A DNA stretch of 64,000 bases from Paracoccus salipaludis (GTDB lineage: Bacteria > Pseudomonadota > Alphaproteobacteria > Rhodobacterales > Rhodobacteraceae): NCBI RefSeq assembly GCF_002287065.1, contig NZ_NSJZ01000001.1, forward strand, positions 62,001-126,000, written 5' to 3'. Below are positions 1 through 64,000 of the stretch, piece by piece. The position numbers were made by a program, and so were the translations under genes. How positions within the stretch are numbered: the stretch's first letter is position 1; every line of letters begins with the position of its first letter. The notes beneath the pieces were generated by a model. The model had not been told where the DNA came from. It saw only the letters and a list, made by a program, of their open reading frames with translations, and searched no databases.

Positions 1-1371
1 GGTGTGGGCGGTATGCGGGCCGCCTGTCGCAGGGTCCACCATCATCTCGCAGTTGCCGTGGTCGGCGATGACGACCGCCGCGCCACCGACGCGGTCCAGC
101 GCCTCGACCATCCGGCCGAGGCCCCGGTCCACCGCCTCGCAGGCACGGATCGCCGCGGGCAGGCTGCCGGTGTGACCCACCATGTCGGGATTGGCGTAGT
201 TGACCACGATCAGGTCGTAGCCCTCGCCGATGGCCTGCACCAGCCGGTCCGTGACCTCCCCGGCCGCCATTTCCGGGGCGAGGTCATAGGTCGCCACCCT
301 GGGGCTCGAGGGCATGTGACGGTCCTCGCCGGGCTCGGGCGCCTCTTTCCCGCCGTTCAGGAAGAAGGTGACATGCGGGTATTTCTCGGTCTCGGCCAGC
401 CGGAACTGGCGCAGCCCGTGCGAGGCCACCCAGGCGCCCAGCGTGTTCGCCACCTGCCGCTTGGGGTAGGCGGCAGTCATGAATTCGTCATGGCGCGTCG
501 AGTAATCGACCATCCCCAGCACCCCGGACCAGGCGGGGCGGCCGGTCACGTCGAACTCGGCAAAGCCCGGCTGGGCGATGGCGGCCATGATCTCGCGCGC
601 GCGGTCGGCGCGGAAGTTCAGGCAGAAGAAGCCATCGCCGTCCCGTGCGCCGGTGTAGCCGGGCAGGACGGTGGGGGCGATGAACTCGTCGGTCTCGCCG
701 CGCGCATAGGCGTCGGAGACGGCGGTGGGCGCGTCGGCGGCATGAAGCCCCCGGCCGCGCACGATGGCGTCATAGGCGCGCGCCACCCGGTCCCAGCGGT
801 TGTCCCGGTCCATCGCGTAATAGCGCCCCGTGACGGTGCCGACCGTGACGCCCTCGGGCAGGTTGCCCGCCAGTTCGGTGACAAATCCCAGCGCCGATTC
901 GGGCGGCACGTCGCGCCCGTCCGTGATCGCGTGCAGCACGACCGGCAAACCCTGGTCCGCCACCGCCTTGCAGGCCGCGACCACATGGGCGATGTGGCCG
1001 TGCACCCCGCCGTCCGACACCACGCCCATCAGGTGCGCCGTGCCGCCCACGGCGCGCAACCGATCCACGAAGGTGCGGATGCCGGGGTTCTGAAAGAAGC
1101 TGCCGTCCTCGATCGCCAGGTCGATCTGGCCCAGGTCCATCGCCACCACGCGCCCCGCGCCGATGTTGGTGTGCCCCACCTCCGAGTTGCCCATCTGCCC
1201 GCGCGGCAGCCCCACGTCCGGGCCATAGGTGATCAGCGTCGCGCCGGGGCAGTCCCGCCGCAGCCGGTCCATGTTCGGGGTCGCGGCCTGGTCGGGGGCG
1301 CTGAAGTCGGGGCGGTCCGCGATCCCCCAGCCATCGAGGATGCAAAGGACGACGGGACGGGGGCTGGACAT
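1..1371 (-). CDS. gpmI: 2,3-bisphosphoglycerate-independent phosphoglycerate mutase (3' end outside window)
   Basis: Interconverts 3- and 2-phosphoglycerate in glycolysis and gluconeogenesis in the cytoplasm. The ATG at 1371 opens a frame beginning MSSPRPVVLCILDGWG, with a metal-binding Asp near residue 13 and the phosphoserine motif MGNSEVGHTN, whose Ser is about residue 63. About 457 codons are in the window. The family is usually about 500-515 residues, so roughly 50 C-terminal residues lie beyond the left edge. It is divergent from dut, with about 140 bp between the two starts. The family call is secure; only the end is unseen. Confidence 0.95.
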   Translation of the reverse strand, partial: MSSPRPVVLCILDGWGIADRPDFSAPDQAATPNMDRLRRDCPGATLITYGPDVGLPRGQMGNSEVGHTNIGAGRVVAMDLGQIDLAIEDGSFFQNPGIRTFVDRLRAVGGTAHLMGVVSDGGVHGHIAHVVAACKAVADQGLPVVLHAITDGRDVPPESALGFVTELAGNLPEGVTVGTVTGRYYAMDRDNRWDRVARAYDAIVRGRGLHAADAPTAVSDAYARGETDEFIAPTVLPGYTGARDGDGFFCLNFRADRAREIMAAIAQPGFAEFDVTGRPAWSGVLGMVDYSTRHDEFMTAAYPKRQVANTLGAWVASHGLRQFRLAETEKYPHVTFFLNGGKEAPEPGEDRHMPSSPRVATYDLAPEMAAGEVTDRLVQAIGEGYDLIVVNYANPDMVGHTGSLPAAIRACEAVDRGLGRMVEALDRVGGAAVVIADHGNCEMMVDPATGGPHTAHT

Positions 1372-1513
1372 GGACAACTTCTTTCGGCCGCGTGAAGTGC
1401 CGGGTTTTTACGGCCCCGCCCGCCAAGGGGCAAGGCGCGAGCCCGCAAGGGCGCGCCCTGCGCGTGACCTTGGGCGGGCGATGGCTTAAGCCGGGGGCGG
1501 ACCAACCCCGAGT

Positions 1514-1990
1514 ATGCCGATGCAAGCCTGCCCGCCCGTGGAACTGAAGGTGCTGGACGCCCGCCTGCGCGACTGGGGCCTGCCCGACTGGCAGACGCCC
1601 ATGGCGGCGGCACTGGACCTGCGCGCCTGCCTCGACGCGCCGCTGGCGCTGTATCCGCAGGCCCCGGCCGAGCTGGTGCGCTCGGGGATCGCCCTGCACA
1701 TGGCCGATCCGCATCTGGCGGCGGTGATCCTGCCCAGGTCGGGGCTGGGGCATCGCAAGGGGCTGGTGATGGGCAATGCGCTTGGCCTGATCGACGCCGA
1801 CTATACCGACGAGATCCTGATCAGCGCCTGGAACCGCAATCCGCCGGGCAGCGCGCCCATCCTGATCCAGCCCGGAGAGCGGATCGCGCAGATGCTGTTC
1901 GTTCCGGTGGTCCGCCCCGTGCTGACCGAGGTGGCCGAGTTCTCGCGCGGAAGCGAGCGGGCAGGCGGCTTCGGCTCGACGGGGGTCTGA
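1514..1990 (+). CDS. dut: dUTP diphosphatase (dUTPase)
   Basis: Hydrolyses dUTP to dUMP and pyrophosphate, which keeps uracil out of DNA and feeds dTMP synthesis. The 158-residue protein has all five trimeric dUTPase motifs: AALDLRA near 32-38, PRSGLGHRK at 74-82, GLIDADYTDEI at 91-101, PGERIAQML from 120, and the C-terminal P-loop-like RAGGFGSTGV at 149-158. Length is normal. An alternative ATG two codons downstream (1520) cannot be excluded, since the ribosome binding site is weak. The stop codon lies one base before the next start, so the two genes are probably cotranscribed. Confidence 0.96.
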   Translation: MPMQACPPVELKVLDARLRDWGLPDWQTPMAAALDLRACLDAPLALYPQAPAELVRSGIALHMADPHLAAVILPRSGLGHRKGLVMGNALGLIDADYTDEILISAWNRNPPGSAPILIQPGERIAQMLFVPVVRPVLTEVAEFSRGSERAGGFGSTGV

Positions 1991-1991
1991 G

Positions 1992-3137
1992 ATGCTGTGG
2001 ACGCTGCTGCTGGTCGTCGCGGGGATCGTCGTCATCCGCCGATTCGGGGCGGGGGTGCTGGCCGCCGTCCTTGCGGCGGTCTGGCTGGCGGGGGTCGCGG
2101 GCCTGTGGCAGCGGCATCAGGCGGGACAGGCGCTGCTGCCCTCGGACCTGTGGGTTCCGGCCGCGGGACTCGCGGCGTTGGCTGCAGGTTACGCGGCGCT
2201 GATCGGACGCCTGAGATCGCGCGCCCGCGCGCGGCAGCCGGTGGGCTCGGGGGTGGCCGCGGCGCGGCCGCGGGGCAGGGCCGAGCCACCCGCACCGCCC
2301 CCGGTCAGCCAGGCAGGATCAGCGCCCGCAGGCGAGGTCGCGCCGGCCGATCCCACACAACCCCTCAGCGACGCCGAACTGGACCGCTATGCCCGCCACA
2401 TCGTCCTGCGCGAGATCGGGGGCGCGGGGCAGCGGCGGCTGCGGGCCTCGCGCGTGCTGGTCGTGGGGGCGGGGGGGCTGGGCGCGCCGGTGCTGATGTA
2501 TCTGGCGGCGGCGGGCGTGGGGCGGATCACGGTCGCGGACGACGACACGGTCGGGCTGTCGAACCTGCAGCGGCAGGTGATCTTTTCCACCGCCGACATC
2601 GACCGCCCCAAGGTCCAGGCTGCCGCCGAGGCGCTGAACCGGCTGAACCCCCATGTTGGCGTCACCGCGCTGGCGCGCCGCATCGGGACAGGAGATGCCG
2701 ATCTGGTCGCGGGCCATGACCTGGTGATCGACGGCACCGACAGCTTCGCCTCGCGGCAGGCGATCAACGCGGCCTGCGTCGCGGCGGGCGTGCCGCTGCT
2801 CGCAGGCTCGATCGCGCAATGGGAAGGGCAGGTCGCGCTTTACGATCCCGCGCGCGGCGCACCCTGCCTTGCCTGCGTCTTTCCCGAACCGCCCGCGCCA
2901 GGGTTGGCGCTGTCCTGCGCCGAGGCGGGCGTCGTGGGCGCCCTGCCGGGTGTCGTCGGCAGCCTGATGGCGCTGGAGGCGATCAAGGAACTGGCCGGCA
3001 TCCCCCAGAACGGCACGGGCGCGGGACTGCGCGGGCGCATGCTGATCCTTGATGGCCTGTGGGGGGACACCCGGACCGTCAGCCTGCCGCGCCGGCCCGG
3101 CTGCCCGGTCTGCGGCGCCGAAGATACATCAACCTGA
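1992..3137 (+). CDS. Membrane-anchored HesA/MoeB/ThiF family (E1-like) adenylyltransferase
   Basis: This 381-residue protein joins an N-terminal membrane region (hydrophobic stretches about 3-37 and 53-72) and a Pro/Ala/Arg-rich linker to a full ThiF/MoeB domain from about residue 125. The domain shows LSDAELDRYARHIVL, the nucleotide loop VVGAGGLGAP (157-166), NLQRQ at 191-195, the conserved SCAEAGVVG around Cys309, and two zinc CxxC pairs, 292/295 and 371/374. Family members adenylate the C-terminal glycine of MoaD, ThiS or other ubiquitin-like sulfur carriers. No carrier gene is adjacent, so the substrate is unknown. The membrane segment is unusual for MoeB and ThiF. The start follows the dut stop directly. 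Confidence 0.85.
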   Translation: MLWTLLLVVAGIVVIRRFGAGVLAAVLAAVWLAGVAGLWQRHQAGQALLPSDLWVPAAGLAALAAGYAALIGRLRSRARARQPVGSGVAAARPRGRAEPPAPPPVSQAGSAPAGEVAPADPTQPLSDAELDRYARHIVLREIGGAGQRRLRASRVLVVGAGGLGAPVLMYLAAAGVGRITVADDDTVGLSNLQRQVIFSTADIDRPKVQAAAEALNRLNPHVGVTALARRIGTGDADLVAGHDLVIDGTDSFASRQAINAACVAAGVPLLAGSIAQWEGQVALYDPARGAPCLACVFPEPPAPGLALSCAEAGVVGALPGVVGSLMALEAIKELAGIPQNGTGAGLRGRMLILDGLWGDTRTVSLPRRPGCPVCGAEDTST

Positions 3138-3335
3138 CGTGAACGCATGTGAGCCTGCGGCTCTCCGAAGCACCGGAGAAGACGTGGCTGATGTGGCGCC
3201 AGCGCCTCAGTTCACCGGCGGCTTGCTGCCAATGAAATTTCTCTTGAGAAAACAGGGAACGAAATCGCACGCTTGCGACGTTGAAGGGTGACGCGGCCCG
3301 CAGCCGATCGTTGTTCAAGTGGGAGTAACCGAAAA

Positions 3336-3773
3336 ATGACCTATCTGAAGCCCGTTCTGGCCGTCGCCGCCGCCCTGTCGCTGTCGGCCTGTGTGCCCGG
3401 CGCAACCGTCACCACCGTCAGCACCCCCGGCGCCGAGCCGGTCACGGTCGTGGACGGCCCCGCCATCGCCCCCGCCGCGCCGGAAGCGACCGCCGGCACG
3501 CCCGGCCCGGACACGCTGGACGGCACCTGGAACCTCGTCGCCTCGCAGTGCGGCGATCCCGCCAGCGAAGGCCGTCTGACCATTCAGGGCAACAAGTTCA
3601 CCTTCCCGACGTCGGACTGCACCGTCGGGACGTCCGAGGTGCAGACGAACTACACCTCGGTCTCGCTTGGCTGCTCGGGTGCGGCGAACCGCCAGCTCAA
3701 CATCTCGATCCGTCCCGGCGTGATGCGCATGACCGAAGGTTCGACCACGCTGACCTACTATCGCTGCATGTGA
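3336..3773 (+). CDS. Putative lipoprotein
   Basis: The 145-residue product begins with a lipoprotein signal peptide; the lipobox LSAC ends at Cys19. A Pro/Ala-rich stretch follows, then from about residue 60 a small domain starting LDGTWNLVASQCG with further cysteines and ending in YYRCM. The layout resembles small periplasmic beta-barrel inhibitor-like lipoproteins (AprI/Inh type), but I cannot assign a function. The ATG at 3336 is preferred over an in-frame ATG at 3288 because GGAG lies about 10 bases upstream and the signal peptide begins right there. Confidence 0.75.
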   Translation: MTYLKPVLAVAAALSLSACVPGATVTTVSTPGAEPVTVVDGPAIAPAAPEATAGTPGPDTLDGTWNLVASQCGDPASEGRLTIQGNKFTFPTSDCTVGTSEVQTNYTSVSLGCSGAANRQLNISIRPGVMRMTEGSTTLTYYRCM

Positions 3774-3811
3774 CCGGGCCCGCCGGCACGGCATCTGGCC
3801 GGAACGCGTAG

Positions 3812-3837
3812 GCACCCCGGGCCTTGCCCCGGGGTGC
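3812..3837. terminator. Hairpin between convergent genes
   Basis: A perfect 9-bp inverted repeat (arms GCACCCCGG and CCGGGGTGC) with an 8-base loop lies between the stops of the lipoprotein gene (+) and the SH3 gene (-). There is no T-run on either side, so this is a candidate bidirectional terminator by position and stem strength only. Confidence 0.5.
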
Positions 3838-3850
3838 GGGACGGAAATGG

Positions 3851-4531
3851 TTACTCTCGGGTTTCCTCGGGATCGACGCCCCAGAGCGAGATCTTGGGGA
3901 CCCACCCCTTTTCGCCCCCGCCCGAGACGCGGCACCAGTCGATCTCGCATTCGTGCAGACGCACGATCGCGCCCGCCTCGGCCCGGGCCAGTACCGACGC
4001 ATTGGCGTCGGGCCGGCTGCGCAGCTCGGCCATGTCGGTCGTGACAATGGCGGTCCTGACGCCGGACAGCAGCGAGTAATGCACCCAGCCGCCCGCGCCG
4101 TCCTGGTCCTCGACCCGGCGCCAGTGGCCGAACTCGGCCACCACCCGCAGCGGCATGCCGGGGTGGCGGAACACCCAGTCGATGCGATGCGACAGCGAGG
4201 GACCGCGCCGGGCGTTCCCCTCGCCGCCCTTCAGGCTGACATAGCGAGGCAGGGGGAGATTGGTGACAGGCCCGCGGTTCGGGTCGCGGGGCTTGTCCTG
4301 GTGACGGCTGATCAGCGAATCCGCGGACACATCGCCCGGATTGATCTCGATCGCGGGCGCCTCGGCCGAGGCCGCACCATCGCCGCTGGAGCGGGGGCTC
4401 TGCGCGGTGGCCGGAAGGGCCAGCGCCAGCCCTGTCGCCAGCAGTCCCGCACCCGCTGCGGCCAGCACGGGGCGGCGCAGCCGTGCCGCGCACGCCTCCG
4501 CCACCGATCGGGTCACGGATCGCAATGTCAT
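3851..4531 (-). CDS. SH3-domain (YgiM-like) secreted protein
   Basis: The 226-residue protein has an N-terminal hydrophobic segment ending ALPATAQ, consistent with a Sec signal or anchor (about residues 20-43). It contains two bacterial SH3-like repeats: one around RYVSLKGGEGNARRGPS, and one around MAELRSRPDANASVLARAEAGA followed by WCRVSGGGEKGWV. Such domains are found in periplasmic proteins thought to bind peptidoglycan or act in stress responses. It is divergent from the 2-hydroxyacid dehydrogenase gene. The ATG at 4531 was chosen because it opens the signal peptide; the frame itself stays open far upstream. Confidence 0.8.
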   Translation of the reverse strand: MTLRSVTRSVAEACAARLRRPVLAAAGAGLLATGLALALPATAQSPRSSGDGAASAEAPAIEINPGDVSADSLISRHQDKPRDPNRGPVTNLPLPRYVSLKGGEGNARRGPSLSHRIDWVFRHPGMPLRVVAEFGHWRRVEDQDGAGGWVHYSLLSGVRTAIVTTDMAELRSRPDANASVLARAEAGAIVRLHECEIDWCRVSGGGEKGWVPKISLWGVDPEETRE

Positions 4532-4660
4532 GTCGTCGTCCTTGCCTGCCGCGGCCCGCGCCGCGTGTCTGCCTGTCGGGCGCATGGCCCCGGGGCCTTG
4601 TGCCTGCCCCGCCTGACGGTAAGTTTGCCAAACGCAACGTGGTATTGGAAGAGAGGTCAC

Positions 4661-5662
4661 ATGGCTGGCACCGCACCCCCGCGTGATCGGCTGAAGGTCA
4701 CCGTGACCCGCCGCCTGCCCCAGCCCGTCGAATCGCGCCTGGCCGAACTGTTCGACGTGTCGCTGCGCGAGGTCGATGGCCGCATGAGCCGCGAGGAACT
4801 GGCCCAGGCGCTGAAGGACAGCGACGTGCTGGTCCCCACTGTCACCGACCAGATCGACGCGCGGCTTCTGGGTCAGGCGGGCGAGCGGCTGAAGCTGATC
4901 GCCAACTATGGCGCCGGTGTCGATCACATTGACGTGGAAAGCGCCCGCCAGCGCGGCATCCAGGTCACGAACACCCCCGGGGTCGTGACCGAGGACACTG
5001 CCGACATGGCCATCGCCCTTATGCTGGCCGTGACCCGCCGCATCCCCGAGGGGCTGGCCGAGATGCAGACCGGCCGCTGGGAAGGCTGGGCCCCGACCGC
5101 GCATCTGGGCGGGCGCATCGGGGGCAGGCGCCTGGGCATCCTCGGCATGGGGCGGATCGGGCAGGCGGTCGCGCGGCGCGCCAATGTCTTCGGAATGCAG
5201 GTCCATTACCACAACCGCCGCCGCCTGCGCCCCGAGGTCGAGGCGGATCTGCGCGCGACCTACTGGGAAAGCCTCGACCAGATGCTCGCACGGGTGGACA
5301 TCCTGTCGATCAACGCGCCGCACACGCCATCGACCTTCCACCTTCTGAACGCGCGGCGGCTGAAGCTGATGAAGCCCTCGGCGGTGATCGTGAACACCTC
5401 GCGCGGCGAGGTCATCGACGAGAACGCCCTGACGCGGATGCTGCGCGCCGGAGAGCTTGCGGGCGCGGGCCTCGACGTCTTCGAGCACGGGCACGAGATC
5501 AATCCGCGCCTGCGCGAGGCCCCCAACGTGGTGATGCTGCCGCACATGGGCTCGGCCACGACCGAGGGCCGGAACGAGATGGGCGAGAAGGTCATCATCA
5601 ACATCAAGACCTTCGCCGACGGCCACCGCCCGCCGGATCTGGTGCTGCCCTCGATGCTGTAA
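4661..5662 (+). CDS. D-2-hydroxyacid dehydrogenase (glyoxylate/hydroxypyruvate reductase type)
   Basis: NAD(P)H-dependent reduction of 2-ketoacids; by similarity probably glyoxylate or hydroxypyruvate. In the 333-residue product the Rossmann motif is LGMGRIGQAVARR (161-173). The catalytic Arg is in NTSRGEV (about 248), Glu in LDVFEHGHEIN (about 275) and His in LPHMGSAT (about 295). ATG 4661 follows GAGAGG by six bases and begins the first recognisable part of the family; the same frame runs open upstream with no family similarity. A strong terminator follows. Substrate specificity cannot be read from the sequence. Confidence 0.88.
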   Translation: MAGTAPPRDRLKVTVTRRLPQPVESRLAELFDVSLREVDGRMSREELAQALKDSDVLVPTVTDQIDARLLGQAGERLKLIANYGAGVDHIDVESARQRGIQVTNTPGVVTEDTADMAIALMLAVTRRIPEGLAEMQTGRWEGWAPTAHLGGRIGGRRLGILGMGRIGQAVARRANVFGMQVHYHNRRRLRPEVEADLRATYWESLDQMLARVDILSINAPHTPSTFHLLNARRLKLMKPSAVIVNTSRGEVIDENALTRMLRAGELAGAGLDVFEHGHEINPRLREAPNVVMLPHMGSATTEGRNEMGEKVIINIKTFADGHRPPDLVLPSML

Positions 5663-5668
5663 GCCTCT

Positions 5669-5700
5669 GCCCCGCGCCGCAAGGTCGCGGGGCGCTTTCG
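5669..5700 (+). terminator. Rho-independent terminator after the 2-hydroxyacid dehydrogenase gene
   Basis: Arms GCCCCGCG (5669-5676) and CGCGGGGC (5686-5693) form a perfect 8-bp stem followed by GCTTTCGTT, seven bases past the stop codon. Confidence 0.7.
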
Positions 5701-5720
5701 TTCAGGCGTGGTGCAAAAGC

Positions 5721-5748
5721 AAAAGGCCGGTCTTGCGACCGGCCTTTT
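5721..5748. terminator. Bidirectional terminator between dehydrogenase gene and tRNA-Gly
   Basis: A perfect 12-bp inverted repeat (AAAAGGCCGGTC / GACCGGCCTTTT) with loop TTGC ends in a T-run on either strand. It sits directly behind the minus-strand tRNA-Gly and the plus-strand dehydrogenase gene, so it can serve both. Confidence 0.85.
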
Positions 5749-5754
5749 TGATAT

Positions 5755-5829
5755 TGGAGCGGGCGATGAGATTCGAACTCACGACCCTAACCTTGGCAAG
5801 GTTATGCTCTACCCCTGAGCTACGCCCGC
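5755..5829 (-). tRNA. tRNA-Gly (GCC)
   Basis: The minus strand reads GCGGGCGTAGCTCAGGGGTA and folds as a 75-nt cloverleaf including an encoded CCA. The anticodon stem-loop carries GCC between CTT... and ...AAG arms, the T-loop is GTTCGAATC, and the acceptor pairs GCGGGCG with CGCCCGC. Confidence 0.97.
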
Positions 5830-5866
5830 GCTCCGTCCCGGTTGCTTCCGCCGCCGGTGGAGGGGG

Positions 5867-5894
5867 ATTTAGCCAAGGCGGCGGTGGGCTGCAA
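5867..5894 (-). promoter_or_regulatory. Candidate promoter of tRNA-Gly
   Basis: On the minus strand TTGCAG (5894-5889) and CTAAAT (5872-5867) are spaced by 16 bases, and the -10 lies about 37 bases before the tRNA 5' end. This fits a sigma-70-like promoter, but it rests on consensus matching only. Confidence 0.45.
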
Positions 5895-6058
5895 GAGAAA
5901 AAATTCACCAATCGTCACATGACGCGCCGTCGCGGTCGGGGCGCAGCGCGCCGGCGCAGGCAACCTTGGGCGCCTGCAGGGCTTTCCTCTTGAAAAAGGC
6001 AAGGTTTGGCGGCATATGGCCAAGGTCCGCGAATGGCGGGCTCCAGACAGGAGAGATC

Positions 6059-6277
6059 ATGGCCAAGGAAGAGATGCTCGAATTCCCCGGCGTGGTGAAG
6101 GAACTCCTGCCCAACGCGACGTTCCGGGTCGAGCTCGAAAACGGCCATGAGATCATCGCGCATATGGCAGGCAAGATGCGCAAGAACCGCATCCGCGTTC
6201 TCGCCGGCGACAAGGTTCAGGTGGAAATGAACACCTATGACCTCAGCAAGGGGCGGATCAATTACCGCTTCAAGTAA
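6059..6277 (+). CDS. infA: Translation initiation factor IF-1
   Basis: The 72-residue product [20 protein letters not shown]... is a complete IF-1: a single S1/OB-fold that binds the ribosomal A site with IF-2 and IF-3 during initiation. Its length is exactly the family norm. ATG 6059 is preceded by CAGGAGAG, and the open frame upstream has no similarity. The gene heads infA-maf-rng-yacG, which are tightly packed or overlapping. Confidence 0.98.
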
Positions 6278-6866
6278 GGCGGGCCGGCCGCGATTCGTGC
6301 TGGCTTCGGCCAGCCCGCGCCGGATCGAGCTGCTGGCCCAGATCGGCGTCACCCCGGACGCCGTCATTCCCGCCGATATCGACGAATCGCCCCGCAAGGA
6401 CGAATCCCCCCGCGCCTATGTCACGCGCATGGCGGCCGAAAAGGCCAGCGCCGTGGCCGCGGTCGAGCCGGGTGTGGTCCTGGCCGCCGACACCACCGTC
6501 GTTGCGGGTCGCCGCATCCTGGGCAAGCCCGCCGACGAATCCGAGGCCGCGGGTTTCCTGCGCCTGCTGTCGGGGCGCCGTCACCGAGTCATGACCGCGG
6601 TCACCGTCATGGCAAATGGCCATGCCCGCCACAGGCTGGTGGAAACCGTGGTGCGCCTGCGCCAGCTCTCGGATGCCGAGATCGCGGGCTATGTCGCGGG
6701 CGGCGACTGGCGCGGCAAGGCGGGCGGTTATGGCATTCAGGGTCCGGCCAGCGCCTTCGTGCCCTGGATCCAGGGGTCGTTCAGCGCCGTTGTGGGATTG
6801 CCCTTGTCCGAAACATCCGTGCTGCTGTCGGCCTGCGGGATCGCCCCGGCCACCGCGAAGGAGTAA
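6237..6866 (+). CDS. Maf family nucleoside-triphosphate pyrophosphatase
   Basis: Maf proteins hydrolyse non-canonical or modified NTPs to NMP and pyrophosphate. The core motif [12 protein letters not shown] is followed by [15 protein letters not shown] and the late motif [25 protein letters not shown]. From the ATG at 6237 the product is 209 residues and the gene overlaps infA by 41 bases, an unusually long overlap. A GTG at 6297 would give a 190-residue protein starting MLASASPRR, with no overlap and nearer the usual length, so the start is unsettled. The gene lies between infA and rng. Confidence 0.9.
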
Positions 6867-6870
6867 GCAC

Positions 6871-7932
6871 ATGAAGGGTCGTCAGGTCGTCCTGGGCCAT
6901 CAATGGGGCCGCGAGGCCGCCGCCCTGATGGTGGACGGACAGGTCCAGGATCTTCTGCTGGATCTCAGCGCCCTGACCACGCTTCCACCGGGGGCGATCT
7001 GCCGCGCCGTTGTGGACCGGCTGGTGAAGGGGCAGGGCGGCGTCTTTGTCCGCCTGCCGGAAGGCGAGCGCGGTTTCCTGCGCGACGCCAAGGGCCTGTC
7101 GGAAGGGCAGAGCCTGATCGTGCAGGTCACGGGGGCCGCTGACGACGGCAAGGCCATTCCCGTCAGCCAGCGGGTGCTGTTCCGCGGCCAGAACGCCATT
7201 GCCACGCCGGGGGCCCCCGGCGTGAACGTGTCCCGCCGCATCAGGGATGAAGGCCAGCGCGCGCGGCTGACCGCGTTGGGGACCGCCGTTCTGGAAGGCG
7301 CGCCCGAAAACCTGGGGCTTGTGATGCGCAGCGCGGCGGCCGGGGCCGAGGACGAGGCGATCGACGAGGAGCTTGAAGGGCTGGTGGCGCTTGCCATCGC
7401 CGTCATGTCGGACACGCAGGGTCGCCCCGAGCTTCTGGTGGATGCCGAGCAGCCCTGGCGCGCGGCCTGGATCGACTGGGCCGACCCGCCGCCGGACGAC
7501 GTCGACGACAGCGAGGGTGCCTTCGACCACCACGGCGTCAGTGCCGCGATCGAGGCGCTGCTCGACCCCGAGCTCGACCTGCCGGGCGGCGGTTTCGCGG
7601 TGATCGAAGCCACCCGCGCGCTGGTCGCGGTGGACGTGAACACCGGCCGGGACACCTCGCCGGCGGCCGCGCTCAAGGCCAACATCGCGCTGGCGCGCGA
7701 CCTGCCGCGGCAGCTGCGCCTGCGGGGCCTTGGCGGGCAGGTGGTGATCGACTTCGCCCCCATGCCCAAGCGCGACCGCGGCACGCTCGAGCAGGTGCTG
7801 CGCGCCGCCTTCAAGGCGGACGGCACCGAAACCACGATGGTCGGCTGGACCGCGATGGGGCTTTACGAGTTGAACCGCAAGCGCGACCGCGTGCCCCTGG
7901 TCACCGTCGCCCTTGCGGGAGAAGAGGAATGA
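6871..7932 (+). CDS. Ribonuclease E/G family protein, short form
   Basis: The 353-residue protein is a compact RNase G-like enzyme. The metal-binding Asp residues are in VAVDVNTGR (Asp255) and VVIDFAPM (Asp294), matching the VDVNSG and IDFIDM motifs of RNase E. An S1-like N-terminal part ([14 protein letters not shown]) is visible. It is shorter than E. coli RNase G (about 490), without the zinc-link and small domain regions, as in many alphaproteobacteria. ATG 6871 follows AAGGAG. The stop overlaps the yacG start as ATGA, so translation is probably coupled. Confidence 0.85.
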
Positions 7933-8087
7933 CCTGCCCCATCTGCGGCAAGCCAACCGTCGAGGCCTACCGCCCCTTCTGTTCCAAGCGCTGCGCCGAC
8001 GTTGACCTGGCGCGCTGGCTGCGTGGCGACTATGCGATTCCGGGCGAGCCTGCGGGCGATATCCCGCCCCACGACGACAAGAGTTGA
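7929..8087 (+). CDS. yacG: DNA gyrase inhibitor YacG-like zinc protein
   Basis: This 52-residue protein has four cysteines in the YacG pattern CPIC...FCSKRC (3, 6, 18, 22), followed by [16 protein letters not shown], the family's signature tail. E. coli YacG binds zinc and inhibits GyrB. The ATGA overlap with the rng gene places it last in infA-maf-rng-yacG, a common order in alphaproteobacteria. It is short but its identity is clear. Confidence 0.92.
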
Positions 8088-8157
8088 TTTTCGCTCTGGA
8101 CAGCCGCGTTGCGCTTGTCTAGGAACGCTCCACCCTCAGGCAGATGCCTGGACCGGG

Positions 8158-8233
8158 GCCCGGATAGCTCAGTTGGTAGAGCAGCGGATTGAAAATCCGC
8201 GTGTCGGCGGTTCAAATCCGTCTCCGGGCACCA
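8158..8233 (+). tRNA. tRNA-Phe (GAA)
   Basis: A 76-nt cloverleaf beginning GCCCGGATAGCTCAGTTGG with anticodon loop TTGAAAA (GAA), T-loop GTTCAAATC, acceptor GCCCGGA/TCCGGGC and encoded CCA. Disrupted transposon DNA follows downstream, so the 3' end of this tRNA is a possible old integration site; no duplicated tRNA end was found nearby. Confidence 0.97.
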
Positions 8234-8649
8234 AATTTTTTCATGTTATACAGAGAGCACTGGATCAGCACGGTGTCAGTCCTTCGTAGAGGGTTTGACG
8301 CTTTCTGAGCTGGGTTTGACAAGCGTTGTTCGCCGTTCGATCTCCACGTCCAACAACTCGGCAGCGGCCCTGTTGCGCTCGGAAAGGTCAGCATCTCGAG
8401 AACACCAACCTGTCATGGCCTCCTTCTGCCCCGGATAGGCGGCGATCTCCCGTTGGTCCATTCCGGCTTCTCAACGGATTGTTCCCACCATGTGGTGTAA
8501 CCCTTTGAGTGTAAGGTCGGCTGGAAGAGCGCCAGTCTCGACTTGTTCCTTTCGCCAGTTATGCCAAACGGTGCAGAACCCGTTATATGCCCAAGGTCTG
8601 TCCCGAAGGGTCAGGACCCATTGATCTGCCTGCTGCTGCGTGACTCAGG
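8234..8649. other. Gene-free spacer between tRNA-Phe and transposase remnant
   Basis: No convincing gene is seen. Short open frames on the minus strand (for example 8276-8461) have no recognisable similarity, and the base composition is visibly less GC-rich than in neighbouring genes. The end of this stretch (around 8605-8625, GGGTCAGGACCCATTG) resembles the outer end of IS5-group elements, but no matching second end was identified. Confidence 0.5.
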
Positions 8650-9178
8650 CTCCGCGAGGAGACTGATCGATGAGCAGATGGCGCGGCTCCGGCCCTTCTT
8701 TCCGAAGGGGCGAGCCCGCGAACGCAAGCCGCGTGTCGATGATCGGTATGTGGCTCTAGTGGCATGATCTTCGTCAACCGCGACGGGTTGCGGTGGCGGG
8801 ACGCTCCGAGCGGGTAGGACCCTGCAAAGACGCTTTACAGCCGTTGAAAGCGGTGGGGCGACATGGGCGTCTTCGCGCGGATAATGGAGGGGCTGGCCGC
8901 GGCGAGCCCTGAACCCAAGACGATCATGATTGATGCGACCTATCTTAAGGCGCACCGCACGGCGACCAGCCTGCAGCCAAAAAAGGGCGCGCGGTCGATT
9001 GATCGGGCGAACCCGGGGTGGCATGAACACCAGTCTGCATACCGTCACCGATGCCGGCGGGCGGCCGATCCGCGTGCTCGGGGGCTTGGTTCACTGAACC
9101 AATCCCTGATCCTCGAACTCATGACCGCAGGCCAGGTCAGCGACTACACTGGCGCCGCCGCCTTGCTGGAAGGTTTCA
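8650..9178 (+). pseudogene. Degenerate IS5-family (IS427-like) transposase
   Basis: Pieces of one DDE transposase occur in order in three frames. QMARLRPFFPKGRARERKP is near 8670. MIFVNRDGLRWRDAP is at 8764, with TAG and TGA stops in its frame before MGVFARIMEGLAAASPEP at 8863 and the catalytic-Asp block MIDATYLKAHRTATSL. After a frameshift near 8990, RLIGRTRGGMNTSLHTVTD follows, then TAGQVSDYTGAAALLE at 9124-9172. At least two frameshifts and two nonsense codons make it inactive, and the C-terminal DDE part is missing. Family assignment is from remembered IS5/IS427 sequences. Confidence 0.8.
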
Positions 9179-9256
9179 CCTACAGCAGTTGCTCGTCCAG
9201 GACGCCATGCCAGGACAGGCCCTCCCGAAGCTGCTCTTCAGGCGTGCTGCAGCACT

Positions 9257-9385
9257 TCAGGCAGTTGACGCCTGTTTGGCTGAGCCTGATCGGGCGCAAA
9301 GGCCTGCAACCGCGACCAGAAAGCTCTCGGTCCGGAACGGCTTCGTGAGAAACGCCCCTGTGCATCACGTCCGCCATGGCGAATA
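9257..9385 (-). pseudogene. Remnant of a receiver (response-regulator) domain C-terminus
   Basis: On the minus strand a frame ends with AFLTKPFRTESFLVAVAGL and stops at 9257. FLTKPF followed by such a helix is typical of the last strand and helix of CheY-like receivers (FixJ type). Upstream the frame is broken, with AMADVMHRG in another frame directly before it. Nothing of the phosphoacceptor half is recognisable. Treat as a decayed scrap; the match is short. Confidence 0.4.
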
Positions 9386-9708
9386 GAACGCCAATGACCC
9401 ACCCCGCCCGATTGCGACGGCCTCGCGGCAACAAATATCATGATCAATTCCTGCAACGACAATTGATTGTCGCCCGCCTCTGGCAGAGCCTCTTCCGGCA
9501 AGGTTACCACAGCAGTATCGTGCGGCGAGAGCAGGAGATGGCCGGACCCGGTCCCGAGATGCCGGCCGATGAGGCAGCGGAACGGCTGGAACTCCGCCGA
9601 CGGCTTGGCAATGGCCATGCGCTGCCGCGCCCGATCATCCGCCGCTCGGCTGAAAGTGCAACAAGCGTGGACAGCTACGCCTGGTATCCCCGGAAGGACG
9701 ACTGACCG
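9386..9708. other. Gene-poor spacer before the large histidine kinase
   Basis: An open frame of 109 codons (9376-9705, +) exists but shows no recognisable domain and overlaps the receiver remnant, so it is not called. No transposon end or tRNA is seen. The segment probably belongs to the same decayed region as the transposase remnant. Confidence 0.4.
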
Positions 9709-12700
9709 ATGGTGCCGCATGACCGCTTTCCTCCCCCATGGCCCCTGGACGGCAGCGAGATGGCCCACCTCATCCGCGCGCACGACTGGGCAGCCACCCC
9801 GCTCGGGCCGGTCAGGGAATGGCCTGCCCATCTTCGGGCAGTCGTGGACCTGATGCTCGGCTCGGGGACGCCCATGTGCCTGCTGTGGGGCCACGACGCG
9901 ATCATGATCTACAACGACGCCTATGCCCGCAGCATCGGGCAGCGCCATCCGGCGGCGCTTGGCCGCTCGGCCCACGATGCCTGGGCCGATGTGCGCGAGG
10001 GATGGTTGCCGCTGTTCGAGCAGGCCTGGTCGGGCAAGGAGGCCGTGGCGCGTGGCCAGCACCTCCGCTTCGTGCGCTCCGACATGCCACGGCAGGAGGC
10101 CTGGTTCGATCTCACCTACACGCCCGTGCGGAACGAAAGGGGAGAGGTGGGCGGCGTACTGGCCCTTGTCCGCGACGCCACCGGCGAGGTGCAGGCCGAG
10201 CAGAGCCGCCAGAGCGCCGAGGCGCGGCTGCGCGAAAGCGAGACCCGGCTCCAGAACGTGCTGAACGGCATGGACGAGGCCTTCGGGCTTCTGGACCACG
10301 ACTTCCGCATCCTCGCCTTCAACGATGCGGCGCTGCGTCTCGAGACCGGCACGCGCGAGGAGATCCTGGGGCGCAGGCACTGGGAGGTCTATCCCGGAAG
10401 CGAGAACAGCGAGGCTGGACGTCTTCTCAGGCGCGCCATGGAGGAACGGACAGCGGTCACGCTCGATCATCTCTACACTTGGGAAAGCGGACCGGCGCGC
10501 TGGCTCGAGATGCGGGCCTATCCCGTGCCGGAAGGACTTGCGGTCTTCTGGCGCGACATTTCGGGGCGCAAGGCGGCGGAAGCGGCCCTGCGCGAGAGCG
10601 GGACAGGTTACCGCCAGCTCGCCGAACAGTTCGAGAAGAGCCAGAGGCTGCAGTCCGCCATGCTGGAGGTGGTGCCGGTGGGCCTTGCGCTTCTGAGCAA
10701 CGAGGGAGAGGTGCTTCTGTCCAATCCCGCATGGGACCGGTTCACGCCGGGCCGGCGCATGCCCTCGCGCGATCCGGACAGGGGCAGGCGCTGGCGGGCC
10801 TGGGACAAGGACGGCCGCCCGGTCATGCCTGGCGACTTTCCCGGCGCACGGGCGCTGCGGGGAGAGCGCTGCCTGCCGGGCACGGAGTTCCTTTATACAG
10901 ACGACAATGGCGACGAGATCTGGACCAATGCCGCTTCTGTGCCGCTTCTTGATTCTCAAGATCAGGTCACGGGCGCCGTTTCGATCATCATGGACATCGA
11001 TGCCGGCAGGCGGGCAGAGCAGATCCTGCGCGCGGTTGCGGCACGGCAGGCCTTTCTGCTGGAACTGGGCGATGCCCTGCGGGCCCAGACCCGTACCGAA
11101 AGCCTGATCGAGGTCGCGGCCCGCCTGCTGGGCGAGCATATCGGTGCTTCACGGATCATGTTCGCCGAGATCGACGAGGCACGGGGCGTGGCCGACATCT
11201 TCCACGGCTGGTTCGCGAATGGCGCCCAGCCTTTCCCTGCGGTGATGCGGCTTGAGGACTATGAAGGGCCGATTCTGCAGGATCTCCGCGAAGGCCGCAC
11301 CGTGCGGATCGACGACACGCGAAACCCTGCCCTGGCCCGCCCCGATCTCGCCGCCATTGCCGAGCTTGGGGTGGAGGCGCTGCTCAGCGTTCCCCTGCTC
11401 GTCGACGGCAGGCTGTTGGTCAACCTGTCCGTTCACCAGCACAGCCCGCGGTGCTGGACCGACGAGGATGTCGCGCTTGTGCAGGAGGTGGCCGAGCGGC
11501 TCTGGGCGGACCTCGTGCGCTTCCGGGCGGAAGCCGCACTGCGTGACAGCGAAAGACGCTTCCGCGCCCTGCTCACCACCGGGGGCTACATGGTCTACCG
11601 CATGAACGCGGACTGGACCGAGATGGCCGAGCTTCGCGGAAACGGGATCCTGGCCGATACGGAGGTGCCGTTTCCGGCCTGGCCGGATCGCTACATCCTT
11701 CCCGAGGACCTCCCGATGATCCAGGCCCGGATCGAGGAGGCAATCCGCACCAGGTCGCTGTTCGAGCTGGAACATCGTGTTCGCCAGGCAGACGGAAGTG
11801 TCGGCTGGGTTCTCTCGCGCGCGGTGCCGATCGTTGGGAAGAATGGCGGGATCATCGAGTGGTTCGGCGCCGCCACCGACGTGAGCGCGCGGCGCAGGGC
11901 CGAGGAACGCTTGCGGAACGCCGAGGAACGCCATCGCACCGACCTCGAGCGGCAGGTCGCCGAGCGCACGGCCGAACTCAGCAAAAGCCGCGACCTTCTG
12001 CAGGCGACGATGGACAGCTCCACCGACATGATCCAGGTGTTCAGGGCGGTGCGGAACGCACAGGGCGAGATCGTCGACTTCCGCTGGGTTCTGAACAACC
12101 ACACCTCCGTGCGCTACTACGGCAAGGTCGAGGGGGAGAGCCTGCTCGAGCGCAACCCGGGCGTGGTCACCGTTGGCATCTTCGATGCCTTCAAGCGCGT
12201 CACCGAGACCGGCGTGCCCGAGCAGGCCGAGCGCCACTATGTCCACGAGCAGTTCGACGGCTGGTTCCTGCAGTCCGTCGTGAAGCTCGATGATGGCGTC
12301 GCCACCACCACGAAGGACATCACCGACTGGAAGAGCGCGCAGGCCGAGGTCCCGCGCCTGCAGGAGGAGGTAGCCCAGGCCCGGCTGCGCGAAAGCGAGG
12401 ATGCGCTGCGGGAAAGCGAGGCCCGCTTCCGCCAGTTCGGGGAGGCCTCGGCCGACGTGCTCTGGATCCGGGACTGCGAGAGCCTCGCTTTCGAATATGT
12501 CAGCCCTGCCTTCGAGCGGGCCTATGGAACAAGGATCGAGGATGTCCTGAAGGGCAACCATCTCCGCCGCTGGCTCGAGATGATCCTGCCCGAGGATCGC
12601 GAGAAGGTTCTCGACGTCTTCCGCCGGGTGCGCAGGGGCGAACAGGTGGTGCACAGCTTCCGCATCCTGCGCGGCGATGGTCAGCTCCGCTGGATCCGCG

Positions 12701-13476
12701 ACACCGACTTCCCGCTGTTCGATGCGGCAGGAAAGGTGCAGCGCATCGGCGGGATCGCCCATGACGCCACCGAAGAGGTGGAGTTGCAGGACCGGCTGCA
12801 GGTGCTCGTGGCCGAGCTTCAGCACCGTTCGCGAAACCTCGTGGGCGTGGTGAAGGGGATCACCGAGCGCACGCTTGCGACCTCCGACACGCTGGAGCGT
12901 TTCCGCGGCCGCTTCCGACCCCGGCTCGACGCGCTTGCCCGGGTCAACGGTCTGCTGTCCCGTCTTGAAGAAGGCGACCGCATCACCTTCGACCAGCTCT
13001 TGCAGGCGGAGCTTGCCGCGCATGGCATTCTCGATGGAGAAACCAACGGGACCGCGGTCCATCTGCACGGGCCAAAGGGGATCCGGCTGCGTTCGGCCAC
13101 GGTGCAGACCTTTGCCCTTGCCCTTCACGAACTCACGACCAACGCCCTGAAGTATGGCGCCCTCTCGCAGCCAGAGGGAAAGCTCGAGGTGACCTGGAGC
13201 CTCATTCCCGGCAACGGCACCGAGCGCCGGCTTCGGGTGGACTGGCGCGAGACGGGGGTCCTGCTCGATCTGCCGGTTGCGGCCGCGACCAATCGGTGGG
13301 CTCCTCCGCGCCGGCAAGGCTACGGCCGAGAGCTGATCGAGCGGGCGCTGCCCTACCAGCTGAAGGCCGAGACGAGCTACGAACTGACGCCCGGGGGCGT
13401 GCGTTGCACCATCATCGTGCCTGTGTCCTCGACGCTGGACGTGGCCTTCTCGAGCCAGGGAGATCCGGATGCCTGA
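9709..13476 (+). CDS. Multi-PAS/GAF HWE-family sensor histidine kinase
   Basis: This 1255-residue protein has no membrane segment, so it is probably cytoplasmic. In order: a PAS-like domain (about 35-160) after the HWE-type lead MAHLIRAHDWAATPLGP; PAS at 175-290 and 316-430; GAF at 445-605; PAS at 615-740; a coiled linker; PAS at 765-880 and 905-1020; then the kinase. The phospho-His is in ELQHRSRNL (His1039). The N-box is ALHELTTNALKYG (His1140, Glu1141) and VDWRETG gives the W-x-E (Trp1179, Glu1181) that defines HWE kinases. PAS/GAF input suggests light, redox or small-ligand sensing. The stop overlaps the response-regulator start by 8 bases. No conserved flavin Cys motif of LOV type was noticed. 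Confidence 0.92.
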   Translation: MVPHDRFPPPWPLDGSEMAHLIRAHDWAATPLGPVREWPAHLRAVVDLMLGSGTPMCLLWGHDAIMIYNDAYARSIGQRHPAALGRSAHDAWADVREGWLPLFEQAWSGKEAVARGQHLRFVRSDMPRQEAWFDLTYTPVRNERGEVGGVLALVRDATGEVQAEQSRQSAEARLRESETRLQNVLNGMDEAFGLLDHDFRILAFNDAALRLETGTREEILGRRHWEVYPGSENSEAGRLLRRAMEERTAVTLDHLYTWESGPARWLEMRAYPVPEGLAVFWRDISGRKAAEAALRESGTGYRQLAEQFEKSQRLQSAMLEVVPVGLALLSNEGEVLLSNPAWDRFTPGRRMPSRDPDRGRRWRAWDKDGRPVMPGDFPGARALRGERCLPGTEFLYTDDNGDEIWTNAASVPLLDSQDQVTGAVSIIMDIDAGRRAEQILRAVAARQAFLLELGDALRAQTRTESLIEVAARLLGEHIGASRIMFAEIDEARGVADIFHGWFANGAQPFPAVMRLEDYEGPILQDLREGRTVRIDDTRNPALARPDLAAIAELGVEALLSVPLLVDGRLLVNLSVHQHSPRCWTDEDVALVQEVAERLWADLVRFRAEAALRDSERRFRALLTTGGYMVYRMNADWTEMAELRGNGILADTEVPFPAWPDRYILPEDLPMIQARIEEAIRTRSLFELEHRVRQADGSVGWVLSRAVPIVGKNGGIIEWFGAATDVSARRRAEERLRNAEERHRTDLERQVAERTAELSKSRDLLQATMDSSTDMIQVFRAVRNAQGEIVDFRWVLNNHTSVRYYGKVEGESLLERNPGVVTVGIFDAFKRVTETGVPEQAERHYVHEQFDGWFLQSVVKLDDGVATTTKDITDWKSAQAEVPRLQEEVAQARLRESEDALRESEARFRQFGEASADVLWIRDCESLAFEYVSPAFERAYGTRIEDVLKGNHLRRWLEMILPEDREKVLDVFRRVRRGEQVVHSFRILRGDGQLRWIRDTDFPLFDAAGKVQRIGGIAHDATEEVELQDRLQVLVAELQHRSRNLVGVVKGITERTLATSDTLERFRGRFRPRLDALARVNGLLSRLEEGDRITFDQLLQAELAAHGILDGETNGTAVHLHGPKGIRLRSATVQTFALALHELTTNALKYGALSQPEGKLEVTWSLIPGNGTERRLRVDWRETGVLLDLPVAAATNRWAPPRRQGYGRELIERALPYQLKAETSYELTPGGVRCTIIVPVSSTLDVAFSSQGDPDA

Positions 13477-13840
13477 CGCCGCGCTGACCGCCACCCTTCG
13501 GGGCCGCCGCATTCTTCTCGTCGAGGACGACTACATGATGGCGCAGGATCTCGCGAACGAGCTTCAGGGCGCCGGTGTCGATGTGCTCGGGCCCGTGCCT
13601 GACATCAGGGGTGCCCTGGCTCTGCTGGACGCGGGTCCTGCGCCTGATGGAGCGATCCTCGACATCAATCTGGGCGGCGAGATGGTCTATCCCCTGGCCG
13701 ACACCCTGCAGGCACGGGATATCCGGTTCGTCTTCGCCACGGGCTACGAGGGGTGGTCGATCCCCGAGCGCTACCGGAACCTCCCGCGCCTCGAGAAACC
13801 GCTCGGCCTCAGGCAGATCGCCGAAGTGCTTGTGGCCTGA
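13469..13840 (+). CDS. Single-domain response regulator (CheY-like receiver)
   Basis: The 123-residue protein is a lone receiver with no output domain. RILLVEDD gives the acidic pocket near residue 20, GAILDINLGGE carries the phosphoacceptor Asp65, FATGYEG supplies the switch Thr-equivalent, and LEKPLG the conserved Lys near the end. It overlaps the kinase gene by 8 bases and is almost certainly its partner. HWE kinases often signal through such stand-alone receivers, either as phosphate sinks or as protein-interaction switches. Confidence 0.92.
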   Translation: MPDAALTATLRGRRILLVEDDYMMAQDLANELQGAGVDVLGPVPDIRGALALLDAGPAPDGAILDINLGGEMVYPLADTLQARDIRFVFATGYEGWSIPERYRNLPRLEKPLGLRQIAEVLVA

Positions 13841-13959
13841 GCGACATGCCGGCCTGAACGCTCGAAGTCCGAAGGCGAATACTGACTGAAGTCTGGCCCT
13901 GGCTGCGCGATTTCCAGAAAGGCCGCATCGCTGCGACGGCCGCCTCGTCCCGCAAGCCG

Positions 13960-14349
13960 TCACTCGTCGGCGAGCCACTCCAAGGTCGCATTCCTCGCCA
14001 GTTCCTCGTTGTCGCAAACCAGAACAAGCCGGTTATGATGGTCGGAACACTGAACCAGTATGTTGACCCCGGCTTCGGCCAATGCACGAGAGATCGCGCC
14101 CAACTGGCCGGGCGTGCCCTGCTTCAGCTTGCGGATTATCGGCTTGCGGATCGCAACAACCGCGATCCCGGCATCTCTTGCGGCACGGGCTGCAGCCTCG
14201 CCGTCGCGGAACAGGAAATGCGCGATGGCCGTCCCGCTGAGGCTGAACAGCCCGCCACCCTCGAATGAGATCCCGGCGTGCCCCATCGCCTCGCCAAGCC
14301 CCGCCAACGCGCCGGGATGGTTTCCAAGATGGAACTCAAGGTCGAACAT
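13960..14349 (-). CDS. ACT-domain protein (tandem ACT)
   Basis: The 129-residue protein has two ACT-like halves: residues 1-65 (FDLEFHLGNHPGALAGLGEAM...) and 68-129 (GQLGAISRALAEAGVNILVQ, then NRLVLVCDN). ACT domains bind amino acids or other small ligands. The start codon follows AAGGAGG and lies inside the end of the upstream ABM gene (14-base overlap), so the two are cotranscribed. There is no catalytic domain; the role is unknown. Confidence 0.75.
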   Translation of the reverse strand: MFDLEFHLGNHPGALAGLGEAMGHAGISFEGGGLFSLSGTAIAHFLFRDGEAAARAARDAGIAVVAIRKPIIRKLKQGTPGQLGAISRALAEAGVNILVQCSDHHNRLVLVCDNEELARNATLEWLADE

Positions 14350-14704
14350 GATCGGGGGCCTCCTTGTGGATGGCGCGGCTGTCAGGCGGAGCCTCGTTTC
14401 GGGATTGCATGCTGTAGTCCCGCGTCACCGCTGCGATGCGCAGATGGTAATCCGCAAAGACGTGATCCCGGCCAGCGGCCTGCACGCGCCGATGCTCCGG
14501 CAGGTTGCGCCACGCCGCGACCGCCGCCTCGTCCTGCCAAAATGACAATGACAGGACCTTGCCGGGGTTTGTCAGGCTCTGGAAACGCTCGATGGAGATG
14601 AAGCCATCGAGGTTCGCCAGCAGCGGGTGCAGCTCGGCCGCCAGGTCGAGATACTCGGCCTGCGCCTCGCCCGAAACCCAAGCCTCGAAGATGACGGCTA
14701 TCAT
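14336..14704 (-). CDS. Antibiotic biosynthesis monooxygenase (ABM) domain protein
   Basis: The 122-residue protein matches the ABM dimeric alpha-beta barrel fold: MIAVIFEAWVSGEAQAEY, then LANLDGFISIERF, LSLSFWQDEAAVAAWRN and HRRVQAAGRDHVFADYHLRI. Members include quinol monooxygenases and heme-degrading enzymes, but many are uncharacterised. Its start overlaps the stop of the frameshifted NIPSNAP-type gene as ATGA, and its end overlaps the ACT gene, so three genes form one transcription unit divergent from an ArsR-type regulator. Confidence 0.82.
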   Translation of the reverse strand: MIAVIFEAWVSGEAQAEYLDLAAELHPLLANLDGFISIERFQSLTNPGKVLSLSFWQDEAAVAAWRNLPEHRRVQAAGRDHVFADYHLRIAAVTRDYSMQSRNEAPPDSRAIHKEAPDHVRP

Positions 14705-15002
14705 GCGCGATCCCCCTGCGAGGCCGAGGCCGACTTCACGAAAGGCCGGCTTTCTCGGCGGATGAAGCCGTCACGCTTGGCGAACTCGCAGGTTTCGCGA
14801 CCCGGCGGGCCTGCCGCCGGCCGGGCGCGAGAGGCCTCATGTCCGGCGAGGGGCGGCCGCGAAGAGATCCCATGGGCTGTCGAGGTCGAGCCTTCATGGG
14901 GGGCGAAGCAGCCAACCAGATCAGCCCCCGGCTGCGGGCATATTGCGCGGATGGTTCGCGCCGGTCCGGATCGATGTCCTGGGTGATGACGCAGGTGATC
15001 AT
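14701..15002 (-). pseudogene. Frameshifted NIPSNAP-family gene
   Basis: The start MITCVITQDIDPDR at 15002 reads for about 25 codons. The rest of the family then continues in another frame: GADLVGCFAPHEGSTSTAHG, then GRETCEFAKRDGFIRRESR, ending at 14701. The HEG motif after a Gly-x-Phe and the FI..E.R ending are typical of NIPSNAP/DUF-type dimeric barrel proteins of about 100 residues. An indel near 14930 breaks it, unless the base call is wrong. The downstream stop still overlaps the ABM start (ATGA), which shows it was once the first gene of this operon. Confidence 0.65.
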
Positions 15003-15052
15003 GGTGCTCCGCCTTTCTTGCTGACACCGGGTCTAGCGCGTTGGAGACGGCC

Positions 15053-15078
15053 CATGGTTCGGTTAGGATCGAACCATG
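15053..15078. promoter_or_regulatory. Candidate operator over the ArsR-type gene start
   Basis: A perfect 9-bp inverted repeat, CATGGTTCG and CGAACCATG separated by 8 bases, overlaps the ATG of the ArsR-type gene and lies 50 bases before the divergent NIPSNAP-type start. Position and symmetry fit an autoregulatory operator that could also control the divergent operon. Confidence 0.6.
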
Positions 15079-15741
15079 AGAGAAGGCCCGGACATTGCCC
15101 GTGTGGCGGCCCTTGTTGCGGACCCTGCCCGCAGTGCGATGCTGATTGCATTGATGGACGGGCGCGCCCTGACCGCGACGGAATTGGCGGGGCGGGGCGG
15201 GATCACGAAGCAGACCGCCAGTTCCCACCTTGCCAAGCTCGTGGACGGCGAAGTGCTGGTGGTCGAGGCGCAGGGGCGGCACCGTTATTTTCGCCTGGCG
15301 GGCCCCCATGTTGCCAGCCTGCTCGAAGCCCTGATGGTCTTTTCCAGCGATGCCGCGCCACCCCTGCGCACCGGGCCGCGCGATCCCGGCTTACGCAAGG
15401 CCCGTATCTGTTACGATCATCTCGCTGGAGAGATGGGCGTCAGGCTTTTCGAGCGGATGCTGGCGGATCAGTGGCTGCAAGACGACCTGACCGTGACAGA
15501 GCGCGGCAACGACAAGCTGGCCGAGATCGGCCTGAACCTTGAGAGCCTGCCGCCAAGCAACCGGCCTTTATGCCGCGCCTGCCTCGACTGGAGCCAGCGG
15601 CGACAGCATCTGGCCGGGCGACTGGGCAAGACCATACTGGACCACCTTCTGGCGCAATCCTGGGCACGGCGGTTGCCTCAGTCACGCATCATCAGATTCA
15701 GCCCTGAAGGCGAGCGGATCTTCAACGGGTGGCTGGGCTGA
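15076..15741 (+). CDS. ArsR-family winged-helix transcriptional regulator
   Basis: The 221-residue protein has an N-terminal winged helix: ARVAALVADPARSAMLIALM, then LTATELAGRGGITKQTASSH as recognition helix, then LAKLVDGEVLVVEAQGRHRY as wing (to about residue 80). A C-terminal domain of about 130 residues has CRACLDWSQRRQHLAGRLG and unknown ligand specificity. It belongs to the longer ArsR group without an obvious metal site, although two Cys lie in LCRAC. It is divergent from the NIPSNAP/ABM/ACT unit and carries a palindrome over its start codon. Confidence 0.87.
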   Translation: MREGPDIARVAALVADPARSAMLIALMDGRALTATELAGRGGITKQTASSHLAKLVDGEVLVVEAQGRHRYFRLAGPHVASLLEALMVFSSDAAPPLRTGPRDPGLRKARICYDHLAGEMGVRLFERMLADQWLQDDLTVTERGNDKLAEIGLNLESLPPSNRPLCRACLDWSQRRQHLAGRLGKTILDHLLAQSWARRLPQSRIIRFSPEGERIFNGWLG

Positions 15742-16008
15742 CCGGCCGCTTTGGTCCTGCATAGTGGCCGCACCTCGCAGGCCGCAGTACTCACCGATGA
15801 GGCCAAGCGTCGGCGGACCAACACGCATCGCGACGTAGCCGATGATCACAACTGCTTCGAGACGGGCCGCGGGATCGTTATCTCACTGGCCTGCAGTTGA
15901 CAGCGAGAAGCCGCTTCATGACGGTTCCGCTCTTGCCATGAGTGATGGCGGAGGGATCGAACGGAATGTTGTTCGTATCCGGTTCTGCGATCGCCTTCTG
16001 CGCGGAAC

Positions 16009-17121
16009 TCAACTCAACCTGTTCCGGAACAGCCAGGCCGCAAGCGGCAAGGTCGCCGCCGCCACCCCGATCAGTGGCAGAAAGCTGGGCGCGATGTCGG
16101 CAAGGGTGGCTCCTTCCAGATAAACGCGCCGCACGATGTCGATGCCGAAGCGCATCGGGTTCACATAGGTCGCAAGCTGCAGGATCTGGGGCATGTTCCG
16201 CACCGGCGTCAGCAGGCCCGAGAGCAGCATCAGCGGCATGATCAGCATGAAGGTGTAAAGCATCGCCTGCTGCATGGTCAGCGACACGGCAGAAATCGAG
16301 AGGCCGATGCCGACCGCCGCCGTGGTGAAGGTCAGAAGCCCGAAATAGAGCAGCCAGACCGAGCCGGCCATCGGGATCCGGAACCAGAACAGGATGATCA
16401 GGAAGATGATCGTCGACTGCATGATCCCGACGAGGATCGCGGGCAGGGCCTTGCCGATCAGAATCTGGGAAGGTGTCAACGGCGTCACCAGCAACTGATC
16501 GAATGTGCCCTGCTCGCGCTCGCGCGCGACGGACAGCGCCGCGATCATGAGGGTCTGAAGCATGCTGAGCGAGGCGATCATCGCGGGCATCAGGTTCCAG
16601 CGCGACTCGAAGTTCGGGTTGAACCAGGCCCGGCGCGTGATGGTGACGGGCGAGGTCGCGCCCAGCGACTGGTTGTAGGCGGCGACGATCGCTGCCACCT
16701 GTGCCGCCGCCGTACCGGAGGTCGCCGAGTTCCTTCCGTCGAGGATCACCTGCATCGGGGCCTCGGCCCCGGCCGACAGGCGCCTCTCGAAATCCGCGGG
16801 GAAGATCACCACCAGCAGGGCCTTGCCGCTGTCGATCTGGCCCGCGATCTGAGCCGAGCTTTCCAGCGTTGCGGCACGCCTGAAGACGCCCGTGCCCTCG
16901 ATCCGCGCGGTGATCTCGGTCGAGGCCGCGCCCCGGCTGTGATCGAGCACGGCGAAAGGGGCATGGGTCAGGTCGTAGGTCGCGCCATAGCCGAAGAGCA
17001 GCGCCTGCAGCAGCGCCGGCGCGAACAACAGCGTGCGGCTGGAGGGGTCCTTGAGCAGCGCCAGCAGTTCCTTGCGGATCAGGGCCAGGGTCTGGGCGAC
17101 ATAGAGAAGCACGGCCTGCAT
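16009..17121 (-). CDS. ABC-2 type transport permease (YbhR-like)
   Basis: The 370-residue inner-membrane protein has one N-terminal transmembrane helix (about 27-45), a long periplasmic loop, and five C-terminal helices from about 175, including LLVTPLTPSQILIGKALPAI and the helix-rich end. This is the ABC-2 export permease layout of YbhR. It is last of four genes ordered membrane fusion protein, dual ATPase, YbhS-like, YbhR-like, as in E. coli ybhGFSR. It probably pairs with the neighbouring permease to export drugs or other compounds. Confidence 0.9.
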   Translation of the reverse strand: MQAVLLYVAQTLALIRKELLALLKDPSSRTLLFAPALLQALLFGYGATYDLTHAPFAVLDHSRGAASTEITARIEGTGVFRRAATLESSAQIAGQIDSGKALLVVIFPADFERRLSAGAEAPMQVILDGRNSATSGTAAAQVAAIVAAYNQSLGATSPVTITRRAWFNPNFESRWNLMPAMIASLSMLQTLMIAALSVAREREQGTFDQLLVTPLTPSQILIGKALPAILVGIMQSTIIFLIILFWFRIPMAGSVWLLYFGLLTFTTAAVGIGLSISAVSLTMQQAMLYTFMLIMPLMLLSGLLTPVRNMPQILQLATYVNPMRFGIDIVRRVYLEGATLADIAPSFLPLIGVAAATLPLAAWLFRNRLS

Positions 17122-17125
17122 GAGG

Positions 17126-18250
17126 TCAGTCCAGTTTCTTGGTCAGCGTGCGGGTGGCCATCAGGATCAGCACGGCCGCATAGGCCGCCAGAGTCAGGTT
17201 GGCGCGCAGGATCTGCGGCCAGTAGTCGCCGGCCATGAACAGCGTCTTGATCAATCCCATGAAATGCGTGGCGGGAAGGACATTGCTGACGACCTGGATG
17301 ACGACCGGCACGTTGCGCAGATCGAACACGAAGCCCGACAGCATCATCGCGGGCATGAAGCTTGCCAGCAGCGCCATCTGACTGGCGGCGAACTGGTTCT
17401 TCGTCACACCCGAGATCACCAGCCCCAGAGCCAGCGAGACCAGGAGGTAAAGCAGCGAGGACAGGATGATGATCCAGAGCGAGCCGCGCATCGGTACGTC
17501 AAAGACGTATCTTGCGGCGATCAGGCACATGGCAAGGTCGATCACCCCGATGACCAGATACGGCGCGAGCTTCGCCATCACCATCTCGATCGGACGCGCC
17601 GGGGTGACGAACAGGGACTCCAGCGTCCCGCGCTCCCATTCGCGGGCGATCAGCAGAGAGGTCAGGAAGGCACCGATCAGCGTCATGACCAGCACGACCA
17701 GGCCGGGAACAAGGAACCACGTGCTGTTGCTCGCCTCGTTGAACCATGTCCGCTGCAGGACCGTGACGCTGGCCGATGCGGCGGCGGGGCTGCCCTGCCG
17801 GTCCGCGATATGCTGAAGCGCGGTCGAGATGGCGCCGGTGGCGTAGCCCTCGATGGCCTGCGCGGTGTTGGAATCCACGCCATTCAGGATCAGTTGCAGG
17901 TTCCCCTGCCCATGCAGCAGGTTGCGGGTGAATTCGGCGGGGACGCGCAGGATGGCGTCCGCCTGACCTGCGCGGATCAGCGCCTCTGCCTCGACCATGG
18001 AATAGGTCCAGATCGGGCTGAGATAATCCGAACCCGCCAAGCCCGCCACCGCGTTCATCGTGGCGGCTGAGTTGTCCTCCATCACCACGGCGACCCGGGC
18101 ATCGGTCACGTCGAAGGAAAGGCTGTAGCCGAACAGCAGGATCAGAACGACGGGCAAAGCCAATCCGACGAACAGGTTGCTGCGGTCACGCAGCATCTGG
18201 CGGGCCTCCTTGCGGATCAGGGCGCGCAGCCGGAGAAATGCGCCATTCAT
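17126..18250 (-). CDS. ABC-2 type transport permease (YbhS-like)
   Basis: The 374-residue protein starts MNGAFLRLRALIRKEARQML, has a first helix near 25-45 (LFVGLALPVVLILLFGYSLS), a periplasmic region of about 130 residues, and five helices at the C-terminus, including the ABC-2 signature region EWERGTLESLFVTPARP. Four bases separate it from the YbhR-like gene, and its start overlaps the upstream ATPase gene by 4 bases. It is the heterodimer partner in a YbhFSR-type exporter. Confidence 0.9.
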   Translation of the reverse strand: MNGAFLRLRALIRKEARQMLRDRSNLFVGLALPVVLILLFGYSLSFDVTDARVAVVMEDNSAATMNAVAGLAGSDYLSPIWTYSMVEAEALIRAGQADAILRVPAEFTRNLLHGQGNLQLILNGVDSNTAQAIEGYATGAISTALQHIADRQGSPAAASASVTVLQRTWFNEASNSTWFLVPGLVVLVMTLIGAFLTSLLIAREWERGTLESLFVTPARPIEMVMAKLAPYLVIGVIDLAMCLIAARYVFDVPMRGSLWIIILSSLLYLLVSLALGLVISGVTKNQFAASQMALLASFMPAMMLSGFVFDLRNVPVVIQVVSNVLPATHFMGLIKTLFMAGDYWPQILRANLTLAAYAAVLILMATRTLTKKLD

Positions 18251-19992
18251 GCGGCGGCCTGGGCGTCACGCCGCTTGCGGCCTGCCTCGACAATGGCGAT
18301 GAAGGCGCTGTTCATGTCCCTGGCGCCCGCGTGTCCCGCCATGTCGCGGACCTGTTGCGGCGTGCCGATGGCCAGCATCTCGCCCGCATCCTGAATGGCG
18401 ATGCGGTCGCAATATTCGGCCTCTTCCATGAAGTGGGTGGTGATGATGACGGTGACGCCGCCCTTGGCGAGCGCCGTGATCCGCCGCCAGAAGGCGCGCC
18501 GGGCAAGCGGGTCGATGCCGCTGGTCGGTTCATCCAGAAACAGGATTTCAGGGCGGTGCAGCAGGCCCGTCGCCATGGCGAGGCGCTGCTTGTAGCCTGC
18601 GGGCAGAAGCCCGCTTTGCGCCGCAGGGTCAAGGTCGAACTGCTCGACGGCGTCCCTGATGCGGTCGCGCAGCATCTTGCCGCCAAGGCCATAGGCACCC
18701 CCGAAGAATTCGAGATTCTGGCGCACCGAAAGATTGCCGTAGAGCGCGAATTTCTGCGACACATAGCCGATCCGGGCCCTTGCCTGCGCCCGGGCGACGC
18801 GCAGGTTGCGGCCCGCCACCTCAAGCTGCCCGCTGGTCGCGGGCAGCAGTCCGCAGAGCATGCGGAAGGTCGTGGTCTTGCCCGCGCCGTTCGGACCGAG
18901 CAGGCCGAAGATCTCACCCCGCGCGACCTCGAACGAGGTGCTGGCAACGGCGGTGAAGTCACCGAACTTGCGGACCAGATCGCGCACCACGATGACGGGC
19001 TTGCCGTCACCGGGGGGGCGATCTGGCTCGGCCTGCGCCACGAGGGGCTCTGCCGCCCGATCCTGCTCGCGCAGCAGGATCATGAAGCTGTCCTCCAGCT
19101 CTTCGCAACGGGTCTGGCTCGACGCACCCTCCAGCAGGTCGGCCAGCCGCGCCGGATCGGCGTCGGGCCTGCGGATGAAGCGGACATTGCCGCCCCGCGG
19201 CACGGCGTCGATGATGGCATCGGGCGCGTCGATCAGCCGCGCCTGCAGGTCGCGCGCGGGGGTGCCTGCGGGCGGGGTCGCGACAAGGGTCAGGCCGTGC
19301 GCCCGCGCGCGCAGGGTTGCGGGAGTGCCCTCGGCCAGCATCCGCCCCTCATGCATGACATGGACCTGCGCGCAGCGCTCGGCCTCGTCCATATAGGAGG
19401 TGCTGACGATCACGCTCAGCCCCTCGTCCTCGACCAGTTGATGCACGATCTTCCACAGGTCCCGGCGCGACAGCGGGTCCACCCCCACGCTGGGTTCATC
19501 GAGCAGCAGAAGATCCGGCGAGCGCACCAGCGTGCACGCCAGCCCCAGCTTCTGCTTCATCCCGCCCGAAAGCTTGCCCGCGGGACGTTCGGTGAAACGT
19601 GCCATGTCGGTCATTTCCAGCATCCGTCCGAAGCGGTCGCGACGCTGGTCCGCCGGCACGCCATGCAGATCGGCATACAGGTCCAGATTTTCCTGAACGC
19701 TCAGATCCTCGTAAAGGCCGAAGCGCTGCGGCATGTAGCTGATCCGGTCCTGCACTGCCTGCGGGCGTCGGGCGACATCAATGCCAAGAACTGTCAGGCT
19801 GCCCTGATCGGGCTTCAAGAGCCCCGCGAACATCCGCATCAGGGTGGTCTTGCCCGCCCCGTCGGGGCCGACCAGCGCCGTCAACTCACCCTGCCCGACG
19901 CAGAGCGACAGACCGTCGATCGCGGTGACATCGCCGATGTCGCGATCGTGGAAGGTCTTGCGGAGCCCTGCTGCCTCGACGATCGGCGTCAT
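18247..19992 (-). CDS. Fused double-ATPase subunit of ABC exporter (YbhF-like)
   Basis: The 581-residue protein contains two nucleotide-binding domains. NBD1 has Walker A GPDGAGKTT, signature LSGGMKQKL and Walker B LLLLDEPSVGVD. NBD2 starts near residue 330 with Walker A GPNGAGKTT and Walker B ILFLDEPTSGID, but its signature reads LPAGYKQRL rather than LSGGxxQ. That is also a feature of YbhF proteins and suggests one degenerate ATP site. It overlaps both neighbours by 4 bases. It energises export by the two downstream permeases. Confidence 0.92.
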   Translation of the reverse strand: MTPIVEAAGLRKTFHDRDIGDVTAIDGLSLCVGQGELTALVGPDGAGKTTLMRMFAGLLKPDQGSLTVLGIDVARRPQAVQDRISYMPQRFGLYEDLSVQENLDLYADLHGVPADQRRDRFGRMLEMTDMARFTERPAGKLSGGMKQKLGLACTLVRSPDLLLLDEPSVGVDPLSRRDLWKIVHQLVEDEGLSVIVSTSYMDEAERCAQVHVMHEGRMLAEGTPATLRARAHGLTLVATPPAGTPARDLQARLIDAPDAIIDAVPRGGNVRFIRRPDADPARLADLLEGASSQTRCEELEDSFMILLREQDRAAEPLVAQAEPDRPPGDGKPVIVVRDLVRKFGDFTAVASTSFEVARGEIFGLLGPNGAGKTTTFRMLCGLLPATSGQLEVAGRNLRVARAQARARIGYVSQKFALYGNLSVRQNLEFFGGAYGLGGKMLRDRIRDAVEQFDLDPAAQSGLLPAGYKQRLAMATGLLHRPEILFLDEPTSGIDPLARRAFWRRITALAKGGVTVIITTHFMEEAEYCDRIAIQDAGEMLAIGTPQQVRDMAGHAGARDMNSAFIAIVEAGRKRRDAQAAA

Positions 19993-20978
19993 GAGGCGGC
20001 CTCTTCGACCAGCCGGACCGTGACCGGCTGGCCCAGCCGCAGCCTGTCACCCTCGTCCCGGACGTTGACATGCACCTCATAGACCAGATTGGTGCGCAAT
20101 TCCTCGGTCTGCACGGCCTTCGGGGTGAACTCGGCGACCGAGGAGATATAGCCGACCTGGCCCTCGACCGGCTGGTCCGGGAAGCTGTCGGTCAGGACCT
20201 GAGCCGTCATGCCCGGACGGATGCGGCCCAGATCCGCCTCGCGGACATAGACGCGGATCCATTTCGGATCGGTCAGGGCCAGCGCATAGGCCGGCGACTG
20301 CGCCGTTGCCATGTCACCGGGTTCACGCAGGCGCGAACGGATGACTGCATCCGCCGGCGCCCGCAGTTCGCCCAGCGCAATCTCGTGCCGCAGGAGCTCC
20401 AGTTCCGTTTCGGCGGCGCGCAGCTGCGCCTCGGCGGCGGCAATCGACTCGGGGCGCGGTCCGGCCAGGATCAGGTCCAGCGCAGCGATATCCTGGTCGA
20501 GAAGGGCGTTGGCCGCCTTGGCCTCGGCTTCGGCGCGATCCAGATCCTGCTGACTTGCCGCGCGCGAGGACACCAGCCGCATGGCGCGATCGCGCTGCAG
20601 ATCGGCAAGCTCTGCCGAGGCCCGGGCGGATGCAACCCTTGCCTGCGCCTGGGCGATCTCCTCGCGACGCGACCCGGCCTTCAGTTCCAGAAGCGTCTGC
20701 CGTTGCGCTTCCACGACCGCTTCCTGCGCCTTGGCCTGCAGTTCCAGGGAATGCGTATCAAGGCGGCCGATCACATCGCCGGCCTTGACGAGATCCCCTT
20801 CCTCGACCGCCATCTCGGTGATCCTGCCATTGCCGTCGAACGCCAGTGCCACCTGCCGGATATCGACATTGCCGTAGAGCGTAAGATCGCCCGACTCGGC
20901 CGCACCGCGATGCTGCCACCAGAACCAGCCGCCCGCAGCGAGAGCCATGACGATGATGATGGGAAATATCTTCTTCAT
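19989..20978 (-). CDS. HlyD/YbhG-type periplasmic membrane fusion protein
   Basis: The 329-residue protein has an N-terminal signal-anchor (MKKIFPIIIVMALAAGGWFWW), a biotinyl-lipoyl-like segment (DLTLYGNVDIRQVALAFDGNG), long heptad-rich hairpin helices rich in Ala/Glu/Arg/Gln (about 75-200), and a beta-barrel end containing GDMATAQSPAYALA. YbhG is the adaptor linking an ABC-2 exporter to an outer-membrane channel. It is the first gene of the efflux operon, and its start lies about 37 bases from a perfect palindrome in the divergent promoter region. Confidence 0.9.
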   Translation of the reverse strand: MKKIFPIIIVMALAAGGWFWWQHRGAAESGDLTLYGNVDIRQVALAFDGNGRITEMAVEEGDLVKAGDVIGRLDTHSLELQAKAQEAVVEAQRQTLLELKAGSRREEIAQAQARVASARASAELADLQRDRAMRLVSSRAASQQDLDRAEAEAKAANALLDQDIAALDLILAGPRPESIAAAEAQLRAAETELELLRHEIALGELRAPADAVIRSRLREPGDMATAQSPAYALALTDPKWIRVYVREADLGRIRPGMTAQVLTDSFPDQPVEGQVGYISSVAEFTPKAVQTEELRTNLVYEVHVNVRDEGDRLRLGQPVTVRLVEEAAS

Positions 20979-21014
20979 GAGCGAAATCCCAAGGCTTTGG
21001 CCAGATTCTTAAAC

Positions 21015-21043
21015 TAAATTGCATTTAATATAAATGCAATTTA
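21015..21043. promoter_or_regulatory. TetR-type operator candidate (13-bp perfect inverted repeat)
   Basis: Arms TAAATTGCATTTA and TAAATGCAATTTA flank ATA: 29 bp with no mismatch, strongly AT-rich in a GC-rich genome. It sits between the divergent efflux operon (start 20978) and the TetR gene (start 21141), the usual place for the operator of a TetR-family repressor. Confidence 0.75.
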
Positions 21044-21140
21044 AAGTCTGCCTGCTGCTCGCGCGACGCAGGCCGATCTTGATGGAAAGGTGGGCCGCCG
21101 CATAGGAAACAATGTCCATCCAGACCAAGGCCCTGCCGAG

Positions 21141-21806
21141 ATGACGAAAACTCCGGTCCCCCGACCTCGCGCCAGTCGCAGCGATGGCGAGGCAACCCGC
21201 GCGCGCATCCTGGCCGTCGCTGGCGAACGGTTCGCGGCGTCGGGCTTCGCCGACACGACGAACAAGGATATCGCTGCCGATGCCGAGGTCGATCTTGCCT
21301 CGATCAACTATCATTTCCGCGATCGCGCGGGCCTCTACCAGGCGGTTCTGATCGAAGCGCATCGCCGGATCGCCGATCTTCAGGACATCGAAAGGATCGT
21401 CGGAGGAGACCGGCCCGCCGAGGACAGATTGAGGGAGCTGATCCGCTTTCTTCTGGGCGGGCGCAGTGGCCAGCCGCAATGGCCGATGATCGTGCTCGGA
21501 CGCGAAATCATCGCGCCAGGCCCGCATCTTTCGGTCCTGCAATCCGAGGAGGTGCTGCCCAAGCTGCGGGCGGTCCTGCCGATCATCGGCGAGATCACCG
21601 GGATACCCCTGGACGATCCGGCCCTGCTGCGCTGCCTGCCATGCATCGCCGCGCCCTGCGTGGCCTTTATGCTGTTGGGGCGCAGTGGAACACCGGCTGC
21701 AGACTTGATGCGTGCGAACTCGCCGGATGATCTTGTCGAGCATCTGTTTCGATACGCAATGGGCGGGCTGGCGGCCGTGGGACAGGACTTTCACCGCAAG
21801 AAATGA
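21141..21806 (+). CDS. TetR-family regulator, CecR-like
   Basis: The 221-residue protein has an N-terminal helix-turn-helix: ATRARILAVAGERFAASGFA, then TTNKDIAADAEVDLASINYH with FRDRAGLYQAVL. The C-terminal domain resembles CecR (YbiH), the E. coli TetR protein encoded with ybhGFSR and controlling it. ATG 21141 is chosen because the family's N-terminal arm starts there; an in-frame ATG at 21090 would add 17 residues. It is divergent from the YbhGFSR-type operon with a 13-bp inverted repeat between them. The ligand is unknown. Confidence 0.88.
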   Translation: MTKTPVPRPRASRSDGEATRARILAVAGERFAASGFADTTNKDIAADAEVDLASINYHFRDRAGLYQAVLIEAHRRIADLQDIERIVGGDRPAEDRLRELIRFLLGGRSGQPQWPMIVLGREIIAPGPHLSVLQSEEVLPKLRAVLPIIGEITGIPLDDPALLRCLPCIAAPCVAFMLLGRSGTPAADLMRANSPDDLVEHLFRYAMGGLAAVGQDFHRKK

Positions 21807-22020
21807 CCTCGGCCTTGGCGAGATCGTGTCGGACCGTCCCCCTCCCGGTGCGCTCGTCGACCTGCCCGCTTCCGGTGATCTTGAAGCGAAGCCGCTGGCC
21901 TGTTCTGCGCCGGGTATCCCCATGCGCCATGAAACCTGAAGGCTGCCGATCTCAAAGGGACAAGCTGACGCGACCGGAAGGCGCAGGCCCATCTCCTTGA
22001 CAGTCCGCGGGAGGTTAATG

Positions 22021-22036
22021 CAAACCGACTAAAATC
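22021..22036 (+). promoter_or_regulatory. Iron-uptake promoter motif, copy 1
   Basis: AAACCGACTAAAAT lies 16 bases before the ATG of the siderophore-binding protein gene. Nearly the same sequence (AAACCAACTAAAAC) lies 14 bases before the receptor gene, 4 kb away. A shared regulator site or promoter element is likely; it is not a clear Fur, Irr or Iron-Rhodo box. Confidence 0.45.
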
Positions 22037-22051
22037 GTCGAGAATGGAAGC

Positions 22052-23044
22052 ATGGCCGGGATCAACGGGTTTCTTCGCGCGGCAGCCATGCTTGCGCTGG
22101 TCTGGGTGCCTGCCGCAGCAGGGGCGCAGGATGCGCAATATCCCATTGTCATCAAGCACGCGCTGGGCACGACGGTTATCGAGGAAAAGCCGGAACGCGT
22201 GGCGACGGTCGCCTGGGCGAACCACGAGGTTCCGCTGGCGCTGGGCGTGGTGCCGGTGGGCATTGCCGCCGCAGGCTTCGGCGACCCGGATGGAGACGGG
22301 CTGCTGCCCTGGGTCGAGGCGCGGCTGAAGGAGCTTGGCGCCGAGGTGCCCGCGCTCTTCGACGAGGGCGATGGCATCGACTTCGAGGCGGTGGCGGCGA
22401 CAGAGCCGGACGTGATCCTTGCGGCCTATTCCGGGCTGAGCCGGGCCGACTATGAAACGCTCAGCATGATCGCCCCGGTCGTGGCATATCCGGACTCGCC
22501 CTGGGCCACGGACTGGCGTGCCATGATCCGCGCGAATGCCACCGGCATGGGCATGGCTGCGGAAGGCGAGGCGCTGATCGACAGGCTGGATGCCCGGATC
22601 GGCGAGGTTGCCGGCGGCCATCCCGAACTGGCGGGCAAGGCAGCGATGTTCATCACTCACCTGGACGCCAGCGACCTCAGCGTCCTGCGGTTCTATTCCG
22701 ACAACGACACGCGGGTGAAGTTCTTCGCGGATCTGGGGCTGACCTCTCCGCAAAGCGTCCGCGACGCCACCGCTGCCGGGCAATATGCAGGCGAGGTCAG
22801 CGCCGAGCTGATCGACCGCTTCGACGACGTGGACATCTTCGTGACCTATGGCGACGAGAACCTGCGGCAGCGGTTGCTGTCCGACCCGCTCGCGCTGCAG
22901 ATGCCCGCCATCGCGAAGGGGGCTCTGGTCATGCTGGGCAATGATGCGGTCGGGACCGGCGCCAACCCCACGCCGCTGTCCATCCCGTGGGTGCTGGACG
23001 ACTATGTCGCCTTGTTGGCGGATGCCGCGCGCAAGGGCGAATGA
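22052..23044 (+). CDS. Iron-siderophore ABC transporter substrate-binding protein
   Basis: The 330-residue periplasmic protein has a signal peptide ending VPAAAGAQDAQ and a FepB-type class III binding-protein fold. Family landmarks are HALGTTVIEEKPERVATVAW, the interdomain region around DFEAVAATEPDVILAAYSG, and a C-terminal lobe with AGEVSAELIDRFDDVDIF. It receives ferric siderophore from the TonB receptor and hands it to the two downstream permeases. It overlaps the first permease gene as ATGA. Ligand specificity cannot be read from sequence. Confidence 0.9.
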   Translation: MAGINGFLRAAAMLALVWVPAAAGAQDAQYPIVIKHALGTTVIEEKPERVATVAWANHEVPLALGVVPVGIAAAGFGDPDGDGLLPWVEARLKELGAEVPALFDEGDGIDFEAVAATEPDVILAAYSGLSRADYETLSMIAPVVAYPDSPWATDWRAMIRANATGMGMAAEGEALIDRLDARIGEVAGGHPELAGKAAMFITHLDASDLSVLRFYSDNDTRVKFFADLGLTSPQSVRDATAAGQYAGEVSAELIDRFDDVDIFVTYGDENLRQRLLSDPLALQMPAIAKGALVMLGNDAVGTGANPTPLSIPWVLDDYVALLADAARKGE

Positions 23045-24075
23045 CGGTCGCGGAACGCCAGCGGGTCCGGCCGGTTTCAGGTCGCGAGGGATGGCGGGCC
23101 GCCGCGCTGCTGGCGCTGGCGGCGGCTGTCGTGATCCTGTGCCTGGTGTCGGTCGCGACGGGCACCCGCAGCGTGGGCTGGGTCGACATCCGGGCGGGGA
23201 TAGGCGGCGCGACCGAGACCATCGGCCAGGCGGCGGTGGCCGCGCGGGTGCCGCGGACGCTGCTTGCGGCGCTGGTGGGCGCCGCGCTGGGGCTGTCGGG
23301 CACGATCCTGCAGGGGGTGACGCGCAATCCCCTGGCGGATCCCGGCATCCTCGGCATCAACAACGGTGCGGGGCTGGCGGTGGTGATCGGGCTTGCGTGG
23401 TTCGGGATGAGCGCCGATTCCAGTTTTGTCTGGGTTGCGATCCTCGGCGCGGGCATGACAGCGGTCTTCGTTTACGCCATCGGCTCGCTGGGCCGGGGCG
23501 CGGCAACGCCGCTGAAGCTGGCGCTGGCGGGCGCGGCGACCGCGGTGGCGTTCTCGTCGCTGACCATGGCGGTGGTGCTGCCCCGCAGCGATATCTCTGG
23601 CGGGGCATTGGGCTGGCAGATCGGCGGGGTGGGAGGCGCTACCTTCGAGCGGATCGAGCTGGTGCTGCCGTTCCTGCTGGCCGGCTGTGTCATCGGCATG
23701 CTGTCGGCCCGCAAGCTGAACATGCTGGCCCTGGGCGACGAGGTGGCCGCCGGCCTTGGCGAACGCGTGGCACTTGCACGGGGCATGGCCGCGCTGGGGG
23801 CGGTGATGCTGTGCGGTGCGGCGACCGCCGCTTGCGGGCCCATCGCCTTTGTCGGACTGATGGTGCCGCATGCGGGACGGCTGGTCTTCGGGGTCGATCA
23901 CCGCTGGCTGCTGCCCTGTTCGGCACTGGCAGGGGCCGCGCTTCTGATCGGCGCGGACGTGATCGGCCGGCTGGTGGCGCGTCCCAGCGAGCTTGACGTC
24001 GGCATCGTCACCGCCTTCCTGGGCGCGCCGTTCTTCATCTGGATCGTGCGCCGCCACCGGGTGCGCGAACTGTGA
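23041..24075 (+). CDS. FecCD-family siderophore permease 1
   Basis: The 344-residue inner-membrane protein has about 9-10 transmembrane helices. FecCD landmarks are RVPRTLLAALVGAALGLSGTILQGVTRNPLADPGILGINNGAG near the N-terminus, the GLGERVALARGMAALGAV coupling helix that docks to the ATPase, and PIAFVGLMVPHAGRLVFGVDHR. The start overlaps the binding-protein stop as ATGA and the end overlaps the next permease as GTGA. It forms a heterodimeric channel with that permease. Confidence 0.92.
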   Translation: MTVAERQRVRPVSGREGWRAAALLALAAAVVILCLVSVATGTRSVGWVDIRAGIGGATETIGQAAVAARVPRTLLAALVGAALGLSGTILQGVTRNPLADPGILGINNGAGLAVVIGLAWFGMSADSSFVWVAILGAGMTAVFVYAIGSLGRGAATPLKLALAGAATAVAFSSLTMAVVLPRSDISGGALGWQIGGVGGATFERIELVLPFLLAGCVIGMLSARKLNMLALGDEVAAGLGERVALARGMAALGAVMLCGAATAACGPIAFVGLMVPHAGRLVFGVDHRWLLPCSALAGAALLIGADVIGRLVARPSELDVGIVTAFLGAPFFIWIVRRHRVREL

Positions 24076-25115
24076 CGACGCCCGCGTCGTCCTCACTGGG
24101 CATTCTGTCTGCCGGTCGGGTCCGGCGTGCCCGCCGCCTGCGTGCCATGTTGCTGGTCCTGCTGTGCGGGCTGGCCGCGGCAATGGCGCTGGCGCTGATG
24201 CTGGGACAAAGCTTCACCCCGCCTGGGCAGGTGCTACGCGTGCTGGCGGGCGAGGATGTGCCGGGCGCAAGCTTCACCGTCGGCCAGCTGCGGCTGCCGC
24301 GGACGCTTCTGTCGGTGCTTGCCGGCTTCAGCTTCGGGCTGGGCGGCGCGGCCTTCCAGATCATGCTGCGCAACCCGCTGGCGAGCCCCGACATCATCGG
24401 TGTCAGCGCCGGGTCGGCCGCCGCGGCGGTGTGGGGCATCGTGTTCATGTCCCTGGAGGGACCCGCCCTTTCGGCCCTGTCAGTGGCGGCGGGACTGTCG
24501 GTGGCGCTGCTGATCTACGCGCTGTCGTTCAAGGGAGGCGTCACCGGATCGCGGCTGATCCTTGTCGGCATCGGGGTTTCGGCCATGATCAACAGCTTCA
24601 TCTCCTATGCGTTGACGCAGGCCCCGTCCTGGGACCTGCAGGAAGCGCTGCGCTGGCTGACCGGAAGCGTGAACGGGGCACGGCTGGGCCAGTCGGGTTT
24701 TCTTGCGCTGTCGCTGCTGGTCTTCGGGGCGCTGATCCTCGGCCGCCGCCGTGATCTCGAGGCGCTGAGGATGGGCGACGACCTTGCCGCGGCGCTGGGC
24801 GTGCGGGTGGGCCTGACGCGTCTGTCGGTCATCCTGGGTGCCGTGGGCATGATCGCGGTGGCGACGGCCACCACCGGCCCCATCGCCTTTGTGGCCTTCC
24901 TGTCGGGGCCCATTGCCGCGCGGATCGTCGGCCCGAACGGCTCGATCCTGATCCCTGCGATGCTGGTCGGGGGCGGTCTGGTGTTGGGGGGCGACCTTGT
25001 CGGGCAGTTCGCGCTGCCCAGCCGCTATCCGGTCGGCGTGGTCACGGGCGCGCTGGGGGCACCGTTCCTGATCTATCTCATCATCCGCGCGAACCGCACG
25101 GGGGCCTCGCTATGA
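24072..25115 (+). CDS. FecCD-family siderophore permease 2
   Basis: The 347-residue paralogous permease starts at GTG 24072 within the previous stop. It has LPRTLLSVLAGFSFGLGGAAFQIMLRNPLASPDIIGVSAGSAA, the coupling region MGDDLAAALGVRVGLTRL, and GPIAFVAFLSGPIAARIVG. It partners the first permease for ferric-siderophore import. Its stop overlaps the ATPase start as ATGA. Confidence 0.92.
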   Translation: MTTPASSSLGILSAGRVRRARRLRAMLLVLLCGLAAAMALALMLGQSFTPPGQVLRVLAGEDVPGASFTVGQLRLPRTLLSVLAGFSFGLGGAAFQIMLRNPLASPDIIGVSAGSAAAAVWGIVFMSLEGPALSALSVAAGLSVALLIYALSFKGGVTGSRLILVGIGVSAMINSFISYALTQAPSWDLQEALRWLTGSVNGARLGQSGFLALSLLVFGALILGRRRDLEALRMGDDLAAALGVRVGLTRLSVILGAVGMIAVATATTGPIAFVAFLSGPIAARIVGPNGSILIPAMLVGGGLVLGGDLVGQFALPSRYPVGVVTGALGAPFLIYLIIRANRTGASL

Positions 25116-25930
25116 CCGTCGATCACCACCTCGTCGCGCGGAACCTCTGCGCGGGCTATGGCGAGCGGCTGATCATCGAGGGGCTGAGCCTTGCCATCGC
25201 GCCCGGTCGGATCACTGCCATTGTCGGTGCCAATGCCTGTGGCAAGTCCACCCTGCTGCGGGCGATGTCGCGGCTTCTGTATCCCCGGCAGGGACAGGTG
25301 CTGCTGGACGGGCAGTCGATCCACGGGATGCCCACGCGGGAACTGGCACGCGTGCTGGGGCTGCTGCCGCAGTCGCCCATCGCGCCCGAGGGGATCACCG
25401 TCGCCGACCTCGTCAGCCGCGGTCGCCATCCGCACCATGGCCTCGTGTCCCGCTGGAGCCGGGCGGACGACGAGGCCGTCGCCGCCGCCCTGGACGCGAC
25501 GAAGATCGCCCCGCTGGCCGACCGCATCGTGGACGAACTGTCGGGTGGCCAGCGCCAGCGCGTCTGGATCGCCATGGCCCTGGCGCAGCAGACCGACCTT
25601 CTGCTGCTGGACGAGCCGACGACCTTTCTGGACGTTGCCAACCAGATCGAGCTTCTGGACCTGCTTTGTGATCTGAACGCCCGGCGCGCGACCACCATCG
25701 TGATGGTGCTGCACGACCTGAACCTTGCCGCGCGCTATGCCGACCGGCTGGTCGCGATGGAAGGGGGCCGCGTTCATGCCGAGGGAAGCCCCTCCGAAGT
25801 GCTGACCGAGGACAACATCCGGCAGGTCTTCGGTCTGAACAGCCGGGTGGTCCCGGACCCCGTGTCGGACCGGCCCATGGTTCTGCCGATCGGCCGGCAC
25901 CGCGTTGTCGAGCAATCCACCAAGGGTTGA
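25112..25930 (+). CDS. Siderophore ABC transporter ATPase (FepC-like)
   Basis: The 272-residue ATPase has Walker A VGANACGKSTLLRA, the Q-loop LLPQSPIAPEGITVADLVSRGRHPHHG (characteristic of FepC/FhuC), signature ELSGGQRQRVWIAMAL, Walker B LLLLDEPTTFLD and the switch HDLNLAARYADR. It powers the FecCD pair. The open frame of the downstream receptor would overlap it, but the receptor start is placed further on. Confidence 0.94.
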   Translation: MTVDHHLVARNLCAGYGERLIIEGLSLAIAPGRITAIVGANACGKSTLLRAMSRLLYPRQGQVLLDGQSIHGMPTRELARVLGLLPQSPIAPEGITVADLVSRGRHPHHGLVSRWSRADDEAVAAALDATKIAPLADRIVDELSGGQRQRVWIAMALAQQTDLLLLDEPTTFLDVANQIELLDLLCDLNARRATTIVMVLHDLNLAARYADRLVAMEGGRVHAEGSPSEVLTEDNIRQVFGLNSRVVPDPVSDRPMVLPIGRHRVVEQSTKG

Positions 25931-26020
25931 CTGTCGCTTTCGCGCAACATCGCAGGCCCTGCCGATCGCCCGCTGGAACTAGCCATTGCGTCCGGAAGCG
26001 GCCAGAAGCTACTTCATCTA

Positions 26021-26036
26021 AAAACCAACTAAAACT
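26021..26036 (+). promoter_or_regulatory. Iron-uptake promoter motif, copy 2
   Basis: AAACCAACTAAAAC sits 14 bases before the TonB-dependent receptor gene and matches copy 1 (22021-22036) at 12 of 14 positions, at nearly the same distance from the start codon. This suggests joint regulation of importer and receptor. Confidence 0.45.
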
Positions 26037-26049
26037 ATTGGGATTGTTG

Positions 26050-28182
26050 ATGACCATCGCTTCTGCCCGCCGGCCCCTCCGGATGTCCCGCCTTGCGGTG
26101 CTGTCATGCTGCACCGCGATCCACCTTCTGCCCTTGGGCGCGCTGGCGCAGGAGACCGAGGACGCCGACGAATATCGCCTTTCGCCCGTCCTGCGCCTGC
26201 CCGAGATCACCATCACGGCCAGCGGGGTGGGGGGCGACGACGACGCGAATTCGGTCGTCGCGCATGAACTTTGGGTCGGCGGCAAGGTGGCAACCAGCAT
26301 CCTCGACACGCCGGCCTCGGTTTCGGTTGTCACCCAGAAGGAAATCGAGGAGCGCAACGCCACCACGCTGGAGGAGGTGCTGCAATATTCGGCCGGGACG
26401 GTCACCGACTACTACGGCACGGACGACCGCAACGATTACTTCCTGATCCGCGGCTTCCAGGCCTCGACCTATCGCGACGGGCTGACGCTGGGGTCCATGC
26501 GCGGCATCCGCGAGGAGCCGCTGGCCTACGAGCGTGTCGAGATCATCCGCGGCGCCAACTCGACCCTGTTCGGCATTGCCGATCCCGGTGGCTCGATCAA
26601 CTTCGTGACCAAGCGGCCGCGGGCCGAGCGGTTTTCCGAAGTCTTCGCGACCGTGGGATCGTTCGACCAGAAGATCGTCGGCTTCGACTTCGGCGATACG
26701 CTCGACCCCGATGCGACGCTGTCCTACCGCTTCACCGGCAAGCTGCAGGATTCCGAACGCGAATACGACTATTCGAAGGACGACGAGGAATTCCTGATGG
26801 GCGGCCTGACCTGGGCTCCCAGCGGTGCGACCTCGCTGACAGTCGTCGCCGACTACCTGAACCGCGACGCGACGCCCAACAGCGGCGGCTATCCGCGCGG
26901 CGGCGACTATGACCGCGACCTTTTCCTGGGCGAGCCGGACTTCAACTATCTCAACGTCGAGCGCAGCGCGCTCAGCGCGATCTTCGAACATGACTTCGGT
27001 GGCGGCCTGACGCTGCGCTCGAACCTGCGCTACAGCGACACCGAGGACGACTATGGCTATGTCTACATATCTGGCGACGCCGGCAACGGCCCGGTTCCGC
27101 GCGGCTACCTGGCATCGGACAATGCCGCGCACGAGATCATCGGCGATGTTATCCTGCAATATGACCGCAGCTTCACCCAGGTCGACAGCAGCACGCTGGC
27201 CGGGATCGAGTTCAGCGACGCGACGAGCTACAATTCGGCTTTCTACGGCATCGACGCAGGCGCCATCGACCCGAACGATCCGGTTCATGTCGGTGCGCCG
27301 TCCGAGCTGATCCTGTATCAGGACGAAAAGCGCGAAAGCCGCACCAAGGCTGTCTTCGTCCAGCAGAACCTGTCCTTCAGCGATCGCCTGATCGCGACCG
27401 TCGGGGCAAGGCACGACTGGCTGGACCTGTCCGTGGACGACCACCTGGCCGGAACCTTCACCAGCGACGATTTCTCGGAAACCTCGGTCCGCGGGGCGCT
27501 GACCTACAAGGTGACGGACGAGATCTCGACCTACGTGAGCTACGCCGAGTCGATCGCCCCGCCGTCGATCGGAGTCGAGCCCGAGCGTGGCGAGCAGTAC
27601 GAGATCGGGGTGAAATACGATCCCGCCGGCATGAATGCCCTGTTCAGCGCCGCGATCTACGACCTCAGCAAGACCAACATCACCGTGGTCGATCCCGACA
27701 CGCTCGAGCGCGAACTGGTGGGCGAGATCCGCGCCCGCGGCCTGGACGTCGAGGCCAAGGCCGAGGTCCGCGAGAACATCTCGCTGACCGCCTCCTATTC
27801 CTACACCGACACCGAGGTTGTCCGTTCGGACCCGATCCGCGGCGTCGACGTGGTGGGCAACGAGGTCGGCTCGGTCCCCAACCACGCGGCCTCGCTGTGG
27901 GTGGACTATACCCTTCCGGGGGCGGGCAACCGCGGCGACATGACCTTCGGCCTGGGCGCGCGCTATGTCGGGTCGTATTTCTTCGCGACCCAGAACAACA
28001 ACGGCAAGAGCGAGGCGACCACGCTGCTGGACGCGGCCTTCAGCTATGATGTGTCGGAAAGCACCGAACTGGCGCTGAACGTCAGCAACCTGCTGGATGA
28101 ACAACATGTCGTCGGCCGGGGGACCGCTGACTACTACAATCCCGGCAGGGCCGTTTACGCCACGCTGCGTCACCGCTGGTGA
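26050..28182 (+). CDS. TonB-dependent siderophore receptor
   Basis: The 710-residue outer-membrane receptor has a signal peptide (to about LGALAQE) and a plug domain with TPASVSVVTQKEIEERNATT, LEEVLQYSAGTVTDYYGTDD and DYFLIRGFQ. A 22-strand barrel follows, ending in VYATLRHRW with the typical terminal aromatic. The plug pattern is that of FhuA/FpvA-type ferric-siderophore receptors. ATG 26050 is chosen because the signal peptide starts there; the frame runs open 41 codons upstream into the fepC-like gene without sense. It sits in one cluster with the importer, DUF2946-like and PepSY genes. Confidence 0.93.
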   Translation: MTIASARRPLRMSRLAVLSCCTAIHLLPLGALAQETEDADEYRLSPVLRLPEITITASGVGGDDDANSVVAHELWVGGKVATSILDTPASVSVVTQKEIEERNATTLEEVLQYSAGTVTDYYGTDDRNDYFLIRGFQASTYRDGLTLGSMRGIREEPLAYERVEIIRGANSTLFGIADPGGSINFVTKRPRAERFSEVFATVGSFDQKIVGFDFGDTLDPDATLSYRFTGKLQDSEREYDYSKDDEEFLMGGLTWAPSGATSLTVVADYLNRDATPNSGGYPRGGDYDRDLFLGEPDFNYLNVERSALSAIFEHDFGGGLTLRSNLRYSDTEDDYGYVYISGDAGNGPVPRGYLASDNAAHEIIGDVILQYDRSFTQVDSSTLAGIEFSDATSYNSAFYGIDAGAIDPNDPVHVGAPSELILYQDEKRESRTKAVFVQQNLSFSDRLIATVGARHDWLDLSVDDHLAGTFTSDDFSETSVRGALTYKVTDEISTYVSYAESIAPPSIGVEPERGEQYEIGVKYDPAGMNALFSAAIYDLSKTNITVVDPDTLERELVGEIRARGLDVEAKAEVRENISLTASYSYTDTEVVRSDPIRGVDVVGNEVGSVPNHAASLWVDYTLPGAGNRGDMTFGLGARYVGSYFFATQNNNGKSEATTLLDAAFSYDVSESTELALNVSNLLDEQHVVGRGTADYYNPGRAVYATLRHRW

Positions 28183-28674
28183 GCAGCGTGTCCGGGTCGC
28201 CCGACTTGCCGCAGTTGCTGATCGCGACCGAACGGCCTGGCCTGGCCACCGCCCGCCGGGCCGGAACTTGGTTCTGCTCGGGCGCGGCGCAAGTGATGGC
28301 AGGGTTGCAGGACGGCGTGCTTGCAGGGGGTTCCGGGCTTTCGGATACCAGGGCCCTTGCCGGCAGGGTCATCCCGGCCTGGCTTTCCCTGTGATCCGGC
28401 GGGATGTCCTGCAAGGCGCCCATTCCTCTGCGCCGAGTCGCCGGGGATGAACTGCCGGGCCTGCCAGAAAGCGCTCGCAGGCCCGGTTGATGCTTCGGGG
28501 CGCATGTCTGCGCAGGGCAGTCGCGGTGCCGCACCGTTGCCGGCCGGATCGCCCCGTTCGGGCCGCAGCCCGGTCCGGCATCGGCCATTGGGCGCAAGGC
28601 CCGCTGCGCGGCAGGACCCGATCCAGGTCCAGGACATCCTTGTTGCAATCCGGCTTTCGCCGTATCGCTTGGCC
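28183..28674. other. 490-bp spacer between receptor and DUF2946-like gene
   Basis: No gene can be supported. A 71-codon frame (28179-28394, +) starts with a GTG overlapping the receptor stop (GTGA), the style of this operon, but its product has no recognisable domain. I leave it uncalled. Confidence 0.4.
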
Positions 28675-29079
28675 ATGGGGCGGAAACTCGGACTGCACAT
28701 GCGCGCGGCAGCTCTCTGGACAGGGCTTTTCGCTTTTGTGCTGTGGTCGCTGATCGGGTTCGGCATCATGCCTGCGCGCGCCGGGAATGGGGCGCTGGTG
28801 CTTGTCATCTGCACCGGGGATGGCGTCGCCGAAATGGCGTTCGATCCCGTCACCATGACGCCGGTTTCCGACAAGGGGAAGGGCGGGACGGACGGGCCCG
28901 GCCCGGGCGACTGTCCTTGGGCGGCCGGCCAGTCGGCGCTCGCTCTCGATCCGCCGAGGCTGATGATCCAGCCTCGCCCCGTTGCGGGGCGTCTGGCCCC
29001 TTCATTCACCGAAATGGTGCTGGCCGTCTCGCAAGTGACCGGCCTGCCGCCCGCGACCGGGCCCCCGACTGCCGTCTGA
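28675..29079 (+). CDS. DUF2946-like membrane/secreted protein
   Basis: The 134-residue product has an N-terminal hydrophobic segment (AAALWTGLFAFVLWSLIGFGIM) followed by the pattern of DUF2946 proteins: LVICTGDGVAEMAFDP, then an acidic or Gly-rich stretch and GDCPWAAGQ, where the family usually has CPxC. Such proteins sit beside copper or iron uptake genes, here between the siderophore receptor and the PepSY gene. The second Cys of the CPxC motif is absent. An in-frame ATG at 28699 is an alternative start. Confidence 0.6.
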   Translation: MGRKLGLHMRAAALWTGLFAFVLWSLIGFGIMPARAGNGALVLVICTGDGVAEMAFDPVTMTPVSDKGKGGTDGPGPGDCPWAAGQSALALDPPRLMIQPRPVAGRLAPSFTEMVLAVSQVTGLPPATGPPTAV

Positions 29080-29116
29080 CGCTTTCCTCCCGAAATCATC
29101 AGACCGGATAATCGAC

Positions 29117-30502
29117 ATGACCGATGCAGCCGACGGGGCCGCTGCCCTGAAACTTGCCGCCCAGCGTGGCGGAGCTTCTGATCTTTATCGCGCGATCTGG
29201 CGCTGGCATTTCTATGCCGGGCTGCTGATCCTGCCCTTTCTCATCACCCTGGCGATCACCGGCGCCATCTACCTGTTCCGGGACGAGGTCGACACATGGG
29301 TCCATGCCGACTTCATGCAGGTCACCCCGGCCGGGGAGGAACGCCTGGTGCCTTCGGAAATCATCGCTGCGGCGCTGGCGGCGCAGCCCGGAACGGCGGT
29401 GAAATATACCGACCCTCCGGCCGACAACCTTTCGACCGAGATCACCGTCCGGCCCGCGACAGGCGGCTCCATGGCCGTCTACGTCAACCAGTACAGCGGC
29501 GAGGTGCTGGAGGTGCGCCCCGACCGCAGCACCTTCGCCTGGACCGTGCGCTACCTGCATTCGTTCCGCTTCTTCGGCGCGACGCCGCGCATGGTGATCG
29601 AGATCGTGGCCGGATGGGCCATCCTGCTGGTGCTGACCGGCATCTTCCTGTGGTGGCCGCGCGGCCAGCAGGGGGGTGTCGTTTCCGTCCGTGGCACACC
29701 GACGCGACGGGTGTTCTGGCGCGACCTGCATGCCGTCACCGGAGTGTTCGTCGGTGGGTTCCTCCTGTTTCTGGCCATTACCGGCCTGCCGTGGTCGTCT
29801 GTTTGGGGCGCCAAGGTCAACGAATGGGCGAACGGCAGCAACTTCGGCTATCCCGCAGGGCTTCGCATCGACCTGCCCATGTCCGAAGAGCATCTGGATC
29901 ACGTTGCCAAGACCTCTTGGTCGCTGGAGCAGGCGCGCATCCCCGAAGCCGTGCCGCCCGAAAGCGGGATGCCCTCCATCGGCGTCGATGCTGCGGTCGG
30001 AATTTTCGACACGCTGGGTCTGCATCGTGGCTATGCGGTTTCCCTGCCGACCACGCCCACCGGAGTGTTCTCGGGCTCGGTCTATCCAGATGATCTGAGC
30101 CAGCAGCGCGTCGTCCATCTGGACCAGTATACGGGCGATCCCTTGCTGGACATGACCTACGCCGAATACGGCCCCGGAGGCCGTGCGCTCGAATGGGGCA
30201 TCAACACCCACATGGGCCAGACCTATGGCAGGATGAATCAGATTGTCCTGCTGCTGGCCTGTCTGGCCATCGTCGTGCTGGCGGTTTCGGCCGCAGTGAT
30301 GTGGTGGAAGCGGCGCCCTTCAAGCAGCCTTGGCGTGCCGCCCCTGCCTTCGGACCGGCGCGTATTCGTCGGGCTGTTCGTCATGCTCGGCATCGGTGGG
30401 GTGCTTTTCCCGCTGACGGGTCTGTCCCTGCTGGTGATGATCGCGCTGGACCTGATCTGGCAATGGTCCACGAACCGGCGGCGTCCGGACCTGGCGGTCT
30501 GA
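29117..30502 (+). CDS. PepSY-associated TM-helix protein (siderophore-reductase type)
   Basis: The 461-residue inner-membrane protein has four or more transmembrane helices: one at about 27-50 (FYAGLLILPFLITLAITGAI), one near 165-185 (GWAILLVLTGIFLWW), one near 205-225, and two at the end. Periplasmic PepSY-like regions lie between them. His residues RWHFYAG, RYLHSF and DLHAVTGVF are positioned as in PepSY_TM proteins that may bind heme. Such genes accompany siderophore receptors and are proposed to be ferric-siderophore reductases (FoxB/PiuB type). It is probably the last gene of the iron cluster. Confidence 0.85.
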   Translation: MTDAADGAAALKLAAQRGGASDLYRAIWRWHFYAGLLILPFLITLAITGAIYLFRDEVDTWVHADFMQVTPAGEERLVPSEIIAAALAAQPGTAVKYTDPPADNLSTEITVRPATGGSMAVYVNQYSGEVLEVRPDRSTFAWTVRYLHSFRFFGATPRMVIEIVAGWAILLVLTGIFLWWPRGQQGGVVSVRGTPTRRVFWRDLHAVTGVFVGGFLLFLAITGLPWSSVWGAKVNEWANGSNFGYPAGLRIDLPMSEEHLDHVAKTSWSLEQARIPEAVPPESGMPSIGVDAAVGIFDTLGLHRGYAVSLPTTPTGVFSGSVYPDDLSQQRVVHLDQYTGDPLLDMTYAEYGPGGRALEWGINTHMGQTYGRMNQIVLLLACLAIVVLAVSAAVMWWKRRPSSSLGVPPLPSDRRVFVGLFVMLGIGGVLFPLTGLSLLVMIALDLIWQWSTNRRRPDLAV

Positions 30503-30519
30503 CAGCGCCTGCAACGGCC

Positions 30520-30540
30520 GTGCCGCCGGAAAGGCGGCAC
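30520..30540 (+). terminator. Hairpin after the iron-uptake cluster
   Basis: A perfect 8-bp inverted repeat (GTGCCGCC / GGCGGCAC) with a 5-base loop lies 18 bases past the PepSY gene stop. There is no T-run, so termination is inferred from position. Confidence 0.45.
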
Positions 30541-30919
30541 GTGCGGACTTGGCTTCGGTGCACGGGTTGCCGTTTCCTGCCACGGCGGCAAAGTGCGAAG
30601 GCTTGGCCCATCAGGAGGTCCTTCGCCGGTCCGCCGACCGGAGCGCCTGGGCCCGCGCCAAGGATGACGCCCTATCCGCAATGCGAAACTGTGCGGGGGC
30701 GCGCGCAGGATCAGGACGACCTTCCCCACCCATCCCGCAACGGTTTCCGTTTCTCATGGCCGAAGCGCTGCCGGCGCCTTGGCGCGAGGTCAGCCGGACA
30801 CCGGAGAAGATCTTCCCGGGACGACCGCAGGACAGACCCCCTCGGCGAACGCTTCGCCACCGCCCGTCCGTGTGGAACCGGTCGAGGCTCGCGCGGCGTC
30901 GCTCTGCAGCGTCGCCGGC

Positions 30920-30964
30920 ATGATCAAGGCGGTCCGCACCCATGAGCATGGGGGGTGGCGCTGA
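30920..30964 (+). pseudogene. Fragment of an NAD(P)H:quinone oxidoreductase start
   Basis: The short frame MIKAVRTHEHGG, then Trp-Arg-stop, matches the very conserved N-terminus of zeta-crystallin-type quinone oxidoreductases (MKAIRVHEHGGPEVL pattern). Nothing of the rest of the enzyme follows. It is too short for certainty. Confidence 0.35.
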
Positions 30965-31902
30965 TGCCTCAACCTGCGCCCGAGCCTCCCGGGTCCTGCA
31001 CGCCTCAGGGCTCATCCTCGAATCTCCGGATCGCCGCAGCGGTCGATCGGAGGTGAATGCCGCAGGTGCTGGCCGTCCGCGCAAGCTTGCATTGCGGGTT
31101 TCGATCAGCGTGCATGCCTGAGATCGTTACGCAATTGCCCCGGCGTCGGGCTTGTGCTCGCTCCGGTCACTCCGGGCTGCGTTGAAAGGGCATGAGCGTC
31201 CGGTTCGGTGAAGCCGCAGCATGGCATGATGCGGCAGCAGGGTCGGACTGCTTGTCGCGCGCTGTTCTGCGCACCCGGGCAGCAGGTGGGCCGTCCGCAT
31301 CCTTCCGGTTCCTTTCGGGACCTGTGCCGCCGTCGCCCGACGCATGGGGTGCACGGCAGATGTCGCCCCATTTGCCCCTGCCGTCAGGCAAGCGGGCGCG
31401 CAGGACTTGCTGTCAGGGCAGCGACTCGTCCACGACGCAGAGGCCAGCGTCCGGCCCTTCTGCGGGGGAGAGTGGGTGCGTGCTGACCGCTGCAGCCGCC
31501 AAGGGCGGGATCCCTGCCTGCAGACACAGATCTGTCCGCCCCGGCCAATCACTCCCTGAACAGCAAGTCAGAGACTGCACGCCTGACCCTCGCCAGCACG
31601 GCAGGCGTGCGGGGCAGCCGCCTCGGGGTCGCCCTCGATCACTCACTGACCTGTGCAGCTTCCGCGATTTCGCTGACCTCGTCGCGTTGCTGACGAGCTG
31701 CTCGCACGTGGCAGGCGACGGCAGAAGGCGGCCATGTGCCTTGAGGCAGAGGGCGCCGCAGTGGCTGGCCGAACGCAATCCGACATCCGGCGAAAGGCAC
31801 ATCCTGCAATGATTGCGTCCTGCACTCCTCCCGAGCCCTGGCATCGGGTACCCGAAGATGTCCTTGAGGGCAGGGCGCCATCCGGCGTGGCAGCGGGTTG
31901 CG

Positions 31903-31940
31903 TTCCTCCCCGAGCCGGCCGCTGCCAACTCGGGGAGGAA
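31903..31940 (-). terminator. Terminator-like hairpin after phaB
   Basis: Perfect 12-bp arms (TTCCTCCCCGAG / CTCGGGGAGGAA) around a 14-base loop start 10 bases past the phaB stop on the minus strand. There is no clear T-run. Confidence 0.5.
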
Positions 31941-31950
31941 TGGCTTCGCG

Positions 31951-32676
31951 TCAGGCGAAGAACTGGGCGCCGTTGGCGCTGATCGTCGAGCCCGAGATGA
32001 AGCCGGCATCGTCCGAGGCAAGGAAGACGACGCAGCGGGCGATTTCCTCGGGCTCGCCCAGGCGGCCGACGGGGATCTGCGGGATGATGCGCTCGTTCAG
32101 CACCTTCTCGTCGATGGCGCGCACCATCTCGGTCCCGATATAGCCGGGCGCGATCGCGTTGACCGTGATGCCCGCCCGAGCCCCTTCCTGCGCCAGCGCG
32201 CGTGTGAAGCCGATGTCGCCCGCCTTGGCGGCCGAGTAGTTGGCCTGGCCCGCCTGGCCCTTCTGCCCGTTCACCGAGCTGATGTTGATGATGCGGCCGA
32301 ACTTGCGGTCACGCATCCCGTTCCAGACGCCATGCGTCATGTTGAACAGGCCAGTGAGATTGGTGTCGATGACCTCCTTCCATTGCTGTGGAGTCATCTT
32401 GTGGAACATGGCATCACGGGTGATCCCGGCATTGTTCACCAGGACGTCCACGGGGCCGACCTCCGCCTCGACCTGGCGGATGCCTTCGGCACAGGCGTCA
32501 TAATCGGCGACCGACCACTTGAAGGTCCTGATGCCGGTTTCCTGGGTAAAGGCTTTTGCGGCATCGTCGTTGCCCGCATAATTCGCCGCGACCTCGTAGC
32601 CGGCCTCTTTCAAGGCCCTTGAAATCGCCGCGCCGATCCCCCTCGATCCGCCCGTCACCAAAGCAACTCTCGCCAT
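31951..32676 (-). CDS. phaB: Acetoacetyl-CoA reductase
   Basis: Reduces acetoacetyl-CoA to (R)-3-hydroxybutyryl-CoA with NADPH for polyhydroxybutyrate synthesis in the cytoplasm. The 241-residue SDR has TGGSRGIG (8-15), NNAG at 81-84, catalytic Ser in NISSVNG (about 134), and Tyr147-x3-Lys151 in NYSAAK. VNGQKGQAGQANYS and FNMTHGVWNGM are typical of PhaB. Of two adjacent ATG codons, 32676 is preferred because it is spaced properly from GGAGG and gives the usual MARVALVTGG start. No phaA or phaC is next to it. Confidence 0.94.
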   Translation of the reverse strand: MARVALVTGGSRGIGAAISRALKEAGYEVAANYAGNDDAAKAFTQETGIRTFKWSVADYDACAEGIRQVEAEVGPVDVLVNNAGITRDAMFHKMTPQQWKEVIDTNLTGLFNMTHGVWNGMRDRKFGRIINISSVNGQKGQAGQANYSAAKAGDIGFTRALAQEGARAGITVNAIAPGYIGTEMVRAIDEKVLNERIIPQIPVGRLGEPEEIARCVVFLASDDAGFISGSTISANGAQFFA

Positions 32677-32766
32677 CATCCCCTCCAACCTGGCGTGAAA
32701 TCCTCTTTCTTCTAAGGGGTAGGGGGAGAAAGAATGTTGCGCAAGAGGCCGTTTGCACTTTCGCCC

Positions 32767-33594
32767 TCAGCGCTGAGCCGCCGCATTCGGCGCCTGCCAT
32801 GGCGGAGAGATCGTAGGCGCCCCGAAATAGAATCCCTGCAGGCAATCGATGCCCAATTGGATCAGAAAGGCGGCATCATCTGCGGTTTCCACCTGCTCGG
32901 CCACCGTGAACATGTCGAAATGACTGGCAATGGACATCAGCGCGCGGGTCAGCACCTGATTGTCGGGATGCCCGGCAATCTCGCGGATGAACTGGCCGTC
33001 GATCTTGATGAGGTCGAACGAGAAATCCCGCAGGTAGCGGAACGAGGTGTAGCCCGCGCCGAAATCGTCCAGCGCGAAGCTGACACCGGCCTGCTGCAAT
33101 TCGCGCATGAACTGGCGCACCTGCTCGGGCAGGCCCATGGCCGAGCTTTCGGTGATCTCCAGGATCAGCCGCTCGGCCACCGTCTTGTCCTCGGCCACCC
33201 CGCGGCGCAGCGTCCGCAGCCAGTCGGGGTATCCGATGGAACGGGCCGACATGTTGATCGACAGCCGCAGCCCGGGTTCCTCGGCCAGCGCGCGCAGGCC
33301 CAGCGCCAGCGCCAGGCAGTCGATCTGGCGGCCCAGTTCGCCCAGTTCCGCCACCGGCATGAAGTCGCGCAGCGGGATGATGCGGCCGGTCTCGTCGATG
33401 ACGCGGATCAGCCCTTCGTGAAAGGCGGGGCGGTCGGTGCGGCTGGCCTGCACGATGGGCTGGAAGGCCAGCACCGCGTCGCCCCGTTCCACTGCGCGGC
33501 GAACCGTCGCCATGGTCAGGCGCGTCTGGTGGTCAACCGCGAAATCCAGCGGAGAGCTTTGCCCGGCGGGCGTCTGTCCATCTTCGAATCGCAT
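32767..33594 (-). CDS. EAL-domain c-di-GMP phosphodiesterase-like protein
   Basis: The 275-residue stand-alone EAL domain has no membrane or receiver part. Catalytic-site residues can be matched: Glu60 in HEGLIR (EGL in place of EAL), Asn114 in SINMSAR, Glu146 in LEITES, the DD of ALDDFGAGYTSFRYL (176-177), Lys197 in IKIDGQF, Glu233 in AEQVE, and QGFYFGAP. It is therefore probably an active hydrolase of c-di-GMP, cytoplasmic. ATG 33594 follows AAGGGGA; an upstream ATG (33642) is less likely. It is directly upstream of phaB on the same strand, 90 bp apart. Confidence 0.88.
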   Translation of the reverse strand: MRFEDGQTPAGQSSPLDFAVDHQTRLTMATVRRAVERGDAVLAFQPIVQASRTDRPAFHEGLIRVIDETGRIIPLRDFMPVAELGELGRQIDCLALALGLRALAEEPGLRLSINMSARSIGYPDWLRTLRRGVAEDKTVAERLILEITESSAMGLPEQVRQFMRELQQAGVSFALDDFGAGYTSFRYLRDFSFDLIKIDGQFIREIAGHPDNQVLTRALMSIASHFDMFTVAEQVETADDAAFLIQLGIDCLQGFYFGAPTISPPWQAPNAAAQR

Positions 33595-33683
33595 CGCTGT
33601 CCCCTTGTTCCCGACGAGACTCTGGCAAGGATGAGCGAACAAACCGTAAATGCCAGACGCGAACTGGCAAGTGAGTTAACGGA

Positions 33684-34229
33684 TCACTCCGACAGCATCT
33701 GGTCCACCAGCGCCAGCGCGGCGGGCGAGGACCAGTCGGCGTCCCCGGTCATCCGGGCGACCTCGTTGCCCTCGGCATCGATCAGGATCGTGACGGGCAT
33801 CGCCATGACCCCGAAGGCGCGCGCCAACGCCATCTGCGGGTCGGTCAGCGTGGGCAGGCCGGTCACGCCGGACTCCTGAAAGAAACGGTTGATCGCGGCG
33901 GCGGTGTTGCGGCCCGAGGCGACGGTCAGGACCTCGAAGTCTTCGCCCCCCTTCGCCTTCTGCAGCGCGTCGAGCGACGGCATCTCCTCGCGGCAGGGGG
34001 CGCACCAAGTGGCCCAGAAGTTCAGCAGCACGACCTTGCCCTTCCAGTCGGACAGCCGGTGCGTGTCGCCCTCCAAGTCGGTGAACTCGACCTCGGGCAC
34101 GGGCGCCACCTCGGATTCCACCAGCTTGGGCAGGCCCGCATCGCGCGCGGCCTGCCAGTCCACCGGCCCCGCCACGGCCGCGTTTGCAGCGATAAGCAGC
34201 GACGTATAAAGGGCGAGTGAACGCAACAT
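33684..34229 (-). CDS. TlpA-like thiol-disulfide interchange protein
   Basis: The 181-residue periplasmic thioredoxin-fold protein has a signal peptide (to about AAVAGPV), the core [21 protein letters not shown] with active Cys76 and Cys79, a TlpA-type insertion, and cis-Pro in [10 protein letters not shown]. TlpA/ResA-like proteins reduce apocytochrome or assembly-factor disulfides, for example in cytochrome c oxidase maturation. ATG 34229 follows GGAGGTCAC. It is divergent from argH, with 24 bp between start codons; the two promoters must overlap. Confidence 0.88.
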
Positions 34230-34253
34230 GTGACCTCCGACAGGACCGATCCG

Positions 34254-35663
34254 ATGACCGACACGCCCGAGACACCCACGGCCAACACCATGTGGGGCGG
34301 GCGCTTCGCCGCAGGTCCCGACGCGATCATGGAGGCGATCAACGCCTCGATCGGCTTCGACCGGCGGCTCTACGCCCAGGATATCCGGGGCAGCCGGGCC
34401 CATGCCGCGATGCTGGCCGCGCAGGGCATCATCAGCCCTAGCGATGCGGATGCGATCCGGGAAGGGCTGCTCACCGTCTTGTCAGAGATCGAGGGCGGGC
34501 GCTTCCGGTTCCAGACCGCGCTTGAAGACATCCACATGAACGTGGAAGCGCGGCTGAAGGAACTGATCGGCGAACCCGCGGGCCGGCTGCACACGGCGCG
34601 GTCGCGCAACGACCAGGTGGCGACCGACTTCCGCCTGTGGGTGCGCGACCAGTGCGACGCGGCGGTGGATAGCTTGCGCGCCCTGGTCCGGGTGCTGGTG
34701 GATCGGGCCGACGAGGGCGCGGACTGGGTGATGCCGGGCTTCACCCATCTGCAGACGGCGCAGCCGGTCACCTGGGGCCATCACATGATGGCCTATGTCG
34801 AGATGCTGGGCCGCGACATCGGCCGCTTCACCGACGCCCGGGCGCGGATGAACGAAAGTCCGCTGGGCTCGGCCGCGCTGGCAGGCACGGGCTTTCCCAT
34901 CGACCGCCATGCGACTGCCGAGGCGCTGGGCTTCGACCGGCCGACGGCGAACAGCCTGGACGCCGTCAGCGACCGGGACTTCGCGCTGGAGTTCCTGTCG
35001 GCGGCCGCGATCTGCGCCACGCACCTGTCGCGTCTGGCCGAGGAGCTGGTGATCTGGTCCAGCGCGCAGTTCCGCTTCGTCGCCATGTCGGACCGCTGGT
35101 CCACCGGGTCCAGCATCATGCCGCAGAAGCGCAACCCGGATGCGGCGGAACTGATCCGCGCCAAGATCGGCCGCATCCTGGGCGCGGCGGTGGCGCTGTT
35201 CACGGTGATGAAGGGCCTGCCGCTCGCCTATTCCAAGGACATGCAGGAGGACAAGGAGCAGGTCTTCGACGCCGCCGACACGCTGATGCTGGCGCTGGCC
35301 GCGATGACCGGGATGATGTCCGACCTGACCGTGCACCGCGAGCGGCTGGAGGCTGCGGCCTCTTCGGGCTTTTCCACCGCCACCGACCTTGCCGACTGGC
35401 TGGTGCGCGAGGCCGGGCTGCCCTTCCGCGACGCCCATCACGCGACCGGCGCGCTGGTGGCACGGGCCGAGGCGCGCGGCGTCGATCTGCCCGAACTCAC
35501 GCTGGAGGAGATGCAGGCCGTGAACCCGGCGATAACTTCTGCCGTGTTCGACGTTTTGGGCGTTCACAACTCGGTCGCCTCGCGGCAATCATACGGGGGA
35601 ACCGCGCCCGACCAGGTGCGCGCGCAGGTCGCCCGGTGGCGCAAGGCGATGGAGGAATGGTGA
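34254..35663 (+). CDS. argH: Argininosuccinate lyase
   Basis: Cleaves argininosuccinate to arginine and fumarate, the last step of arginine synthesis. The 469-residue product carries [16 protein letters not shown], the superfamily signature [11 protein letters not shown] with catalytic Ser at about 286-287, and normal length. The ATG at 34254 begins the usual [18 protein letters not shown]; an in-frame ATG at 34230 is possible but has a poorer site. The stop overlaps the start of a small lipoprotein gene, and lysA follows, an order common in Rhodobacterales. Confidence 0.97.
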
Positions 35664-35803
35664 GGACGCTGACAGTCGTGGCCGCCGCACTGGTCCTGTC
35701 GGGCTGCGGCGTCGATGGGCCGCCGGTGGCGCCGATGGCGCAGGCGCAGCCGGGCGTGACCGTCACGGGCGATGCCCGCATGGGTGCGGTCTTCACGCCC
35801 TGA
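35657..35803 (+). CDS. Small lipoprotein, LptM-like
   Basis: The 48-residue product starts at ATG 35657, or at GTG 35660 with better spacing to GGAGG, overlapping the argH stop. It has a short lipoprotein signal ending VLSGC and then GVDGPPVAP directly after the lipid Cys. This resembles the LptM (YifL) motif CGxxGPLYxP, found in small lipoproteins that assist LptDE maturation. Its position between argH and lysA is where LptM-type genes often sit in proteobacteria. The remaining residues are unstructured. Family assignment is from the short motif, so moderate. Confidence 0.65.
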
Positions 35804-35927
35804 CCGCGCGGCCGGGCAGGGGAGCGATCCTTGCCCGCCGCACCCGCCGCGACACGCCGGAACGGCAGCGCGGATCCAGGCAGAAGCGGGCAGAAGACCC
35901 GCGCATCACGAGCAGACGAGGCACAAG

Positions 35928-36119
35928 ATGATTGGACGTTTGACTTTGATCGCCGTGGCGCTGGCGGCGCTGACCGCCTGTGGGGGCGGAGGCTCCGGCA
36001 CCGTCAGCGATTCGGAGCAGGTGATGATCCAGAAGGGCACCTATGTCTATAACCCGAACAAGCGTCACGCCCCGGTGTCGCTGTCGGGCGCGGACCTGAT
36101 CGGGCTCGAGCCCCGCTGA
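35928..36119 (+). CDS. Small putative lipoprotein
   Basis: The 63-residue protein has a lipoprotein signal (MIGRLTLIAVALAALTAC, lipid Cys at 18), a Gly-rich stretch and a conserved-looking tail VMIQKGTYVYNPNKRHAPVS. ATG 35928 lies about 7 bases after GAGG. It is not recognised. It lies between the LptM-like gene and lysA in the same direction. The frame is open upstream of the ATG but without sense there. Confidence 0.65.
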   Translation: MIGRLTLIAVALAALTACGGGGSGTVSDSEQVMIQKGTYVYNPNKRHAPVSLSGADLIGLEPR

Positions 36120-36246
36120 CGCGCCGCATCCGTCCGCACGATTGCGTGCAATCGCCTGACTGACGGCAGGGGGCGCTGCGGCGCCCTTTGCAAAGCGGTC
36201 GGCGCTGGCGCAATATCGTCGCCTGACTGGCGCGATACGGAACGGC

Positions 36247-37515
36247 ATGGATCACTTCAACTACAAGGACGGCGCGCTTCACGCCGAGGACGTCGCGCTG
36301 GCCGAGATCGCGCGGGCGGTCGGCACTCCGGTTTATGTCTATTCGACCGCGACGCTCACGCGGCATTTCAACCTGTTCCGGCAGGCCCTGGACTGGACGG
36401 ACCACCTGGTCTGCTTTGCGGTCAAAGCGAACTCGAACCTTGCCGTGCTGAAGCTGCTGGGCGACCTCGGCGCGGGGATGGACGTCGTGTCGGGCGGGGA
36501 ATACGCGCGCGCAAGGGCCGCCGGCGTGCCCGGCGAGCGCATCGTCTTTTCCGGCGTCGGCAAGACGCGCGAGGAGATGGCGCAGGCCATCCGGGGCGGC
36601 ATCCGCCAGTTCAACGTGGAAAGCGAGCCCGAGCTTGCCGCCCTTTCCGAGGTCGCGCAGTCCCTGGGCGCGACCGTGCCCATCGCCGTGCGCGTGAACC
36701 CGGACGTGGATGCGAAGACCCACGCCAAGATCGCCACCGGCAAGTCGGAAAACAAGTTCGGCATCCCCATCGCGCGTGCGCGCGAGGTTTATGCCCATGC
36801 CGCCGCCCTGCCGGGCCTTCAGGTCGTCGGCATCGACATGCACATTGGCAGCCAGCTGACCGACCTGGAGCCCTACCGGCAGGCCTATACCCGAATGGCC
36901 GACCTGTGCCTGACCCTGCGGGCGGACGGGCACCCGATCATGCGGCTGGACCTGGGCGGGGGCCTCGGCATTCCCTATCGCCGCGACAACGCCGCGCCGC
37001 CCCTGCCCATCGAATACGGGCAGGTCGTGCGCGAGACGGTGGGCGACCTCGGCTGCGAGATCGAGATCGAGCCGGGGCGCAACATCGCGGGCAATGCGGG
37101 TATCCTGCTCGCTTCGGTCATCTGGACCAAGCAGGGCGAGGGGCGCGACTTCCTGATCGTCGATGCCGCGATGAACGACCTGATCCGCCCGGCGATGTAT
37201 GACGCGCATCACGACATCCTGCCGGTGCGGGAACGCGCGCCCGGCACCGAGCCCGCGCCCGTGGACGTGGTGGGCCCTGTCTGCGAGACGGGCGACACCT
37301 TCGCCCGCGGCGTGCCGCTGCCTCGGATGGACGACGGCGAGCTGGTCGCCTTCCGTTCGGCCGGGGCCTATGGCGCGGTGATGGCGTCCGAATACAACTC
37401 GCGCCCGCTGGTGCCCGAGGTGCTGGTCGCGGGCGACCGCTTCGACGTCATCCGCCCGCGTCCCACGATCGAGGAGATGCTGGCCCGCGACCGCATCCCG
37501 GACTGGCTGACATGA
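36247..37515 (+). CDS. lysA: Diaminopimelate decarboxylase
   Basis: PLP enzyme that decarboxylates meso-diaminopimelate to lysine. The 422-residue protein has CFAVKANSN with PLP Lys60, HIGSQ, the Gly-rich phosphate loop DLGGGLGIPY, EPGRNIAGNAG, the active-site Cys of GPVCETGD (Cys346) and Tyr375 in YGAVMASEYNSRP. Length is normal. Its stop overlaps the TIGR02302-family gene as ATGA. Confidence 0.97.
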   Translation: MDHFNYKDGALHAEDVALAEIARAVGTPVYVYSTATLTRHFNLFRQALDWTDHLVCFAVKANSNLAVLKLLGDLGAGMDVVSGGEYARARAAGVPGERIVFSGVGKTREEMAQAIRGGIRQFNVESEPELAALSEVAQSLGATVPIAVRVNPDVDAKTHAKIATGKSENKFGIPIARAREVYAHAAALPGLQVVGIDMHIGSQLTDLEPYRQAYTRMADLCLTLRADGHPIMRLDLGGGLGIPYRRDNAAPPLPIEYGQVVRETVGDLGCEIEIEPGRNIAGNAGILLASVIWTKQGEGRDFLIVDAAMNDLIRPAMYDAHHDILPVRERAPGTEPAPVDVVGPVCETGDTFARGVPLPRMDDGELVAFRSAGAYGAVMASEYNSRPLVPEVLVAGDRFDVIRPRPTIEEMLARDRIPDWLT

Positions 37516-40148
37516 CCGGCCCTTCCCGCCAGCCCGAAGGCCTGCCCCCCGCCGCCCGGCGTGCGGTCGGCCTGACGCTGGCGGGGATGTGGTGGGAACG
37601 GCTCGCCCGCGCCTTCTGGGTGCCGGTGACGCTGGCGATGCTGGCCGCGGCCGCGCTGGCCCTTGGGCTGGTCGCGGCGCTGCCGCCCGCGCTGCTGGTC
37701 TGGGGGACGCTGGCCTGGGCGCTGGCCTTTCTCGCGTCGGCCCTTGCCGGCTGGCGGCGGTTCCGCCGGCCCACGTGGAACGAGGCGCTGGTGCGCGTGG
37801 ACGCCCGCCTGCGCGGACGGCCGCTGTCGGCCCTGGGCGACCGCATGGCACTGGGGGGACCCGAGGCCGAGGGCCTGTGGCGCGCCCATGTCGAAGCCGC
37901 CCGCCGCGCGGCGATCAGGGCGCAGGCAGTCGGACCCCGCGCGGGGCTTGCCACCCGCGACCCCTTCGCCCTGCGCCTCGTGGGGCTGACGGCGCTGGCG
38001 ATGGCGCTGCTGTTCGGCGGCGCGGGCCCGGTGGGGCAGGGCCTCGGCGCGCTGGCCGCAAGCTGGGCGCCGGCGCCGCGCGCGCCAGACGAGCCCTTGG
38101 CGACCGGCCCTGCCTGGGAGGGCTGGGCCGAGCCGCCGCGCCATACCCGCCGGCCGACGATCTACCTCAATGCGCTGAAGGACGACGCGCTGACCGTCCC
38201 CGAGGGCACGGTGCTCAGCTTCCGCCTTTACGGCGAGGGCCTCGACGTCCGGCAGGATGTCGGTCCCGCCCTCGAAAGCCCTGCCGATGCGCCGCAATTC
38301 GCCGCGCAGAACAGCGGCCTGGTCGAGATCTGCGGCCGCAGCTTCGCCCTGGCCGTGAACCCCGACGACGCGCCCACGGTCCAGCTTGCCGCGCTGGCCG
38401 AGCGCCGCGCGGATGGCCGCATGGCACAGGGCTTCTCGGCCGGGGACGATCACGGCGTCGAGGCCGGGTCGGCCACGATCCGGCTGGACCTTGACGCGAT
38501 CGACCGCCGCTTCGGCCTGACCCCCGAGCCCGAGCCGCGCGAGGCGCTGGTTCTGGACCTGCCGCTGCCCGCCGCGGGCCAGCGGCGGCAGGTCACGGGA
38601 ACACTGGCGGCCGACCTGTCCCGCCACCCCTGGGCGAACCTGCCCGTGCGCGTCACCCTGTCGGTGCAGGACGGCATCGGCCAGCCGGCCGAAACGCAGC
38701 CCGCCGCGATGATCCTGCCCGGCCGCCGCTTCTTCGACCCCCTCGCCGCCGGGCTGGTCGAGATGCGCCGCGACCTTCTGTGGTCGCGCGAGAATGCCGG
38801 CCGCTCGGCCCGGCTGCTGCGCGCCATGGTCTGGCAGCACGACCGCGCCACTCCGCCCGAGGCCGCCGCGGCCATCACCGACGCGGTCCGCACGCTGGAA
38901 GCCGGGCCCCTTTCGCCCGAGGACCGCGACCGGCTGTCGGACGCCCTGTGGGATGCGGCGGTGCAGATCGAGGACGGGGGCTTGGGCGATGCGCTGGAAC
39001 GGATGCGCCAGGCGCAGGAACGCCTGTCCGAGGCGATCCGCAACGGCGCCAGCCGCGACGAGATCCAGAAGCTGATGGACGAGCTGAAGGCCGCGACCGA
39101 CGACTACACCCGGATGCTGGCCGAGCGCGGCGAGGACCCGGCCGCCCGCTTCGACCGGTCCGAACAGCAGGGCCAGCAGGTCACGGGCGACCAGATCCAG
39201 CAGATGATGGACGAGATCCAGCGCCTGATGAACGAGGGCCGCATGGCCGAGGCGCAGGAGCTGCTGGAGCAGTTCAACCGCATGATGGAGAACCTCCAGG
39301 TCCGCGAGGGCGGCCAGGGCGGCGAAGGCTCCCGCCAGATGGAAGGGCTGGAGGACACCCTCCGCGAGCAGCAGCGGCTGGCCGACGAGGCCATGCGCGA
39401 GGCCCAGCGTGACCCCTTCGGCCAGCAGGGGCAACAGGGCGAGGGCGAACAGCCCGGCCAGCAGCCCGGAGCGGGGGAGCAGCCCGGCGAAGGGCAGCAG
39501 CCGGGCCAGGGCCAGCAGCCGGGACAGCAGGGGGCGCAGTCCGGGCAACAGGGCGGTGGAGGTCAGGGCGGCCAGGGACAGGGCGGGCAGGGCGGAGAGC
39601 CGGGCGAGGGCTCGCTTGCCGACCGCCAGCAGGCCCTGCGCGAGGAACTGGAGCGGCAGCAGGGCCTTCTGCCCGGACAGGGTACGCCCGAAGGCAATGC
39701 CGCGCGCCAGCGTCTGGACGAAGCGGGCCGCGCGATGGCGGACGCCGAACGCGCGCTGCGCCAGGGCGATCCGGCGGGCGCGATGCAGGGCCAGGCCGAT
39801 GCCATCGAGGCGCTGCGCGAAGGGATGCGCGCGCTGGGCGACCTTGCCCGTTCGCAGCAGGGCCAGCAGGGGCAAGGGCAGGGACAGGGCGAACAGCCGG
39901 GCCAGCAGGGCCAGTCGCAGGCCGATGGCGGCGATGGAACCAGCGATGGCCGCACGAGGCTCGACCCCCTGGGCCGCCAGAGCAGCGGCCAGGGCGGCAA
40001 CGTCACCACGGGCGAGCCGCTGGCCGAGGGCGAGGCCCGCCAGAACCGCGCCCGCGAATTGCAGGACGAGATCCGCCGCCGCAGCGGCGAGCCGGAACGC
40101 CCGCGTGCCGAGCGCGACTATCTGGGACGGCTGCTGGACCGGTTCTGA
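37512..40148 (+). CDS. TIGR02302/DUF4175 family membrane protein
   Basis: The 878-residue protein has three predicted transmembrane helices (about 35-57, 60-78, 158-175), a central beta-rich region with GTVLSFRLYGEGLDV and AGFSAGDDHGVEAG-like sequence, and a helical part rich in Glu/Arg/Met (480-620). Two Gln/Gly-rich low-complexity runs (about 636-700 and 780-815) precede a conserved RDYLGRLLDRF-like end. It matches the alphaproteobacterial TIGR02302 family of unknown function. The ATGA overlap with lysA is typical of this family. No enzymatic motif is seen. Confidence 0.85.
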   Translation: MTGPSRQPEGLPPAARRAVGLTLAGMWWERLARAFWVPVTLAMLAAAALALGLVAALPPALLVWGTLAWALAFLASALAGWRRFRRPTWNEALVRVDARLRGRPLSALGDRMALGGPEAEGLWRAHVEAARRAAIRAQAVGPRAGLATRDPFALRLVGLTALAMALLFGGAGPVGQGLGALAASWAPAPRAPDEPLATGPAWEGWAEPPRHTRRPTIYLNALKDDALTVPEGTVLSFRLYGEGLDVRQDVGPALESPADAPQFAAQNSGLVEICGRSFALAVNPDDAPTVQLAALAERRADGRMAQGFSAGDDHGVEAGSATIRLDLDAIDRRFGLTPEPEPREALVLDLPLPAAGQRRQVTGTLAADLSRHPWANLPVRVTLSVQDGIGQPAETQPAAMILPGRRFFDPLAAGLVEMRRDLLWSRENAGRSARLLRAMVWQHDRATPPEAAAAITDAVRTLEAGPLSPEDRDRLSDALWDAAVQIEDGGLGDALERMRQAQERLSEAIRNGASRDEIQKLMDELKAATDDYTRMLAERGEDPAARFDRSEQQGQQVTGDQIQQMMDEIQRLMNEGRMAEAQELLEQFNRMMENLQVREGGQGGEGSRQMEGLEDTLREQQRLADEAMREAQRDPFGQQGQQGEGEQPGQQPGAGEQPGEGQQPGQGQQPGQQGAQSGQQGGGGQGGQGQGGQGGEPGEGSLADRQQALREELERQQGLLPGQGTPEGNAARQRLDEAGRAMADAERALRQGDPAGAMQGQADAIEALREGMRALGDLARSQQGQQGQGQGQGEQPGQQGQSQADGGDGTSDGRTRLDPLGRQSSGQGGNVTTGEPLAEGEARQNRARELQDEIRRRSGEPERPRAERDYLGRLLDRF

Positions 40149-40319
40149 GGCCGCGTGGCGAAGGGTGCCGCCCCCCACGGAACACGGCAACAAGGCGCCG
40201 TGGAACCGCTGTTGCCCGACCAAGCCGCGAATCGGCTGCCGAAAGCGGAAGGACGCGCCGAGGTCGGGGACCAGCCACCGGCAGGGCGGCTTCCCTTAGG
40301 GCTGTTGCGAGAAGCGCCC

Positions 40320-41171
40320 TTACTCGCCGTCCCGCTCTCCCTGTTTGCGGCCGGTGATGGCCTCGCCCTTGAGGGCGAGCCAGTCGCGGCCCTTGTCCAT
40401 CTCGCCACGCCATTCGGCGATCGCCGCGCCGATGGGACCCGGGCCGCTCAATCGGGGGGCCAGCGCGTAAAGCGCGACCACCGCGACTGCGAGGATGACC
40501 GCGAGGCCGAAACCCGCATCATAGCCGCGCCGGGAGCCTGGGGCCGAGGCCATCGGCACGGGCGGGGCAGGGGCAGGATCGGAAGCTGCGGGAACGGCCG
40601 ACATGCGGGTCGTCCCGGCCGCAGGTGCGGCACCGGCAGCAGCGACATGCCCGGCCGCGGCGGTGTCCCCGCCCGACGCCGTCTGCACCGGGGATGCCGG
40701 TGCCGGCAAGGAGACGGCGTCGCGGACGACAGCGCCAGCGGCCCCCGGCACCGTGCCCTCATCGTCCATGCCGCCCTTCGGGCCGATGGCGGGAAGGGCG
40801 TCCGCATCGACGAGGGGGGCGGAGGCGCGCGAAGCGTCATCCGCCAGTGCCCGGCCCTGGCCTTCCTCCGCGGGGTCCTGCGCCTCGGGCAGGGCCGGAA
40901 AGCCGGCGGCCCGCTCGGCCGCGCGAAGGGAACGCCGCTCGGCGGCGCGGACCTCGAGCTCGCGGGCGGCTTCCTCGCGCAGGATCTCGATCACCGAATC
41001 GCTCAGGGGGCGGCTCAGCTGCGGGCGGGCGGCCGGGTCGAAGGATTCGGGCGGGGGAAGGGCGCGCCAGACGTGGTCGCAGGCCGAGCACTCGACGTCG
41101 CGCCCCGCCGGCGGGATCGCGGCGCCGTCGATTTCATACTGCGCGCCGCAGCGCGGGCAGACCAGCCGCAT
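40320..41171 (-). CDS. MJ0042 zinc-ribbon membrane protein
   Basis: The 283-residue protein opens with the MJ0042-type zinc ribbon MRLVCPRCGAQYEI...ECSACDHVW (Cys 5, 8, 28, 31). A long Ala/Pro/acidic linker follows, then one transmembrane helix near 225-245 (AGFGLAVILAVAVVALYALAP) and a short basic tail. Alphaproteobacterial zinc-ribbon proteins of this shape usually lie next to ftsEX, as here, divergently. The role is unknown. ATG 41171 has GGAGG seven bases upstream. Confidence 0.82.
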   Translation of the reverse strand: MRLVCPRCGAQYEIDGAAIPPAGRDVECSACDHVWRALPPPESFDPAARPQLSRPLSDSVIEILREEAARELEVRAAERRSLRAAERAAGFPALPEAQDPAEEGQGRALADDASRASAPLVDADALPAIGPKGGMDDEGTVPGAAGAVVRDAVSLPAPASPVQTASGGDTAAAGHVAAAGAAPAAGTTRMSAVPAASDPAPAPPVPMASAPGSRRGYDAGFGLAVILAVAVVALYALAPRLSGPGPIGAAIAEWRGEMDKGRDWLALKGEAITGRKQGERDGE

Positions 41172-41276
41172 CGCATCGCCTCCGTTTCGCCCAAGCCGCG
41201 TGGTTTTCATCGCCGCGCCGACGTTCTATCAACGCCGCCATCGGCCGCCAAGCGCGCCGGGTCAAGGAGGGCGGAC

Positions 41277-41951
41277 GTGATCGAGATGCGGGATGTGGGC
41301 TTCGCCTATCCTCGGGGCGGCGCGCTGTTTCAGGGCATCACGCTGGACCTGCCGCGCGGGTCCTTCCAGTTCCTGACCGGTCCGTCGGGGTCGGGAAAGA
41401 CGACATTCCTGCGGCTTTGCATCGCGGACCTTCTGCCCAGTTCCGGCACGCTGACCGTCTTCGGCCAGAATGCGGCCGCGCTGGGCCGGGACGAGATCGC
41501 GGCCCTGCGCCGGCGGATCGGGCTGGTGCAGCAGGACACGCAGTTCCTCGACCACCTGCCGGTGGCGGAGAACATCGCCCTGCCGATGATCGTCGCGGGC
41601 GAGCCGGTGGACATGGCCGCGATCCGCGACCTGCTGGCCTGGGTGCAGATGACGCAGGCCGCGCGCGAGATGCCCCCCTCGCTTTCGGGGGGCGAGCGCC
41701 AGCGGGCGGCGCTGGCCCGCGCGGTGATCCTGTCGCCGGACGTGATCCTGGCGGACGAGCCGACCGGCAACCTCGACTGGGACATGTCGCTGCGTCTGCT
41801 GCAACTGCTGATCGAATTGAACAAGTCGGGCAAGACCGTGCTGATCGCCACCCATGACCTGAACCTGATCCGGGCCGCCAAGCAGCAGGTCCCCGTGCGC
41901 GTGCTGCGCATCGCGGGCGGCCGCGTGCAGGCCGGGGGGACCGAGCTGTGA
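41277..41951 (+). CDS. ftsE: Cell-division ATP-binding protein FtsE
   Basis: FtsEX controls peptidoglycan amidases at the septum through ATP-driven conformational change. This 224-residue ATPase has Walker A GPSGSGKTT (35-43), signature LSGGERQRAALARA, and ILADEPTGNLDWDMSLRLLQLL, which is typical of FtsE. The GTG start at 41277 is set by AAGGAGG eight bases upstream; the frame stays open much further upstream. It overlaps ftsX as GTGA. Confidence 0.92.
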   Translation: MIEMRDVGFAYPRGGALFQGITLDLPRGSFQFLTGPSGSGKTTFLRLCIADLLPSSGTLTVFGQNAAALGRDEIAALRRRIGLVQQDTQFLDHLPVAENIALPMIVAGEPVDMAAIRDLLAWVQMTQAAREMPPSLSGGERQRAALARAVILSPDVILADEPTGNLDWDMSLRLLQLLIELNKSGKTVLIATHDLNLIRAAKQQVPVRVLRIAGGRVQAGGTEL

Positions 41952-42940
41952 GCGCGGCCCCGAAGAAGCGCCCCGACTGGCGGGCCCTGGTCCGCCGCGC
42001 ACCCCGCGCGCCCCGCGCACGCACGGGGCTGGACGCGCTTGATTTCCGCACCCTGTGGCGCAGCCTGGCCGGGCGCGAGGCGGGGCTGGCCGACCGGATC
42101 GTGCCCCCGTCCGGCGCGACGGCGAAGCTGACGGTCTTCGCCGCCGGGGTCATGGCCTTCCTCGCGGTCTTCGCCCTGGCGCTGGCCCTGGCGACCGGGC
42201 GGCTGGCCGACCGCTGGGCCGAGGGGCTGGCGCAGACCGTGACGATCCGCGTCTCGGCCCCCGCGTCCGAGATCGAGGCGCAGACGGCGGCCGTCCAGCA
42301 GGCGCTCGCGACGACCCCTGGCGTGGCCGAAAGCCGCCTGTTGGGGGGAGAGGAGGTCGAGGCGCTGCTGGAGCCCTGGTTCGGCCCCGACGTCCCCGTG
42401 GACGCGCTGCCGGTGCCGCGCCTGGTCGAGGTCACGACCGAGCGCGGCTTCGACGCCGAGGGCCTGCGCCTGCGGCTCGAGGCCGAGGCGCCCGGTGCGG
42501 TGCTGGACGACCACACCCGCTGGCGGCAGCCGCTGGTTTCGGCGGCCTCGCGGCTGCGCTGGCTCGGCTGGCTGTCGCTGGCGCTGATCGGGGCGGCGGG
42601 GGCCGCGATGGTGACGCTGGCCGCGCAGGCCGCGCTGGCCGCGAACGGGCCGGTGATCCGCGTCATGCGGCTGATCGGCGCGCGCGACCTGACCATCGCC
42701 CAAGCCTTCGTCCGCCGTCTGACCCGCCGCACGGCGCTGGGCGCGGCCGCGGGAACGGTGCTGGGGATGCTCGCCGTCTTCGCGCTGCCCGACATGCAGG
42801 CGGCGGGCGGCTTCCTGACCGGCCTCGGGTTCACGGGCTGGGGCTGGCTCTGGCCGCTGCTGATCCCGCCCGTGGGCGCGCTGGTGGGCTTTGCCGCCAC
42901 CCGCGCCGCCGCGCTGCGGATGCTGCGCGAGGTCCGCTGA
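41948..42940 (+). CDS. ftsX: Cell-division protein FtsX
   Basis: The 330-residue FtsE partner has one N-terminal helix (about 60-82, FAAGVMAFLAVFALALALA), a periplasmic domain (about 85-195) that recruits murein hydrolase activators, and three C-terminal helices with GPVIRVMRLIGARDLTIAQAF, which matches the FtsX coupling region. Start GTG overlaps the ftsE stop. The long Arg/Pro-rich N-terminal tail is cytoplasmic. Confidence 0.9.
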   Translation: MSAAPKKRPDWRALVRRAPRAPRARTGLDALDFRTLWRSLAGREAGLADRIVPPSGATAKLTVFAAGVMAFLAVFALALALATGRLADRWAEGLAQTVTIRVSAPASEIEAQTAAVQQALATTPGVAESRLLGGEEVEALLEPWFGPDVPVDALPVPRLVEVTTERGFDAEGLRLRLEAEAPGAVLDDHTRWRQPLVSAASRLRWLGWLSLALIGAAGAAMVTLAAQAALAANGPVIRVMRLIGARDLTIAQAFVRRLTRRTALGAAAGTVLGMLAVFALPDMQAAGGFLTGLGFTGWGWLWPLLIPPVGALVGFAATRAAALRMLREVR

Positions 42941-43797
42941 TGGTGACGCGCCCCCTTGAGCAGCCCGGCTGGGCACTTGTCCACGACCCCGCCGCGCAGT
43001 CACCGGCAGCCCGGGTTCCTGCGCTGGTCGACCGTCCTGCCGATCCCCGCTATCATCCCGGCCGGCTTTCGCCGCTCTGGCCGCTGCAAACGGCGGTTTT
43101 CTACATCTGGATCGCACTTGTCACGCTGGTCATGGGGCTGGCCTGGTGGCCGAAGATCCGCCGCGACCCGTCGCAGGCCCATGTCCTGCCAGTCGTCTGG
43201 ACGGGCCGGCTGCTGGCCGCCGCCCGCACGATCCTGGGCATCTCGGTCGAGGTGCGGGGCACGCCGCCAACGCAGGACTGCATCATCGCCGCCAAGCACC
43301 AGAGCTTCCTCGACATCCTCGCCATCGCCCATGCGGTGCCGCAGTGCGGCTTCATCATGAAGCGCGAGGTGCTGCGGGTGCCGGTCATGGGCCATTACGC
43401 GCGGCTGGCGGGCTGCATCCCCATCGACCGCACGCGCGGGTCCGAGGCGATGCGCCAGATCATCGCCGGGGTGCAGGCCGCCCGCGCATCCGGCGACGGG
43501 CTGGGGCAGCTCATCATCTATCCCGAAGGGACCCGCACCCGCCCCGGCGAGCGGCGCAAGTACAAGCACGGCGTGGGCACGATCCAGGCCGCGACCGGGC
43601 TGCCGGTCCATCCCGTCGCCGTCAACTGCGGCCTGTTCTGGCCCAGGGACGGACTGCGGATGCGCCCCGGCCGCGCGGTGATCGAGTTCCTCGACCCCGC
43701 ACCCCCCGGGGGCTCGGCAAGCGAAGTCGTCGAGCGGCTGGAAGTGGTGGTCGAGGGCGCCTCGGACGCGCTGATGGCCGAGGCAGGGGCGCGCTGA
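42940..43797 (+). CDS. 1-acyl-sn-glycerol-3-phosphate acyltransferase (PlsC-like)
   Basis: The 285-residue acyltransferase has one helix (about 49-69), the catalytic block AKHQSFLDI (His120-x4-Asp125), the acceptor-binding IPIDRTRGSEAM and YPEGTRTRPGE (194-203). It would convert lysophosphatidic acid to phosphatidic acid at the inner membrane. The ATG at 42940 overlaps the ftsX stop (TGATG), which sets the start; an open frame continues upstream on paper only. Long Pro/Ala N-terminal tail. Confidence 0.9.
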   Translation: MVTRPLEQPGWALVHDPAAQSPAARVPALVDRPADPRYHPGRLSPLWPLQTAVFYIWIALVTLVMGLAWWPKIRRDPSQAHVLPVVWTGRLLAAARTILGISVEVRGTPPTQDCIIAAKHQSFLDILAIAHAVPQCGFIMKREVLRVPVMGHYARLAGCIPIDRTRGSEAMRQIIAGVQAARASGDGLGQLIIYPEGTRTRPGERRKYKHGVGTIQAATGLPVHPVAVNCGLFWPRDGLRMRPGRAVIEFLDPAPPGGSASEVVERLEVVVEGASDALMAEAGAR

Positions 43798-43863
43798 AGG
43801 CCCGCACGGCTGGACAAGCGCGGTCCGCGCACATAGCTCTCGGCAGTTCGCAAGGAGAGTGCC

Positions 43864-44798
<935 letters not shown>

Positions 44799-44802
<4 letters not shown>

Positions 44803-45560
44803 ACTGGCAGTCCGTCAGCATGATCTATCGCCACGAGATGGCGCGCTTCTTCCGCACGATCTGGCAGTCGCTGGCCTCGCCCGTGCTGTCCACGGTCCTG
44901 TATTTCGTCGTCTTCGGCGCCGCCATCGGCGGACGGATCGAATCGGTCGAGGGCATCCCCTATGCGGCCTTCATCGTGCCGGGGCTGATGATGCTGACGG
45001 TGCTGCAGCAGTCCGTCTCGAACGCGAGCTTCGGCATCTATTTCCCCAAGTTCTCGGGCACGATCTACGAATACCTCGTCGCGCCCACCGGCTGGGCCGA
45101 GGTCACGCTGGGCTTCGTGGGGGCGGCCGCATCCAAGGCGATCCTGATCGCGGTGATCATCCTTGTGACCAGCTTCTTCTTCGTGGGCGTCCACATCGTC
45201 CACCCGTTGTGGATGCTGGCCTTTCTGGCCCTGACGGCGACGGCCTTCGCGCTGCTGGGCTTTGTCATCGGCCTGTGGGCCAAGAACTTCGAGCAGCTGC
45301 AGATCGTGCCGATGATGGTCATCACGCCGCTGGTCTTTCTGGGCGGGGCCTTCTACTCGGCCTCGATGCTGCCGCCCTTCTGGGAACAGGTGGCGAAGCT
45401 GAACCCGGTGCTCTACCTCGTTTCGGGCTTCCGCTGGTCCTTCTTCGGGCTGGCCGACGTGCCGGTCGGCGTCTCGCTGATGGCGGTCGGGCTGATGATC
45501 GTCGTGCTGCTGGCCGCCATCCGCTGGATCTTCCTGACCGGCTGGCGCCTGCGCGACTGA
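44799..45560 (+). CDS. ABC-2 exporter permease (YadH-like)
   Basis: The 253-residue protein has six predicted helices: [22 protein letters not shown] leads into the first, and the ABC-2 motif PHFxSG-like [31 protein letters not shown] is near the end. It forms the membrane half of the exporter with the preceding ATPase. No specific substrate is suggested by the context. Confidence 0.9.
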
Positions 45561-45580
45561 GCCGGACTTTCGCTGCGGCC

Positions 45581-45596
45581 TTAACCTTGCGTTAAC
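45581..45596 (+). promoter_or_regulatory. CtrA-type binding site
   Basis: TTAA-CCTTGCG-TTAAC is an exact match to the CtrA full site TTAA-N7-TTAAC, and a further TTAAC half lies at 45606-45610. It is 38 bases before the probable ATG of the Hint-domain gene. CtrA controls cell cycle, motility and gene-transfer-agent genes in alphaproteobacteria; in Rhodobacterales it is often non-essential. Confidence 0.6.
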
Positions 45597-45634
45597 CAAT
45601 GATCGTTAACCCCTTGTGAAAAATGGGGGCAGCG

Positions 45635-46720
45635 ATGGTCAAGCTTTACGACGCCAGCATCTTGACGGGGCCGCCTTTGCGCGCGGGTGCGCAGATCATG
45701 GCTCAGGGCAGGGAGGGCGGCACCCATGTGCTGTCGCAGGGCCTCGAGGCGCTTGATGTCACCCAATCCTACCCGACCATGCTGTCGAAAGGGGATACCA
45801 TCACCCTTGCGGGAACCGCGTATCGGGTATCGGGCCTCAACTACCTGAGCAGCTACGTGGAATATGCGGGCGGCAGGTCGGGCGACACCCGGGCTCTGCT
45901 GATATCCTTGACAGGGATCGCGGACCAGGCCGCGGAAACGCGCCTGCTGGTGCCGCTGGACGGCCAGACGGTGCCCTATGACGGCACATTGGGCGAAGCC
46001 ATCTCCGTCATGCACGTGAGCTATGTCGAGGACCTGTCCGGATACCCTTGGGCCGAGATCTCGCGCGACGACGACTTCAGGGTCGACGTCACCTGCTTCA
46101 CGACCGGCACCCTGATCGAGACGGAGCGCGGCCTGCAGCCCGTCCAGCGCCTGCGGGTGGGCGACCTGGTCCGCACCCGGGATCACGGGATGCAGCCGCT
46201 GCGCTGGCTGGGCGGGCGGCAGCTGTCCGGGGCAGAGCTTGGCGCCAATCCCGGGCTGCACCCGATCCGGATCGCGGCAGGGGCCCTGGGGCCGGGCCTG
46301 CCCGCGCGCGACCTGATCGTGTCTCCGCAGCACCGGATGCTGGTCCGTTCCGTGATCGCCCAGCGCATGACGGGCTCGGCCGAGGTGCTGATCGCCGCCG
46401 TCCACCTGCTTGGCCATCCCGGGATCGACCGGGTCGAGGCGCAGGGCAGCCTTGGCTACTGGCACCTGATGTTCGACCGGCACGAGATCGTCTTCGCCGA
46501 AGGAGCCGAGGCGGAATCGCTCTACCTCGGGCCGATGGCGCTGGCCGCGCTGACCCGGGATGCCGTGCGGGAACTGCACGCGCTGTTTCCCGAACTCGTC
46601 TCGGCGGGCGGCCTGGCCGAGCCGCAGCCCACCGCACGGCCCGTCATGCGCGGCAAGCCGGTGGCCCGCCTGATCGAGCGGCAGCTTCGGAACCTCAAGC
46701 CGCTGGTGACGGCGGCCTGA
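45635..46720 (+). CDS. Hint-domain (Hedgehog/intein-like) protein
   Basis: The 361-residue product starts MVKLYDASILTGPPLRAG and has an unknown N-terminal region of about 150 residues. A Hint domain follows: VDVTCFTTGTLIETERG with the nucleophilic Cys at its start, LRVGDLVRTRDHG, LRWLGGRQL and SPQHRMLVRS with block His, then LGYWHLMFDRHEIVFAEGA. Rhodobacteraceae encode many such proteins, often secreted or linked to RTX-type proteins; their substrates are mostly unknown. There is no signal peptide. ATG 45635 has GGGGGCAG upstream; an ATG at 45623 is in frame. A CtrA-type site lies just upstream. Confidence 0.82.
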   Translation: MVKLYDASILTGPPLRAGAQIMAQGREGGTHVLSQGLEALDVTQSYPTMLSKGDTITLAGTAYRVSGLNYLSSYVEYAGGRSGDTRALLISLTGIADQAAETRLLVPLDGQTVPYDGTLGEAISVMHVSYVEDLSGYPWAEISRDDDFRVDVTCFTTGTLIETERGLQPVQRLRVGDLVRTRDHGMQPLRWLGGRQLSGAELGANPGLHPIRIAAGALGPGLPARDLIVSPQHRMLVRSVIAQRMTGSAEVLIAAVHLLGHPGIDRVEAQGSLGYWHLMFDRHEIVFAEGAEAESLYLGPMALAALTRDAVRELHALFPELVSAGGLAEPQPTARPVMRGKPVARLIERQLRNLKPLVTAA

Positions 46721-46723
46721 GCC

Positions 46724-47203
46724 TCAGCGCGGGCAGAGCCGCGTCTGCGGGTCGAGCCGGACATATTCCTGCGCGCTGATCTTCTGGATCTTCAGCGAAT
46801 GGCGCCATTCCGCGTTCCAGCGTTCCAGGATGCCGTTCCGGTAGTGCAGGGCCATCAGCTGGTCCACGATGGGCGGGATGATGTCGGTCCCCGGCAGCCG
46901 CGGCGCGTGGAATCCGACCGAGGCATCGCGCGCGAGGCAGGCGTTCGGCAGCGTGATCAGCATCGTGCAGGCCGAGTTGCAGCGGCCGCTGATGCGGACA
47001 GGCCGGCCCGAAGCCTCGAGCTCGGTCCGCCGCTGGATCATCTGCAGGACGTTGCCGCCCCGGTTGTCGTGGATGACGATGGGCTCGGGGCCGACCGCCG
47101 CAGGGGTCGCGGCGATGCCGCGGGTCGGGGGCGCGGCGCAGGCGGGCAGGGCGATCAGCACCAGAAGCGCGGCGCGGCGGACAAGGCAAGGGATGATCTG
47201 CAT
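46724..47203 (-). CDS. Putative periplasmic lipoprotein (ClpP/crotonase-like, COG3904 type)
   Basis: The 159-residue protein has a lipoprotein signal (LIALPAC) and, from about residue 45, [18 protein letters not shown], then [18 protein letters not shown] and ASVGFHAPR. The small Ser-containing CNSACTM block with preceding G-x-x-V resembles periplasmic proteins of the COG3904 (ClpP-like) group, where SA is the nucleophile region. Catalysis is not proven. ATG 47203 was chosen over an upstream in-frame ATG because it begins the signal. It is convergent with the Hint-domain gene, 3 bp apart. Confidence 0.65.
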
Positions 47204-47394
47204 GGCCGCATCATGACGGCCCGCACCCGGAATGGAAATGCGCTCTCCGGCCCTTCGGACCCGCCGTCCATCACGACCGCGCCAGCCCGAAGGGACCGCG
47301 ATCCCGCGAAAGGCGCGTCCCTCGCGCATCATCGCGCCACAAACGCCGCGTCGCGCGCTTTGCGTTCGGCCTGCGCGTCGCTATATGCCGGGCC

Positions 47395-48795
47395 ATGAGC
47401 CTGAACCCTCCCAGCCTTCGCCCGGATCTTGCCCCCGCCCTTCGCCTGGACGACGCGCATGCGCGCGCAGCCGCGGGCCGCGGCGGCCAGCCGACCATCG
47501 GCATGGTCTCGCTCGGCTGCCCCAAGGCGCTGGTGGACAGCGAGCGCATCCTGACCCGCCTGCGGGCCGAGGGTTATGCGATCAGCCCGCAGTACCAGGG
47601 CGCGGACGCGGTGATCGTGAACACCTGCGGCTTTCTGGACAGCGCCAAGGCCGAAAGCCTCGAAGCCATCGGCGAGGCGCTTTCGGAAAACGGCCGGGTG
47701 ATCGTGACCGGCTGCCTGGGCGCCGAGCCCGAATACATCACGGGCGTCCACCCCCGCGTGCTGGCCGTCACGGGTCCGCACCAGTACGAGCAGGTGCTGG
47801 ACGCCGTGCACTTGGCCGTGCCGCCCGCGCCGGACCCGTTCATCGACCTGCTGCCTGCGTCCGAGGTGCGGCTGACGCCGCGCCACTACGCCTATCTGAA
47901 GATTTCCGAGGGCTGCAATCACGCCTGCAAGTTCTGCATCATCCCCGATCTGCGCGGCCGCCTTGTCAGCCGCCCGGCCCATGCGGTGGTGCGCGAGGCC
48001 GAGAAGCTGGTCGCCAGCGGCGTGCGCGAACTGCTGGTGATCAGCCAGGACACCTCGGCCTATGGCCTTGACCTGCGCCATGCCGAGGAGCGGGGGCACC
48101 GCGCCCATATCACGGATCTTGCCCGCGACCTTGGTTCGCTGGGGGCATGGGTGCGGCTGCACTATGTCTATCCCTATCCCCATGTCCGCAACCTGATCCC
48201 GCTGATGGCCGAGACGGCGGCCACGGGAACGGGCGTGCTGCCTTACCTCGACATTCCCTTCCAGCACGCCCACCCCGACGTGCTGAAGCGCATGGCCCGC
48301 CCTGCGGCGAGCGCCAGGACGCTGGACGAGATCGCCGCCTGGCGGGCGGCCGCACCGGGAATCACGCTGCGCTCCACCTTCATCGTCGGCTATCCCGGCG
48401 AGACCGAGGCCGAGTTCCAGCACCTGCTCGACTGGCTGGACGAGGCGCAACTGGATCGCGTCGGCTGCTTCCAGTACGAGAACGTGCAGGGCGCGCGGGC
48501 CAACGACCTGCCCGGCCACGTTCCGGACGAGGTCAAGCAGGACCGCTGGGACCGCTTCATGCAGAAGGCGCAGGCGATTTCCGCCGCGAAGCTGGCCGCC
48601 AAGGTCGGCACCCGCCAGCAGGTCATCGTGGACAGCATCGACGCCGACGGCGCCACCTGCCGCACCATGGCCGACGCCCCCGAGATCGACGGCAACCTGT
48701 TCATCGACGAGGGCTTCGAGGCCCTGACGCCCGGCGACATCGTGACGGTCACGGTGGACGAGGCCTCCGACTACGACCTGTGGGGGACACTGTGA
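47395..48795 (+). CDS. rimO: Ribosomal protein uS12 methylthiotransferase RimO
   Basis: A radical-SAM methylthiotransferase that modifies Asp89 of ribosomal protein uS12. The 466-residue protein has an N-terminal UPF0004 cluster domain ([25 protein letters not shown]), the radical-SAM CxxxCxxC motif GCNHACKFC (Cys 174, 178, 181), and a C-terminal TRAM domain (to SDYDLWGTL). The order of motifs and the [12 protein letters not shown] start are those of RimO rather than MiaB. Its stop overlaps the next gene (GTGA). Confidence 0.95.
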
Positions 48796-49661
48796 CCGAC
48801 CTGCCCAAGTGGGACCCCGAGGGCGCGCCGAAGAAGCCGCAGATCGTCGGCATCGGCGCGCAGAAGGCCGGGACCACCTGGCTGGGGCAGATGATCTCGC
48901 AGCATCCGCAGGTCTGGCTGCCGCCCTTCAAGGAAGCGCAGTTCTTCAACCACCGCTTCGTGCCGGAACACCGGCAATGGCTGCCCTGGCATTTCAAGCG
49001 CGCCCGCCAGAACCAGGAAAAGCGCTATGCCGCGAAGGGCGAGGCAATGCCCCCCGCGCTTGACGCCTATCTCGACCGGATCACCCGGGGCGAGATGTTC
49101 ACCAACCACTGGTACAAGCAGGTCTTCGCCCCGGCGCCCGAGGGCACGGCCCCCTGCGACATCACCCCGGAATATTCCACCCTGCCGGATGAAGGCGTCG
49201 AGTTCGTCACGGAGTTCCTGCCGCAGGCGCGCTTCATCTACATCATCCGCCATCCGGTCGATCGCGCGATCAGCCAGCTGAAGATGAACCTGACGCGCAA
49301 GAAGAAGACCCCGAAAGGAGTCGAGGCCTGGCTGGCCGAGATCGACGACCCGGTGCTGTATGACCGGGGCGACTATGCGACCTATGTGCCGCGCTGGACC
49401 TCGCGCCTGCCTGCGGATCGCCTGCTGATCCTGCCCTTCGGCCTGATCGCCAGGGACCCGGCCGGCGTCATGAGCCGGGTCGAATCCTTCTGCGGCCTTG
49501 CCCCCCACACCTATCGCGGCCTGAACGCCAAGGTCTTCGCCGCCAATGCCGAGCTTTCGGTGCCCTCCGAGGCGCGCGCGAAGATCCGCGAACGGCTCGA
49601 GCCGCAGTTCGCCTTCCTTGCCGCGACCTTTGACGCCGAGTTCAACCGCCTGATCAGGTGA
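48792..49661 (+). CDS. Sulfotransferase-family protein
   Basis: The 289-residue protein has the PAPS 5'-phosphosulfate loop [16 protein letters not shown] near 19-34 and the 3'-phosphate motif [13 protein letters not shown] near 150. This is the membrane-free sulfotransferase fold (heparan/aryl type), acceptor unknown. The GTG start at 48792 overlaps the rimO stop and gives a natural N-terminus. It could modify a glycan, lipid or small molecule; no PAPS synthesis genes are in the window. Confidence 0.85.
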
Positions 49662-49733
49662 CGTTCCCGACACGCTGCTTCACCTCGGGCGGGCGATGGC
49701 CTACATGACCTGTCAAATCGACAGGAGCGGATC

Positions 49734-51389
49734 ATGGCCTCGTATCAGTATGTCTATCACATGGACGGCGTGTCCAAGACCTATCCGGGCGGCAAGAAGA
49801 CCTTCGAGAACATCCGCCTGAACTTCCTGCCGGGCGTCAAGATCGGCGTCGTCGGCGTCAACGGCGCGGGGAAATCCACCCTGCTGCGGATCATGGCCGG
49901 CATCGACAAGGACTTTTCCGGCGAGGCCTGGGCCGCCAAGGGCGCGACCGTCGGCTACCTGCCGCAGGAACCCCAGCTTGACCCGCAACTGAACGTGCGC
50001 GGCAACGTGATGGAGGGTGTCAAGGCCAAGCAGGCCAAGCTCGACCGCTACAACGAGCTTGCCATGAACTACTCGGACGAGACCGCCGAGGAGATGGCGA
50101 AGCTGCAGGACGAGATCGACGCCGAGAACCTGTGGGATCTGGATTCCCAGGTGGACGTCGCGATGGAGGCCCTGCGCTGCCCGCCCGACGACGCCGACGT
50201 GGAAACGCTTTCCGGGGGCGAGCGCCGCCGCGTGGCGCTGTGCAAGCTGCTGCTTGAGGCGCCCGACATGCTGCTGCTGGACGAACCCACCAACCACCTC
50301 GACGCCGAAACCATCGCCTGGCTGCAGAAGCACCTGATCGAATATCCCGGCACGATCCTGACTGTCACCCACGACCGCTATTTCCTGGATGACATCACGA
50401 GCTGGATCCTGGAACTCGACCGCGGCCGGGGCATCCCCTACGAGGGCAACTACTCCGCCTGGCTGGAACAGAAGGCCAAGCGGCTGGAACAGGAAGCCCG
50501 TGAGGACAAGGCGCGCCAGAAGCAGCTGGAACGCGAACTCGACTGGATCCGCGCGGGCGCCAAGGCGCGGCAGGCCAAGCAGAAGGCCCGGATCAACGCT
50601 TATAACGAGATGGCGTCCAAGTCCGAGCGCGAGAAGATCGCCAACGCCCAGATCATCGTCCCGAACGGCCCGCGCCTGGGCGGCCGCGTGATCGAGGTGG
50701 CGGGCCTGACCAAGGCCTTCGGGGACAAGCTTCTGATCGAGAATCTCGACTTCAACCTGCCGCCGGGCGGCATCGTCGGCGTGATCGGCCCGAACGGGGC
50801 GGGGAAATCCACCCTGTTCCGGATGCTGACGGGCCAGGAAAAGCCTGACGCGGGCGAGATCACCTTCGGCGACACCGTGCAACTCTCCTACGTGGACCAG
50901 AGCCGCGACGCGCTGGACCCCAACAAGACCGTGTGGGAGGAAATCTCGGGCGGCGCCGAGCAGATCGACCTGGGCGACGCGCAGATGAACAGCCGCGCCT
51001 ATTGCTCGGCCTTCAACTTCAAGGGCGGCGACCAGCAGAAGAAGGTCGGCCTGCTCTCGGGCGGCGAGCGCAACCGCGTCCACATGGCGAAGCTGCTGAA
51101 GTCGGGCGGCAACGTCCTGCTGCTGGACGAACCGACCAACGACCTGGACGTGGAAACCCTGCAGGCGCTGGAAGCCGCGCTCGAGGATTTCGCCGGCTGC
51201 GCGGTCATCATCTCGCACGACCGCTTCTTCCTCGACCGCCTCTGCACGCATATCCTCGCCTTCGAGGGCGACGCGCATGTGGAATGGTTCGAGGGGAACT
51301 TCGAAGCCTACGAGGAAGACAAGGTCCGCCGCCTGGGCCCGGACTCGATCGAGCCGAAGCGGGTGAAGTACAAGAAGTTCGCCCGGTGA
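49734..51389 (+). CDS. ettA: Energy-dependent translational throttle protein EttA (ABC-F)
   Basis: The 551-residue ABC-F protein binds the ribosomal E site and gates translation in response to ATP. It has Walker [12 protein letters not shown] (41-51) and [13 protein letters not shown] (from about 350), signatures [11 protein letters not shown] and [11 protein letters not shown], and the linker with arm region between the two domains ([18 protein letters not shown]). Length and the C-terminal VKYKKFAR match EttA. It has CAGGAG upstream and a terminator downstream. Confidence 0.95.
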
Positions 51390-51393
51390 GCAA

Positions 51394-51420
51394 AAAGGGG
51401 CCTGCCGGCCCCTTTCTTCT
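51394..51420 (+). terminator. Terminator after ettA
   Basis: Arms AAAGGGGCC (51394-51402) and GGCCCCTTT (51407-51415) with a 4-base loop are followed by CTTCT, starting four bases past the stop. A good intrinsic terminator. Confidence 0.85.
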
Positions 51421-51576
51421 TCGGATCAGGTTGTTGAACAGAAGAAGGCGGGCAAGCTGTGCGCTTCTCTTGATTGAGCGCAAGCGGCCAAGCCGTTGAA
51501 GCCTGCATAGAGTGCATGCTTCACAAGCACCCTCCTGAGTCGGATGCGATTCCGGATTACCGGCGAGGCACTTACC

Positions 51577-51768
51577 TCACGACATGACCTGCCGCGCCTT
51601 CATACCGCATCCGGTGCGGCCGGCGGGCTTGGCGGGCGTCGCGCCCTGGTCCGGGGTCGTGACCACCGGCTGGGGGGCGGGCGTCGTGGTGGCGGCGGAT
51701 TGGGCCAGGACCGGCGAAGCGGCGAGGACGCAGGCCGAGGCGAAGCTGATGATCGTCAGGCGGGGCAT
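51577..51768 (-). CDS. Small secreted protein
   Basis: The 63-residue product has a clear signal peptide (MPRLTIISFASACVLAASPVLAQ) followed by a Thr/Ala/Pro-rich mature part ending CGMKARQVMS. Start ATG 51768 has AAAGGAA upstream and begins the signal; an upstream ATG at 51819 has none. No domain is recognised. Confidence 0.55.
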   Translation of the reverse strand: MPRLTIISFASACVLAASPVLAQSAATTTPAPQPVVTTPDQGATPAKPAGRTGCGMKARQVMS

Positions 51769-52037
51769 GGCGGTTCCTTTCCGGCAGGAGAGGTCCGATG
51801 GTGCACCCGAATCACTCATTCTCCAAACGCTGAGCCGCGCAGGCGGGCAGGATGACGCGGCTGTGATGACGTCGCATGAGACGCGCCGATGACCCGGGCC
51901 GCATCATGCATGGGCTGAGGCCGCTTTTCCCAAGATCGCCCGCACACAGCACGACCTCCCACAAGGGCGGAACGGCGCGTGCCGGGCACGCAGCCTACGC
52001 CTCGCCTCCGTAGGGTGCGTGCCTGGCACGCACCGCC
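51769..52037. other. Spacer with two GTGC/GCAC palindromes
   Basis: No gene is seen. The stretch contains two related inverted repeats: 51977-51991 (GCGTGCC-G-GGCACGC) and 52014-52034 (GGTGCGTGCC-T-GGCACGCACC). Both are very compact and share the core GCGTGCC/GGCACGC. Confidence 0.55.
52014..52034. repeat. REP-like palindrome
   Basis: GGTGCGTGCC and GGCACGCACC form a perfect 10-bp stem around a single T, directly following TAG. A shorter copy of the same core lies 23 bases upstream. The pairing and the flanking TAGGGTGCG recall dispersed intergenic palindromes of Rhodobacterales. Confidence 0.5.
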
Positions 52038-52307
52038 TCACCGCACCTTGCCCTTCCATCCCGGCGGGCGCTTTCCCACCCAGTCGAAGAAGCGCCGCAA
52101 CTCGGGATGCCCGCGCAGGGCCTCGACTGTGGCGTAGTTCCGCGCCAGTTCCGTCTCGCCCAGGGTGCGGTGGATCGTGGAGTGGCAGACCTGGTGCAGC
52201 AGCACCGTCTCGCCGCCCTTGCCGCCGCGCAGCTTGGGGATCAGGTGATGGCGGCTCTGCGGTACGCCCGGCGGGATCGGGCGCAGGCAGAGCGGGCAGG
52301 TGGGCAC
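52038..52307 (-). CDS. Small HNH-type endonuclease-like protein
   Basis: The 89-residue protein starts with GTG. It has the zinc pair CPLC near the N-terminus (4-7), then RHHLIPKLRGGKGGETVLLHQVCHSTIH, which carries the HNH elements HH...N-like...H (beta-beta-alpha metal fold), and a Trp-rich end. Such proteins are often standalone nucleases of unknown role in proteobacteria. No partner restriction gene is next to it. Confidence 0.75.
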   Translation of the reverse strand: MPTCPLCLRPIPPGVPQSRHHLIPKLRGGKGGETVLLHQVCHSTIHRTLGETELARNYATVEALRGHPELRRFFDWVGKRPPGWKGKVR

Positions 52308-52452
52308 CGCCTCGGGCTCTCGGATCGGGGGGGGCGGCGGATCGGCGCGGCATCTGTCCTCCGGGGCGCGGCCCCCGACACTGGAGGCTTCGTGATTTCC
52401 CTCTGCCCCCCAACGTTCCTAGCGTGGCGGCGGATCACGGAAAGGACGTTTC

Positions 52453-53085
52453 ATGCCCAGCCGCCGCGCCACGATTGCCCTTCTTGCCGCCGCGGCGGCC
52501 TCGCCCGCCTTGGGGCAGGGGGCCGACCGGCCGAACCCGATGCCCGCCGAACTGCGCGAGGCGCTGGAGCGGGACCGCAATGCCGTCGTGCTGGGCAATC
52601 CGGACGGCAATGTCACGCTGACCGAGTTCTTCGATTACAACTGCCCCTTCTGCAAAAAGCTGGTCCCCGCGATGCAGCGGCTGATCGGCTCGGACCCGCA
52701 GTTGCGCGTCGTCTTCCGCGAATGGCCGGTCTTCGGCGAAGGCTCGGACTTCGCGGCGCGGGCGGCGCTGGCCGCGCGCGAGCAAGGGAAATACTGGCAG
52801 GTCCACGCCGGGCTGATGGCGATGAAGGACCGCGCGGCCGAGCCATCGGTGATGCGCGTGGTGCGCCGCCTGGGGCTGGACGAGGCGAAGCTGCGCGAAG
52901 CGATGCAGTCCGACCCGGTCGAGGATCACATCGCCCGCTCGTTCATGCTGGCCGATCACATGAGCCTGATCGGCACCCCGACGCTGATCGCGGGCGACGA
53001 GGCCCTGTTCGGGGACCAGAGCTTCGAGGACCTCACGGCTCTGGTGGCGCGGGCGCGCAAGACCCTGGGGGTGGCGGCAGGGTGA
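52453..53085 (+). CDS. DsbA-family thiol:disulfide oxidoreductase
   Basis: The 210-residue protein has an N-terminal signal (MPSRRATIALLAAAAASPALGQ) and the active site FDYNCPFCKKL (Cys64, Cys67), with a helical insertion and the cis-Pro loop IGTPTLIAGDEA. It resembles the Com1/BdbD-type DsbA subgroup, working in the periplasm. Its 3' end overlaps the btuD-like gene on the other strand by 53 bases (tail to tail). Confidence 0.88.
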   Translation: MPSRRATIALLAAAAASPALGQGADRPNPMPAELREALERDRNAVVLGNPDGNVTLTEFFDYNCPFCKKLVPAMQRLIGSDPQLRVVFREWPVFGEGSDFAARAALAAREQGKYWQVHAGLMAMKDRAAEPSVMRVVRRLGLDEAKLREAMQSDPVEDHIARSFMLADHMSLIGTPTLIAGDEALFGDQSFEDLTALVARARKTLGVAAG

Positions 53086-53803
53086 CGAAGACCGGCCCCG
53101 CGGGCGTCGGCACGAAGGCGCCCGAGACGCCGAAGACCTGTTCCAGCCGCGCGGGCGTCAGCACGTCGGACGGGTGGCCGTCCGCGACCAGGCGTCCCCG
53201 GTCCATCAGCACCAGCCGGTGGCAGAAGCGCGCGGCCAGCGCGAGGTCGTGGATCGAGGCGATGACCGTGCGCCCCTGCTGTGCGAGGCGGGCGAAAAGC
53301 TCCATCACCGCAAACTGGTGCGAGGGGTCGAGCCCCGCCACCGGCTCGTCGGCCAGGATCAGCGGCGTGCGCTGCGCAAGCAGCCGGGCGATCAGCACGC
53401 GGGCCAGCTCACCGCCCGAAAGCTCGGTCGCGCGACGGCTTGCCAGATGGGTGACGTCCAGCGCGGCCATGGCTTCGGCCACGGCAGCCGCGTCGGCGCG
53501 ACGGTCGGGATCGGCGCGGCGGCCCAGGCGCACCAGCGCCTCGACCGGGATGGGCCAGGCGATCTCGCGCGCCTGCGGCAGCCAGGCGGCACGGCGGGCG
53601 CGGCGAGCTGGCGGCAGGGTGGCGAGGTCCGACTGCCCCTCGGAGGGGATCAGCCCCAGCGCGGCCTGCATCAGCGTGGTCTTGCCCGCGCCGTTCGGGC
53701 CGATCAGCCCGACGAAGCTGCCCGCCGGCACCGACAGCGTCACGTGATCGACGGTCGGGCAGCCGTCCCGCCGCACTGTCAGGTCCTGAAGGATCAGGCT
53801 CAT
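53033..53803 (-). CDS. btuD: Cobalamin ABC transporter ATPase (BtuD-like)
   Basis: The 256-residue ATPase has Walker [15 protein letters not shown] (35-43 core), a Q-loop with WLPQAREIAWPIPVEALVRLGR, signature TELSGGELARVLIARLLA, Walker B ADEPVAGLD and SIHDLALAARFCHR. It follows btuC in the riboswitch-controlled operon; the C-terminus is rich in Pro. Family cousins import iron-siderophores or heme, but btuB, the riboswitch and btuF argue for vitamin B12. Confidence 0.8.
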   Translation of the reverse strand: MSLILQDLTVRRDGCPTVDHVTLSVPAGSFVGLIGPNGAGKTTLMQAALGLIPSEGQSDLATLPPARRARRAAWLPQAREIAWPIPVEALVRLGRRADPDRRADAAAVAEAMAALDVTHLASRRATELSGGELARVLIARLLAQRTPLILADEPVAGLDPSHQFAVMELFARLAQQGRTVIASIHDLALAARFCHRLVLMDRGRLVADGHPSDVLTPARLEQVFGVSGAFVPTPAGPVFVTLPPPPGSCAPAPPEP

Positions 53804-54783
53804 CGTCCGGCCTGCGTGCGCCAGATGAGATGCAGGAAGACCGGGGCGCCGACCAGCGCCATCATCACCCCCAGCTTGAGGTCGCGTTCGGGCAGGATCA
53901 TCCGCACGGCCACGTCCGCCGCCAGCACCAGGGCCGCGCCTCCCAGGCCCGAGGCGGGCAGCAGGCGCGAGGGCATCGCCCCCACCGCGCCCCGCAGCAG
54001 ATGCGGCACCACCAGTCCCACGAAGCCAATCGCCCCTACCACTGCGGTCGCCGCGCCCACCGCGGCGGCCGAGCCCAGCACCACTGCCAGCCGCAACCGT
54101 GGCAGGTTCACGCCCATCGAGGCCGCGGCTTCCTCGCCCAACGACAGCGCGTCGAGGTCGCGCCCCGTCCGCGCCAGCGCCAGCCATCCCGCCAGCATCA
54201 GCGGGGCCGCGGTCAGCACATGGCCCCAACTGCGGTCGGCCAGCGAACCCATTGTCCAGAACATGATGTCATAGGCCGCGAACGGGTTGGGCGACAGGTT
54301 CAGGACCAGCGCGGTCAGCGCCCCCGCCAGCGCCGAAACGGCGATGCCGCCCAGGATCAGGCCCAAGCCCCCGGCGCGGCGTCCTGCCAGCCCCAGGATC
54401 AGCGCGACGCCCCCCAGCGCGCCCCCCAGCGCCGCGAAGGGCACGCCCAGCGCCAGCGCCGAGACGCCTGCCTGGATCGCGATCACCGCCCCAAGCGCGG
54501 CCGAGGCGGAAATGCCGATCAGCCCCGGCTCGGCCAAGGGGTTCCGCAGATAGCCCTGGAGCGCCGCGCCGGAAAGGCCGAGGCTGGCGCCGACCATGAT
54601 GGCCAGCACGGTGCGCGGTGCGCGGATCTCGCGCAGCACGATGCCCAGCGGTCCCTCGCCGGTCCACAGCGCCTGAAGCCCCGCGCGCGGTCCGGCGCCT
54701 GCGGGGCCTGTCAGCAGCGACGCCAGGGCCAGAGCCGCAACCAGCGCGGCGAGGACGACCAGAAGGCGCGCATCCCGCCTCAT
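53800..54783 (-). CDS. btuC: Cobalamin ABC transporter permease (BtuC/FecCD family)
   Basis: The 327-residue permease has about ten helices, with IRAPRTVLAIMVGASLGLSGAALQGYLRNPLAEPGLIGI early and LSLGEEAAASMGVNLPRLRLAVVLG as coupling helix, ending with IGFVGLVVPHLLRGAVG and ILPERDLKLGVM. ATG 54783 overlaps the stop of the btuF gene; an upstream ATG at 54852 is in frame but would lie inside btuF. Part of the btuB-F-C-D operon. Confidence 0.88.
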   Translation of the reverse strand: MRRDARLLVVLAALVAALALASLLTGPAGAGPRAGLQALWTGEGPLGIVLREIRAPRTVLAIMVGASLGLSGAALQGYLRNPLAEPGLIGISASAALGAVIAIQAGVSALALGVPFAALGGALGGVALILGLAGRRAGGLGLILGGIAVSALAGALTALVLNLSPNPFAAYDIMFWTMGSLADRSWGHVLTAAPLMLAGWLALARTGRDLDALSLGEEAAASMGVNLPRLRLAVVLGSAAAVGAATAVVGAIGFVGLVVPHLLRGAVGAMPSRLLPASGLGGAALVLAADVAVRMILPERDLKLGVMMALVGAPVFLHLIWRTQAGR

Positions 54784-55601
54784 CGCAGCGCCTCGGCTTC
54801 GGCCGACAGCATCGCCAAGGCTTCCAGCGAGCGGGGCAGGGCGCAGGTCCACAGCGCGTCCGGCACGCGCAGGACACGGCCGTCCAACCTGTCCAGCGCG
54901 GGATGGTCCAGCACCTCCTCGGCCCGCGAGTTGCCGGGATAGGGGGTGCCGGTCACGATCAGGTCGGGCTGGGCCATGACCAGCACTTCCAGCGGGACAT
55001 AACCCGAGGTGTCCATGCCCAGCCGGTCCGTCACCAGCGAAAACCCCGCCCGGCGCATGATGTCCCCCGCCAGCGTGTCCCCTGCGACCGAATAGCCGTT
55101 GGGACCCCAGGTCGCCGCAGTCGGCACATCGGGTCCCACGGGCCGGGAAAGTTCAGCCAGTTCCCGGTCGAACGCGGCGATCATCGCCGCCGCCTCCTCG
55201 CTGCGGCCCAGGGCCGCGCCGACCTGCGCGATCGCCTTGCGCGCCTCGTCCAGCGAAGTGGGAGGCGCGACCTCGACCACCGGGACGCCCAGCCGGTGCA
55301 GCATGGCGACGGCCGGTCCGCCGAAGCTGCCCGCCAGCACAAGGTCGGGATGCAGCAGATAGACTTCCTCGGCCCGCCCCCGGTTGACGGGGTAACGCAG
55401 GGCTTCCTCGACCATGGCCGAGGCGCGGGGATCGCGTGCGATGTAGGACACCGAGATCAGCTGCCCTGGCGCCGCCAGCGCCATCGCCAGCTGGTCGGTG
55501 CACAGGTTCATCGACACGACCCGCTTGGGCGGCTCGGCCCCGGCGGGCACCGCAAGTCCCGCCGCCAGCGCGAGCACCGTCAGGGCGCGCAGGCTTACCA
55601 C
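54780..55601 (-). CDS. btuF: Cobalamin-binding periplasmic protein (BtuF-like)
   Basis: The 273-residue class III binding protein has a GTG start and a signal peptide (VLALAAGLAVPAGAEPP). KRVVSMNLCTDQLAMALAAP is typical of BtuF-type proteins (ICxDQ-like), then SYIARDPRASAM, DLVLAGSFGGPAVAMLHRLG and PALDRLDGRVL. It overlaps the btuB stop by seven bases and btuC by four. It delivers cobalamin from BtuB to BtuCD. Confidence 0.8.
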   Translation of the reverse strand: MVSLRALTVLALAAGLAVPAGAEPPKRVVSMNLCTDQLAMALAAPGQLISVSYIARDPRASAMVEEALRYPVNRGRAEEVYLLHPDLVLAGSFGGPAVAMLHRLGVPVVEVAPPTSLDEARKAIAQVGAALGRSEEAAAMIAAFDRELAELSRPVGPDVPTAATWGPNGYSVAGDTLAGDIMRRAGFSLVTDRLGMDTSGYVPLEVLVMAQPDLIVTGTPYPGNSRAEEVLDHPALDRLDGRVLRVPDALWTCALPRSLEALAMLSAEAEALR

Positions 55602-57463
55602 CGCGTCTCGATCCCCAGCCAGGCCTCGCGGCCGGGGGCGGCATAGCCCCAGGTTTCGGAATACTCCTCGTCGAACAGGTTGGTGACGCGGGCGGACAGC
55701 CGCGCCTGGTCGGTCAGGTCATAGCTGGCGGCAAGGTTGACGCTGGTGAAGTCGGGCAGGTCCTCGATGGCGTAGCTGCCCCAGTACTGCGTGTCGGCAA
55801 GGTCGCGGACATGGCGCAGATCGGCCGCCACCCAGCCCCGCCCGCCGAAGGTCTGCAGGCTCACGTTCGCCGCAAGCTCGTGCCGGGGCCGGCGCACCTC
55901 GACCGAGCCGTCGGAATTGGTCGCATCCAGATAGGTATAGGCCGCGCCGAGTGTCAGCGTCTCTGTCACCTCTTGCCGCAAGGCCACCTCGACCCCCTCG
56001 CGCCGGCTGGTGCCGTCCTGGTTGTAATAGTTGGTCCCGTTGGGCAGCAGCACGCCGCTGAAGGTGATCTCGTCCTCCAGCCGCTCCTTGAACCAGGTCA
56101 CGTCGATGACCCCGCGCCCGTCCGGCAGGCTGTATTCGAGGCCGAAGTCGATGCTGCGGTTCTCCTCGGGCTTCAGGTCCGGGTTGCCGATATAGCCATA
56201 GCCGCCGAGGATCTCGAAATACTGCGGGTTGCTGATGCCTGTCCCGGCCGAGGCGTGCAGGCGCAGGGGCGTGCCCTCGATCCGCCAGGACAGGCCCGCG
56301 TTCCAGGTGGTCTTGGATTCGAACTCCGAGCTGTCGTCGTGGCGCAGGCCCAGCTGGATATCGAGGCCGTTGGCATAAGCGCCCCGGTATTCCAGTGCCG
56401 TCGAGCGCGTCTCGCGCCGGTTGTCGGCCACGCCCGTGGCCTCGTCGGTGATCCAGTCCTGCGCCAGTGCGAGGGTCTGGTCCGCTTCGGCCACCGGGCC
56501 GTCAAGGCCAAAGGTCGCGCGATACTTCAGCGCCCGCGTCCGCGCGCGCGAGGTGGTGCCGTCATCCGATTCCAGCCGGTAGCGGGTGTCCTGCCAGGCC
56601 AGCCGGTGCTCGAGCCGCCCGTCAAGCGTGTCCAGGGTGGCCCAGACCGTGCCGATCCGCTCGTCGCGCTTTGCCTCGTCGTCGCTGTCGATCAGGTAGT
56701 CGTCGGGGCCGGTGGCGGCCCAGTTGGTGGCGTCGAAACCATAGCGTTCGTCGGAACGGCGGGCCGAAAAGCCGAAGGTCAGCGTCTCGGTCGCGCGGTA
56801 GTCGCCGGACAGCGCCAGGGTCCCCCGGCGGATGCCGTCGTCGTCGCCCCCATCGCCCGCCGAGACGTCGAAGCCCTTGTCGTCGCGCCACGACCAGTCG
56901 CCCTGCAGCCTCCAGCGATCGCCCACGATGGACTGCCCCAGGGCGATCGCCTGGCCATTGCCAAGCTCGGCGCGGGCGAGGCCCCCGGTCCTGTCGGCCT
57001 TGCGGGTGATGATGTTGACCACGCCCGAGGCGGCGTTGGAGCCGTAGAAGACCGACTGCGGCCCGCGCAGCACCTCGATGCGCTCGACATCGGCCAGCTC
57101 GAGGCCGGAAAGGAAGTAGGGCTGATCGCCCGCCGCCGCGCTGACCCCGTCGATCAGGACCAGCGTGTGCCGCGTTTCGCCGCCGCGGATGCGGATCGCG
57201 GTGATCGAGGCGCCGGTGCTGCTGACCGAAACGCCCGGCAGGCCGCGCAGCGCATCCTGGACGCTGCTGACGCCGCGCCGGCGCAGGTCCTCGGCATCCA
57301 GCACGGTCGCGGCACGGCCATATGCGTCGGCCTCGACCGACGAGAAGCCGCCCGACAGGATCACGGGGTCCAGCGTCAGGGTGTCCTGCGCAAGGGCAGG
57401 GGCGGAAAGGACCAATGCGGCGGCAACGGGCGCGGCGGTCAGGCAAAGGATGCGGACGGGCAT
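55595..57463 (-). CDS. btuB: TonB-dependent cobalamin receptor BtuB
   Basis: The 622-residue outer-membrane receptor has a signal peptide (to about SAPALAQ), a TonB-box-like stretch DTLTLDPVILSGG, a plug with LRRRGVSSVQDALRGLPGVSVS and RIEVLRGPQSVFYGSNAASGVVNI, and a 22-strand barrel ending AWLGIETRW. Plug sequence and length match BtuB. ATG 57463 follows AGGGACCGATC-like sequence; the frame is open upstream without sense. Directly downstream of a cobalamin riboswitch, so expression should fall when adenosylcobalamin is plentiful. Confidence 0.9.
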   Translation of the reverse strand: MPVRILCLTAAPVAAALVLSAPALAQDTLTLDPVILSGGFSSVEADAYGRAATVLDAEDLRRRGVSSVQDALRGLPGVSVSSTGASITAIRIRGGETRHTLVLIDGVSAAAGDQPYFLSGLELADVERIEVLRGPQSVFYGSNAASGVVNIITRKADRTGGLARAELGNGQAIALGQSIVGDRWRLQGDWSWRDDKGFDVSAGDGGDDDGIRRGTLALSGDYRATETLTFGFSARRSDERYGFDATNWAATGPDDYLIDSDDEAKRDERIGTVWATLDTLDGRLEHRLAWQDTRYRLESDDGTTSRARTRALKYRATFGLDGPVAEADQTLALAQDWITDEATGVADNRRETRSTALEYRGAYANGLDIQLGLRHDDSSEFESKTTWNAGLSWRIEGTPLRLHASAGTGISNPQYFEILGGYGYIGNPDLKPEENRSIDFGLEYSLPDGRGVIDVTWFKERLEDEITFSGVLLPNGTNYYNQDGTSRREGVEVALRQEVTETLTLGAAYTYLDATNSDGSVEVRRPRHELAANVSLQTFGGRGWVAADLRHVRDLADTQYWGSYAIEDLPDFTSVNLAASYDLTDQARLSARVTNLFDEEYSETWGYAAPGREAWLGIETRW

Positions 57464-57602
57464 GATCGGTCCCAAGGGGCGGGCAACGCCCGCGAGGTTG
57501 GCGTGGGTCCGGGGGCATGGCGGCCCCGCAGACGGCTGACGGATCACCGCTGCGGTCAGGCCGCTTCGCTGGCGCGCCCCGCACCATCGAAAGGGTGTCG
57601 CC

Positions 57603-57772
57603 GAGCAGGTCTCCTGGCTTGCGGGTCATCGCGTGCGCCGGCCTTCCCGGGGCCGGGGCCCCAGTGGCGTGTCGGCGCCGCTCTCCGCGCACAGTTGCGG
57701 GGGCAGCCACGGCCTCGGCCTGTTCCGGCCGTCCCGTGTTCCCTTTCAATCCGGCGGGGCCGGAACTCGGAC
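57603..57772 (-). ncRNA. Cobalamin riboswitch (AdoCbl)
   Basis: On the minus strand, 140-310 bases before btuB, the conserved elements occur in order: a 5' GGGAA block, the B12 box GCCCCCGCAACTGTG (57704-57690), GCCACTGG, GGGAAGG, GATGACCCGCAAGC, and CCAGGAGACCTGC closing the structure (57621-57605). This is the class I cobalamin riboswitch consensus. It controls the downstream btuB-F-C-D operon. Confidence 0.95.
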
Positions 57773-57773
57773 A

Positions 57774-58128
57774 GCGGCACATACGCGCAGGGCCGGTGCC
57801 GCGTCAATGGCCGGGACAGGGCCGCCGCTGCCCGCCCTGCCGCCACAGCCCGCGAGACGAGGGACGCCCCCCGGACCGGCACTCGGCAGACCGCAATGCT
57901 CTTGCGCGCCTTTGTCGGTCGGCCCGGCGCTTTTCGGTGGGCCGATGCCTCCGTCGGGTCGCTTCGGGAAACCGCCCCGAGGATGCGGGGGAAGGCGAAG
58001 GGACCGCGCCCGCAGCGCAGGGCTGATCCCCAAGGCCCGGTTTCGTCCGGGTGCCTCCGGAGTATGTCCGTCGATGGGCGGTTCTGGCCCTTTCAGCAGG
58101 CGCCGCCCGGGCCCGATCCCTTAGGGCG
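57774..58128. other. Spacer upstream of the cobalamin riboswitch
   Basis: About 350 bases between the riboswitch and the acyl-CoA synthetase gene contain no supported gene or RNA. The promoter of the btu operon must lie here, since it is the region upstream (on the minus strand) of the riboswitch; no clear -35/-10 pair was identified. Confidence 0.5.
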
Positions 58129-60009
58129 TCAGGTCCATTCCCAGGGGACGGTGAACTCGCCCAGCCGCTTTGCCACCTCGGCCTCGTCAGTGCCCGGTGC
58201 CCGGCTGACGCGTGCGGTCAGGCCCTTCCTGCGATCCTCGGCCACCTCGGCGACCGAGACGCCGGTGCCCTCCAGCGCCGCCGACAGGACGCGGGCGATC
58301 GCCAGCTTGCGCAGGGCGGGCTTGAAGACCTTGCCCACCGCGGTCGTCGGCAGTTCGGGCAGGATCTCGATATGCTTGGGGACGGCGGCGCGTTCGTGGA
58401 TATGCGCGCGGGCATGTTCGGCCAGCGCCCCGGGGGACACGCTCGCGCCGTCGCGCAACTGGACATAGACGCAGGGAAGCTCTCCGGCGAAGCTGTCGGG
58501 CTGGCCGATGGCGGCCGCGCCGACCACGTCGGGGTGCGACAGCATCCCTTCCTCGATCTCGGCCGGGTCGATGTTGTGGCCGCCCCGGATGATCAGGTCC
58601 TTGGCGCGCCCCGTGATCCACAGGTAGCCGTCCGAGTCGATCCGCCCGAGGTCGCCCGTCCGCAGGAAACGGTCCTCGGCGAACAGGTCGTGGTTCTTGT
58701 CCGTCTCGGTATAGGTCGACCCCTCGAAGACGCCGGGGTTGGCCACGCAGATCTCGCCCACCTCGTCGGTGCCGCAGTCCTTGAAGCCCTCGGGGGTGCG
58801 CCGCAGGATGCGGACATGGGTGTAGGGCAGGGGGATGCCGACCGAGCCCACCTTCTTCAGCCCGTCCACCGGGTTGCAGCTGACAAGGCAGGTGGCCTCG
58901 GTCAGGCCGTAGCCTTCGGCGATCTCGACGCCGGTCGCCTGCTTGAAGCGGTTGTAAAGCTCGATCGGCAGCGCGGCCGAACCCGAGATCGCCGTGCGGA
59001 GGCTGGACACGTCGGCGTTGACGGGGCGCTGCATCAGCGCGGCGATGGCCGTCGGCACGGTGATCAGGAAGGTCGCCTGCCAGCGTTCCACCAGCTTCCA
59101 GAAATTGTCCATCACGCCCTCGCCCCGGTATCCGGCGGGCGTCGGCATCACCATCATGGCGCCCGACTGGATGCAGGACATCAGGATCGGATAGGCCGCG
59201 AAGACGTGGAACAGCGGCAGCGGGCACATCAGCACGTCGCTTTCCCCAAACAGCAGCGAGCCGCCCAGGAAGCCGTTGTAGATCATGCCCGAATACTTGT
59301 GCTGGGCGATCTTGGGCATCCCCGTGGTGCCGCCCGTGTGGAAATAGGCGGCGACGCGGTCGGCCTGCACGTCCTCGAAGGTCAGCCGGTCATGGGGCTG
59401 GGCCGAGGCCGCCGCCTCGAAGTCCAGCACCCGCGCCTTGTGCTTCGCCACCACGCGCGGACGCAGGAAGCGCACGATCAGCCGCTTGAGCCCGCCAAGG
59501 TAGCGTGCCAGGTCGACCTCGAGCAGGGTCTGCACGTTGGGTGCCAGCTCCAGCGCCGCCGCCGCCTTCTGGGCCACGTCCGACTTGGGCATCGACTTCA
59601 GCGTGACCAGCACCTTGGCATTGGTTTCGCGCAGGATGCTGGCGATCTGTTCCGGTTCCAGCAGGGGGTTGATCGGGTTCACGATCCCCGCCGTCGCCCC
59701 CGCCAGCAGAACCACGGGCGTTTCCAGGCAGTTCGGCAGCAGATAGGCCACGGTGTCCGTGGGCCCCACGCCGAGGCTGCGGAACAGGTTGGCCGTCTCG
59801 GTCACGCGCTCGTGGAACTCGGTCCAGTTCAGCGTGCAGGCCCGGCTGCGGGGGTCGGACAGCAACTGGAATGCCAGGGCCGGACGCTGCGGGAAACGGT
59901 CGCGCGCGGCGGAAAGGAAGCCATGGATCGTCTTCGGCAGCGGCCGCTCGGCGTAAGGCATCTCGGCCTCGACCCGGTCACGATCCGCGATGCTGACAAA
60001 GCGCGACAT
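58129..60009 (-). CDS. Acyl-CoA synthetase (AMP-forming, FadD-like)
   Basis: The 626-residue adenylate-forming enzyme activates a carboxylic acid, probably fatty, to its acyl-CoA. AMP-binding signature: YFHTGGTTGMPKI (222-234). EGYGLTEAT and the adenylate-binding DGYLWITGRAKDLIIRGGHN with GEI motif are present, and a C-terminal lysine region TTAVGKVFKPALR (about 565). The start at ATG 60009 has GGAGGGGGA upstream. The ATP and AMP motifs are intact; chain-length specificity is unknown. Family lengths of 500-650 fit. Confidence 0.9.
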   Translation of the reverse strand: MSRFVSIADRDRVEAEMPYAERPLPKTIHGFLSAARDRFPQRPALAFQLLSDPRSRACTLNWTEFHERVTETANLFRSLGVGPTDTVAYLLPNCLETPVVLLAGATAGIVNPINPLLEPEQIASILRETNAKVLVTLKSMPKSDVAQKAAAALELAPNVQTLLEVDLARYLGGLKRLIVRFLRPRVVAKHKARVLDFEAAASAQPHDRLTFEDVQADRVAAYFHTGGTTGMPKIAQHKYSGMIYNGFLGGSLLFGESDVLMCPLPLFHVFAAYPILMSCIQSGAMMVMPTPAGYRGEGVMDNFWKLVERWQATFLITVPTAIAALMQRPVNADVSSLRTAISGSAALPIELYNRFKQATGVEIAEGYGLTEATCLVSCNPVDGLKKVGSVGIPLPYTHVRILRRTPEGFKDCGTDEVGEICVANPGVFEGSTYTETDKNHDLFAEDRFLRTGDLGRIDSDGYLWITGRAKDLIIRGGHNIDPAEIEEGMLSHPDVVGAAAIGQPDSFAGELPCVYVQLRDGASVSPGALAEHARAHIHERAAVPKHIEILPELPTTAVGKVFKPALRKLAIARVLSAALEGTGVSVAEVAEDRRKGLTARVSRAPGTDEAEVAKRLGEFTVPWEWT

Positions 60010-60224
60010 CGGCTCCCCCTCCGTAATTCCCGCAAGGGGAAGATGGGCTGAAATCTGCCCAAGGGGCAAGTTTCCGGCGACGGACCCGCACAGGAACGCG
60101 GCGTCAGGCCTTGGATCAGGCGAAGGAATAACAATCTATGGTTGATTATGACAAGACGTGATGCCTGCTTGCGCGTGTGCGTGATCGGGCGGATCGCCAG
60201 CCAGTTCAGAGATCGGAAGCCAGG

Positions 60225-60740
60225 ATGAAAACACGCCTTTCGCTCGCCGTCGCGGCCCTTGCACTGGCCCTGCCAGGGGCGGTCCTTTCGAATCCGCTGC
60301 GCGTGCAGGCGGCCGCACCCGGGGCCGCAAGCTGCCCGGCGACCAGCCGTGGCGAGAACGAGGCCGCCGCCCGCGTGACCAGCCAGCAGCGCGCGGCCGC
60401 CAACCTGCCCCCGGTCCGCGCCAATGCGCGCCTTGCCCAGGCGGCGGCGAAGCACGCCTGCGACATGGCCCGGCGCGGGGTCATGGCCCATCAGGGCAGC
60501 CGCACGCAGGGGCCTGCGCAGCGGGTCAAGGGCGTGGGCTATCGCCCCATCGTGACGGCCGAGAACATCGCTGCCGGTCCCTTCGACCTCGGACAGGTGC
60601 TGACGGTATGGAGCCGATCCTCGGGCCACGCGCAGAACATCATGCTGCCGCCCGTGGCCGACTTCGGCATCGGCCGGGCGATCGGGTCGGACGGCAAGAC
60701 CGTCTTCTGGGCCGCCGTCTACGCCGCCCCCAAGGGCTGA
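60225..60740 (+). CDS. CAP/SCP-superfamily secreted protein
   Basis: The 171-residue product has a signal peptide (MKTRLSLAVAALALALPGAV) and a CAP domain. NEAAARVTSQQRAAANLPPV, then ARLAQAAAKHACDMARRGVMAH is the CAP helix-1 pattern with a His-bearing turn; the second His is replaced in the SGHAQNIMLPPV segment near 130, followed by FGIGRAIGSDGKTVFWAAVYA. CAP proteins occur in defence and cell-wall contexts; bacterial roles are unclear. ATG 60225 is preferred over a frame start at 60177. Confidence 0.82.
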   Translation: MKTRLSLAVAALALALPGAVLSNPLRVQAAAPGAASCPATSRGENEAAARVTSQQRAAANLPPVRANARLAQAAAKHACDMARRGVMAHQGSRTQGPAQRVKGVGYRPIVTAENIAAGPFDLGQVLTVWSRSSGHAQNIMLPPVADFGIGRAIGSDGKTVFWAAVYAAPKG

Positions 60741-60761
60741 GGCCCATCCCGGAAAAGACAG

Positions 60762-60782
60762 CGCCGCCCGGCAGGGGCGGCG
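60762..60782. terminator. Hairpin between CAP gene and tRNA-Thr
   Basis: Perfect 8-bp arms CGCCGCCC and GGGCGGCG with a 5-base loop lie between the CAP gene and the convergent tRNA-Thr. Confidence 0.45.
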
Positions 60783-60803
60783 TGGCAGGCGAGTGAATGG
60801 AAG

Positions 60804-60879
60804 TGGTGCCGCAGAAGGGACTCGAACCCCCGACCCCATCATTACGAATGACGTGCTCTACCAGCTGAGCTACTGCGGC
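60804..60879 (-). tRNA. tRNA-Thr (CGT)
   Basis: The minus strand folds as a 76-nt cloverleaf starting GCCGCAGTAGCTCAGCTGG with anticodon CGT in loop ATTCGTAAT, T-loop GTTCGAGTC, acceptor GCCGCAG/CTGCGGC and encoded CCA. Confidence 0.97.
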
Positions 60880-60922
60880 GTGCGGGGCGGATTAGCACCA
60901 TCCCGCGGGCAGGGGAAGGGGG

Positions 60923-62725
60923 TCAGCGCATTTCCTGCCCCGGTGACGTCACAGGTTCGACATCGGGCCGCACCGGGGGCTCGCCCGCCGCGGGTTCGAT
61001 CACCTCGACGGTGACAACCGTGGGGGGCTCGGCCGCGCCGGGTGCCGGGTCCACCGGCGGCTGCGGACCGGCCTCGGCGACGGTTGCGGGACCCTCCGAA
61101 GCCGGCGCGGCTGCGCCGATCATTCCGGGCGCCGAGGGCTCGGCCCCCGAGGCGCCGCGCCGCGATTTCCTGCCCGAGGGCTTCTCGCGGTGGGTCACGG
61201 TCGAGGAGGGCTCGTAGTCCGAATCACGCTCGATCATGCCGGGCTGGACGGGACGAGGCGCCGGGCGCTGCGGCTTGGGCGCAGGCAGGGGCGGCGAGAC
61301 GCCGGCCACGGCGGCGGCATCGGCATCCTCCGCCGCATGCTGCGGGCGGCCGACGATCAGGGGCAGCATCTCGATCCCGTTTCCGGCCGTCGCCATGCGC
61401 GAGGCCACGGGGGGCTCGCGCCAGGTCAGCGTGTCGAAGCTGTGGCAGCTGTCGCAGACGGGCGACCATTCGGGCATGATGTTGTGGCAGTTGTCGCAAA
61501 CCCACTGCGGCCCGCGGCTCGCGTTCATGGCGCGCGCCAGCCAGCCGCGCACGACGCTGTCGTCGGCGCCCGAGCCGCGTTCCACCGCCGCCATGATCGC
61601 GATGGACCGCACGGTCGGATGCGTTTCGGCCAGGTCGCCCAGCGCGCGGCGGGCGGCGGGGAAGTCCTCGGCCGCCAGCGCAAGTTCCGCCCGCAGCAGG
61701 CGCGATTCCTCGTGGTCGGGGTTCTGGCGGATCAGGTCCTCGAAGCGGCGCATCCGCTGGGCGGGCGTCTCGTCGGGGACGATCTCGGCATAGGCCGCGG
61801 CCAGCGAGGGGTGGGGCTGCGCGCCCCAGGCCTTCTGCAGCAGGCGGCTGGCGTTGCGGGTGTCCTTCTGCGCCAGGTAGCTGCGGGCGGCCAGCACGGC
61901 GGCCGGCACCAGATCGGGCGAGGCCTTGTTGGCGCTGATCGCGGCCTCGCGCGCGCTGATGGAATTGCCGTGGGCCAGCACCTCGGACGCTTCCTGCAGG
62001 GCCAGAACGGCGTCGCGGCGGATCGCCACGTCCTTGGGCAGCGCGCCCTGCCGGCGCTTGTCCTTCAGGGTCGAGCGCGCCCCCTTCCAGTCATGGGCGC
62101 GGGTCTGCAGCGTCAGCAGCGTGTCCTGAAGGCCCGCGTTGGTGGGCTTGATCGCATAGGCCTTCTCGGCCAGCCGCAGCGCGGTCGAGGTGTCGCCCAT
62201 GGCAAGGCGCTGCTGCATCAGCCCCCGGATGCCGACAAAGCGGGTGCGGTTGTCGGTCAGCATCTCGCGGTAGACCTGTTCCGCATGGGTGGCGTCGCCC
62301 GCCGTCTCGGCCGCCTGCGCGGCCAGCAGGTTGGTCAGGTGCGGCTGGTCCAGGTACCTGGCGGCGCGCTTGGCGTGGTCCTGCGCCAGGCGTCCCTCGC
62401 CCGAGGCGACGGCGAGCATCCCCTCGGCCAGTGCCTGGTAGCCGCGGCGTTCGCGCGTGCGGTCGAAATAGCGGTGGATCGCGGTGCGGTCGCCCGCGAG
62501 GAACCGCAGGAAGGCCAGCGCCAGACGCAGGATCTGGACCGCGAGCCAGGCCAGGAACAGCGCCACGAGGGCGGCGATGGCGGCCTGCACCGGCCCCAGC
62601 GTGTATTCGACGCCGTTGAACTGGATCAGCAGAGGCTCGCCATGTTCGGCCAGGTACATCGCCCCCAACGCCGCCGCCAGCACGACGGCGAAGAAGAACG
62701 TGACCTTGAGAAGCGTAAGCAGCAT
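60923..62725 (-). CDS. hemY: HemY-family heme-biosynthesis-associated membrane protein
   Basis: The 600-residue protein has two N-terminal transmembrane helices (about 5-27 and 45-67) and the HemY_N region GVEYTLGPVQAAIAALVALFL. TPR repeats fill residues 95-400. A C-terminal zinc-like CDNCHNIMPEWSPVCDSCHSF block (about 415-440) follows, then a Pro/Ala-rich tail. Alphaproteobacterial HemY with this CxxC tail lies next to the Mic60-like gene and hemC/hemD, as here. Role in tetrapyrrole synthesis is suggested by context; the enzyme activity is unproven (this HemY is not protoporphyrinogen oxidase). Confidence 0.88.
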   Translation of the reverse strand: MLLTLLKVTFFFAVVLAAALGAMYLAEHGEPLLIQFNGVEYTLGPVQAAIAALVALFLAWLAVQILRLALAFLRFLAGDRTAIHRYFDRTRERRGYQALAEGMLAVASGEGRLAQDHAKRAARYLDQPHLTNLLAAQAAETAGDATHAEQVYREMLTDNRTRFVGIRGLMQQRLAMGDTSTALRLAEKAYAIKPTNAGLQDTLLTLQTRAHDWKGARSTLKDKRRQGALPKDVAIRRDAVLALQEASEVLAHGNSISAREAAISANKASPDLVPAAVLAARSYLAQKDTRNASRLLQKAWGAQPHPSLAAAYAEIVPDETPAQRMRRFEDLIRQNPDHEESRLLRAELALAAEDFPAARRALGDLAETHPTVRSIAIMAAVERGSGADDSVVRGWLARAMNASRGPQWVCDNCHNIMPEWSPVCDSCHSFDTLTWREPPVASRMATAGNGIEMLPLIVGRPQHAAEDADAAAVAGVSPPLPAPKPQRPAPRPVQPGMIERDSDYEPSSTVTHREKPSGRKSRRGASGAEPSAPGMIGAAAPASEGPATVAEAGPQPPVDPAPGAAEPPTVVTVEVIEPAAGEPPVRPDVEPVTSPGQEMR

Positions 62726-62736
62726 CGGCGGGAACC

Positions 62737-64000
62737 TCAGTTGGACGGGGCTGCGGCGCGGGCGTCGGCCGGCGGCGTTTCGGGTTGGTGCAGGGGCACG
62801 GTGGCCGTGATGACCGGCGGCGTGGGACGAAGTGCCGCGCCTGCCGCCGCCGGTTCGGCGGCGGGGGCGGAGGGTTCGGCGGGCGCGGGCGCTTCAGCGG
62901 CCCCGCCCTCGGGCGCAGGGGAAGCCTCGGCGGCAGCTTCAGCGGCGGCGGCCGGGGCAGGCTCGGCAGGTGCGGGCGCTTCAGCGGCCCCGCCCTCGGG
63001 CGCAGGGGAAGCCTCGGCGGCAGCTTCAGCAGCGGCGGCCGGGGCTGGCTCGGCGGGGGCAGCGGCCGCTGCGTCCCCGGCGGCAGGGGCAGGTTCCGGT
63101 GCGGGCGGCGCCTCGGGCGCGCCGGGGGCGGCGTTAGCCGCGTCTTCTGTCGCAGGGGCGGCCGGGGCGACCAGCGTGCCCAGGGCGGCCTGCGCCTGGA
63201 CATAGGCCTGCGCCTGCGCGGTCCAGTCGGCCATCGCGGGGCGCGCGGCTTCGGGCAGGGCGGCCAGTTCGTCCAGCGCGGCCTGGATGTGGCCCCGCTC
63301 GACCGCCGCGCCCGAGCGCGACAGCACCGCGTCCGCGTCCGAGCCTTGCCGCGGCTCGACCGAGCGCGCGCCGGTCTGGGCGCGCAGGAAGTTCCCCAGG
63401 ATGCTTCCTTCGCCCTGCGCCGATTCGGCCTGCAGGGACGCGCGCACACCGGCGCGGGCGGCAGGGGGGAAGGCCGCGACCAGCTCGTCCAGCGTGGGAA
63501 CCCGGGCCGTCAGCGCGGGCGGCGGCGTCACGCCCGCCTCCTCGAGCTGCGCCAGCGCGGCCGTGGGGGGCGCGCCGCTTTGCAGCGCCTCGCCGATGGC
63601 CAGCGCGGCCGAGGCGGCCTGGGCGCGGCGCGCGGCGTCCTCGGCCGACTGCGCCAGCGTGGTGGCGCGCGTCTCCGCCTCGGCCAGCCGCGCTTGGGCC
63701 TCGTCGGCGGCAGTGGCGATGCGCTGGGACAGGGCATCCGCCTCGGCGGCCAGCGCGTTCAGCCGCTCGACCGCGGCGGGATCGACGGCGGGGCGCTGCG
63801 CCAGTTCGGCGATCCGGGCCGCTTGCGCGTCAAGCTGCTGCTGAAGCGGGGCCAGATCGACGGCCGGGGTGTCCCGCAGCGTGGCAGCCGCCTCTTCCAG
63901 CGCCGTGAGCCGCCCGGCCTGCTCGTCTGCCGCCGATTGGAGCGGGGCAAGATCCACGGTCTGCTGGGGCGCGCTGCGCAGGGCGGTCACGGCCTCGTCC
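62737..64000 (-). CDS. Mitofilin/Mic60-like protein (5' end outside window)
   Basis: The C-terminal 421 codons of a membrane-shaping protein are visible. A long coiled-coil rich in Ala/Gln/Glu/Arg occupies the part before a mitofilin-like C-terminal domain (PTLDELVAAFPPAARAGVRA, then GNFLRAQTGARSVEPRQGSDAD, LSRSGAAVERGHIQAALDEL). A low-complexity Ala/Pro tail with a duplicated 29-residue unit follows. Bacterial Mic60 acts in inner-membrane curvature and often sits beside hemY in alphaproteobacteria. The frame stays open at the right edge. Confidence 0.8.
   Translation of the reverse strand, partial: DEAVTALRSAPQQTVDLAPLQSAADEQAGRLTALEEAAATLRDTPAVDLAPLQQQLDAQAARIAELAQRPAVDPAAVERLNALAAEADALSQRIATAADEAQARLAEAETRATTLAQSAEDAARRAQAASAALAIGEALQSGAPPTAALAQLEEAGVTPPPALTARVPTLDELVAAFPPAARAGVRASLQAESAQGEGSILGNFLRAQTGARSVEPRQGSDADAVLSRSGAAVERGHIQAALDELAALPEAARPAMADWTAQAQAYVQAQAALGTLVAPAAPATEDAANAAPGAPEAPPAPEPAPAAGDAAAAAPAEPAPAAAAEAAAEASPAPEGGAAEAPAPAEPAPAAAAEAAAEASPAPEGGAAEAPAPAEPSAPAAEPAAAGAALRPTPPVITATVPLHQPETPPADARAAAPSN
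62872..63053 (-). repeat. Tandem 87-bp in-frame repeat in the Mic60-like gene
   Basis: Two nearly identical 87-bp units encode the 29-residue stretch APAEPAPAAAAEAAAEASPA followed by PEGGAAEAP, twice. The period is exactly 29 codons, so copy-number change would keep the frame. Confidence 0.75.

Follow-up and report, generated by a model that had tools for sequence, protein, structure and literature searches.

Between an exporter operon and a divergently encoded TetR-family regulator of a Paracoccus genome lies a short AT-rich palindrome, and the question raised by this locus is whether the palindrome is the operator of the regulator and which part of it would be the recognized unit. The locus was analysed within a continuous stretch of 64,000 nucleotides (hereafter, the window). 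The 29-bp AT-rich perfect inverted repeat with mismatch-free 13-bp arms reported in the initial annotation was confirmed at positions 21015–21043, which read TAAATTGCATTTA-ATA-TAAATGCAATTTA (no mismatches, 3-nt spacer, 86% AT). Its placement was likewise borne out: the repeat is intergenic, between the start of ybhG (20978, minus strand) and that of tetR, and so separates a ybhGFSR operon from a divergent TetR gene with a CecR_C domain. The features of the locus, in window coordinates, are as follows.

16009–17121, minus strand: ybhR-like ABC-2 permease (domain search; gene order the same in 11 relatives)
17126–18250, minus strand: ybhS-like ABC-2 permease (domain search; gene order the same in 11 relatives)
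18247–19992, minus strand: ybhF-like double ATPase (domain search, comparison with E. coli)
19989–20978, minus strand: ybhG-like HlyD/membrane-fusion subunit (domain and family searches, comparison with E. coli)
21011–21016, minus strand: possible mirror -10 of ybhG, TAGTTT (tentatively read from the sequence)
21011–21031, no strand: putative operator 1, matching AnnYTAAATTGAATTTARnnT except at one base (C at 21022); centre G21021, core 21015–21027
21015–21043, no strand: 29-bp perfect inverted repeat, comprising two 13-bp putative operator cores and a 3-nt spacer (sequence, scans)
21019–21024, plus strand: proposed -35 of tetR, TTGCAT (TTGAAT in the consensus), inside operator 1 and 17 bp before the proposed -10
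21027–21047, no strand: putative operator 2, with outer A and T kept and a reverse-complement core; centre 21037, core 21031–21043, an exact TAAATnnnATTTA
21034–21039, minus strand: possible mirror -35 of ybhG, TTGCAT (tentatively read from the sequence)
21042–21047, plus strand: proposed -10 of tetR, TAAAGT, inside operator 2 (conserved columns)
21141–21806, plus strand: TetR-family regulator (TetR_N and CecR_C), PhlH/PltZ-related (domain and profile searches, alignment)

No other perfect inverted repeat in the 64-kb window reaches 13-bp arms with a loop of at most 8 nt. The runners-up have arms of 12 and 11 bp, the second longest being found at 5721–5748 with 12-bp arms and a 4-nt loop. Of 200,000 single-base shuffles of the 44-bp AT-rich island that holds the repeat, only 34 produced perfectly paired arms of 12 bp or more around a loop of at most 5 nt, so the palindrome is real and base composition alone is insufficient to account for it. 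At up to three mismatches the 29-mer matches once in the window and not at all in 100 shuffles. A search for further copies, suggested with the first description of the repeat, returned this one alone from the whole Paracoccus genome at the same tolerance (3,674,522 bases in 187 contigs, ~3.67 Mb).

The operon to the left of the repeat is of the YbhGFSR exporter type, with the gene order G-F-S-R, a double ATPase and two ABC-2 permeases. Comparison with the E. coli K-12 proteins covered the two subunits YbhF (48% identity) and YbhG (41%). The best match of the YbhG-like protein in NCBIfam is PRK03598 ('secretion protein HlyD'), which we take to be the model of YbhG, although at 320.3 bits the score falls short of the cut-off of 393. 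For the regulator, the ATG at 21141 (plus strand) was chosen as start from alignment with relatives, while the mechanical list of open reading frames gives a GTG at 21090; both candidate starts lie to the right of the repeat. Further out, the window holds an ArsR-type regulator at 15076–15741 (HTH_20; under the NCBIfam cut-offs), convergent with the end of the pump operon, and at 22052–28182 frames that by eye resemble an iron-siderophore uptake cluster (binding protein, two permeases, ATPase and TonB-type receptor).

A profile search of the PDB with the regulator returned PhlH as the top match (7e1l/7e1n, E 2.2e-59, nearly full length), with the CecR entry 9i1x at 1.8e-9; a single-protein search also gave 7e1l (E 2.8e-42). 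Entry 7e1n is identified as PhlH in PMC11878095. Identity to E. coli CecR amounts to 23% over 192 positions. The CecR_C domain (PF09209) scores 28.8 bits against a cut-off of 24, compared with 120.9 bits for E. coli CecR itself, and the match to the NCBIfam CecR equivalog, at 24.8 bits, lies below its cut-off of 365. The original label 'CecR-like' is apt for the domain, but the kinship with CecR that it implies is only loose. Judged by these searches, PhlH is a far closer relative of the regulator than CecR is, and we describe the regulator as probably PhlH/PltZ-related by virtue of its similarity to PhlH, the member of that pair with which it was compared.

Conservation was followed within the genus and beyond. 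Among 125 Paracoccus genomes, the present one included, 90 have some match to the regulator at E 1e-3, and 11 besides the present one have a strong full-length ortholog (44–71% identity, E 2.4e-55 or better). In all 11 of these relatives ybhGFSR is divergent from the regulator. A family-wide search of 394 genomes gave four with a regulator match of E 1e-30 or better, own genome included. Across the 12 Paracoccus intergenic regions a ~40-bp AT-rich block can be aligned, partially only in L041 and L042. Pairing within the block was scored as complementarity over 12 pairs, with the L042 block placed by hand, one base off the MAFFT alignment. About the midpoint of the palindrome (21029) it is 0.92 in the window versus a mean of 0.61 in the 11 relatives. 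The highest mean in these relatives among the centres tried, 0.69, was found about 21021. Across 2000 sets of shuffled blocks the maximum over all centres was 0.51; as the rows are related, this is no strict probability. The initial annotation had made its proposal depend on conservation of the palindrome in related genomes: the AT-rich block is kept with the gene pair in 11/11 relatives, but the 29-mer as such is not conserved, and the best shared centre lies 8 bp to its left.

A wider sample was obtained with a query built from an alignment of 12 proteins, which returned 247 related loci in a named genome collection, of which the best 80 were analysed; these are not mutually independent and some are identical. 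Whereas this query confirmed relatives, a single-protein query of genome contigs confirmed none among 59 pattern matches. The best 80 loci come from alpha-, beta- and gammaproteobacteria, along with some contigs that bear the labels Verrucomicrobia, Chthoniobacterales and Nitrospira. When the 700 bp upstream of the regulator are scanned, at least 10 of the 12 positions of TTAAATnnnATTTAA agree in 69 of these 80 loci, and 11 or 12 positions in 59 (12/12 in 24, 11 in 35, 10 in 10, 9 in three and 6–7 in eight). In 68 of the 69 loci scoring at least 10, the rest of the fetched sequence holds no match as good; the exception is L122. In seven of the 11 loci below 10, ybhG is more distant and a site scoring 10–12 is found just upstream of ybhG instead (L058–L060, L064, L067, L075 and L086; L058–L060 are identical in the site and in the positions of ybhG, ybhF and regulator). 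The others are L102, L103 and L117, which score 9, L117 being without a clear site, and L108, which scores 7 on a contig without ybhG. Exact TAAATnnnATTTA is found upstream in 47 of the best 80 of 247 loci, with eight occurrences in the other 868 kb. In four Pseudomonas loci (L105, L110, L112, L114) the dyad is again present at 12/12 upstream of the regulator, which here precedes a gene that by eye resembles an MFS drug exporter.

Alignment of 59 non-redundant divergent pairs on their best site, window included, gave the 21-bp consensus AnnYTAAATTGAATTTARnnT. Conservation by column runs as A 98% at -3, TAAAT 92–100%, T 83%, G 61%, A 78%, A 75%, TTTA 93–98% and T 97% at +17, and the conserved letters are symmetric about the G. 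Because this motif also served to align the rows, part of the conservation in the core columns is built in, which does not apply to the outer A and T or to the -10. Operators 1 and 2 fall at 21011–21031 and 21027–21047, so that each palindrome arm corresponds to one operator core. By this alignment the conserved unit appears as the core of one arm and not the 29-mer. The first reading of the repeat as an operator is thereby retained, as a prediction, whereas the single 29-bp palindrome as its unit is not, because one arm is the conserved unit. A search of 385 genomes of the class with the strict 21-bp consensus gave a single match, at an AT-rich locus with no match to this TetR or to YbhGFSR within its 3 kb; this search is uninformative since one base of the present genome's own site already departs from the strict pattern.

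The two operator centres, 21021 and 21037, are 16 bp apart. A second site at this distance is present in 13 of the 57 non-redundant loci whose best site scores at least 10, window included, versus 0.1 per set with shuffled flanks; the 13 are seven of the nine named Paracoccus loci, the window, L055, L061, L062, L116 and L122. Other offsets are over-represented as well, namely 6 (19 versus 0.57) and 11 (22 versus 3.18), partly from self-overlap of the motif, and 17 (5 versus 0.12). In the remaining 44 of 57 loci no second operator was found at 16 bp; therefore one site may suffice. We consider it probable, on the strength of these comparisons, that the element is a tandem pair of 21-bp operators for the divergently encoded TetR regulator, which would repress both promoters. 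That the 29 bp are perfectly symmetric follows from the second site reading as the reverse complement of the first.

Alternatively, the 29-bp palindrome could be one operator with its centre at 21029, bound by one dimer or as one cooperative unit. Such a unit is favoured by the perfect symmetry of the window sequence and by the backward pattern ATTTAnnnTAAAT, which is centred on 21029 and is exact in six of nine named Paracoccus loci (exact TAAATnnnATTTA in five) and in seven of the 12 genus intergenic regions (TAAATnnnATTTA in eight). In agreement with it, ATTTARNYTAAAT occurs in 9 of 125 genomes, with six of the nine places in this intergenic region, and the symmetry of 0.61 about 21029 exceeds every shuffled set. 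However, among the 71 loci of the best 80 of 247 that are not named Paracoccus, TAAATnnnATTTA is exact in 42 and ATTTAnnnTAAAT in five, many non-Paracoccus loci have a single site, and two sites placed 16 bp apart make symmetry about their midpoint automatic. A single operator centred on 21029 is thus unlikely. The centre of the 21021 type seems to be the general one, while the Paracoccus data alone are compatible with either dimer centre. It is also conceivable that the site belongs to a regulator other than the adjacent TetR protein. Against this, the dyad accompanies the TetR clade in five Pseudomonas loci (L105, L110, L111, L112 and L114; 12/12 each) in whose fetched DNA no ybhGFSR was detected, and PltZ is reported to bind a related motif (PMC7360687); we regard a different regulator as very improbable.

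In the own genome exactly two exact copies of TAAATnnnATTTA are present, both in this element, with one further place at one mismatch, which points to a single target locus of the regulator for this core. Across the genus, exact TAAATnnnATTTA is found in 25 of 125 genomes, which by hand count comprise 8/12 with the regulator and 17/113 without it, and nine of the ten matches in the 12 regulator-bearing genomes fall in the regulator–ybhG intergenic region. The backward pattern used as control, ATTTAnnnTAAAT, is found in 10/12 genomes with the regulator and 15/113 without (hand count, places of matches unlisted). This control is not clean because ATTTAnnnTAAAT occurs inside the tandem element, and its enrichment with the regulator would follow if the elements are so built, as a tandem element would carry both registers. 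At one mismatch the backward pattern occurs 11 times in the own genome versus 3 for TAAATnnnATTTA, with at least one of the 11 in the element.

The promoter of tetR is proposed to lie within the two operators. In the 59 aligned loci the -10 hexamer has A at its second position in 69% and T at its last in 76% (53% and 64% if the leftmost site is used for alignment instead). A scan for the sigma-70 consensus found no promoter, and the -35/-10 proposal rests on the alignment. The symmetry of the window faintly suggests a mirror promoter for ybhG; the aligned loci have no position-conserved columns matching its -35 and -10.

An overlap of this kind could mean that the conservation merely reflects AT-rich promoter hexamers, the block coinciding with the proposed -35/-10 pair and its 17-bp spacer, with no site for a specific regulator. 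The symmetry of the letters about the G and the A at -3 and T at +17, which lie outside both motif and hexamers, argue against this, as do the enrichment of exact cores in regulator-bearing genomes and the presence of the site at ybhG where the genes are apart; taken together these make promoter hexamers alone a most improbable explanation. An RNA hairpin or terminator was also considered and rejected. The repeat can fold into a 13-bp stem on the plus strand (-11.5 kcal/mol, z -4.62) and also folds on the minus strand (-12.4 kcal/mol, z -3.26), but the stem is AT-rich with two G-C pairs only and no T-run, and scans for terminators and for Rfam families up to E 0.1 gave no match here. Moreover, pairing is only partly retained in the relatives (0.61) and the proposed start sites would leave the repeat outside both transcripts, so that the probability of a hairpin function is negligible.

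Most likely, the element is a double operator with a single target, through which a PhlH/PltZ-related repressor also controls its own gene. The sequence analysis shows how the element is built, that it accompanies the gene pair in relatives, that it occurs once in the genome and that the regulator is close to PhlH; binding, occupancy by two dimers, repression, autoregulation and release by ligand are what we infer for it. In the proposed mechanism two repressor dimers would bind operators 1 and 2 and shut both promoters, operator 1 covering the -35 of tetR and operator 2 its -10, and the expected location of the ybhG promoter would overlap the same DNA. With their centres 16 bp, or roughly 1.5 helical turns, apart, the dimers would sit on opposite faces of the DNA. 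Binding of a ligand would cause the regulator to leave the DNA, so that pump and repressor are both induced. The inducing signal may be a toxic compound; the nearest characterized relatives respond to aromatic antimicrobials. Two dimers bound to overlapping sites on one palindrome are known from QacR and similar TetR regulators. The window element differs from the QacR site in spacing and letters, and two-dimer binding here is a prediction.

Among known systems, an intergenic dyad between regulator and target, as found here, is a trait of the PhlH/PltZ type. PltZ of Pseudomonas, reported as ~39% identical to PhlH (PMC7360687, PMC8305169, PMC11878095), resembles the proposed switch in being a TetR repressor of the adjacent ABC exporter operon (pltIJKNOP), and in Pf-5 also of its own promoter (PMC7360687, PMC8305169). 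In ATCC 27853 it is described as binding TNNAATTNNAATTNNA between pltZ and the exporter operon and repressing the operon (PMC7360687, PMC8305169). The site is an AATT-based semi-palindrome in the regulator–pump intergenic region that overlaps the predicted -10 (PMC7360687). Release of PltZ, at least in part, is attributed to 2,4-DAPG in ATCC 27853 or pyoluteorin in Pf-5 (PMC7360687, PMC8305169, PMC11878095). The initial annotation had recognized no TetR operator resembling the arms; they do resemble the AATT semi-palindrome given for PltZ/PhlH (PMC7360687), though not letter for letter, as TNNAATTNNAATTNNA has two bases between its AATT halves and the consensus here has one (AATT-G-AATT). TNNAATTNNAATTNNA has no match in the window and is found upstream in 13 of the best 80 of 247 loci, versus 47 for TAAATNNNATTTA. 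The PltZ system differs further in its reported linkage to pyoluteorin genes (PMC7360687, PMC8305169). PhlH of Pseudomonas fluorescens 2P24 (PhlH-phlG) is the closest protein of solved structure, aligned over nearly its full length, and is reported to leave its DNA upon exposure to an aromatic antimicrobial, but its target is the hydrolase gene phlG and not a pump (PMC11878095).

Protein searches also returned 22 plasmid and two phage records. A P. aeruginosa plasmid (L128, near 5946) and an E. coli IncP plasmid (L129, near 4903), both typed as conjugative, carry a regulator with an ABC exporter operon of the kind described here, which in L128 lies beside tni-type transposition genes. In both, the published PltZ 16-mer pattern is found at the start of the regulator, and in L129 inside the annotated start of the regulator gene.

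E. coli CecR (YbiH; cecR-ybhGFSR/rhlE) shares with the window locus the TetR_N and CecR_C domains and the YbhGFSR pump (PMC8249747, PMC7190983, PMC6790063). In contrast to the divergent tetR of the window, however, cecR directly precedes ybhG in the same orientation; its best upstream TTAAATnnnATTTAA score is 7/12, and the cecR–rhlE intergenic region (L127) carries TCTTAATCAATCATTTGATTAAGA instead, which belongs to the ATCAAnnnnTTGAT class. Palindromes of this class are found upstream in seven of 18 Paracoccus loci with distant TetR homologs (L014–L031), namely L016, L017, L018, L025, L027, L029 and L031; the best TTAAATnnnATTTAA score within 300 bp upstream in the 18 is 9/12. CecR_C is present in all three of the seven that were checked (L016, L018 and L031). 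In these three loci, the next frame on the same strand is by eye HlyD-like. ATCAAnnnnTTGAT was not found in the intergenic sequence of the window. It may be the binding site of CecR, and regulators with CecR_C probably comprise two operator classes.

The gene switch proposed here is sound, fairly ordinary and of a known kind, built otherwise than first supposed. What is added is a consensus of 21 bp, the recognition of a tandem arrangement and of a single target, and a distinction from CecR: the PhlH/PltZ-like group is set apart from E. coli CecR by its likely DNA target as well as by protein. The open-licence literature yielded no description of this operator in Paracoccus and no papers for the motif strings or for CerR with TetR and operator. 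As a tentative generalization, to which we give slightly less than even chances, AnnYTAAATTGAATTTARnnT may be a clade-wide operator, shared by alpha-, beta- and gammaproteobacteria and by contigs that carry the labels Verrucomicrobia and Nitrospira, that stays near-constant while the pump changes, and its doubling at a 16-bp step in Paracoccus and a few other lineages may create a steeper two-dimer switch acting on both divergent promoters. The consensus offers a precise, searchable predicted operator for a large group of pump regulators, of which PltZ and PhlH were the only characterized members found. With one target locus predicted in this Paracoccus, both the regulon and the inducers of the pump would be open to direct test.
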